The position numbers were made by a program, and so were the translations under genes. The notes beneath the pieces are model-generated. The model did not search any database. It had not been told where the DNA came from and saw only the letters and a program-made list of their open reading frames with translations. DNA of 39,627 nucleotides from Gammaproteobacteria bacterium (lineage in GTDB: Bacteria > Pseudomonadota > Gammaproteobacteria > SZUA-152): the NCBI GenBank assembly GCA_022340845.1, contig JAJDNG010000206.1:1-39627 (forward strand), read 5' to 3'. Every line of letters starts with the position of its first letter. The first letter of the stretch is position 1. Positions 1-39,627 of the stretch are shown one piece after another.

Positions 1-1
1 G

Positions 2-394
2 GCCAGCGAAGGCAATTCAAAAATTGTCTTCGGCTTACGTGGCATGAAAACCAATTACGGAGATCCGCACCGTAATCTGGTGGATTTCGCGCACATTCCG
101 GTGGTGAAACGACTCACCCGTATGCCGGTATGCATCGATCCTTCCCATTCAGTGGGCACTCGCGACCGAGCGGCCGACGGAATTCTGGACATCTTCCACA
201 TAACCGCCCAAGGTATAATTGCCGGTGCCAATATGGTTTTAGTGGATTTTCACCCCGAACCCAGCCAGGCATTGGTCGATGGTGCCCAGGCCTTGTTGTT
301 AAAAGAATTGCCTTTCTTCCTGCAGGATATCCACATTGCCCGAGAGGCTTATGTCAAACGGCGCGAATTAGTGAAAAGTCCGGAGTATCTCTAG
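2..394 (+). CDS. 3-deoxy-7-phosphoheptulonate (DAHP) synthase-like protein, C-terminal part (5' truncated by window edge)
   Basis: Open frame from the window edge: ASEGNSKIVFGLRGMKTNYGDPHRNLVDFAHIPVVKRLTRMPVCIDPSHSVGTRD...; IPVVK and IDPSHS motifs typical of the DAHP/KDO8P synthase family. Confidence 0.75.
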   Translation, partial: ASEGNSKIVFGLRGMKTNYGDPHRNLVDFAHIPVVKRLTRMPVCIDPSHSVGTRDRAADGILDIFHITAQGIIAGANMVLVDFHPEPSQALVDGAQALLLKELPFFLQDIHIAREAYVKRRELVKSPEYL

Positions 395-466
395 CAAATT
401 AGCCCGATTAGGTTGATAATTCGCAGTGGTTTACCAGCAACTTTCCTACAAACAGGAGCATCTTTT

Positions 467-661
467 ATGAAACAAAACGTTGGAGGGATAGATAAAATTA
501 TCCGTATCGTCATCGGCTTAGCTTTGATCAGCCTGGTATTCATCGGACCTCAAACCCCTTGGGGATGGATAGGATTAATTCCGTTGGCAACGGCAGTCAT
601 TAATTTCTGTCCTTTGTATCCTTTGATCGGCTTTAGCAGCCGTAAACAATCAAACGCTTAA
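467..661 (+). CDS. DUF2892 (YgaP-like) small inner-membrane protein
   Basis: MKQNVGGIDKIIRIVIGLALISL...NFCPLYPLIGFSSRK; ATG at 467 preceded by AGGAG at 453-457. The ORF-track start at 413 is likely too far upstream. Confidence 0.8.
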   Translation: MKQNVGGIDKIIRIVIGLALISLVFIGPQTPWGWIGLIPLATAVINFCPLYPLIGFSSRKQSNA

Positions 662-844
662 CCCACAACCCACCACATTCCTACCGGCTAATCTCCTAAC
701 CCAGTCTGCAACACTTTTTAGCAAAACAGTCAGGAGGTTAGCCGTCTTATAAGCAATTCCCCACGCTGGCCAAACGCATAATTTTTTTCTAAGCTGAGAA
801 AAAAACTCCAATGGCTAAAATCTATACATTTCCTACCACTGCCC

Positions 845-968
845 TACACTAATAAGAAGGAATTCCGCGAAAGTGCATGCACAGAGCACACAGCTTGATT
901 CGTTTACCTCCCCGTGGTTTGACGGTTGGACCACCGCATCTCTGGCCCTATTTAGGGCCAGTTTTTTT
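845..968 (+). ncRNA. Candidate small RNA (putative -10 TACACT at 845-850, about 110-nt transcript ending at the terminator)
   Basis: Non-coding stretch with a -10-like TACACT, a 7-bp hairpin GTGGTTT-GACGGTT-GGACCAC (914-934), then a strong intrinsic terminator. Could instead be the 3' UTR of the DUF2892 transcript. Confidence 0.4.
942..968 (+). terminator. Rho-independent terminator
   Basis: Perfect 9-bp stem CTGGCCCTA-TT-TAGGGCCAG followed by TTTTTTT. Confidence 0.9.
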
Positions 969-1023
969 ATGCCCGCCAACTTGTGGGCGTGGGGGCAATA
1001 AAAATAGAGGCAGGGATTGCAAC

Positions 1024-1254
1024 CTAAGATGATGAATTTCTGAGTTGCCTCATTCGAATCAGCTTCAATACAATCAATACCAATCCGATGCTGTGCCAAA
1101 ACAAATCAAAAATATCGATAGGTCGGCTCAATGCACCATTGAGTAACATTTGGATTTTTTCCAGCAAATGCGGCTTCTGAAAAAACGGCGCAAATGCCAT
1201 TAAAACTCCGAAGACAACCAGGAGCGCTAGAGGGATTTTGTCTAACCATTTCAT
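1024..1254 (-). CDS. Small two-TM membrane protein (family often annotated 'RND transporter')
   Basis: MKWLDKIPLALLVVFGVLMAFAPFFQKPHLLEKIQMLLNGALSRPIDIFDLFWHSIGLVLIVLKLIR; strong resemblance to a widespread approx. 75-aa family; hydrophobic segments. Confidence 0.75.
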   Translation of the reverse strand: MKWLDKIPLALLVVFGVLMAFAPFFQKPHLLEKIQMLLNGALSRPIDIFDLFWHSIGLVLIVLKLIRMRQLRNSSS

Positions 1255-1376
1255 TGCACGACCTCAAACTTTTTTTGTTACGATCCCACCACCTGCTTTT
1301 CTTTAAAATACAGCAAGTTATCCAGTTGGTTTAAGGCGGTGGGAACCGAAGAAAGGAAAAAACCGCGATAAACAGG

Positions 1377-1382
1377 TATAAT
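1377..1382 (+). promoter_or_regulatory. Possible ppc promoter -10 element (TATAAT)
   Basis: Perfect TATAAT at 1377-1382 in the 288-bp spacer upstream of ppc; no convincing -35. Confidence 0.35.
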
Positions 1383-1542
1383 GCCCCGCTGATCAAAGGC
1401 CCAAAGCCGCTGGCTTGTGGTTATATCGCTCACTGACCGGGACATGCCCTTTGTGTAGAGAACGGTCTATAGCTGGCGGCAGACAATCATAATAACAAAT
1501 AACAATCCGTATTTATCAAAATCGTTATAGGAATGTAGTTTC

Positions 1543-4353
1543 ATGACTAACACCGGATACGATAAGTCGTTGCGAGCGCGTGTTAAATTGCTCGGAACGC
1601 TTTTGGGAGAAGTGGTTCATACGCAAGCAGGTGAAGATGTGTTTCATGCCGTTGAAGCATTGCGTTTAGGTTATATCAACCTGAGAAAACAAGATGATGA
1701 TAAAGAGCGTAAACGCCTGACTCACATCATCGAAAATCTCACACCGCCGAAACTGGCGGAAGTGGTGCGCGCTTTTAACGCTTTTTTCAGCCTCGTAAAT
1801 ATTGCCGAAGAATCCCATCAACACTATTTGCGCTACCAGGACAGCATGGAATCCGGGCCGAACTGGCAAGGCTCATTCGAGGCGGTTCTGCGGGAGTTGC
1901 GCGACAAAGAAGTAGGGCCACAACAGTTGCAAGTGTTATTGGACCAGCTGTTATACACCCCTGTCATCACCGCCCACCCCACCGAATCGAAACGCCGTAC
2001 CATCCGGGATGCGCTGCGCCGTATTACCGTATTAAACAAACATCTCAATGAAGATACTCTCAACAACTACGAATACGAAGACTGCCTGCAACAGTTGCGC
2101 GCGCAAATCCAGATATTCTGGAAAACCGACGAAGTCAGGGCCAACCGCCCAACGGTGATCGACGAGGTCCTCTACGGTTTGGATTATTTCGATGAGTGTT
2201 TATTCGCGGCCGTGCCCATGACCTACCGCAACCTCGAGAAAGCGGTTAATAAAATCTACAACGCTAACGGTGAAATCAACGACCACCCGATTACCGTGCC
2301 CAGTTTTTTGAAATTCGGCTCCTGGATCGGCGGTGATCGCGATGGCAATCCTAATGTAAAGCCGGAAACCACCGTAATGGCGCTGCGACTGCAATCCAAG
2401 GCAGTACTGACTGAATACGTTAAACGAGTTGCCGAGCTTGAAGGCACTCTTACCCACTCCATTAATTTCTGCACTCCCAATGACGCATTCGACCAAAGCC
2501 TCCAGGCCGACAAGACACATAGCGATGTGGCGTTTAAAAATAAAGAAACGCAATACATTATTGAACCCTACCGACGAAAATTAGCCATCATGCGGTTTCG
2601 GTTGCGCCATAATCTGATGGCGATTAATGATCAGCTGGAGGAAAAAACTGAACCCCGCAGTAAAGCCATGCTGCATCGCTATGAAAATGAAAAAGCTTTT
2701 CTGAATGATTTATTTGTCATACGGGATTCACTAGTCAGTCATGGCGACCAGTACGTGGCGGATGCCGAATTAAAAGACTTAATTCGTTTAGTGGAAAGTT
2801 TTGGCTTTTACTTAATGAAACTGGACGTGCGCCAGGAATCCACTCGACATAGCGATGCGGTTGCAGAGTTGTTCCAACACCAGGGCATTGATTACATGAG
2901 CCTGGAAGAACCGGAGCGCTTGAACCTGCTGGCGCAAACCCTTGCCGAACCCCCCGCTGATATCAAGCTTACCAGCCTTAGTGAACCCACTCAGGAAACG
3001 TTGGCGGTACTGGAAGTGATGGCGCAAATGCAACAGGAAATCAGCCCGCAGTGTTTTGGTAGTTACGTGATATCCATGACCCACCAGGCCAGCCACGTCA
3101 TGGAAGTCATGGTGCTGGCTCATCGCGCCGGTTTGGTAGGCAAAAAAGACGATAAATGGTTCCGCCACATCGGGGTTAGCCCCTTGTTTGAAACCATTGA
3201 AGACCTGGCTCATATCGAACCGGTGATGTCCGCGTTACTGGACAATCCCACTTATAAAGCTTTGTTGAAGTCATCAGACAATTTACAGGAAGTCATGCTG
3301 GGTTACTCCGACTCGTGTAAAGACGGCGGTATTGTCGCGGCGGCCTGGAACCTGTATCAAGCGCAGAAGAAAGTCACCGGCCTCACCAGTTCCCGCGGCG
3401 TGGGTTGCCGATTGTTCCACGGCCGTGGCGGTACCATAGGTCGCGGCGGCGGACCCACTCACGACGCCATTTTAGCGCAACCCGAAGGTACGGTTCATGG
3501 ACAAATCAAATTCACCGAACAAGGTGAAGTGTTGTCGTTTAAGTACAGCAATGTAGAGAACTCCGTCTACGAGTTGGGCATGGGGATTTCCGGTCTCATG
3601 CTGGCCAGCAGCAACCTGGTCAAACCCGACAAAGTGGAAAAACCGGAATTTCTCAAAACCATGGCTGAGCTGGTGCAAACTGGCGAACAGACCTATCGCC
3701 ATTTAACCGATGAAACCCCGGGATTTTTGGATTATTTCTACGAAGCCACCCCCGTCAATGAAATCGCGCTACTCAATATTGGCTCTAGACCCTCACACCG
3801 GAAAAAATCAGACCGTTCCAAATCCTCGGTACGTGCCATTGCCTGGGTGTTTGGCTGGGCTCAGTCGCGGCACACTTTGCCGGCATGGTATGGCATCGGC
3901 AGTGCCCTGGAAAACTGGCGGCAAAATGACCCCACCAAAACGGCCTTACTGCAACGAATGTACGAAGAATGGCTGTTTTTCCGCTCCATGTTAAGCAATA
4001 CCCAAATGGCGTTGTTCAAAGCGGAGCCGCACATCGCCAGGGAGTACTCGGAACTGTGCGTGAACCCAAAAGTTGGTGAAACCATACATGGTATGTTTTT
4101 CGACGAATTCCAGCGCACCGTATCACAAGTACTGCAAATCAGCGGCCACCATGGACTGCTGGAGGACAATCCCAACCTGGCATTGTCACTGGGGCGCCGC
4201 GACCCCTATCTGGACCCGCTGAACCACATCCAGATTACATTGTTAAAACGCTTCCGGGACGAATCCTTGCCGCAAGAAGACCGAGAGGTGTGGTTAAACC
4301 CGTTGCTGCGAACGATCAACGCCATCGCCGCAGGGATGAGAAATACGGGATAG
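1543..4353 (+). CDS. ppc: Phosphoenolpyruvate carboxylase
   Basis: 936-aa ORF with VITAHPTESKRRT, FGSWIGGDRDGNPNV, GYSDSCKDGG, FHGRGGTIGRGGGP and C-terminal INAIAAGMRNTG. Confidence 0.98.
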   Translation: MTNTGYDKSLRARVKLLGTLLGEVVHTQAGEDVFHAVEALRLGYINLRKQDDDKERKRLTHIIENLTPPKLAEVVRAFNAFFSLVNIAEESHQHYLRYQDSMESGPNWQGSFEAVLRELRDKEVGPQQLQVLLDQLLYTPVITAHPTESKRRTIRDALRRITVLNKHLNEDTLNNYEYEDCLQQLRAQIQIFWKTDEVRANRPTVIDEVLYGLDYFDECLFAAVPMTYRNLEKAVNKIYNANGEINDHPITVPSFLKFGSWIGGDRDGNPNVKPETTVMALRLQSKAVLTEYVKRVAELEGTLTHSINFCTPNDAFDQSLQADKTHSDVAFKNKETQYIIEPYRRKLAIMRFRLRHNLMAINDQLEEKTEPRSKAMLHRYENEKAFLNDLFVIRDSLVSHGDQYVADAELKDLIRLVESFGFYLMKLDVRQESTRHSDAVAELFQHQGIDYMSLEEPERLNLLAQTLAEPPADIKLTSLSEPTQETLAVLEVMAQMQQEISPQCFGSYVISMTHQASHVMEVMVLAHRAGLVGKKDDKWFRHIGVSPLFETIEDLAHIEPVMSALLDNPTYKALLKSSDNLQEVMLGYSDSCKDGGIVAAAWNLYQAQKKVTGLTSSRGVGCRLFHGRGGTIGRGGGPTHDAILAQPEGTVHGQIKFTEQGEVLSFKYSNVENSVYELGMGISGLMLASSNLVKPDKVEKPEFLKTMAELVQTGEQTYRHLTDETPGFLDYFYEATPVNEIALLNIGSRPSHRKKSDRSKSSVRAIAWVFGWAQSRHTLPAWYGIGSALENWRQNDPTKTALLQRMYEEWLFFRSMLSNTQMALFKAEPHIAREYSELCVNPKVGETIHGMFFDEFQRTVSQVLQISGHHGLLEDNPNLALSLGRRDPYLDPLNHIQITLLKRFRDESLPQEDREVWLNPLLRTINAIAAGMRNTG

Positions 4354-4366
4354 CGCATTCGTAGCC

Positions 4367-6793
4367 CTATTCGACGTTTATGGTGGCAATCTCCGACTGC
4401 TCCGGCGTCATCGGCACCCTTGCCTGGATATGGTGTCTGCCCGGTTGAAGATGCAAGCGCGTCGAATAAGGATAGTCCACCAACTGGTACGGTTCGTTGT
4501 CCACATACCAAACGACTTGCGCAATGGGCGGCTCAACCGTGGCATTCAGCGCAATACTGCTGCTCTGCTCCGGGGCATCCGGATTGCGCAGGATGTGTAA
4601 GCCGTTTTGCGGAGACGTTATGTCAATCTTGACCCGTAAATCACGCGGCAAAGCGGCGGGTCTATCAATTGTTTGCGGTTGAACCGCTTTTTGAAAAGCC
4701 ACCATTTGTTTTTTCGCGATCCAATCGGCGTAGCGCGGGGGAAGATTCACCATGGTTTGAAGCCGCTTGAATTGAGGTGGCGTTTGAATTGATGCCGGTA
4801 ACCCGGTACGCACATCCACTGACATCCGCACATAAACATTATCCACCTCTTCAGGCACCTTACCCACCGGCAACCACTCCCGATAGACAAATTCACACGC
4901 CGTACCGGCCAATTTCCCACTGGTGGCACATAAATCCGCGCTGACATAATTGTCCGGGGCAGGGAAACTGACATCCGTAAGGCCATGGCGCTGTCCGGCG
5001 TGCAAATGCAACATAATCTGACGAGCCAATACTGCGGCACTGCCGGCGCCGTTTAATCTATCCATGGGCCGGGGAACGGCGTGACCGACCCAGACTCCCA
5101 CAACATAATGTTTTGAATACGCAACCGTCCAAGCATCCCGATAACCTTGCGATGTACCCGTCTTCAATGCCACGGGGAAAGCATATTCCGTGGTTCCCAT
5201 CCTCGGAAAAGTAGGCAACCGCGCGCTGGGATCGGATAAAAACAACGTAATCAGTCTGGCGACGGCCGGGGAAAATAGTTGCTCACCAGTCAAGTTGTCA
5301 TTGTTGTTACCATTATTGGCCGTGCGCAGCCATTGTAAATCACGATAACGGCCTTCATTGGCCAACGCTGCATAAGCACGCACTACATCTTGCAGCCGAA
5401 CCGGGAGACTGCCCAGCGCCATACCTTGACCGAAATGCCTGGCCGGCAAGCGATGCTGATGTAAAGCAAGTCGGCCGAACAAGCCATAGGTCTCATCCAG
5501 CCCCACCCGATTCAGTACACGGATAGCGGGAATATTACGGGAATTACCCAACGCCTGGCGGGGCAACATAGGCCCCAGGAAACGATGATCGGAGTTGCGA
5601 AAGGGATACTGCGCCATGGGTAAATCGTCGATAATGGTATTCGCGGTAATGACGCCCCGCTCCAGCGCCAAGGCATAGATAAACGGTTTAAGTACGCTGC
5701 CTGATGAACGCTTAATTTGGGTAAAGTCAATAGCACCGTTGTTGGATTCATCGAAGTAATTATCTGACCCTATCCAGGCCAGCACTTCATTACTGCGTCT
5801 ATCCAGGACTATCGCTGCGACATTGCCCGCGCCTTTTGCTCGCCAGCTCTGCATCAACTGGCGGCTGAGTTGGGTTACATTTTCCTGCAACGTCAAATCG
5901 ATACTCGCGGTCACCAATGGAGAAGCCGGTGTTTGGCGCAATTGTTCCTCCAACTTAAGGATGGCATGAATCGCGTTGCGCGGCCGCTCCTGGCGGTGCG
6001 GCAACCGGATCGTGCGTATTTCCGCCACTGCCAGCGCCATTTCGGCGTCTGATATGACCTGGCCGGCGTGCAAACTTTGCAACAAACGTTTCCCGCGCTG
6101 TATGGCCCGATAGCGTCCTTTGGGCGTGAACGGATTCATTCGACTGGGTGACTGGGGAATGGCTGCCAGAAAGGCGATTTCCGCCCAGCTTAAATCTTCT
6201 ACCGGTTTGTCAAGATAGCGCCGCGCAGCGTAGCCGATACCGTGAATACGATTACCATAAGGTACCCAGCGTAAATAGTTGGCCAATACTGCCTCGCGCC
6301 CATACCGCAGCGTCATGATGACTGCTGCCAGAGCTTCTATGGTTTTGTTGACATAGCTGCGTTTAGCGGGATGTTGCAACCGCACCAATTGCATAGCTAA
6401 AGTAGATGCCCCGGAGATACGCTGCTGATTCGACATGTTTTGCCATACTGCTCTGCCTATGGCCAGTGGGTCCACACCGGGGTGCAACCAGAAGCGCTGG
6501 TCTTCCAGGGCCAGGGTGGCGGTTACGACACGCGACGGCAATTCGCCCATTGGCCAGAAGCCATATCCGGTATAGCCTTCACTTTCCAACTCGGCCATGA
6601 AAGTACCGTGACGGTCTGTAATCAGCGAACTGGCAGCGGGTGTCACTATGTCGGATCGCCAAATGGCCGCAAGCATGATCGTTATTGCAGCCAGCAATCC
6701 CGTGCCCAATAAAACCTTCGCAACGGTGCGATAGCAAGGTAGGGTCAGTTTCACGCCCTGTTTATTAACCAATGATGCTAAATTCAATGCCAT
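4367..6793 (-). CDS. pbpC: Penicillin-binding protein 1C (transglycosylase/transpeptidase)
   Basis: TG domain EDQRFWLHPGVDPLAIGRA; TP motifs SVLK (SxxK), SRN (SxN), KTGTS; C-terminal BiPBP-like domain. Confidence 0.95.
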   Translation of the reverse strand: MALNLASLVNKQGVKLTLPCYRTVAKVLLGTGLLAAITIMLAAIWRSDIVTPAASSLITDRHGTFMAELESEGYTGYGFWPMGELPSRVVTATLALEDQRFWLHPGVDPLAIGRAVWQNMSNQQRISGASTLAMQLVRLQHPAKRSYVNKTIEALAAVIMTLRYGREAVLANYLRWVPYGNRIHGIGYAARRYLDKPVEDLSWAEIAFLAAIPQSPSRMNPFTPKGRYRAIQRGKRLLQSLHAGQVISDAEMALAVAEIRTIRLPHRQERPRNAIHAILKLEEQLRQTPASPLVTASIDLTLQENVTQLSRQLMQSWRAKGAGNVAAIVLDRRSNEVLAWIGSDNYFDESNNGAIDFTQIKRSSGSVLKPFIYALALERGVITANTIIDDLPMAQYPFRNSDHRFLGPMLPRQALGNSRNIPAIRVLNRVGLDETYGLFGRLALHQHRLPARHFGQGMALGSLPVRLQDVVRAYAALANEGRYRDLQWLRTANNGNNNDNLTGEQLFSPAVARLITLFLSDPSARLPTFPRMGTTEYAFPVALKTGTSQGYRDAWTVAYSKHYVVGVWVGHAVPRPMDRLNGAGSAAVLARQIMLHLHAGQRHGLTDVSFPAPDNYVSADLCATSGKLAGTACEFVYREWLPVGKVPEEVDNVYVRMSVDVRTGLPASIQTPPQFKRLQTMVNLPPRYADWIAKKQMVAFQKAVQPQTIDRPAALPRDLRVKIDITSPQNGLHILRNPDAPEQSSSIALNATVEPPIAQVVWYVDNEPYQLVDYPYSTRLHLQPGRHHIQARVPMTPEQSEIATINVE

Positions 6794-6895
6794 AAACGTC
6801 TACGCCCGACAATTGGTGCACTTCAATTTTATGAATTTTGCAACCATCAATACAGTCTTATAACTTTGTATCACAACCCGTACGTGAAACGCACT

Positions 6896-9800
6896 CTACT
6901 GACTGTTTTCCGAGACATCAGCAGGTGTTATTTCTATCCTCGCGCCCGCCGAATTACCCCGCACCGCCTCCTCATACATCATTTCCGCATAGGCCGCCGG
7001 TTGGGTAAAACTACCGGGCACCGTGGCGCGGGTTCGGAAATAAAAATCGTAATTACCCCTGGGGAGACTGTCATAGTAAAAAGCCACTTGATCGTCCAGA
7101 TAGGCAGCGTAGCTGGGCGCTAAAGTAATCCGGCCGTTGGGTTCGGCTTCTGGCGGCGCGGTGGCAAGACGCGGATTCAATATCTCCAGTCCTGCCGCCA
7201 AGGGCACCACGACGGCAACATAAGTGCGGTCGACAGAGTTGACGATCTGCACATGGTCTTCGATCACATCCCCGACATTTAATGCGACAGATTTTGAGGC
7301 CGTATCCAGTGCAATGCGTTGCATGGGTTGCTCCGGTGCAACCAATTTGAATAACTCGCGGTTGACCACAAAACCCTGCGCCAGCGGTTGTACATGACTG
7401 CCATCGGCTTGGGGTACAAAGCGGGTTTCCGCACGAATCACGACAGCTTGTTCACCGGCGGTATATTGGATTAACCCCGCTTTCGGCTGGATGGACACTG
7501 TTTTCACCAAGCGTTCGTTATCACTGAGTTGTATGGATTGCCGGGCTCCGTCCAGTTGGATGGTGACATCCTGCACCGTCTGCTGATCGCCAGGCCGCTC
7601 TGGCGGCGGTTGCATGAACTGGCTGAGCGCCAACAACGCCGACGCATTGGCGTTGGTGCTGCCCCAACCATCGTCTTTACCCAAAGTGGTGAGGCCATTG
7701 ACCAGGGTTTGCAAACGGGGATGTGAATTATGGGTTTGCTGTAATGCAAGCACTATCTCCGCCATGGTTCGGGTTTCACTGGGTAACACCAGCGTATTCA
7801 GTGGCAGGCTGTTGGTTTGCAAACCGCCGTAGATTTCATCGCCACGATACAATCTGAAAACCAATCCTTCCCACAAGCGTTGGTTGAGTTTTTCCAGCGT
7901 AGGCGCGGCGGACTCGCCCATATCCTTGGCCAGGACCCGCATGACTCTTGCGGTGCTTTCCAGATTCAAATAGCGGGATTTTCGGGCCAGTTCCGCTGCA
8001 TAACTGGCATTGGCTTTGCCGGCCGCTGATAACGCCCACAATGCCATGGTTCGTTCGGTATAATGCTCGCCGGTGATAAAATAACGATAATCGGAACGCA
8101 ACGATTGCTGCAGACTTCGGGTAAGCTCGTCCAACAAAGGCTCGTCAATGGGATAACCGGCATCACGCACTTCCAGCAGGAATTGCACTACCCACGCGGT
8201 TAATGATACGTAGCCTGTAGAGCCGGGCCAATACCCGGCCAAACCATTGCTGTCAATGACATCATTAACCCACTGCAAGGTTTGTTGAACGTTACGGTCT
8301 ATATCGCTTTGCTCGTATTCGCCGCCCAATAATTGGCGGAAATTTTTTACCGCGAGAAAACCCCGCGTCCGGCTGATACGTTGTTCAGTACATCCATGAG
8401 GATATTCCATCAAGTAGTTTAGGCCCGCTGCCATTTTTATGAGTCCGGGCTGATTGGATAACAACACACTGCGCTTAAACGTACCGTTGCGCACGGCTTC
8501 TGTTATGGCGGGCAATTCAAATTGCTCGCCGGCGGCGAACTGTTTAATCTGCCGTTGAATCGTCGCCTGACGGTCCGGATGCAGTGGTATGGATACTTCG
8601 AAAGCATCACGCGCTTTGTCATCCTGCCGTTCCACCGCGCAAGTGAATTTCACTTCGTGGTTGCTTAACTCGCCTTTTTCATTGTATTGAGGCGTTGGCA
8701 CACTGACATCAAAATCCAGGCGCCGGGGTTTGGCCTTCTCCCAAGTAAATTTCTTCACGCGGTCGCCTTGCAACGCCAAACCCTCTGTTTTCACCGTGGC
8801 CAGGCCTTGGCCGCCTTCGCCTTCCACGATACGGCCGATAGCACTCGCCGTGAAACGGTCACCTGGGCGGACAAAACGTGGCAATGCCGGTTGCACTATG
8901 ACCGGCAAACGCACCGCAATGCTGCCCTTGGCAAAACCGAAACGGCTGGCGCCACTGATGGCCTTGGCGCGCAGTTTGAAATTGGTCAGGTTATCCGGCA
9001 TTTTGATACTGATACTCGCTTTGCCGCTGTCATCAATCGTTATCGCGGGATTAAAATACGGCACGGCTTTAAAGTTCTTCCGTACTGTCACTTTATCGAT
9101 AAGATCGGCGGCTTCCGCGGCCACGGCGTCACCTCCGCCGGGTTGTTCTTCAAACGGCAAATGACCAAACGCCAGATTGCGCGTATCCCGAATACCGACC
9201 ATGGATTGTGGACTGCTGATAAAATCCGGCAGCGGATCCAGACGTTGTTCCTTGGCCAATGCCAGCACCGCCTGATCCACCAACCATAGGGTGACTTCTC
9301 CGGGTAACGGTTTGCCGTGATTGTCCTGCAAGGCAATTTGAACGCTAATTTCTTCTCCGGGCATGACTTTTTCGGGCGCTTGCACCTGCACATCAACCCT
9401 ATGCGCAACCGGTTTGACTTCCACCCACTGGGTCGCCGCCACGGTGGCCGGCTTGCCTAAATCGATTTGTGTGAGTGAAGGTGCGCCATCGCCTACCCTG
9501 CCCCGCATTAACACAAAGTGCACTGGGATACGCGGTGTGTATTCAGTATCTATGACGAACTGGAAGGTTGCCGAACCACCGCGCACATCAATCCACTCAT
9601 ATCGGTTTTTATCAGGTGCTTCGATGATCGCCAGCGCCCGCGCCTTTTGATAAGGACTTTGCAATATCAAGCGTGCGGTGTCACCTGGTTCGTAATCCGT
9701 CTTATCCGTGCTCACGGTAAATACCGACGCCGGAGCCTGCGCCCAGGTCACCGGCTCGTCACCACCTACGTAAAGATCCACACTGACCACCTGGGCACGG

Positions 9801-12742
9801 CCCAATTGGTCGTGGGACTCCAGCTCGATGATGTATACCCCGGAGGATTGAATGGGCAAATCCAACGCAAACGGTTGCTCGCGGCTCACTATGGATTTTT
9901 CCAACATCGTTTCATCCACGACTTCGGTGACGTATTTCGCCGTGGCCTGGGAAAAATCGGCCGCTTGCAAGTGCGAATGCCACTGCCGTTTGAGTAAACG
10001 TAAAGTAATAGGTTGATTGGCAAGTAGCTTGCCGTCGGCGCCCACCGCGATGATCTCCGGGCTGATCACCTCAGCTTTTTCCAGATAGCGCGGCGCTTTT
10101 ATACCCAACACCACCGCCGGCAACGCCACGACGCGTTTAGTGTTACTCACTGTCTGGTCGTCCGCACCGGTGACCGTAGCTTCAATGACATAGCTGCGAG
10201 GCTGAGCGGCCGGTTCTATGGCCGGGTCCAACTGCAAAATCGCGGAGCCGTTTTCGTCGGTTTCACTTTGTTGGCTGATCACCGGCGAGGAGCGAAACGC
10301 CTGGCGATTGGAAAAACGCGCATCCGTTGAATACAGGAATCCAGGGCGTTTTTCCGGAGTCCAGGTGTAGGGAAATTGAGTGACGCGCCAACGCACGGGC
10401 TGGCCGCTCACTTGCCCTCCCGCGTAATATCCAGCTGTCAGGGTGACGTTGAACTTTGTATCCAGCGATACTTTGTCCGTTGCGTGCAACTGAACTTCAA
10501 AACGGGGAATGCGATAGGCCTCTTTTTCAAAATACAGTGAACCACAGCGACCGATACCATCCAGTTCCAGGTGAGCGTTGTACCCCCCGGTGGGCAACTT
10601 ATCTTCCTGGAATTTATGGTAAATGCTGCCATTGCCGGTAGAAGTTAAGTTATATCGCCACTCTCGGTTCCCCGGGCCGGTCACCACTAACTGGCCTTTG
10701 GCCTGCAATATACTGAACTGGCTTTGGAAGCGGGTGCGCAGATAGCCTTTGATATGCACCTCATCCTCCGGTTTATATAACGGGCGATCGCTGAACAAAT
10801 GACACATGTGTTGTTTATTTGAGGCGCGCCCGGCTAATGACTCTACGGTCCATTGCAACCAGGTCCCGCCGGTACTGCGCCATAAATTATTACTGAATTG
10901 ATCCGGTGGCCGTGTGGGATCCAACACCAAAACATCATCGCCCTTTTCAACCACGATGCGTTTAATAAACACTGGCCTGCTCGGATAATGATAGCCCGGC
11001 GCTTGCCAATGATAATTCCCTTGCGAGTCGGTTACGCCCGAGGCAAGTGTGATCCACTGATCATTTTGCACGCCTTCCACCCGGATCTTCGCTTTGGGTA
11101 CGGGATCCGCGGTTCGCAACGACGTGACGCTGAATTTTACCCCGGCGCGTTCTTCCACCGCGGTTAAACTCAAGTCGGTCACTTGCAGACGTATCCAACT
11201 GCGGATGGTCGAATCATCCAGGCGGCGTATACCCACTATGTAACTGCCGGGTTTCTGCTCGCCCGCAATGCGCGCAAAATATTCCTGCAACGTCAATCCA
11301 AATTTCGCACTGGCGCCATTGCGCCGCAAAGGAATATCCACAATGCCGGAATACGCCGGTGATCCTAACGATCGAATCTGGTGTTTTAATTCGAAGGGGG
11401 ATATGTAACGTGCAGGCTGGGTAAACGGTTCGGCTCTTTCGCCGGGTCCCGGTGGACGGGTCGCTTCGTCAATGGCAACGGCTTGTTGCGGAAACGGCCA
11501 GAAGCTCCGGTCCAGCGGGTCAATGGTATATATGCGCAAATCCAACCTATCATGACCGCGACCTTTAACAGGCACCGCCTGCGGCCCAAAGCGCTCCACT
11601 ATGCCCTGACTGACTTCCCACTCCAAAAAGGGATGTTTGGGTGGAAAGAAAAAAAACAGCTCATTGACGCCACTGAGTTGCAACAAACGTTGCCGCTGGT
11701 CGCTGATGGGGCCAGGCACCAGGTTCAGTTGATACAAGGTATCCGCGGCAAATTTGCCACGCGCACTGAGCGTATTGCCATATTGACTGAACTGCAAATC
11801 CTCAACCGTTGGCGTCATGCGCAATAGGTTGCGTGCTTGTATAGGATTGAGTTCCGCCAGAGAGGAGGAAAATTCCACCTCGATAACACGATTGCTGCTA
11901 TTGCATTGTATGGCTTGTTCTTTACTGTAACGTACCCCTTCAGGCGTGGCAGGATAACGATTGGCCGCACAACCAAAGCGCACAACCCGAAACGGCTCGG
12001 CAGTGGCAAAATGAATTTGTTTAAACGACTGTTGCATCGCATCATGCAAGGACAAGCGCAAATGCACGATCACGCGCTGGCCGGCGTTTATGGGTTCATT
12101 GAATAGCAGAGTATATTCAGCGGGATCATTGCGCTGACTGCGATCACCGACTTTGATTTGAAAATCCTTTTTGTCCAACCAGCGGGGATTGAGTTCACCG
12201 ACTCCAGGCAAGGCGCGCAACTCAATGCTTATCATATCGGCCAATGCCTGCACGTCCAGTGGTTCATCGAATCTCAATGCCATACTTTGCAGCGGATCCA
12301 ATCCAGTGGCACCGTGGGCGGGAGTGGTACTGCGTGGCGCGGACATTAAGGTATACAAGCGATATTCCCGCTGCTTACCTGCACCGCGTTTTATTTGCCA
12401 ATCAAATTCTGCCAGGGGCGGCCAGGGTTCGGCGGGACGAAATTGCAACGTGCGGGCATTGATCCAGGTGTAAGCGCCGGGATGCTTGGGGTTGACTGTC
12501 ACAAATCGTTCAGCGTGGTCTTCCGACCGGGGAGTGTCCGGCCCAATGTCCCGGTCAAAAAATATCGTCACCGGATCCCAGCGGCGCAAAAAAGGTTTAG
12601 GTATTATTTGCGTGTCACGGGGAGCACTTACCGTACCCTTCGCCGGTAATTGCAAATATGGTTGATCGACGGCCGCCGCTGCAACGCCAGAGAGCAGAAA
12701 AACGGACAATACCAATAACCAGTTTAGAGAAAATAATTTCAT
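6896..12742 (-). CDS. Bacterial alpha-2-macroglobulin family protein (YfhM-like), thioester containing
   Basis: 1948 aa; signal peptide MKLFSLNWLLVLSVFLLSGVAAAA; YPHGCTEQ thioester motif; MG/bait/TED order; gene directly upstream of pbpC as in enterobacteria. Confidence 0.95.
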   Translation of the reverse strand: MKLFSLNWLLVLSVFLLSGVAAAAVDQPYLQLPAKGTVSAPRDTQIIPKPFLRRWDPVTIFFDRDIGPDTPRSEDHAERFVTVNPKHPGAYTWINARTLQFRPAEPWPPLAEFDWQIKRGAGKQREYRLYTLMSAPRSTTPAHGATGLDPLQSMALRFDEPLDVQALADMISIELRALPGVGELNPRWLDKKDFQIKVGDRSQRNDPAEYTLLFNEPINAGQRVIVHLRLSLHDAMQQSFKQIHFATAEPFRVVRFGCAANRYPATPEGVRYSKEQAIQCNSSNRVIEVEFSSSLAELNPIQARNLLRMTPTVEDLQFSQYGNTLSARGKFAADTLYQLNLVPGPISDQRQRLLQLSGVNELFFFFPPKHPFLEWEVSQGIVERFGPQAVPVKGRGHDRLDLRIYTIDPLDRSFWPFPQQAVAIDEATRPPGPGERAEPFTQPARYISPFELKHQIRSLGSPAYSGIVDIPLRRNGASAKFGLTLQEYFARIAGEQKPGSYIVGIRRLDDSTIRSWIRLQVTDLSLTAVEERAGVKFSVTSLRTADPVPKAKIRVEGVQNDQWITLASGVTDSQGNYHWQAPGYHYPSRPVFIKRIVVEKGDDVLVLDPTRPPDQFSNNLWRSTGGTWLQWTVESLAGRASNKQHMCHLFSDRPLYKPEDEVHIKGYLRTRFQSQFSILQAKGQLVVTGPGNREWRYNLTSTGNGSIYHKFQEDKLPTGGYNAHLELDGIGRCGSLYFEKEAYRIPRFEVQLHATDKVSLDTKFNVTLTAGYYAGGQVSGQPVRWRVTQFPYTWTPEKRPGFLYSTDARFSNRQAFRSSPVISQQSETDENGSAILQLDPAIEPAAQPRSYVIEATVTGADDQTVSNTKRVVALPAVVLGIKAPRYLEKAEVISPEIIAVGADGKLLANQPITLRLLKRQWHSHLQAADFSQATAKYVTEVVDETMLEKSIVSREQPFALDLPIQSSGVYIIELESHDQLGRAQVVSVDLYVGGDEPVTWAQAPASVFTVSTDKTDYEPGDTARLILQSPYQKARALAIIEAPDKNRYEWIDVRGGSATFQFVIDTEYTPRIPVHFVLMRGRVGDGAPSLTQIDLGKPATVAATQWVEVKPVAHRVDVQVQAPEKVMPGEEISVQIALQDNHGKPLPGEVTLWLVDQAVLALAKEQRLDPLPDFISSPQSMVGIRDTRNLAFGHLPFEEQPGGGDAVAAEAADLIDKVTVRKNFKAVPYFNPAITIDDSGKASISIKMPDNLTNFKLRAKAISGASRFGFAKGSIAVRLPVIVQPALPRFVRPGDRFTASAIGRIVEGEGGQGLATVKTEGLALQGDRVKKFTWEKAKPRRLDFDVSVPTPQYNEKGELSNHEVKFTCAVERQDDKARDAFEVSIPLHPDRQATIQRQIKQFAAGEQFELPAITEAVRNGTFKRSVLLSNQPGLIKMAAGLNYLMEYPHGCTEQRISRTRGFLAVKNFRQLLGGEYEQSDIDRNVQQTLQWVNDVIDSNGLAGYWPGSTGYVSLTAWVVQFLLEVRDAGYPIDEPLLDELTRSLQQSLRSDYRYFITGEHYTERTMALWALSAAGKANASYAAELARKSRYLNLESTARVMRVLAKDMGESAAPTLEKLNQRLWEGLVFRLYRGDEIYGGLQTNSLPLNTLVLPSETRTMAEIVLALQQTHNSHPRLQTLVNGLTTLGKDDGWGSTNANASALLALSQFMQPPPERPGDQQTVQDVTIQLDGARQSIQLSDNERLVKTVSIQPKAGLIQYTAGEQAVVIRAETRFVPQADGSHVQPLAQGFVVNRELFKLVAPEQPMQRIALDTASKSVALNVGDVIEDHVQIVNSVDRTYVAVVVPLAAGLEILNPRLATAPPEAEPNGRITLAPSYAAYLDDQVAFYYDSLPRGNYDFYFRTRATVPGSFTQPAAYAEMMYEEAVRGNSAGARIEITPADVSENSQ

Positions 12743-12768
12743 TACGACTTTTCCTAGTGACCTATGCT

Positions 12769-12807
12769 AATGGTGGTTACTAATGACAATTACAAATGAC
12801 GGTTACT
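12769..12807. repeat. 3 x 13-bp tandem direct repeat in the spacer upstream of the alpha-2-macroglobulin gene
   Basis: AATGGTGGTTACT / AATGACAATTACA / AATGACGGTTACT. Confidence 0.75.
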
Positions 12808-12818
12808 AAAAACAATGC

Positions 12819-15800
12819 CTATTGATCAGACGGCGTGTCAAGCTTACGGCCTGATTGCTGCAAATAGTGTTGAATAACCTCACTCGGCGGGCCAGCCGGC
12901 GGTCGCTCCAGTCCCACCAACGCAGGGCGAATACGTACTGGCAAGCTATTCGCCGGCACTGTAACCGAGAACACATAATGACCGGGCGCCAACTCCGGCA
13001 TGTGCACCACACCACGGCTGATAATGTTGCCCGCGCCGTCCATCAACATACCGCTGACCACGTCCGCCGAAGCTTGCACACCCAAACCTACCGGACCTTG
13101 TTGTTTGACTTCGAAACCATACATCCTGGTATCACCGCCACTGAGCATGGACTGCGGCCCATAACCTTCCTGAATAGGCACAATGGGCAGGGTACTGATC
13201 ATCGCCATACCCTCCATGGCCGAAGATCCCAGACTTTCCAGCGCAACATAATTGGGACCTGCGGGAAGATATACCGCATAGTTCATGCTGTGAGGATGTG
13301 CTTCGACAATTTCTCCGCCGTCAGCATAAACTATGCGACTGATAAGCGGCGTATCGCTTCGCAGCAGCAACTGCATGCCGTGCGTTGCTGCGACTTGAAA
13401 CGCTGTCCTTTCTCCCTGCAGTGGAATACTTTGGGCGGTTGTCACATCCAGTAGTGGAACCGGCATATGCGGCTTATCGGTAGAAGCACTATCCAACCAA
13501 GCGTAAATAACCCCGGGCTGATGATTTATAAGCAATTCGCCGGGAGCGCGAATGGCCAATTCCCTGCCCTGCACTATCTGGCCGTTGGATTGTAGAAAAG
13601 TGCCTCGGGCAGCGCCGCGTATCCTTATAATGGTGTTATCCGCATTGAGATGAACAGGTATTCGCAGTTGTCCAATGTTTGTTACGTGTCGTTTGAATAT
13701 GCGGCCCGGGACCAAAGATGAGCCTGTTTCCGGTGAGTCTGAATCCATGTGGTCTACAGTGGCGATGGACAACGCGAAGTGCAGAGCTTCGGCGCCGGCA
13801 TTGAAAATCAGGATTTTATCGGCCCGGCTGTAGGCCGTTTCGTTCAGCGGCATCTTGCCTGACCAATGGGTGCTGAGAATCGTATCTCCCTGCAAACACA
13901 CCGCAGCCGCTTGCGCCGGTAATACCAAACCGATTCGCTTCATTCCCCGGGGCAGATTCAGAGGGATCGCTGTTAACGTGGATAACGCATGTTCGAACTC
14001 GCCGGAGCTTATAGTTTTGCTTTTATCAACGGTAAACAGAAGCCGTCTTACACTGACCTCCAGCGGTGCGGCGATCGACGCTGCATTCCAAAGGTTAACA
14101 ACGGGACTTCTTGGCTCAAGTAACACCGAAACCGCCGACTGCTGAGCAACGGCGAAGCGTCGGATATCGCGCGGCGTGTCTGAGGCAAGCCCGGTATTCA
14201 CCAACTGCACACCCGCCAGCCCGGTGCGAGACTCTGCGATGACCAACATCGGCCGCTCCGCGCTCCCCATATCCAATTGGCTGGTTTGCGATGCAGGTGC
14301 TAGCAACTGCAATGTGTCGGTCGCACGCCCATCACCCATGGCCTGGTCTAGAACCACCCGTTTTACGATGAGTTTGGATGCGGCGTTATTTTCCCCAATA
14401 GGCCTGGCGACCCACAATGTAGTGCCCGTCGCTACCATCAAGCCGTTATAGGATTCGCTCAGCGGTAGTCCGGGCTGTGCGGACCAAAGCACATCATCGG
14501 CATCGGCCACCGTCATTACACCTGGGCGGGTAAGTTCGATTGCAGCAACGGCAAAACGGGGTGGTGTTTGAGTGGGAGCCGAAACGGGTTGCAGGGTTAT
14601 ATCGCTAGCGCGTGTCGCCTGCTCACGAAAGCGGTGGGGTTCTACCGCTTGCGCCTGAACCGATATGGGTGCTCCGCGCCGGTCCAACGACCAGATTTTA
14701 AGCCGATAAGCCTGTGTACCGGAAGGACTTACCGGAACCAGCAATCGAGCGTGTTTTCCGTTGTGCCACGCTATTTCCTTCCAGTCGTTTGGATGTTGCA
14801 AATCACCGGTTGCAGCTTCCAGGCTTAAGCCAACCGCATCATCAGAATCCGCCTGGGCGATCAACAGCGATGCCGTAACCGGTAATGGCAAGGGATAAAC
14901 ATGTGCATCTGTATCGTTAACCGTTGTGTTAAACGGTAATGACTGCGCGTCGCCATAGCGCACATCTGGGGAACGCATCAATACTTCTGTGGATTGAGTA
15001 TCACTGCCCACCGCTTCCACCTCCAGACGATACTCGCCGGCAGGCAGTTTTTGTGCAATAAAAAAATTCCAGTCATTACTACGATCATCACCTTTTGCCA
15101 CCAATGTGCCGTTTTTGTCGTATAACCTGGCCCGCACATCGTTTTGTCCGTATGACCATAGTTCGATCAGGTTTTTCTGGCCGACAGCGACAGCAATGCT
15201 GGCAGGCACAGGGACATGACGCTGTTGGCCGACCATCAGTTGCCGGCTGGATACCTTCAATTGATAGTTAACAAGATTGTTCCGGCGCAGATTTAGTACG
15301 GCCAGTTGATAGTCGCCCGCCGCCAATGTGCCTTGCCACGGTTTCACCGGGGTGGAGACAGCGATAATGTCCTGAGTCTTACTGTCGCGGCGCACCAGTT
15401 CTCCGCGCATGTCATTATTTAAGTCAATGTGCACCTCAGCCTCAGCGGGCAGTTGAAACCGCCAAATATCCGGCCGACGAGTCTTACCGCTTTGCGGCTC
15501 CCGCCATTCATGTTCTACGCTTTGGTCAATCTCGATCCTATGGGGTCCATGACCCTCATATCGAATGGGTTCGGCAACGGCCTCAAGGGTCGCCACCAGC
15601 CGGGCGTCAACGGCTTCAGGGCGGATGACCATGCGGTAGTCCCCAACATTAAACTCGCGGGTGATATCAGCGGCAATATTAGGCCGCTCGATAGGCCAAC
15701 CATCGGCGTCTTCCAGGCGCATGACATAGGTACGCCCGGCGCCAATGGCGCGCACGCGATATTTTCCTTTTTGGGGAATAGTAAATCGATATAACAAACC

Positions 15801-18086
15801 CTTGCCGGCTTTTAACGTTGCCCTGGCAGCGACTTCCGTGGTCAATCTGCCGCCGTCTTCAATGGCGGTGCGGGCCAGACTCACCCCTAAATGGCCACGG
15901 GACTTATTTCTTGGCTCCACAGTCAGTTGATAATCGCCCTCCCGCAAATACTGCTGTATGAGGAAGTTGCGTCCGACACCATTGGCATTTTGTTTCACCA
16001 AAGAGGGAATCGTGCGGGTGCGTAGATTGCCTTGTGTTTCCAACAATCCCGTGCTCTCCAGTCGATACAATGCGGGTTTGTCCACATTCAACGACAATGT
16101 CGTTTCCTGATCACGATCCAAGTCGTAATATTCCGTACGTGCCGCGGTTAAGCCGGGGAACTCGGGGATGGCGCTTTTTATTTTTGGCGGAAGCGCTGGA
16201 AGCGGTTCAGATTTACTCAGCCGCTTGGCGGCGAATTCCAAGGAATAATTGACAGTGGTACTGCCGGAGTTTCGAACGGAAACACGATATTCACCACGAG
16301 ACAGATTTAAATTCTCTTTCCATAGCGCACTGTCCACATTAGCGGATAAAGACAGCGGCAGCGCTGCACCCTCGGTCGTTAGTGCGCGCACCAGCCCCGC
16401 TTCGGGGACTCTAACCGGAATGGTAACCGTCTCATTAGCGCGCTGCATAACGGGCAAGGCCGCCGACAAATCCACAGGCACCGGCCGTAGCACAACACCC
16501 GCTTTGACACCCGGTTGTTGATTCAAATACAAGGTGTAATAGGAGTCGCGATATAAATCAACCACACCATAGCGGGTGGCCCCTGCGACGCTCGTGGTGG
16601 AATTGTCGCGAAACCGCAAATAACCCTCTTTTTCCACCGTCAGCGTGATTATGCCTTTTAGTTCGGGCCGCACGGTTAACACATAAAAGCCCGCATCGAG
16701 ATCCCACTTATAACCGCTGTCTTCGAACGGTGGCGCTTCATAGTCTCGGGGTCTTGAAGTCATAAATGGTTCGATGCGATATTTTGCGCGAACACCTTCG
16801 CCTTGCCCCTGAATAATATAGTTGCCCCGTTCGATTATTTCGAGATATAGCGTTAAGGTATCCAGCAGGTTGAAACGCCGCTGGTACCTATGGGCGCGAT
16901 TAAGCGGTATGACGCGGGCTTCCATCAACCGCTCCGACTGATTCCATGGCCGGCGCGTCAATACGGACGTCGCATCAACCGAGTCCTCGGCGGCACCGGA
17001 GTGTATCGAGCTGAGCCAATAACGTCCCTCTTCGTTGATGGAATAGCGCCAGCGTTTTTCGAAATGCTGCAAAATATAGCTCTGACCGGCCATTGCCGTT
17101 ACACTAATCAAGCGATCCGATTTTTGCGTGGCCAGTTCCAGTTCGGCGACCGGTGGTATGAGTTTTTTAGTGATAGTAGCGGTTCTTCCCAAAGGGGAAA
17201 ATGCGTCGTGTTCCCGGAAAGTATCCGCGGTTATGGAGATCGCCGTCGCCTCGGGTACGCTGAGGTGAAAATAATTACTGTTTCCCGGCACCAGATAACG
17301 GTCGGTGCCAAACGGGCTAACGGTATAACGCCGTTGCCCGGTTTCCTGCAAACGGGGTATACCGTAGCGAATATGCAAGGGGTGATCATCGCTTTGCTCC
17401 GTCCAGGGCTGGGCGGGTCCGCCATAGGCGGTTAGCAAATACAGGCCGGGTTGCAATTTCGCGTTAATCTGCATGGCTTGCAGCGGCTTGTCCGGATCGG
17501 GCACAATGGTCTTTGCCTCGGGAATTATATCCAGCAGCCAACTACCGTCTTTCCAGAGACGCAAATCCGCCAGGTTACGGCCTGCCGCTTCCACGGCGAT
17601 GGTTTCCGGTTTTTCAATGTGCAGCCAAAACGAGCGCTGTTGCAAATCTTCCAGGCTTAAGGAGATGTTTTTGAGTTTGACCAGTTGTGGGATGTTGTTG
17701 GCATGCAGTTCGGCAAATGCATGCACCGAAAGCTTGCTCTGCCCGGTTCCGGATTCATGGGCATAGGTGATAATTTGGTAGTCACCGTGTTCGAGAAACA
17801 GATCCAGGCGGCCGTCTTGCTCGCCTGCTATGCCAGCGATATCACCCGGCCCTGCCATGCGATCAACATATTGCAGCGCCGTACCCTGATCGCTGTCGAC
17901 CAACACGGCATAACGACCAAATTTGCTTATGTTGAGTATAGTGGAATGCTTTCCCTGCGCCGGCAACAGGTTGGACACCAGGCGTGCCGATCCGATTTGC
18001 TGATTTTGGTTTGAGGATTGCGCGTAAGCCTGAGTAAATCCGAAAAAAGCGACGCAGTACAATGCCAATACATTTATTGTTTTCAT
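12819..18086 (-). CDS. Giant exported protein of unknown function with recurrent PPC-like GxYxL beta-sandwich motifs
   Basis: Long ORF; likely start at 18086 (MKTINVLALYCVAFFGFTQAYAQ signal peptide) rather than 18176; at least 11 copies of a GxYxL-type motif (HGDYQII, PGLYLLT, AGFYVLT, RGEYRVS, EGDYQLT, AGDYQLA, AGEYRLE, PGHYVFS etc.). Confidence 0.85.
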   Translation of the reverse strand: MKTINVLALYCVAFFGFTQAYAQSSNQNQQIGSARLVSNLLPAQGKHSTILNISKFGRYAVLVDSDQGTALQYVDRMAGPGDIAGIAGEQDGRLDLFLEHGDYQIITYAHESGTGQSKLSVHAFAELHANNIPQLVKLKNISLSLEDLQQRSFWLHIEKPETIAVEAAGRNLADLRLWKDGSWLLDIIPEAKTIVPDPDKPLQAMQINAKLQPGLYLLTAYGGPAQPWTEQSDDHPLHIRYGIPRLQETGQRRYTVSPFGTDRYLVPGNSNYFHLSVPEATAISITADTFREHDAFSPLGRTATITKKLIPPVAELELATQKSDRLISVTAMAGQSYILQHFEKRWRYSINEEGRYWLSSIHSGAAEDSVDATSVLTRRPWNQSERLMEARVIPLNRAHRYQRRFNLLDTLTLYLEIIERGNYIIQGQGEGVRAKYRIEPFMTSRPRDYEAPPFEDSGYKWDLDAGFYVLTVRPELKGIITLTVEKEGYLRFRDNSTTSVAGATRYGVVDLYRDSYYTLYLNQQPGVKAGVVLRPVPVDLSAALPVMQRANETVTIPVRVPEAGLVRALTTEGAALPLSLSANVDSALWKENLNLSRGEYRVSVRNSGSTTVNYSLEFAAKRLSKSEPLPALPPKIKSAIPEFPGLTAARTEYYDLDRDQETTLSLNVDKPALYRLESTGLLETQGNLRTRTIPSLVKQNANGVGRNFLIQQYLREGDYQLTVEPRNKSRGHLGVSLARTAIEDGGRLTTEVAARATLKAGKGLLYRFTIPQKGKYRVRAIGAGRTYVMRLEDADGWPIERPNIAADITREFNVGDYRMVIRPEAVDARLVATLEAVAEPIRYEGHGPHRIEIDQSVEHEWREPQSGKTRRPDIWRFQLPAEAEVHIDLNNDMRGELVRRDSKTQDIIAVSTPVKPWQGTLAAGDYQLAVLNLRRNNLVNYQLKVSSRQLMVGQQRHVPVPASIAVAVGQKNLIELWSYGQNDVRARLYDKNGTLVAKGDDRSNDWNFFIAQKLPAGEYRLEVEAVGSDTQSTEVLMRSPDVRYGDAQSLPFNTTVNDTDAHVYPLPLPVTASLLIAQADSDDAVGLSLEAATGDLQHPNDWKEIAWHNGKHARLLVPVSPSGTQAYRLKIWSLDRRGAPISVQAQAVEPHRFREQATRASDITLQPVSAPTQTPPRFAVAAIELTRPGVMTVADADDVLWSAQPGLPLSESYNGLMVATGTTLWVARPIGENNAASKLIVKRVVLDQAMGDGRATDTLQLLAPASQTSQLDMGSAERPMLVIAESRTGLAGVQLVNTGLASDTPRDIRRFAVAQQSAVSVLLEPRSPVVNLWNAASIAAPLEVSVRRLLFTVDKSKTISSGEFEHALSTLTAIPLNLPRGMKRIGLVLPAQAAAVCLQGDTILSTHWSGKMPLNETAYSRADKILIFNAGAEALHFALSIATVDHMDSDSPETGSSLVPGRIFKRHVTNIGQLRIPVHLNADNTIIRIRGAARGTFLQSNGQIVQGRELAIRAPGELLINHQPGVIYAWLDSASTDKPHMPVPLLDVTTAQSIPLQGERTAFQVAATHGMQLLLRSDTPLISRIVYADGGEIVEAHPHSMNYAVYLPAGPNYVALESLGSSAMEGMAMISTLPIVPIQEGYGPQSMLSGGDTRMYGFEVKQQGPVGLGVQASADVVSGMLMDGAGNIISRGVVHMPELAPGHYVFSVTVPANSLPVRIRPALVGLERPPAGPPSEVIQHYLQQSGRKLDTPSDQ

Positions 18087-18188
18087 AACACCCGTGGATG
18101 ATGGATTCCAATTACCCACTATTGTAGACGACAAATGTGGCAACAATTGGGAGTAAAAATGACACAATCGGGCCAATATTTCTACAAT

Positions 18189-18229
18189 GGTCGGGGAATA
18201 CGGTTTTTGGAATAAGGTTTTCGGAGTAC
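18189..18229. repeat. Degenerate 13-14-bp tandem repeat, 3 units
   Basis: GGTCGGGGAATAC / GGTTTTTGGAATAA / GGTTTTCGGAGTAC. Confidence 0.55.
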
Positions 18230-18323
18230 AGAAATTTGGGAAAGACTTGGAAAAGGCTGTGACTTGAAGCTTATTAATCTAACTGATGATGATTACTAGA
18301 CTTTTTCACGTAGAGTTTTTGTT

Positions 18324-19214
18324 ATGCCCCATTACCGGCACTTAAGTCACGCGGGCAATCACGGCGATGTGCTAAAACACGCTGTTTTGTGCCTAATAGT
18401 CGAACAGTTGCTTGCGCGAGCGAATCCATTCGTTTATATCGACACTCATGCCGGAGCAGGTCTTTACGATTTATGGGCGCCAGCAGCACAAAAAAACCGT
18501 GAATTCGAAACCGGCATTCTTCGCTTATGGCACCACAACGACCTACCTGCCGGATTGCACACCTATATAGACATTGTGTACAAAATGAATCCTTTCGGTG
18601 AATTACGCTGGTATCCAGGATCACCGGCTCTGGTAGGGCAACTCATGCGCGCGCAGGACAATGCCCACTTGTTCGATGTGCACAGTAGTGAAATAAAAAC
18701 CCTGCAGAATTTGTTTAACTCAACTCATAATGTTCATGTGACCCATGCTGATGGTCCGCTTTCGCTAAACACCTTATCGCTGCCGCAGCAACACCAGGTG
18801 TTGGTATTGATAGATCCGTCGTATAAAACCAGAGCCGACTTTGTATTTGGCAGCAATGCTTTGAAAGTAGCCCAAGGCCGGTTTGCTGAGGGCGTATTTA
18901 TGTTATGGTATCCCGTTATCGATCGAGGGGAAATCCGCCGTTTGGAACTTGATGTTTGCTCTAGTGGATTAGGCAATATACTAATGGCCGAACTCAATGT
19001 GGCAGCCGACGACACGTCGGAAAAGACACGGGCAATGACAGGATCGGGAATGATTGTCATCAATCCGCCCGTAAACTTGAAAGAAAATTTACAACAGATA
19101 CTGCCTTGTTTAGCGCGCCGATGTATAGCACGGCGTTTTACCCCCGCAAGCCATATCGAAAATCCGGGCACCTGGCGCCTTTCATCGCTAGTATCCGAAA
19201 ATATGGCCCCATGA
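18324..19214 (+). CDS. rlmJ: 23S rRNA (adenine(2030)-N(6))-methyltransferase RlmJ
   Basis: MPHYRHLSHAGNHGDVLKHAVLCLIVEQL...FVYIDTHAGAGLYDL; LIDPSYK motif; matches RlmJ family layout. Confidence 0.95.
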   Translation: MPHYRHLSHAGNHGDVLKHAVLCLIVEQLLARANPFVYIDTHAGAGLYDLWAPAAQKNREFETGILRLWHHNDLPAGLHTYIDIVYKMNPFGELRWYPGSPALVGQLMRAQDNAHLFDVHSSEIKTLQNLFNSTHNVHVTHADGPLSLNTLSLPQQHQVLVLIDPSYKTRADFVFGSNALKVAQGRFAEGVFMLWYPVIDRGEIRRLELDVCSSGLGNILMAELNVAADDTSEKTRAMTGSGMIVINPPVNLKENLQQILPCLARRCIARRFTPASHIENPGTWRLSSLVSENMAP

Positions 19215-19235
19215 ATCGCCGTACGGTGCTATGCT

Positions 19236-19284
19236 TAATTCATCGTGAATTACATTGACATGCCCCAATCAATGACGATATTTT
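19236..19284 (+). promoter_or_regulatory. Candidate promoter (TTGACA at 19255-19260, TATTTT at 19279-19284) with an adjacent 17-bp dyad TAATTCA-TCG-TGAATTA (19236-19252)
   Basis: Consensus -35, 18-bp spacer, weak -10; perfect 7-bp inverted repeat ending 2 bp before the -35; 82 bp upstream of the OmpA-family ORF. Confidence 0.45.
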
Positions 19285-19365
19285 TAACTGCGTTGCCTTA
19301 AGAGAAAACTGTATTTTTACTATATTTACTGTTATTTGCAAAATACCCTGTAAGGACTCACGTCT

Positions 19366-20883
19366 ATGTATAACCGGCTTACCCACATACTGCTATTTTT
19401 AATGCTCATAACCTTGGGCGCATGCTCGACCACCATGCGACTTTCCTTGGAAGAACTTCGAGTCCAATATCCGGAATTGGCGAAGCTGGAGCAACGCTTG
19501 GATGAAGCCAAAACCAAAGGGAAAGATTTGCTTGCCCCCGAAAGTTATCAAACCGCCCTGGATGCGTATATCAGTGGTTTTACCGCAGCCCAGGAAAACC
19601 AACGGGAAATCGCCTTACAGTATGCAAGAGAAGGCATGGCGGCCCTCGATACCGCCTTGCAAACCGCACAAACCAGTGAAAAAATTCTTTCCGAAGTGCT
19701 CTCAGCACGCAGCAGGGCCCGTAAAGCCGGCGCAGAAAGTTTCTACGCGCAACAGATGCAGGAACTGGACAAAGAACTCACTAAAATCGGTCACTTAATT
19801 GATAATAACCAGATAGAAAAAGCCAAAGAACGGCGGCCCGAATTGCAGAAAGCCTATCTGGATCTTGAGTTGCAGGCACTCAAACAGAGCACGATTGAAT
19901 CCGCCCAAAAGGCCATTGCCAACGCCATTGCCAATGATGCTTCTAAACTTGCCCCAAAAACCATCGCTAATGCGCAAGAAGAATTAACCTTGGCACAGTC
20001 GGTTTTGGAAGTCGACCGCACCAACCGGGACAAAGCCAATGCGCACGCCACCCGTGCCACCATACTGGCTAACCGCAGCATGCACATCGCCGAAGTGGTA
20101 AAAGAATTCAGGCGCCGCGACTATTCCGGTGAGGATATTGTGCTCGCCTACCAGAATGAACTGAGTAAACTGGGGCAAGCAATGGACGAGGAGTTGTTAT
20201 TTGACAAACCCAATGAGCAAACCTTGCAAGATATGCGCAACAGTATCAGCTCGCTGTACGAATCCAATTCCGACAACAAGCGCCGTGCCCTTGAGTTGGA
20301 GGCCGAACTGAGCCAATTAAACGAAGCTCATCAGCAAGAGCTGATTAGCTTGCGGCAACAACACGCTCAAGACATGGCTCAATTGGAAAGCCAATACACA
20401 GGCAAAATTTCCATGCTGGGTAAAACTCAGGAACATCTGGAAAGAATGCACGAAGAACAACGTGCGCGCTTCGAACGAGTCCAGGCGCTTTTCAGTGATC
20501 GAGAAGCAAACGTCTACCGGCAAAAAAACAACGTCCTTATTTCGGTACACGGATTCAAATTTCCAGTTGGCAGTGCTGAAATTCGCCCTGAGAATTTTGC
20601 TCTGATGAATAAAATCGTCAAAGCCATTGGTGAATTCAAATCATCCAAAATCATGGTCTCCGGTCACACCGACTCCACCGGCAGCGCCGATATGAATAAA
20701 ATCCTGTCCGATCAAAGAGCGAAAAACGTGGCAAAATTTTTCACTGAAGTCGGTGGTATTGACGGAAATCGCATTCAGGCCAAAGGCTTCGGACAGGAAA
20801 AACCCGTGGCCAGCAATGCTAGCGCTGAAGGCCGGGCGCTCAACCGGCGAGTGGAAATCCTAATCGTCAACGACGGCCGCTAG
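19366..20883 (+). CDS. OmpA-family lipoprotein with N-terminal DUF4398-like helical region
   Basis: Lipobox LGACSTT; coiled-coil middle; C-terminal OmpA peptidoglycan-binding domain (KIMVSGHTDSTGSADMNKILSDQRAKNVAKFF...RRVEILI). Confidence 0.9.
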   Translation: MYNRLTHILLFLMLITLGACSTTMRLSLEELRVQYPELAKLEQRLDEAKTKGKDLLAPESYQTALDAYISGFTAAQENQREIALQYAREGMAALDTALQTAQTSEKILSEVLSARSRARKAGAESFYAQQMQELDKELTKIGHLIDNNQIEKAKERRPELQKAYLDLELQALKQSTIESAQKAIANAIANDASKLAPKTIANAQEELTLAQSVLEVDRTNRDKANAHATRATILANRSMHIAEVVKEFRRRDYSGEDIVLAYQNELSKLGQAMDEELLFDKPNEQTLQDMRNSISSLYESNSDNKRRALELEAELSQLNEAHQQELISLRQQHAQDMAQLESQYTGKISMLGKTQEHLERMHEEQRARFERVQALFSDREANVYRQKNNVLISVHGFKFPVGSAEIRPENFALMNKIVKAIGEFKSSKIMVSGHTDSTGSADMNKILSDQRAKNVAKFFTEVGGIDGNRIQAKGFGQEKPVASNASAEGRALNRRVEILIVNDGR

Positions 20884-21224
20884 AGAATTTGTTCAGACCG
20901 CTGCCACTACCGCTCGCCACGGCAGACAAAGTCGGGTTAGAACAGTCAACCACCCGAAGCAAAAACGATAACCTATTGTTTTCATAGCTATTTACCCTTC
21001 TAAATCCACATTAAACCACTCGGCTATCCACGTTTTCAACGGCAAAAATAGTTGATTTCAGCCAGTTTCTGGGCCATTCTGAAACAGTGGGTTCGAGCAG
21101 CACGAGTGGCCAAACCCATTTTTCACACGACCAGTAATCCAATAGACCACTCCCGGAAAGCTGGACGCGACACCCGGTTCGTGTATGAGCATAAAATATA
21201 AATGATTTTGTCCGATACAACGCT

Positions 21225-21268
21225 AAGTGAAGCCCAAGTGACGCCCAAGTACCACCTAAGTAAAGCCG
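21225..21268. repeat. 4 x 11-bp tandem direct repeat upstream of the GGDEF-EAL gene
   Basis: AAGTGAAGCCC / AAGTGACGCCC / AAGTACCACCT / AAGTAAAGCCG. Confidence 0.75.
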
Positions 21269-21410
21269 AAACACCGCGGCCTCGCTTTTTCATTCACACT
21301 GGCAATCGCGCTTGAACGTCTGTTGTTCCAAAGCTATCCACATTGCACTGAATATTGTGAATCCAAAACCGTAACCATCGTAACCCTTAATTAATTCAAC
21401 TTACCGTATC

Positions 21411-24059
21411 GTGAATTCTCGCAAGCTGCATTACCCGAACCTCATTGACATGTTGAGTAATCCGCCTCACAACAAGCAGGATATCAAAATCTTAAGTGAG
21501 AATTACCAACGCTTGCTCGAAGATTATCACGTGCAGGGTCAGATACTGGATGTATCAAATCGTATTTTGCGCAGTGGCAGCACATCCAATACCTTGGAAG
21601 AGGCTTTTAAAGCTGTCATCGACATCTGTCAGTCCGCATTTGGCGCCGACACTTCGGTGATCGAACTTTATGATGAACCCAGGAACATGCTGGTGGGAGT
21701 GGCGACTGACTACGGCCCCTATAAGCCGGAAGGCTATTTTGACCTGCCGCTGGACGAACAATCCCTCTCCGGTATGGCTTTTAAAGCCGGGCAAACGGTG
21801 GCTATCGACGATGTCGTCAATGACCCCCGGGTGAGCCAGCGCATCCGGCGTATTTTTTCCGCGCGCTCCGGAATTGCTGCGCCCCTGATCGTAGATGATA
21901 AGGCCATTGGGGTATTGTTAACCATGATGAACGAACGCCAGCATACCTTTAGCGCGCGTGACATCAATCTAATGGAAGGACTGGCAGCGGAGGCAGCACT
22001 CGCTGTACACACCCAGATGCTGCACAAACAGCGTATTCAGGCCGAACATCGCTTTCAGCGCTTGGTGGAAAACGCTCCCTCGGCCATTTTACTGATCGAT
22101 CAAACCTGCACAATACAGGAAGCCAACCACCGGGCAATCGAGGTCTTCGAAGACCCCGACCTCGTAGGCAGACAAATTGAGCAATACTTTTCCCAGCACG
22201 ACCTCGATGGTGTATTAAAACGCTTCAGAAATCTGAAATTGGACAAGTCGGTGACATTGGAAGCCACCATCGTGAATAAACACAACCAACCCACCGATGT
22301 CGCGATCAGTGCCAACCTGTTGTCCATTGCCGGCCAACCGGTTATCCAGGCATTTTTCCTCGATATTACCCAGCGCAAACTGACCGAAGCGGCGTTGTAC
22401 GAAGAAAAAGAACGGGCGCAAATCACCTTAAGTTCCATCGCTGACGGCGTGGTGGTTACCGACCAACACGGAACAATCACCTCCATAAACCCCAAAGCCG
22501 AGGTTTTAACCGGCTGGAATTCGAGGGACGCCTGTGGACTGGCCGCGCCATTGGTATTGAACATCAGTGACGAAGAAACCCATCTGCCCTTATCCGGCAT
22601 CATCGATAAATGCCTGCACAAAGGCCAACCGGTGGACCTGGCAGGTTCCGCTATCCTCACCCGGCGCAACGGCGGTAGCAGTGCCGTGGAACTGTCCATT
22701 GCACCCATGCGCGACCGCAACGGTAACGCCAGTGGCGCAGTCATTGTCATACATGACGTCAGCGAAGCGCGTAAAATGGCTGAAGAAATGCAGTTTCTTG
22801 CCACTCACGATACGCTCACCGGGTTGGTCAATCGCGGCGAGTTTGAACGCCGCTTGATCGAGGTCATCCATGCCGCCCATACAGCAGAGAACCATTACGC
22901 ATTGTGCTTTCTGGATCTGGATCGCTTTAAAGTCGTCAATGACACCGCCGGGCACGTTGCGGGTGACGAACTGCTGATCCAGTTGACCTCTTTGTTAAAA
23001 TCCAAAGTACGCAACAGTGACACATTAGCTCGGCTGGGCGGCGATGAGTTTGCCATATTGCTGCACAATTGCCCTTTGGACAAAGCCAGTGCTATTGCGG
23101 AAACCGTGCGGCGACTGGTCAAGGAATTCCGTTTCGTATGGGAAGGGAAAAGTTTCGAAATCGGCGTCTCTATAGGAGTCATCGCCATCACGCCTCAGAT
23201 CGGCGAACTTAAAGAAATACTCAGTGCGGTTGACACGGCCTGTTATCTGGCTAAAGAGCAAGGCCGCAATCGAATTCACATATTCAAACCCGGTGATGAA
23301 GAAATCGCCCGCCGTCACGGTGAAATGGAATTAACTCATCGCATTCGCCAGGCCTTAAAAGAAGACCGCTTCAGCTTATGGCAGCAACCCCTGGAACCAT
23401 TAAAGGACGAGTTGCAGCACATTCAAGCCAGTGAAATTTTTGTACGCATGCATGATGGGGATGAAATCATTTATCCCAGCGTTTTCATCCCCGCCGCAGA
23501 GCGCTACCAGCTGATGCCCGATATCGACCGCTGGGTGATTAATGCCGTGTTTGATGCTATACGCCAGGGTCGGTTGTTAACCGGCGAACAAACCTATTGT
23601 TTTATCAATCTTTCCGGGCAGTCATTGGGGGACAACGAGTTGCTGCAAATGATTATGACGCAGCTCGATAGCATTTCCGCAGCACCTGAGCGGATTTGCT
23701 TCGAAATCACGGAAACCGCGGCCATCGCCAATTTGGCCAACGCGATTAATTTTGTCACTGTGCTGCAAAGCCGCGGCTGTTGTTTCGCCTTAGACGATTT
23801 TGGCAGCGGTCTCAGTTCTTTCGCGTATTTGAAAAGCCTGCCCGTGGACTTTATTAAAATAGACGGCCATTTTATACGCGACATGGTGCATAACCCCGTT
23901 GACCGCACCATGGTCGAGGCCATCGGCAAAATAGGTCATGTCATGGGTATTCAGACTATCGGCGAGTTTGTCGAAGACCATGCCGTGCGTGATGCCCTGA
24001 AACAAGCCGGTGTGGATTACGCCCAAGGCAACGGTATCGCCAGGCCCAAGCCGCTTTGA
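21411..24059 (+). CDS. GAF-PAS-PAS-GGDEF-EAL cyclic-di-GMP turnover protein
   Basis: GAF-like N-terminus, two PAS domains, RNSDTLARLGGDEF (I-site plus active GGDEF), EAL domain with SEIFVR, FINLSGQSL, FEITET, LDDFGSG, FIKIDG, QGNGIA. GTG start at 21411. Confidence 0.93.
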   Translation: MNSRKLHYPNLIDMLSNPPHNKQDIKILSENYQRLLEDYHVQGQILDVSNRILRSGSTSNTLEEAFKAVIDICQSAFGADTSVIELYDEPRNMLVGVATDYGPYKPEGYFDLPLDEQSLSGMAFKAGQTVAIDDVVNDPRVSQRIRRIFSARSGIAAPLIVDDKAIGVLLTMMNERQHTFSARDINLMEGLAAEAALAVHTQMLHKQRIQAEHRFQRLVENAPSAILLIDQTCTIQEANHRAIEVFEDPDLVGRQIEQYFSQHDLDGVLKRFRNLKLDKSVTLEATIVNKHNQPTDVAISANLLSIAGQPVIQAFFLDITQRKLTEAALYEEKERAQITLSSIADGVVVTDQHGTITSINPKAEVLTGWNSRDACGLAAPLVLNISDEETHLPLSGIIDKCLHKGQPVDLAGSAILTRRNGGSSAVELSIAPMRDRNGNASGAVIVIHDVSEARKMAEEMQFLATHDTLTGLVNRGEFERRLIEVIHAAHTAENHYALCFLDLDRFKVVNDTAGHVAGDELLIQLTSLLKSKVRNSDTLARLGGDEFAILLHNCPLDKASAIAETVRRLVKEFRFVWEGKSFEIGVSIGVIAITPQIGELKEILSAVDTACYLAKEQGRNRIHIFKPGDEEIARRHGEMELTHRIRQALKEDRFSLWQQPLEPLKDELQHIQASEIFVRMHDGDEIIYPSVFIPAAERYQLMPDIDRWVINAVFDAIRQGRLLTGEQTYCFINLSGQSLGDNELLQMIMTQLDSISAAPERICFEITETAAIANLANAINFVTVLQSRGCCFALDDFGSGLSSFAYLKSLPVDFIKIDGHFIRDMVHNPVDRTMVEAIGKIGHVMGIQTIGEFVEDHAVRDALKQAGVDYAQGNGIARPKPL

Positions 24060-24062
24060 TTA

Positions 24063-24929
24063 TCACCAGTAATAACTCAGCGCAAGCGTACCGTATACAA
24101 AGTCGGGATAGTCTTGTTCAGCGGATTGCGTGCCTAATGATAACCCCAGACTAAACTGCTCGAAGACATCGACTTCCACTGTCGCGCCATAACTGTAAGC
24201 GTTGCTTTGATCGATGGCGGACACACTGTGTATCCAAAAGCCACTCAGGTTTCCCCAGTCCAAATATACACTCCCGCCCAGTCGATAAACATGATCGGCA
24301 AAACCGACGGAGTTCAGCAACTTCAAGCGGGCCAAATCGTTCGGTAAAGCGACTTCCGCCACTCGCAACAGTAACTCGGAATAATAGTGTTTGCTGTAAT
24401 CAGCGTATAAATAAAGATTTTCCAGCGCCTCGGCGCCAATGTTCACAGTGAATCCCTCACTGCTGAATTCCCTAAACAACAAATTGGCCCGATTGAAATT
24501 AAACTGCCTTATCTGCGGCTTAATGGATACGTTCACTTTTTCGAATTCGTAACCTATAGAGCCTCTCAAAGTTTTGACTTCTATATTTTCCTGATCGTCC
24601 CAATATTCGAATTCAACGCCCAATGGAATTTTCGCGTCCAAATCCGACTCCACACCCACTAAAGCGGAAAACGGTTCTATGGTTTGATCGGATTCGCTGG
24701 ACTTTATATACAATTGGCCCAGAGAAAGAACCAATCTGCGTTTATTCGGCAGCGCAAGGCTGGCATCCAAATAATAATCGCTGCCATCGTCACTGTCGCC
24801 GGTGCCCGATACCGTCACCACCGAAATTGAATCGGCGACCGGGTCCGAATCGGCGGTCGCCGATAACGCAAAAAAGGCCGCCCACAGGATGGCGGCCGAA
24901 TGGATTGCAAACGCTGGACTTCGATTCAT
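24063..24929 (-). CDS. Putative outer-membrane beta-barrel protein, unknown function
   Basis: Signal peptide MNRSPAFAIHSAAILWAAFFALSATADSD; alternating amphipathic strands; C-terminal ...YGTLALSYYW with terminal aromatic. Confidence 0.7.
   Translation of the reverse strand: MNRSPAFAIHSAAILWAAFFALSATADSDPVADSISVVTVSGTGDSDDGSDYYLDASLALPNKRRLVLSLGQLYIKSSESDQTIEPFSALVGVESDLDAKIPLGVEFEYWDDQENIEVKTLRGSIGYEFEKVNVSIKPQIRQFNFNRANLLFREFSSEGFTVNIGAEALENLYLYADYSKHYYSELLLRVAEVALPNDLARLKLLNSVGFADHVYRLGGSVYLDWGNLSGFWIHSVSAIDQSNAYSYGATVEVDVFEQFSLGLSLGTQSAEQDYPDFVYGTLALSYYW
24870..24897 (-). terminator. Intrinsic-terminator-like hairpin inside the barrel-protein signal-peptide codons
   Basis: Minus strand reads GGCCGCC-ATCCTGTG-GGCGGCC-TTTTTT: 7-bp all-G/C stem, 8-nt loop, T6. 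Confidence 0.7.
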
Positions 24930-24939
24930 ACGCTTTGGG

Positions 24940-25488
24940 TTAACGTGCCTGGCGGCGGCGTTGCAAGGCTCGCTTTTGTTGCGGGCTGAGATTTTTATAT
25001 CGTTGGCGGATTCTTTGTTTGGCCTTGTGCTTTTGCTCGGGGGTCATGTTGTTCCACCTCTCACGCAACTGTTGTTTTTTATCCGGCGACAAATCTTTGT
25101 ACCATTGATATCGCTTGCGAATCCTGGCTTGTTCCTCCGGGGAAAGTGATTTGAATTCCTGAAACTTATTACGCAATAATTGTTTCTTGTCCTCGGGCAG
25201 ATTCTTCCAGGTGGAAAAACGCTGTTTCATTGTGTCACGCTGTTGCGGCGTAGCCTGAAGCCAACGTTCGGCCCCGGCGAGCAAACGTTTTTTTCGTTCC
25301 TCGGGAAAAGTGCCCCATTGGGACTCAAAGCGCTGCAGCACTTGTTGCTGTTCTGGCGTCAGCGTATTCCACTGCATCGGTGGCTCCTCGGCAAATCCCA
25401 CTGCCGGTAACATTGGCAACGTCGCTAACAAAAACACGAGCAAGAGCAACCGCGATGCCAGGAAAGATTTTAATAACCGCTTACTCAT
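24940..25488 (-). CDS. DUF3106-domain exported basic protein
   Basis: Start at 25488 (MSKRLLKSFLASRLLLLVFLLATLPMLPAVGFAEE signal peptide); repeating units LSPEEQARIRKRYQWYKDLSPDKKQQLRERWNNMTPEQKHKAKQRIRQRYKNLSPQQKRALQRRR. Confidence 0.88.
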   Translation of the reverse strand: MSKRLLKSFLASRLLLLVFLLATLPMLPAVGFAEEPPMQWNTLTPEQQQVLQRFESQWGTFPEERKKRLLAGAERWLQATPQQRDTMKQRFSTWKNLPEDKKQLLRNKFQEFKSLSPEEQARIRKRYQWYKDLSPDKKQQLRERWNNMTPEQKHKAKQRIRQRYKNLSPQQKRALQRRRQAR

Positions 25489-25750
25489 GGGATTGATCCT
25501 CATCATTACGCTGTTTTTCACGCTGATTTTCACGTTGTTGTTCATTCGGCTGTTCATTCTGCTCCATGTCCAATAAATCCAGTGGGTCGATCCACTCGCC
25601 ATCCTCGGTTTGAAATTCGCCCAGGAATTCGAGCAACTCCATGCTGGGCGCTTCCACGGTATCCTCGTTAGCCGCGGCTGCGGTTGCGACCAACCAGGCG
25701 TTCAGTAAGACAATAGTTGCAAACTGCTGAAATGGTTTAACCCACATCAC
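25481..25750 (-). CDS. Small acidic exported hypothetical protein
   Basis: Signal-like N-terminus MMWVKPFQQFATIVLLNAWLVATAAAANED, Asp/Glu/Gln-rich remainder; overlaps both neighbouring genes, consistent with translational coupling. Confidence 0.7.
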   Translation of the reverse strand: MMWVKPFQQFATIVLLNAWLVATAAAANEDTVEAPSMELLEFLGEFQTEDGEWIDPLDLLDMEQNEQPNEQQRENQREKQRNDEDQSHE

Positions 25751-26117
25751 CGTGCTCTTCCGCCAGCCATTGATAAAAATCCAGCTCTTCGTACAGTTCC
25801 AGGTCTTCCGGGGCCGTCAATAACGGCATATCTTCAACACTCGCTATGGGGGAGGATTCCTGGTTAGTTTGAATTTGATAAAAACTGACAGCGATCACTA
25901 ACGTGAGCGCCGCAATCCCACCAGCCGGTATAAGCCATCCTGGAGCTGTTTTTGAAGGCTTGTCGAGCGCTTCTGCGGCGGTTCGCACCGCAGCACGCCT
26001 GGCCTGCTGCAACCGTCGGCGCACATCATCATCCAAAGTAAACTTGTCATCCAATGTGGATTTGGCCGCGTTAAGCAGCTCTTCATCGGTCAACGGCGTG
26101 TTTTTGCTATCACTCAT
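25737..26117 (-). CDS. Putative anti-sigma factor (single TM)
   Basis: Directly downstream of and overlapping the ECF sigma gene; cytoplasmic N-terminus, one TM (GWLIPAGGIAALTLVIAVSFY), acidic C-terminus; resembles DUF3619-type proteins. Confidence 0.75.
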   Translation of the reverse strand: MSDSKNTPLTDEELLNAAKSTLDDKFTLDDDVRRRLQQARRAAVRTAAEALDKPSKTAPGWLIPAGGIAALTLVIAVSFYQIQTNQESSPIASVEDMPLLTAPEDLELYEELDFYQWLAEEHGDVG

Positions 26118-26680
26118 AAACGATGATCCTCAAGTTGATCCCGCAACGTTTTCATTGCGCGGGATAAATGGGTTTTTACACTGCCTGACGAACAATTCAT
26201 TGCCTCCGCAGTTTCCGCGACGCTCATCCCTTCCCAAATGCGCAACAAAAACGTTTGTTGCTGTCTTAGCGGGAGACGATGTAACGCTGCATCCAGTGCT
26301 TCCAACGTTCTTTCATTTATCAGTTTTAACGCCGGGTTATTATCAATCTCTGTCCGGAATTCTTCCAATTCCACAGTACCGGCGCATTTGTCCGGCGGGT
26401 CAATGCTCTTGCCGATGCCGGTTGCGCTCAGAAAAACCCGCCATGAATTACGGACTTTTTGCCGCCGGTGCCAGTCCATGATGGTATTTTGCAGTATGCG
26501 GTGAAACAGCGGACCCCACTCCTGAGGATCTTGCCCGGCGTATTTCTGGGCTAATTTCAACATGGCATCTTGTACCACATCCAGCGCATCGTCCCGGTTT
26601 CCGGTGGCAATAAGTGCCAGCCGGTACGCCCGCTGCTCCACATTCGTTAAAAACTGATCCAGTGCCTGCGGCGTACCCAG
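26114..26680 (-). CDS. ECF-type RNA polymerase sigma factor
   Basis: Region 2 (GNRDDALDVVQDAMLKLAQKY) and region 4 (LPLRQQQTFLLRIWEGMSVAETAEAMNCSSGSVKTHLSRAMKTLR). Frame stays open upstream of the GTG at 26641 to a TAG at 26690-26692; CTG at 26680 sits 6 nt after AGGAG. Confidence 0.9.
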   Translation of the reverse strand: MGTPQALDQFLTNVEQRAYRLALIATGNRDDALDVVQDAMLKLAQKYAGQDPQEWGPLFHRILQNTIMDWHRRQKVRNSWRVFLSATGIGKSIDPPDKCAGTVELEEFRTEIDNNPALKLINERTLEALDAALHRLPLRQQQTFLLRIWEGMSVAETAEAMNCSSGSVKTHLSRAMKTLRDQLEDHRL

Positions 26681-26903
26681 AATGGTCTCCTAAACAACAT
26701 TTTATGTTATTGTGATTAAATATCTTTCCGCCGAATCACGAGCCCTGCGCGCAACGTTAATTCGCTATTATCTTATATAACGCAGGCACAGCAAAAAGGT
26801 TGACAATTATTAACCAATTAACCGGTTCGGAATTCACCGGATTCCCTTTGTTACCTAGAGGCCTTAATATTAGCCGTAATCCAACAATTACGACCCAAAC
26901 ACT

Positions 26904-27749
26904 GTGATTTTTCAACGACTGACCAAATATGGCACCCAGGCCAACTCCCACGATTGGTTGAAAGCCATCGCTATACTATTGATGGTGGTGGATCACACCG
27001 GCGTGTATTTTTTCCCCGACGTCTATGGGTACCGATTCGTGGGTCGGTTCAGCTTCCCGGTATTTTTCTTTCTTATAGGTTACACATACAACGGCCTGCG
27101 TCAGGACACCCCGGCCGACAGCAGCGCCTGGAAAGACTATTATGCGAACCTCCCGGCTGCGGTGCAAAAATTTGTGGTTTTTTTCTGGGCGTTTAATATC
27201 AAGTCCGATTTAATGTTATGTTTATTGTTAATCACAGTTGCCAACTATGTATTAATCCAAGACGTTTTTCCGCTGAATATCCTGGCTACTGTCATAGTAT
27301 GCCGGGTGGCGCTTTACCTGATGGATAAATACCACATCTTGGAAAACTGGTTGCTGGCCAGTTGGTTGTTACTGACCCTATTGCATGTGCCGCTGGTTTT
27401 TGTCTTCGAATACGGCGGAGCCGCCATATTGATTTCCATGGCGGGGTATTTGATCAGACAAAACCGCCGGGGTGAAATTAAAGCCAAGACGTTTATCTTC
27501 TTAACCTACCTGATGTATTGTGCTTCACAAATGATATTTTTTCCGGCCACTTTCGACTATCTCGTCGCACTATACACCGGCATGGCGGCGCTGTTTGTGT
27601 TTCTGTCCGATTACAAATTGCAAAAAACCTACCTATTGCCAAATGTCACCGCCGTTAATTATGCCGTCATGTTTATTTCCCGTTATTCATTATATGTGTA
27701 CACCGCACATTTACTGGCGTTTAAAATTACCGCGAAATATTTTATTTGA
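26904..27749 (+). CDS. TraX-like integral membrane protein
   Basis: HDWLKAIAILLMVVDHTGVYFFPDVYGYRFVGRFSFPVFFFLIGY typical of the TraX family; multiple TM segments; GTG start. Confidence 0.8.
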   Translation: MIFQRLTKYGTQANSHDWLKAIAILLMVVDHTGVYFFPDVYGYRFVGRFSFPVFFFLIGYTYNGLRQDTPADSSAWKDYYANLPAAVQKFVVFFWAFNIKSDLMLCLLLITVANYVLIQDVFPLNILATVIVCRVALYLMDKYHILENWLLASWLLLTLLHVPLVFVFEYGGAAILISMAGYLIRQNRRGEIKAKTFIFLTYLMYCASQMIFFPATFDYLVALYTGMAALFVFLSDYKLQKTYLLPNVTAVNYAVMFISRYSLYVYTAHLLAFKITAKYFI

Positions 27750-27762
27750 TTGCTTTTGAATG

Positions 27763-28512
27763 TCAGGATGTCAGGCGTTCAATAAAAACGCGGTCTCCGG
27801 CATGAATGTCCAACATACGGTCTGCCCGCCCCTGATTAATGGCGACCTCCACCAAGCCATTGGCATTTTCATACCAGAATCCCGCGCCGGTCGGCACTTC
27901 GGAAAACGTTCTGGCCCAGGATAAGATGTGGCCTTTTACGATTAATCTCGAATGGCACTCCAGTGCCTGGGCACGAATACCCGTCATGGCATTGCCAAAC
28001 GCATCGATATAGACAAACTTCGCCAACTCCTGGGGCCAGGTATTATCGATGCATTGCAGAGGATCCAGTTCTTTACAATCAGGCAATTCAGCCATCGCCA
28101 ACCGCGCGGCTACCGGCGCAAACAAATCGCGGCCGTGGAAACTGTTGGATATTTTGGGCGGTTGCCAAGTGATTTGCCACCATTGGATCGCCTGTGGATT
28201 TTTCGCCCGGGTGCAAATTACGTTAAACAATCCATTATCCGGGCCCACAAACCAGCGCTCGTCCACCTTCACGATAACCGGCCGGCGCAACGGGTTGCCG
28301 ACTCCTGGATCGACTACACACAGAAACACGCTACCCTGGGGGAATTCATTGATATAAGCGGCCAGCAAATAAGCCGATAGTTGAGGTTCGAACGCCGGCG
28401 CATTAGAAAATAAGTCCACCACAGGCACGCCAGGGGCTTGTTGAAACAGTACCGCCTTCATCTGCCCCACATATGGCCCGCTAACCCCGAAATCGGTGAA
28501 CAAGGCGATCAT
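27763..28512 (-). CDS. S-adenosyl-L-methionine hydroxide adenosyltransferase (DUF62)
   Basis: [57 protein letters not shown]. Confidence 0.92.
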
Positions 28513-29180
28513 TGGTATTTTGTAGGATCCGCGATCCCCGCCTCTTTAAATCCTTGGGCACGGATGCGGCACGAATCGCAGCGCCCGCAGGCATGGCCTT
28601 TTTCATCGGGGTCATAGCAAGACACGGTTAATGCGTAGTCTACGCCTAAATCTGAGCCTTTTTTAATGATGTCGGCTTTACTCAGTTGAATCAACGGCGT
28701 GTGTACCGTGAAACGCTCACCTTGCACGCCTTTTTTAGTAGCCAGATTTGCCAACTTTTCAAAGGCCTGAATAAATTCAGGCCGGCAATCCGGATAACCG
28801 GAATAATCCACCGCATTGACGCCAATAAATAAATCCTGTGCTGACAGAACTTCGGCCCAACCCAGGGCAATGGATAAAAATATGGTATTGCGTGCGGGAA
28901 CGTAAGTCACCGGTATTCCGTCGCTGGGTTTGTCGGGCACAGCAATGGATTTATCCGTTAGTGCAGAGCCGCCAATTTGAGTCAAATCGAGATGGATTAT
29001 TTTATGTTCAGTGACACCCGCATGCATTGCCACATTGCGCGCCGAGGCCAGTTCGCAGGCATGGCGCTGACCGTAATCGAAACTCAAACCGTAACATTCG
29101 AAACCCTGCTGGTTGGCGATAGCCAGGGCGGTAGCCGAATCCAGTCCGCCGGAAATCAACACTACGGCTTTGTTATTCAC
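28509..29180 (-). CDS. queC: 7-cyano-7-deazaguanine synthase
   Basis: [31 protein letters not shown]-terminal Cys cluster [24 protein letters not shown] start at 29180 overlaps the queE stop (GTGA). Confidence 0.95.
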
Positions 29181-29845
29181 CGGCCAGACTCCTCTCCCCA
29201 TAAGAGTTTGTGCAATTGCAACTGAAATCGTACCGGCAAATGGTCGTCCAGGATCCATTGCGCCAATTCGACAGGCTGCATTTGTCCGTAACTGGGCGAG
29301 AACAGTATTTCACACTTGCCGGCAAGCTGGTGTAGGACTAGTTGCTGCTTGGCCCAGTCGTAGTCCTGCCGGTCGCAAATGACAAATTTGACTTGATCCT
29401 GCGAATGCAGGAATTGGATATTGTCATAGCAGTTGCGCGCCACTTCCCCCGATCCCGGCGTCTTGAGGTCCATCACTTTGACCACCCGGCGGTCAACATC
29501 GGCTATGGTCAACGCACCACTGGTTTCCAGAGAAACCTCATAACCGGCTTCACACAACGATGTTAGCAATGCGATACAGGTTTTTTGCGCCAAAGGTTCA
29601 CCGCCGGTCACCGTCACGTAGCGGGTTTGATGCTTCGCAACTTGTTCAAGAACCGCCGCGACTGTCATCCATTGACCACCGTGAAAGGCGTATTCCGTAT
29701 CGCAATAGCCGCAACGCAACGGACAACCGGTTAAACGAATAAAGACCGTTGGAATACCCGCCGTTCGCGATTCGCCCTGTAAGGAATAGAATATTTCAGT
29801 TATGCGCAGGCGGGTGTCGGTTGTTTGCTGAGTGTCAGGCATCAC
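29177..29845 (-). CDS. queE: 7-carboxy-7-deazaguanine synthase (radical SAM)
   Basis: [51 protein letters not shown]. Confidence 0.95.
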
Positions 29846-29919
29846 GCAAGTGACTTAGTTGATTGCAGGTTGGCGCAAGAAAATCACAACCCAACGCGTA
29901 CAAATTAAAGCGAACCCAC

Positions 29920-30879
29920 TCAGCGGCGCTTGATGTCCTGGATGCGTTGTTTGGCAAGCCGTGCGGCGGTGGTGTCGGGAAACATACTGACTATGTTGCT
30001 GAGCACCGCTTCGGCATCTGCGCTTTTGCCCAGTTCCTGATAACTGAATCCCATTTTCAACATGGCATCAGCCCGCTTTGAGCTTTTAGGGTAGTTGTCC
30101 AGGACTTTGTTGAACTCTTGCAAGGCCACGTCGTAACGGCGTTGTGCGTAGTTGGCCTCGCCCAGCCAGTATTGGGCGTTGTCAGCGTAATCTGCCGTTG
30201 GGTAGGTTTCCAAATAGGCTTTAAATGAAGCAATAGCCAGTTCATAACGGCCGTCCTTGAGCAAATTAAACGCTCTGTCGTACGCTTCCCTTTGCAGCTG
30301 TTTAGTCTGCGGGGAAACCACGCTGGCTGTTGCCAACGGTACTCCAGTGGAAGGCAACGATGTACCGCTTGCCGATGAGGCTGATGGATCTGACCCCATG
30401 GCGCTTGAAGAGGCTCCGCCAGCGCCGGCACCCGTTGAGGCTGAACCTACCATGGTAGGACTGGTACCGGGTTGCCCCTTGGCCAGATTCGAGGTTTTTT
30501 GCTCGACCTGAGAAATGCGCCGGTCGATGTCCACATACAGGTCTTTTTGCCGCTTTTTAATGTTATCCATTTCATGGTTGAGTACTTCCATCTGCCCGTT
30601 GATGGTTTGCAATTCCTGTTGCAAACGATCGAGGCGGGTCAATACTTCCACCATAGACTGGTTATCCAAACGCCGTTCGATTTTCTCCAATCTCGCCGCC
30701 AATTCTCCGGATGTCGGCTGAGCCGCTGCATCGATCACCGGCGCAGGCTCGCGAGCCGCCGCGGTGTTGATCATCGCATAAGCCCCTCCCAGCACAGCAA
30801 TCAATGCAATGTGCCTGAACCAGTGAGCCGGTCCGTTGCATCGACGTCGCAAAAGTTCGGAGAAAATCATAAGCAACAA
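29920..30879 (-). CDS. cpoB: Tol-Pal system protein CpoB/YbgF
   Basis: N-terminal coiled coil, Ser/Gly/Ala linker, C-terminal TPR (AYDRAFNLLKDGRYELAIASFKAYLETYPTADYADNAQYWLGEANYAQRRYDVALQEF); downstream of pal. Confidence 0.93.
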   Translation of the reverse strand: MLLMIFSELLRRRCNGPAHWFRHIALIAVLGGAYAMINTAAAREPAPVIDAAAQPTSGELAARLEKIERRLDNQSMVEVLTRLDRLQQELQTINGQMEVLNHEMDNIKKRQKDLYVDIDRRISQVEQKTSNLAKGQPGTSPTMVGSASTGAGAGGASSSAMGSDPSASSASGTSLPSTGVPLATASVVSPQTKQLQREAYDRAFNLLKDGRYELAIASFKAYLETYPTADYADNAQYWLGEANYAQRRYDVALQEFNKVLDNYPKSSKRADAMLKMGFSYQELGKSADAEAVLSNIVSMFPDTTAARLAKQRIQDIKRR

Positions 30880-30885
30880 AACCTC

Positions 30886-31467
30886 TTATCGATTGGCGTA
30901 AACCAGTTCGGCGCGGCGATTCATGCTCCAAGCACTTTCGTCGTGACCTAATACCGCCGGACGTTCTTCACCGTAGCTAACCACCCGTACTTGCGCCGGA
31001 GATACGCCGTTGGCGATCAACAAACGACGCACGGCATCGGCACGACGCTCACCCAACGCTAAGTTGTATTCACGGGTACCGCGCTCATCGGCGTGGCCTT
31101 CCAGAGTAAAATTGACCTGTGAATTGCTCGCCAAATAGTCGGCGTGAGCGCGAATCACCGGCAACGCATCATCCCGGATGGCACTGCTGTCAAAATCAAA
31201 ATACACCACTCGTTGCGAGAGCAAGTTATTGGGGTCTTCAAACGGATCCATCTGGGTCTGAGGTTCCATAGGTTCTGCGGTGGCCGTTTGATCGTCAGCC
31301 CTTTCAGTTGATGCTGGTTCGGAGGCTTCCGTCGAAGCCGAAGCAGAGGTCTCTGCGGATGCCTGGTCTTCAACCTCTCCGGTAGTTCCACAACCGGCTA
31401 ACAGCACAAACAACAAGAATATCGCAGGCACTGTAGCAAGCGTCATCCTGGTAATTACCTTCATCAT
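30886..31467 (-). CDS. pal: Peptidoglycan-associated lipoprotein Pal
   Basis: Lipobox LLAGCG; VYFDFDSSAIRDDALPVIRAHADYL...LEGHADERGTREYNLALGERRADAVRRLL. Confidence 0.97.
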   Translation of the reverse strand: MMKVITRMTLATVPAIFLLFVLLAGCGTTGEVEDQASAETSASASTEASEPASTERADDQTATAEPMEPQTQMDPFEDPNNLLSQRVVYFDFDSSAIRDDALPVIRAHADYLASNSQVNFTLEGHADERGTREYNLALGERRADAVRRLLIANGVSPAQVRVVSYGEERPAVLGHDESAWSMNRRAELVYANR

Positions 31468-31496
31468 TTATAACTCCTTATATAATTGTTAACTTA

Positions 31497-32855
31497 TTAA
31501 TTGTTGAATGGAGACCATGCAGGTTCCCGCACGTCTTCTTGGTAAGACAAACTCTGTTTGATTTTGCCGTCCACGGACACGGCAGCCAATTCTCCCCTGC
31601 GTCCTGTTGTTGCGTAAATTATCATACTTCCATTGGGAGCAAAACTGGGGGATTCGTCCAATCGCCCTTCGGTCAGTATCTGCATGGCTCCCGAATCCAG
31701 TTCCATGGTAGCAATCTGGTAGCCATTACCATTTCCGCTGTCATGCACCATGGCAATCATTTTGCCATCCGGTGATACGGCAGCTTTTAAATTTTCCCGT
31801 CCCTCAAATGTCAACCGTCGCGGCTTGCCACCATCCGCCGCCACTCGATATAGCTGCGGACGCCCACCGCGGTCGGAGGTGAATATTATTGACCCGCCGT
31901 CCGGCGTCCATACCGGTTCCGTATCAATGGCCCAATGGGTGGTTAATTTGCGCATCTTCTGGGTTTTTAAGTGTAGAGTATATATGTCTGCGTTGCCATT
32001 TTTTGTGATAGTAAACGCGAGTTTATCGCCTTTGGGTGACCAGGAAGGCGCACCGTGCAATCCGGAAAGCGGTGTTTTGACCTGCTCCCGTTCGGTAGTT
32101 TGCCAGTTCTGTATATAGACTTTTTGTGCGCCACCTTGCTCCAACGAGGCATACGCAATACGTTTTCCATCCGGCGACCAGGAAGGCGACATAATAGGTT
32201 CTTTGGAACGTAGGATTTCCTGAGCGTTTTCACCATCGGAATCGGCAATCCATAGCGAATAGCGTTTCTCCCGAAAATCACCTTCTGCGGTGACATAAGC
32301 AATTCGCGTGGAAAACGCACCTTTTACACCGGTAAGTTGCTCGTAAACGATATCGCTGATTTTGTGCGCTGCAGCACGCAACGTCTTTGAGGTTGCGGGA
32401 ATTTTATAGGCGACCATCTGCTTGGCCTGAAATACATCCTGAAGCCAGAAACTAATGGTGTAATTATCCGGTCCGGTATTTTCCACCTGACCGATCACCA
32501 GGCTTTCGACACCCAAAATACGCCAGTTTTGATACTTAATGGTGGCGGGATCGGTGGGCTTGGAAAGCATGTCTTTGACAGGGAACGCCTTGAACTGACC
32601 AGTGCGCACCAGATCGTTACTGACGATTTGGGCGAGGTCTTCGCTGGGCGGCACGGCGCCGCTGACCCGAAACGGTACCACGGCGATGGGTAACGCCGCT
32701 TCTATGCCTTGGGTGATGGTAATGGTCAACGGCTTGGCGTACGCGCCCGCCGTCAAGGCCAGTAAAATCAAAAGCACACTACTTATTACGACCGGCTTGC
32801 GGATTCTTGCGGCTGGCGCTTTTGTGAATTGTGTCGACGTATTTTCCATTTGCAA
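31497..32855 (-). CDS. tolB: Tol-Pal system beta-propeller protein TolB
   Basis: Signal peptide, N-terminal TolB domain, WSPDGKRIAYAS / FTSDRGGRPQLYRV propeller repeats. Confidence 0.97.
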   Translation of the reverse strand: MQMENTSTQFTKAPAARIRKPVVISSVLLILLALTAGAYAKPLTITITQGIEAALPIAVVPFRVSGAVPPSEDLAQIVSNDLVRTGQFKAFPVKDMLSKPTDPATIKYQNWRILGVESLVIGQVENTGPDNYTISFWLQDVFQAKQMVAYKIPATSKTLRAAAHKISDIVYEQLTGVKGAFSTRIAYVTAEGDFREKRYSLWIADSDGENAQEILRSKEPIMSPSWSPDGKRIAYASLEQGGAQKVYIQNWQTTEREQVKTPLSGLHGAPSWSPKGDKLAFTITKNGNADIYTLHLKTQKMRKLTTHWAIDTEPVWTPDGGSIIFTSDRGGRPQLYRVAADGGKPRRLTFEGRENLKAAVSPDGKMIAMVHDSGNGNGYQIATMELDSGAMQILTEGRLDESPSFAPNGSMIIYATTGRRGELAAVSVDGKIKQSLSYQEDVREPAWSPFNN

Positions 32856-32915
32856 TTGTTGGCTTTGTCCTGTGGATAATTTTGTAGAGTGATTTATAAA
32901 ACGTGTTTTGGCGGC

Positions 32916-33902
32916 TTATGAAGTCTTTTGGTCCGGATCGAAAACAAAAGTAATTTCCCGGAATCGTTCAAACAACGCCGGATCCGCCGGCAGCGGTAAT
33001 GGTACCGCTTTTTGTACTGCGGTTTCCACCGAACGGTCAAAAGAGGCATCACCACTGCTTTTGGTGACCTCCACGTGCATGACATCTCCGCCCGGGATTA
33101 AACGTACGTAAACCGTGCATTTCAAGCCGGTTTTGGAGGTCGCCGGCTTACGCCAGACATTCTCCACTTTTTCGCGGATATAAGCCGTGTATTTTTGCAC
33201 GACGCTAAGCGCTTGCTGCTCTTGCTGAGCAGCCTGCAGCTGTTGTTCTTCCTCAATGCGCTTGCGCCTTTCATCTTCTTCACGCTGCATCTGTTCTTGC
33301 AACAAGGCTTCTTCCAATAAGCGCTGTTCGCGTTTGCGGCGATCTTCTTCCAGTTTGCGCTGACGCTCTTGCTCTTCGCGCTTGAGCTTTTCCTGCAACA
33401 AACGCTTTTCTTCCTTGGCTTTGGCTAATTTGACCTCTTCATCCTTGCGCTTTTTTTCCAGTTCCTGGCGTTTTTTCTCCAACAACTCCTGTTTGCGGCG
33501 TTCCAGGTCTTGCTGCTTTTTTAAGTCCGCCAGGCGTTGTTCTTCGGCGATGCGCTTTTGCTGTTGTTCTTTCTGTTTTTTCTGCTCAACTTGTTTTTGT
33601 TGTTGGATTTCGGCCAAACGCTGCTCTTCCTGCTTGCGGCGTTGCTCAGCGGCTTTGGCTTCGCGTTCCAGTTTGCGTTTGCGCGCTTCTTCTTCGCGTA
33701 TTTTACGGGCTTCTTTTTCTTTAAGTTCTTGTATTTGTTCTTCGACCTTTGATTCATCCACCACGACCGCGTTGACAACGTTTATTTGCGGTTTTTCTTC
33801 CTCCGGTGCCCAATCGAAACTCACAAACAGCACCGCCGCCATCGCAGCGTGCACTACAATCGCGTAAAACAACGCCAATGGGTTTTTAAAAAACGATTTC
33901 AC
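32916..33902 (-). CDS. tolA: Cell envelope integrity protein TolA
   Basis: N-terminal TM, long Lys/Glu/Arg/Gln helical region, C-terminal TolA domain (YTAYIREKVENVWRKP...CTVYVRLIPGGDVMHVEVTKSSGD). Confidence 0.95.
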   Translation of the reverse strand: MKSFFKNPLALFYAIVVHAAMAAVLFVSFDWAPEEEKPQINVVNAVVVDESKVEEQIQELKEKEARKIREEEARKRKLEREAKAAEQRRKQEEQRLAEIQQQKQVEQKKQKEQQQKRIAEEQRLADLKKQQDLERRKQELLEKKRQELEKKRKDEEVKLAKAKEEKRLLQEKLKREEQERQRKLEEDRRKREQRLLEEALLQEQMQREEDERRKRIEEEQQLQAAQQEQQALSVVQKYTAYIREKVENVWRKPATSKTGLKCTVYVRLIPGGDVMHVEVTKSSGDASFDRSVETAVQKAVPLPLPADPALFERFREITFVFDPDQKTS

Positions 33903-33925
33903 TACGTCAACTCTGGTTTTCTCTG

Positions 33926-33986
33926 CCGGGATTATAGATACCGGATAATATTTGCTCCGGGAATTTCTCTTCCGGACCGTTATTTA
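33926..33986. repeat. Degenerate CCGG-anchored tandem repeat (spacing 15/16/15 bp) in the tolR-tolA spacer
   Basis: CCGGGATTATAGATA / CCGGATAATATTTGCT / CCGGGAATTTCTCTT / CCGGACCGTTATTTA. Confidence 0.4.
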
Positions 33987-34435
33987 GATTTTTTTTTCTT
34001 CACCGGTTCCGGCGCTTCGGTAATCAATCCCACACTGGGGGCACCTGCTCGTTGTAACAAGGTCATGGCATAGACCACCTTGGAGTATTCCACCCTGCCA
34101 TCACCGCGAATCATCACCGGTGTCGCGGGTTTGTGTTTTAACACTGCAGCGGTCAGCGTTACCATGGCTTGGTCATCAATAGGCTTGTCCGGATTGTCGC
34201 CCACGCTGAGATAATAATCGCCTTCCTTATTCACAGTCACAATCAGTGGTTCCGCAGCATCTTTATCGATAGGCTCGGCCGATGCTTGTGGCAAGTCCAC
34301 TTCCACACCCGTGGTCAACAATGGCGCAGTAATCATAAAAATCACCAACAATACCAACATGACATCAATATACGGCACCACATTGATGTCCGACATGGGT
34401 TTGCGTTTGGTGCGAGGATCGAATTGACTCGCCAT
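33980..34435 (-). CDS. tolR: Tol-Pal system protein TolR (ExbD family)
   Basis: KRKPMSDINVVPYIDVMLVLLVIFMITAPLL. Confidence 0.96.
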   Translation of the reverse strand: MASQFDPRTKRKPMSDINVVPYIDVMLVLLVIFMITAPLLTTGVEVDLPQASAEPIDKDAAEPLIVTVNKEGDYYLSVGDNPDKPIDDQAMVTLTAAVLKHKPATPVMIRGDGRVEYSKVVYAMTLLQRAGAPSVGLITEAPEPVKKKKSK

Positions 34436-35109
34436 TAGCGGTGCGCCTGTCGGTTTAAAACACTGGCAAATTCTTCAATAAACGCCTGGTATCGACCAAT
34501 TAAACGTTCCAAATCTGCTGAGTAGCGGTTGTAGCTGATTACCGCCGGAATGGCTGCAAAAAGCCCCATGGCAGTGGCAATCAGCGCCTCGGCAATTCCG
34601 GGGGCCACATGAGCCAGGGTTGCCTGCTTAAGACCACTCAACGATCGGAAGGAATTCATAATTCCCCACACCGTACCGAACAAGCCCACGTAGGGACTGG
34701 TGGAACCTACGGTCGCCAAAAACGGCAAACTGGTTTCGAGTTTATCGATTTCCCGGGAGAGAGACACCCGCATGGCACGCTGGGCGCCATCTAAAATGGC
34801 GGCCGCATCGGCGCTTTCTTTTTTGCGCAAGCGAACGAATTCTTTAAATCCCGATTCGAAAATCACCGCCATGCCCGACTGTTTCGAGCGTCCGGAGGTC
34901 ACTTGACTGTACAATGCGTTCAAATCACCACCCGACCAGAACTTTTCCTCAAATTCGTCGGCGGCAATACGGGCTTTTTTCAAAATCCGCGCTTTTTGAA
35001 ATATCATCGTCCAGGACATCAACGACACGATTAACAACAACGCCATTACGGCTTTTACCATAATGCTGGCGTTTAAGATTAGAGTAACTAATGACAGATC
35101 AGTTTCCAC
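34435..35109 (-). CDS. tolQ: Tol-Pal system protein TolQ (ExbB family)
   Basis: SLPFLATVGSTSPYVGLFGTVWGIMNSFRSL, IAEALIATAMGLFAAIPAVISYN. Confidence 0.97.
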   Translation of the reverse strand: METDLSLVTLILNASIMVKAVMALLLIVSLMSWTMIFQKARILKKARIAADEFEEKFWSGGDLNALYSQVTSGRSKQSGMAVIFESGFKEFVRLRKKESADAAAILDGAQRAMRVSLSREIDKLETSLPFLATVGSTSPYVGLFGTVWGIMNSFRSLSGLKQATLAHVAPGIAEALIATAMGLFAAIPAVISYNRYSADLERLIGRYQAFIEEFASVLNRQAHR

Positions 35110-35512
35110 CGAAAATCTCCATGCTTATTCCCTTGGGCAGCGGTTTGGGTGTAAATGTGCTGGCGGACAAACTGACAACGCGAATTTGCGCGTCGCACAA
35201 TAAAACGGTGTTATCCTCTGCCGGGGTTATTTTTTGTTCAAATGTGATGCTTGCTTTACCGGTTTTGGCAATGCCGGCGGTCACATTAAGTAGTTGGTTG
35301 AATCGTGCTGGTTTGCGGTATTCCACTTGCGCAGAACGCACCGCGAAAATGAGATCGTGTTTTTCGACTAAATAATCCTGCTCCACCCCCATTGCCCGCA
35401 GCCATTCCGTTCTAGCTCTTTCCATAAATTTCAAATAGTTAGCGTAATAAACCACGCCACCATTGTCAGTATCCTCATAGTAGACACGTACCGGCCACAT
35501 AAATTCCTTCAC
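35099..35512 (-). CDS. ybgC: Tol-Pal system-associated acyl-CoA thioesterase
   Basis: VRVYYEDTDNGGVVYYANYLKFMERARTEWLRAMG hot-dog thioesterase motif. Confidence 0.95.
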   Translation of the reverse strand: MKEFMWPVRVYYEDTDNGGVVYYANYLKFMERARTEWLRAMGVEQDYLVEKHDLIFAVRSAQVEYRKPARFNQLLNVTAGIAKTGKASITFEQKITPAEDNTVLLCDAQIRVVSLSASTFTPKPLPKGISMEIFGGN

Positions 35513-35515
35513 TGG

Positions 35516-36604
35516 TTATTTTTTCTCCACATGCTCATTGGCAAATAAATCGCCGCTATCCTGTTCCAATAGTGGCTGCAAAATTTCAGTCCTTTTCGGC
35601 GCGGCCAATCCGAAATGCAAATACGCATTGACCGTGGCCACCCGGCCCCGGGAAGTGCGCATTAAAAATCCCTGTTGGATGAGAAATGGTTCCAGGACGT
35701 CTTCGATGGTGCCTTTTTCTTCTCCAATGGCAGCCGCTAGATTATCCACACCCACCGGCCCGCCGTCGAATTTTTCTATTACTGCCAATAAGAGTTTGCG
35801 GTCCAGCATGTCGAAACCGTGTACATCCACATCAAGCAAATCCAATGCCCGCGACGCCACGTTGTCGGAAATATGACCATCGGCCTTAATTTGCGCATAA
35901 TCACGCACCCGGCGCAACAAGCGATTGGAGATTCGGGGTGTGCCCCGGGAGCGTTTGGCGATTTCCTGCGCACCTTTTACATCGATGGCCACATCCAGGA
36001 TGTTTGCCGAGCGTCGCACAATGTGGGTCAAATCGTCCGCCGAATAAAACTCCAGACGCTGCACGATACCAAACCGGTCACGCAACGGAGACGTGAGCAA
36101 GCCCGCGCGGGTGGTCGCTCCCACCAAGGTAAATGGCGGCAAATCCAGCTTTACCGAGCGGGCCGCCGGGCCTTCGCCAATCATGATGTCCAGTTGATAA
36201 TCTTCCATGGCGGGATAGAGGACCTCTTCCACCACCGGGCTCAAGCGGTGAATTTCATCCACAAACAATACGTCGTGGGGCTCCAAATTAGTCAGCAAGG
36301 CGGCTAAATCGCCGGGTTTTTCCAGCACCGGTCCTGAAGTCTGTTTCAGACCGACCCCCATTTCGCTGGCGATAATGTGCGCCAACGTGGTTTTACCCAA
36401 TCCTGGCGGTCCAAATATCAAGGTATGGTCCAGCGCTTCGTGGCGCTGCCTGGCGGCGGAGATAAAAATAGTCATTTGCTCACGCACCGCCGGTTGACCA
36501 ATATATTCACCCAGCGTTTTCGGCCGTATGGCGCGGTCCATGGCTTCTTCGCGGTGTTCCCCACCCACAGGGTGTGCGCTGATCAGTCGGTCGGGTTCAA
36601 TCAT
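35516..36604 (-). CDS. ruvB: Holliday junction branch migration helicase RuvB
   Basis: [16 protein letters not shown] Walker [11 protein letters not shown] Walker [21 protein letters not shown]. Confidence 0.98.
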
Positions 36605-36686
36605 GCGGTCGGGTGTCCTTTCGTCGGTGTTTGTCGTGAGAGCGTCGTGTTGGCTATGTTTGGCTTACGTTGGATATTGTTCCGTT

Positions 36687-37301
36687 CTATTGTGAGACGG
36701 ATTTTAATGCCTGGCGAATAATGTCTTCGCTGGGTTTATCTTTACTGTCCACGGCATTGACCATTCGGCTGGCTTCCTGGGGTTTGTATCCTAACGCAAT
36801 CAAAGCGCTGATGGCATCTTTGACGGCGTCGGACCGCCCAGGTACAGCGGGCCCGGATTCGATACCCACCCCAGCCTGGTCACCGGGCTCCAGGTTTAAC
36901 GCCGGCAGGCGGTCGCGCATTTCCACAATCAAGCGTTCGGCGGTTTTTCGTCCCACACCGGGCACGCGAATGAGCCTGGCAACGTCATTGTGCTGTATGG
37001 TGTGGGCAAACTCGCCGGCCGCCATTCCCGACAACAACGCCAAAGCCAGCTTGGCGCCCACACCGGAAACCTTAATCAATGTTCGGAACATCAACCGTTC
37101 TTGTTCGGACACGAAGCCATACAACAGCTGTGCATCTTCGCGCACCAGCAAATGGGTATGCAGTATGACCTCATTACCCACCTCGGGTAATTCGTAAAAC
37201 GTCGTCATTGGGGCTTCCAATTCATAGGCCACGCCACCCACATCCACGAGCAAGCCCGGCGCGTGTTTGGTCAGCAGTATTCCGCGAAGTCGCCCTATCA
37301 T
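36687..37301 (-). CDS. ruvA: Holliday junction branch migration protein RuvA
   Basis: MIGRLRGILLTKHAPGLLVDVGGVAYELEAP start at 37301; HhH motifs LIKVSGVGAKLALALLSG and LIRVPGVGRKTAERLIVEMRD. Confidence 0.97.
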   Translation of the reverse strand: MIGRLRGILLTKHAPGLLVDVGGVAYELEAPMTTFYELPEVGNEVILHTHLLVREDAQLLYGFVSEQERLMFRTLIKVSGVGAKLALALLSGMAAGEFAHTIQHNDVARLIRVPGVGRKTAERLIVEMRDRLPALNLEPGDQAGVGIESGPAVPGRSDAVKDAISALIALGYKPQEASRMVNAVDSKDKPSEDIIRQALKSVSQ

Positions 37302-37306
37302 AAAAG

Positions 37307-37825
37307 TTAACGAAACCGGCCCCTGGCCATGCCTCGCACACCTTGCATTTGGTTCAAAGTATTGCGGGTATTGGCATGGCACAAGGCTGCGGCCAGCGCA
37401 TCAGCGGCGTCGGCTTGAGGGGAGCCGGGCAAATTCAGCAGCACGCGCACCATATGCTGCACTTGAGTTTTAGCGGCATTGCCTTTACCCACCACCGATT
37501 GCTTGATTTGCGTAGGAGAGTATTCACACACCGGGATGGCATGTTGGGTGGCCGCGCAAATGGCTGCACCACGGGCCTGGCCCAGTTTTAACGCGGAATC
37601 GGCATTGCGGTGCATAAACACTTTTTCGATGGCCAGTTCATGGGGGGTAGTATCCTGCACCAGTTCAAAAATAGCATCAAAAATGGTTTTGAGTTTGTCA
37701 CCGATATTCTCGTCATATACCCGGACACAGCCGCTGGTAACATAGACACTGCGGCGACCATCGGTATCGACAATGCCGTAACCGGTAATCCTGGACCCTG
37801 GATCAATACCCAGTATGCGAATCAC
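37307..37825 (-). CDS. ruvC: Crossover junction endodeoxyribonuclease RuvC
   Basis: [43 protein letters not shown] start. Confidence 0.97.
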
Positions 37826-38565
37826 AATTGGGCCATGACCTCGTCCGAAAAATCTGCATTGGTATGGACATTTTGCACATCATCCAGGTCTTCCAACATA
37901 TCCACCAGCTTGACCACGGTTTGCGCATTTTCCAGATCCAGATCCACATTTGTGGACGCCTGCATGATTACGTCAGAATGCTCCGGAGGAAACCCGGCTT
38001 CGCTCATCGCCTCTTTCACCGCCAGGAACGCTTCAAATGGCGTGCTGACGTCAATGCTGCCATCATCGTTAGTGACCACATCGTCGGCGCCCGCTTCCAA
38101 TGCCGCTTCCATGATAGCGTCTTCATCACTGCCCGCGGGGTAGGTTAATAACCCGATTTTGGAAAATAAATAGGCGACCGAACCGCTGGTGCCCAGATTG
38201 CCTCCGTGCTTGGAAAAGGCGTGCCTGACTTCCGACACTGTACGATTGCGATTGTCCGTCAAACATTCCACCAAAACCGCTACGCCATTGGGACCGTACC
38301 CTTCATAGACGATTTCTTCGTAATTCTCCGCTTCCAGCTCGCCGGCGCCGCGCTTAATGGCACGCTCGACGGTATCGCGAGTCATATTGTTGCCCAACGC
38401 TTTGTCGATGGCGGCGCGTAACCGCGGATTGGATGCCGGATCACCACCGCTTATGCGCGCGGCAACGGTGATCTCCCTGATCAGTTTAGTGAATAATTTA
38501 CCGCGTTTGGCATCTTGCGCACCCTTGCGGTGCTGAATATTAGCCCACTTACTATGACCTGCCAT
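37822..38565 (-). CDS. yebC: YebC/PmpR family DNA-binding regulatory protein
   Basis: [32 protein letters not shown]. Confidence 0.96.
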
Positions 38566-38723
38566 GAACCCCTCTTAAATTTGTATAAAATAGTGTAGAG
38601 TTTACCATCGGATCCGGCTTAGAGCGAGGTCCAAACCCCAGACGCTTCACCGGCAATACGATATTCGGGAATTGCATGGTTGGTAACACAGTGTGACCGC
38701 TGGTCACTCCGGAAATGGTTTAA

Positions 38724-39627
38724 ATGAACTCAGTCGCTTTACCGGAAGAATTCGTTCAACGCCTGCAGTACATTGTTCCCGATGATCAATGGCAAGCGGT
38801 TTTTTCGAGCTTTTCGGAGAAAAAACCCACCGTTTTGCGCATCAACACCATCCTGGCCGACCCAGACAAACTCATCAGAAAACTACGCGCAGAAGGATTC
38901 GATGTTCAGCCAGTAACTTGGAAACCCGACGCCATTTTAGTACCCCACGAGCAGCGCCGCGGGATTTTGGATAGCCACTGGTATAAAAAAGGCCAGCTTT
39001 ACAGCCAGGGTCTGTCCAGCCAGCTTGCGCCCCTGCTGTTGGAACCCAAACCCGGAGAAGAAATTCTGGATTTATGCGCGGCGCCGGGTGGTAAAACACT
39101 GCAGATGGCTTGCATGATGAAAGATTCCGGTCGCATTGCCGCGGTAGAAAAATCCAAAACCCGATTTTTCAAACTCAAAGCCAATTTAAAACATCAACAA
39201 GTGAGCTGTGTGGATTTGTATCTAACCGATGGTGCGGGTGTGTGGCGCAAAACACCCGAACGTTTCGACCGTGTACTGCTGGATGCACCATGTTCTACCG
39301 AGGCACGTTTTAAAGCGAATAAACCCAAAACCTTCGAACACTGGAAGCTTAAAAAAATCAAAGAAATGGCGAATAAACAAAAAGCCTTGATCAGATCCGC
39401 CATCAAATGCCTGAAGCCAGGTGGAATACTGGTGTATTCGACTTGCTCGTTTGCCGCCGAGGAGAATGAAGCCATCATCCACCACGCCCTCAAACACTTT
39501 CAGGACGCCATCCAAGTCGAGCCGTTCAGCTTAGCCATTGAAAACACCCAAGCCGGACTATTGAGCTGGCAAGGAAAAGAATTCAATCCCCAAGTGCAGC
39601 GAGCAGTGCGCATCCTTCCCAATGAGA
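38724..39627 (+). CDS. NOL1/NOP2/Sun-family RNA m5C methyltransferase (RsmB/RsmF-like), truncated at right edge
   Basis: Not in the ORF track because it has no stop in the window; manual translation from ATG 38724 gives MNSVALPEEFVQRL...YSQGLSSQLAPLLLEPKPGEEILDLCAAPGGKTLQMA...DRVLLDAPCSTEARF...LVYSTCSFAAEENE, with both motif IV and motif VI cysteines. Confidence 0.9.
   Translation, partial: MNSVALPEEFVQRLQYIVPDDQWQAVFSSFSEKKPTVLRINTILADPDKLIRKLRAEGFDVQPVTWKPDAILVPHEQRRGILDSHWYKKGQLYSQGLSSQLAPLLLEPKPGEEILDLCAAPGGKTLQMACMMKDSGRIAAVEKSKTRFFKLKANLKHQQVSCVDLYLTDGAGVWRKTPERFDRVLLDAPCSTEARFKANKPKTFEHWKLKKIKEMANKQKALIRSAIKCLKPGGILVYSTCSFAAEENEAIIHHALKHFQDAIQVEPFSLAIENTQAGLLSWQGKEFNPQVQRAVRILPNE

Follow-up and report, generated by a model that had tools for sequence, protein, structure and literature searches.

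A giant exported beta-sandwich protein as a putative third component of a bacterial alpha-2-macroglobulin and PbpC module

In a 39,627-nucleotide gammaproteobacterial contig (JAJDNG010000206.1, which as a whole forms the window analysed here), a gene for a giant exported protein, termed X, stands ahead of the genes for alpha-2-macroglobulin (A2M) and penicillin-binding protein 1C, and the question is whether X works together with these two. The idea of a 'trap and repair' pair formed by two genes, those of bacterial A2M and PBP1C, has been under discussion since 2004, and Budd et al. reportedly defined two classes of bacterial A2M in that year. In the published hypothesis, A2M traps intruding proteases and PBP1C repairs the wall (PMC5764988, PMC3328433, PMC4498604). 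We propose, with a probability of roughly 0.55, that X is a third, periplasmic member of an envelope-defence module together with A2M and PbpC, complexing with non-lipidated A2M and positioning it near the wall. Our literature searches found no publication describing X, a passing mention in older work being conceivable, and it appears to be a third part of the 'trap plus repair' system not studied before. The features concerned are collected in Table 1.

Table 1. Positions of the three genes and of their main features in the window
Feature	Coordinates	Strand	Remarks
pbpC, penicillin-binding protein 1C	4367..6793	(-)	Transgly, Transpeptidase, BiPBP_C
Type I alpha-2-macroglobulin, 1,948 aa	6896..12742	(-)	MG2/MG3/bait/A2M/bMG10
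A2M thioester motif CTEQ, residues 1451-1454	8381..8392	(-)	sequence motif
Gene X	12819..18086	(-)	ATG at 18086; first gene of module
X signal peptide, residues 1-22	18021..18086	(-)	read by eye, without lipobox
X domains 1-9, residues about 30-1040	14967..17999	(-)	better conserved N-terminal block, AF2
X domains about 10-15, residues 1041-1730	12897..14966	(-)	more divergent beta-sandwich array, AF2
X C-terminal helix and tail, residues 1731-1755	12822..12896	(-)	conserved PPxGPPxEVIxxYLQ (alignments)

The initial annotation, made from the letters alone, had described an exported protein of about 1,756 residues built from recurrent GxYxL motifs; the open reading frame and its size stood, and the exact figure had counted the stop, the product being 1,755 aa and about 190 kDa. 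The N-terminal signal that it reported is present, of the signal-peptidase-I type as judged by eye (MKTINVLALYCVAFFGFTQAYA, with Q following the cleavage point), and among 46 aligned X proteins the lipobox pattern had no true match and one false match inside an LprI domain. All 11 listed motifs were recovered by script together with two more (FGRYAV at 57 and EGRYWL at 354), which brings the GxYx[LIVMF] motifs to 13; over 2,000 shuffles the mean was 1.15 and the highest count 5. In an alignment of 46 homologs drawn from many phyla, 12 of the 13 motifs have their glycine, and often the tyrosine as well, conserved in at least 85% of the sequences, and therefore we regard the GxYx(hydrophobic) pattern as selected rather than due to chance. 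The single cysteine noticed in the mature part is C1397, the only other one (C11) lying in the signal peptide.

AlphaFold2 (AF2) models were computed for residues 26-1045 and 838-1755 using 45-row alignments, and reached a mean pLDDT of 92.4 (pTM 0.83) for the N-terminal half and 88.8 (pTM 0.75) for the C-terminal half. Both halves were predicted to be almost wholly beta with a short C-terminal helix, found at residues 898-907 of the C-terminal-half model, and the strand pattern recurred about every 100 residues, giving ~15 domains, an approximate number parsed by us from the AF2 strand lists. Twelve of the 13 closing-strand motifs fall in the N-terminal block, and the last domain (GHYVFSV) is conserved again within the otherwise more divergent C-terminal array, with the conserved helix and tail behind it as a candidate docking peptide. 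In profile-profile comparison, with segment boundaries guessed from the AF2 models, the pairs D6-D7, D7-D16, D6-D9, D9-D16 and D7-D9 were homologous at 96-97% probability, the last domain matching D7 at 96.9%. The structure-prediction check proposed for repeated domains thus returned repeated beta-sandwiches by both routes.

Foldseek gave a probability of 1.00 for matches of the half models to 5iku, 4gz9 and 3kq4, the proteins at this level being the collagen-binding domains of ColG (5iku), neuropilin a1a2b1b2, the CUB domains of cubilin and the SIDT1 ectodomain; A2M/C5 arrays were mostly low-probability matches, and no structure matched the chain as a whole (query TM <= 0.15). The tandem collagen-binding domains of 5iku, which we take to have the PPC-type fold, matched both halves at probability 1.00. 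Of the N-halves of 46 homologs, 12 had a match to PPC (PF04151) itself at E<=0.1, the best (2.7e-5) being near the cutoff, and in the X of the source genome the best PPC match was 16.4 bits against a gathering cutoff of 25.9. The suggested resemblance to PPC domains is borne out by these weak matches and by the fit of 5iku to both halves, and in the models X is a tandem array of ~15 PPC/CUB-like beta-sandwich domains. X differs from clostridial collagenase collagen-binding domains and other PPC or CUB proteins, with which it shares the single-domain fold, in having about 15 domains in tandem and no peptidase.

No Pfam or NCBIfam model reached its cutoff in the X of the source genome, and the named family of known role that would have spoken against the initial annotation did not turn up. 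The weak matches of its homologs were to PPC, Y_Y_Y, PKD, CarboxypepD_reg, bMG6 and similar beta-sandwich families, with none to the mag/yfa partner families in Pfam scans of X and its homologs. In a sequence search of solved structures, X alone had no match and the profiles had only chance-level ones. X defines a large protein family currently annotated 'hypothetical protein'. A scan of genome contigs with the single X sequence gave no relatives, and an eight-row alignment used as query gave 74 loci; the linkage survey, made with tblastn-based scripts, comprised 81 X loci.

When the neighbourhood was characterized, the 76-bp spacing between the X stop and the A2M start, the shared direction and the following pbpC were all confirmed. 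In 63 of the 81 X loci the next gene downstream, on the same strand, encoded an A2M, about 18 of these 63 being closely related Rhizobium-like loci. Among the 18 loci lacking an adjacent A2M gene, 17 have contigs that break off inside X or no more than about 0.7 kb from it (one is masked at that point), and in the other (L099) no A2M gene occurred in the 5 kb after X; this locus was rejected as a counter-example, since that A2M and a pbpC are on other contigs of its genome. Further, pbpC followed the A2M gene in 54 of the 63 loci, and the nine others comprised seven contig ends, a locus with 5.7 kb of other genes between A2M and pbpC (L015/G014, contig C21, 15034-20748) and a locus with pbpC on a separate contig (L051). 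The proposed co-occurrence survey therefore found that X homologs nearly always have an A2M gene linked to them. No other recurring gene was seen in the flanks of the X loci, and a fourth conserved gene of the module was rejected, since the clusters that do recur resemble spurious ORFs or signalling and transporter proteins of a generic kind.

The linkage also held in the reverse direction. In 369 Gammaproteobacteria genomes, a profile of the X-linked A2M clade exceeded 1,600 bits in exactly four positive genomes (G000, G061, G223 and G286), which are also the four that carry X (a partial X match in G187, 93 positions at E 2.7e-4, was left out of the count), and the next-best A2M scored 260 bits. 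Therefore, we regard the X-linked A2M as a separate clade that never occurs without X in this sample. In many loci the X stop and the A2M start overlap by 4 bp or are 2-8 bp apart (judged from candidate start codons), the gap of the source contig being among the longer ones, and no terminator-like site is listed on the gene strand in its X-A2M or A2M-pbpC gap. Pairwise distances, closely related Rhizobium rows included, correlated with a Spearman coefficient of 0.97 for X and A2M and of 0.90 each for X and PbpC and for A2M and PbpC, with shared vertical descent contributing to all three. The gene overlaps and the co-evolution point to X, A2M and pbpC as one unit.

PbpC passes the PBP_1c equivalog TIGR02073 (507.8 bits, cutoff 494.2), and the A2M carries GCTEQ at residues 1450-1454, a CxEQ thioester motif that sets it apart from type II A2M (mag/yfa), which has no CxEQ and has mag partners. 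The A2M profile matched the E. coli and Salmonella A2M structures (5a42/4u48) at about 1e-38. The source A2M has extra N-terminal Ig-like domains and a signal peptide lacking a lipobox, and a lipobox, the mark of lipid-anchored A2M, was found neither in it nor in 29 relatives. Since neither X nor A2M has a lipobox, anchoring at the membrane or wall needs a partner.

Of 38 tree rows in which the motif could be read, 34 retain the thioester cysteine; the other four are all Rhizobium (GSTEQ), and one further strain has GPTEQ. The loss of this cysteine was seen in L029-L031, L036, L037, L068, L071, L074, L076, L077, L083 and others, with GPTEQ in L031, in a Rhizobium lineage whose X carries an LprI domain. 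Covalent trapping by that route is therefore not available there, and the loss may reflect a shift to non-covalent trapping or to another job.

Compared with E. coli yfhM-pbpC (ECAM; Sa-A2M in Salmonella), the source set likewise has a CxEQ thioester A2M followed by a pbpC that passes the PBP_1c cutoff, and differs in being headed by a third, giant gene; the X-linked A2M is longer than YfhM, has the extra Ig-like domains and lacks the lipid anchor. Over its main matches it shares only about 21-27% identity with the other A2Ms in genomes of the source organism's family. Like the P. aeruginosa magABCDEF operon, the module encodes A2M beside a dedicated periplasmic partner; unlike that operon as described, it includes pbpC, its A2M has a thioester and X matches none of the mag/yfa partner families in Pfam scans. 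In that operon the type II A2M MagD is held in place and stabilised by its operon partners, notably MagB, and in P. aeruginosa without MagB, MagD is lost or mislocalised (PMC5764988). By analogy, we infer that X may do the MagB-equivalent job for non-lipidated type I A2M.

We consider X a partner of A2M because the order X-A2M-pbpC on one strand is found in nearly every locus that is long enough, because the partners persist elsewhere in genomes with a broken-up set, because X and one A2M clade each occur only together with the other in the 369 Gammaproteobacteria, because their genes often overlap or nearly abut and their distances correlate, and because MagD and MagB offer a precedent (PMC5764988). 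Of the roles suggested in the initial annotation, a large structural periplasmic partner of the macroglobulin is the best supported, by the repeated domains and the near-invariable A2M linkage. We presume that X would serve as an assembly and recognition platform, a ~190-kDa array of ligand-binding-type beta-sandwich domains, which would bind type I A2M and place the non-lipidated protein near the cell wall and PbpC. Upon breach of the outer membrane, in the order of events we envisage, incoming proteases would cut the A2M bait and be caught through the thioester, PbpC would meanwhile rebuild peptidoglycan, and in some lineages X would contribute an LprI domain. Should X prove to be an obligate third subunit, the trap-and-repair system would have a separate lineage with its own large partner, spanning about ten phyla and Rhizobium plasmids, including plant symbionts tractable in the laboratory; X would then offer a way into the question of how A2M without a lipid anchor stays at the wall and why it is paired with a wall synthase.

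The LprI domain (PF07007) is located at the N-terminus of X behind the signal peptide in Rhizobium, in further Alphaproteobacteria and in one Competibacteraceae genome, above the Pfam cutoff in nine loci (L029, L043, L068, L081, L096, L098, L099, L102 and L109), and is absent from the source X in the Pfam scan. On the X tree, scored without L102, it has been gained or lost at least five times. LprI was first reported in an M. tuberculosis lipoprotein conferring lysozyme resistance, and ScwA, a periplasmic LprI-domain protein, controls peptidoglycan hydrolase levels in Salmonella; ScwA is a stand-alone protein, unlike the LprI domain fused to X (PMC7933661). Since the family is linked to lysozyme resistance and peptidoglycan control, the fusions tie X to the cell wall.

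The same observations bear on other explanations. X might be mainly a chaperone or stabiliser of uncleaved, thioester-protected A2M, with no recognition role of its own, as suggested by the loss or mislocalisation of MagD without MagB (PMC5764988), by the position of X as the first protein made and by its strict pairing with one A2M clade; we find this doubtful, since an array of repeated ligand-binding-type domains amounting to 190 kDa would make a large chaperone, the LprI fusions direct attention to the cell wall, and MagB has a transmembrane helix that X lacks. The fusions would also suit an envelope-damage or ligand sensor, or an adhesin, that binds glycans or wall fragments beside A2M and not on it, and PPC/CUB-type folds elsewhere bind collagen, glycans and proteins (the 5iku, neuropilin and cubilin matches). 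However, a free-standing sensor is hardly to be expected in association with one A2M clade only or in such close co-evolution with it, and neither a signalling domain nor a transmembrane helix was seen in X, which makes this role unlikely. A more far-reaching reading, in which the module would be a bacterial counterpart of complement, X as a long array of CUB/PPC-like recognition domains binding a pattern of damage or of an intruder and delivering or triggering a C3/A2M-like thioester effector, with wall repair by PbpC coupled to it, we regard as quite unlikely.

Protease trapping by X itself, which the initial annotation had offered as an alternative, found no support, as X has neither a thioester motif nor a bait-region domain call. 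A second trap, or a sacrificial decoy or bait array, would fit a gene that adjoins a protease trap gene, the bMG6 (macroglobulin domain 6) matches of 4 of 46 X N-halves (best 8.1e-6) and the low-probability structural matches to A2M/C5 arrays, but no X member matched a bait-region or thioester-domain family and the X domains are confidently folded in the AF2 models, not flexible; X as a second macroglobulin was rejected on the same domain calls, and a trap or decoy of any kind is very unlikely. The least probable case, which we scarcely entertain, is that X is a passenger with an unrelated envelope role in a merely historical operon association: few genomes carry the module (4 of 369 Gammaproteobacteria), yet the linkage is held over many phyla at 20-40% identity with nothing else in the flanks kept, and the partners persist even where the module is split. 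X as a partner of A2M remains our preferred reading.

Homologs of X occur in about 10 bacterial phyla, the record titles naming Pseudomonadota, Acidobacteriota, Thermodesulfobacteriota, Myxococcota, Fibrobacterota, Eisenbacteria, Schekmanbacteria, Fermentibacteria, Aminicenantes, SAR324 and Spirochaetales; these groups are diderm. The source organism and most carriers are uncultured, and X was present in 2 of the 24 genomes of the source organism's own family, the others having only distant A2Ms. The X tree clustered by phylum, with 10 label changes against a minimum possible of 8 and a shuffled mean of 15.2, and therefore X seems to be an old family passed on mainly by descent, with modules on plasmids in Rhizobium. 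On the conjugative plasmid pRSpC104a of Rhizobium sp. C104 (L032, 11482-25436), all three genes are split into shorter frames, from poor assembly or decay. The locus recorded as 'Mycobacterium sp. KBS0706' (L069) shares 87-89% identity in X with Inquilinus limosus; we treated the record as mislabelled, its name probably being an error.

In the source contig, a gene for a 505-aa OmpA/DUF4398 protein (19366-20883) lies divergent from the module, past rlmJ (18324-19214), and a tol-pal type cluster (ruvB, TolA-like, TolB, CpoB/YbgF-like) is located at 29920-36604, about 12 kb from the module.
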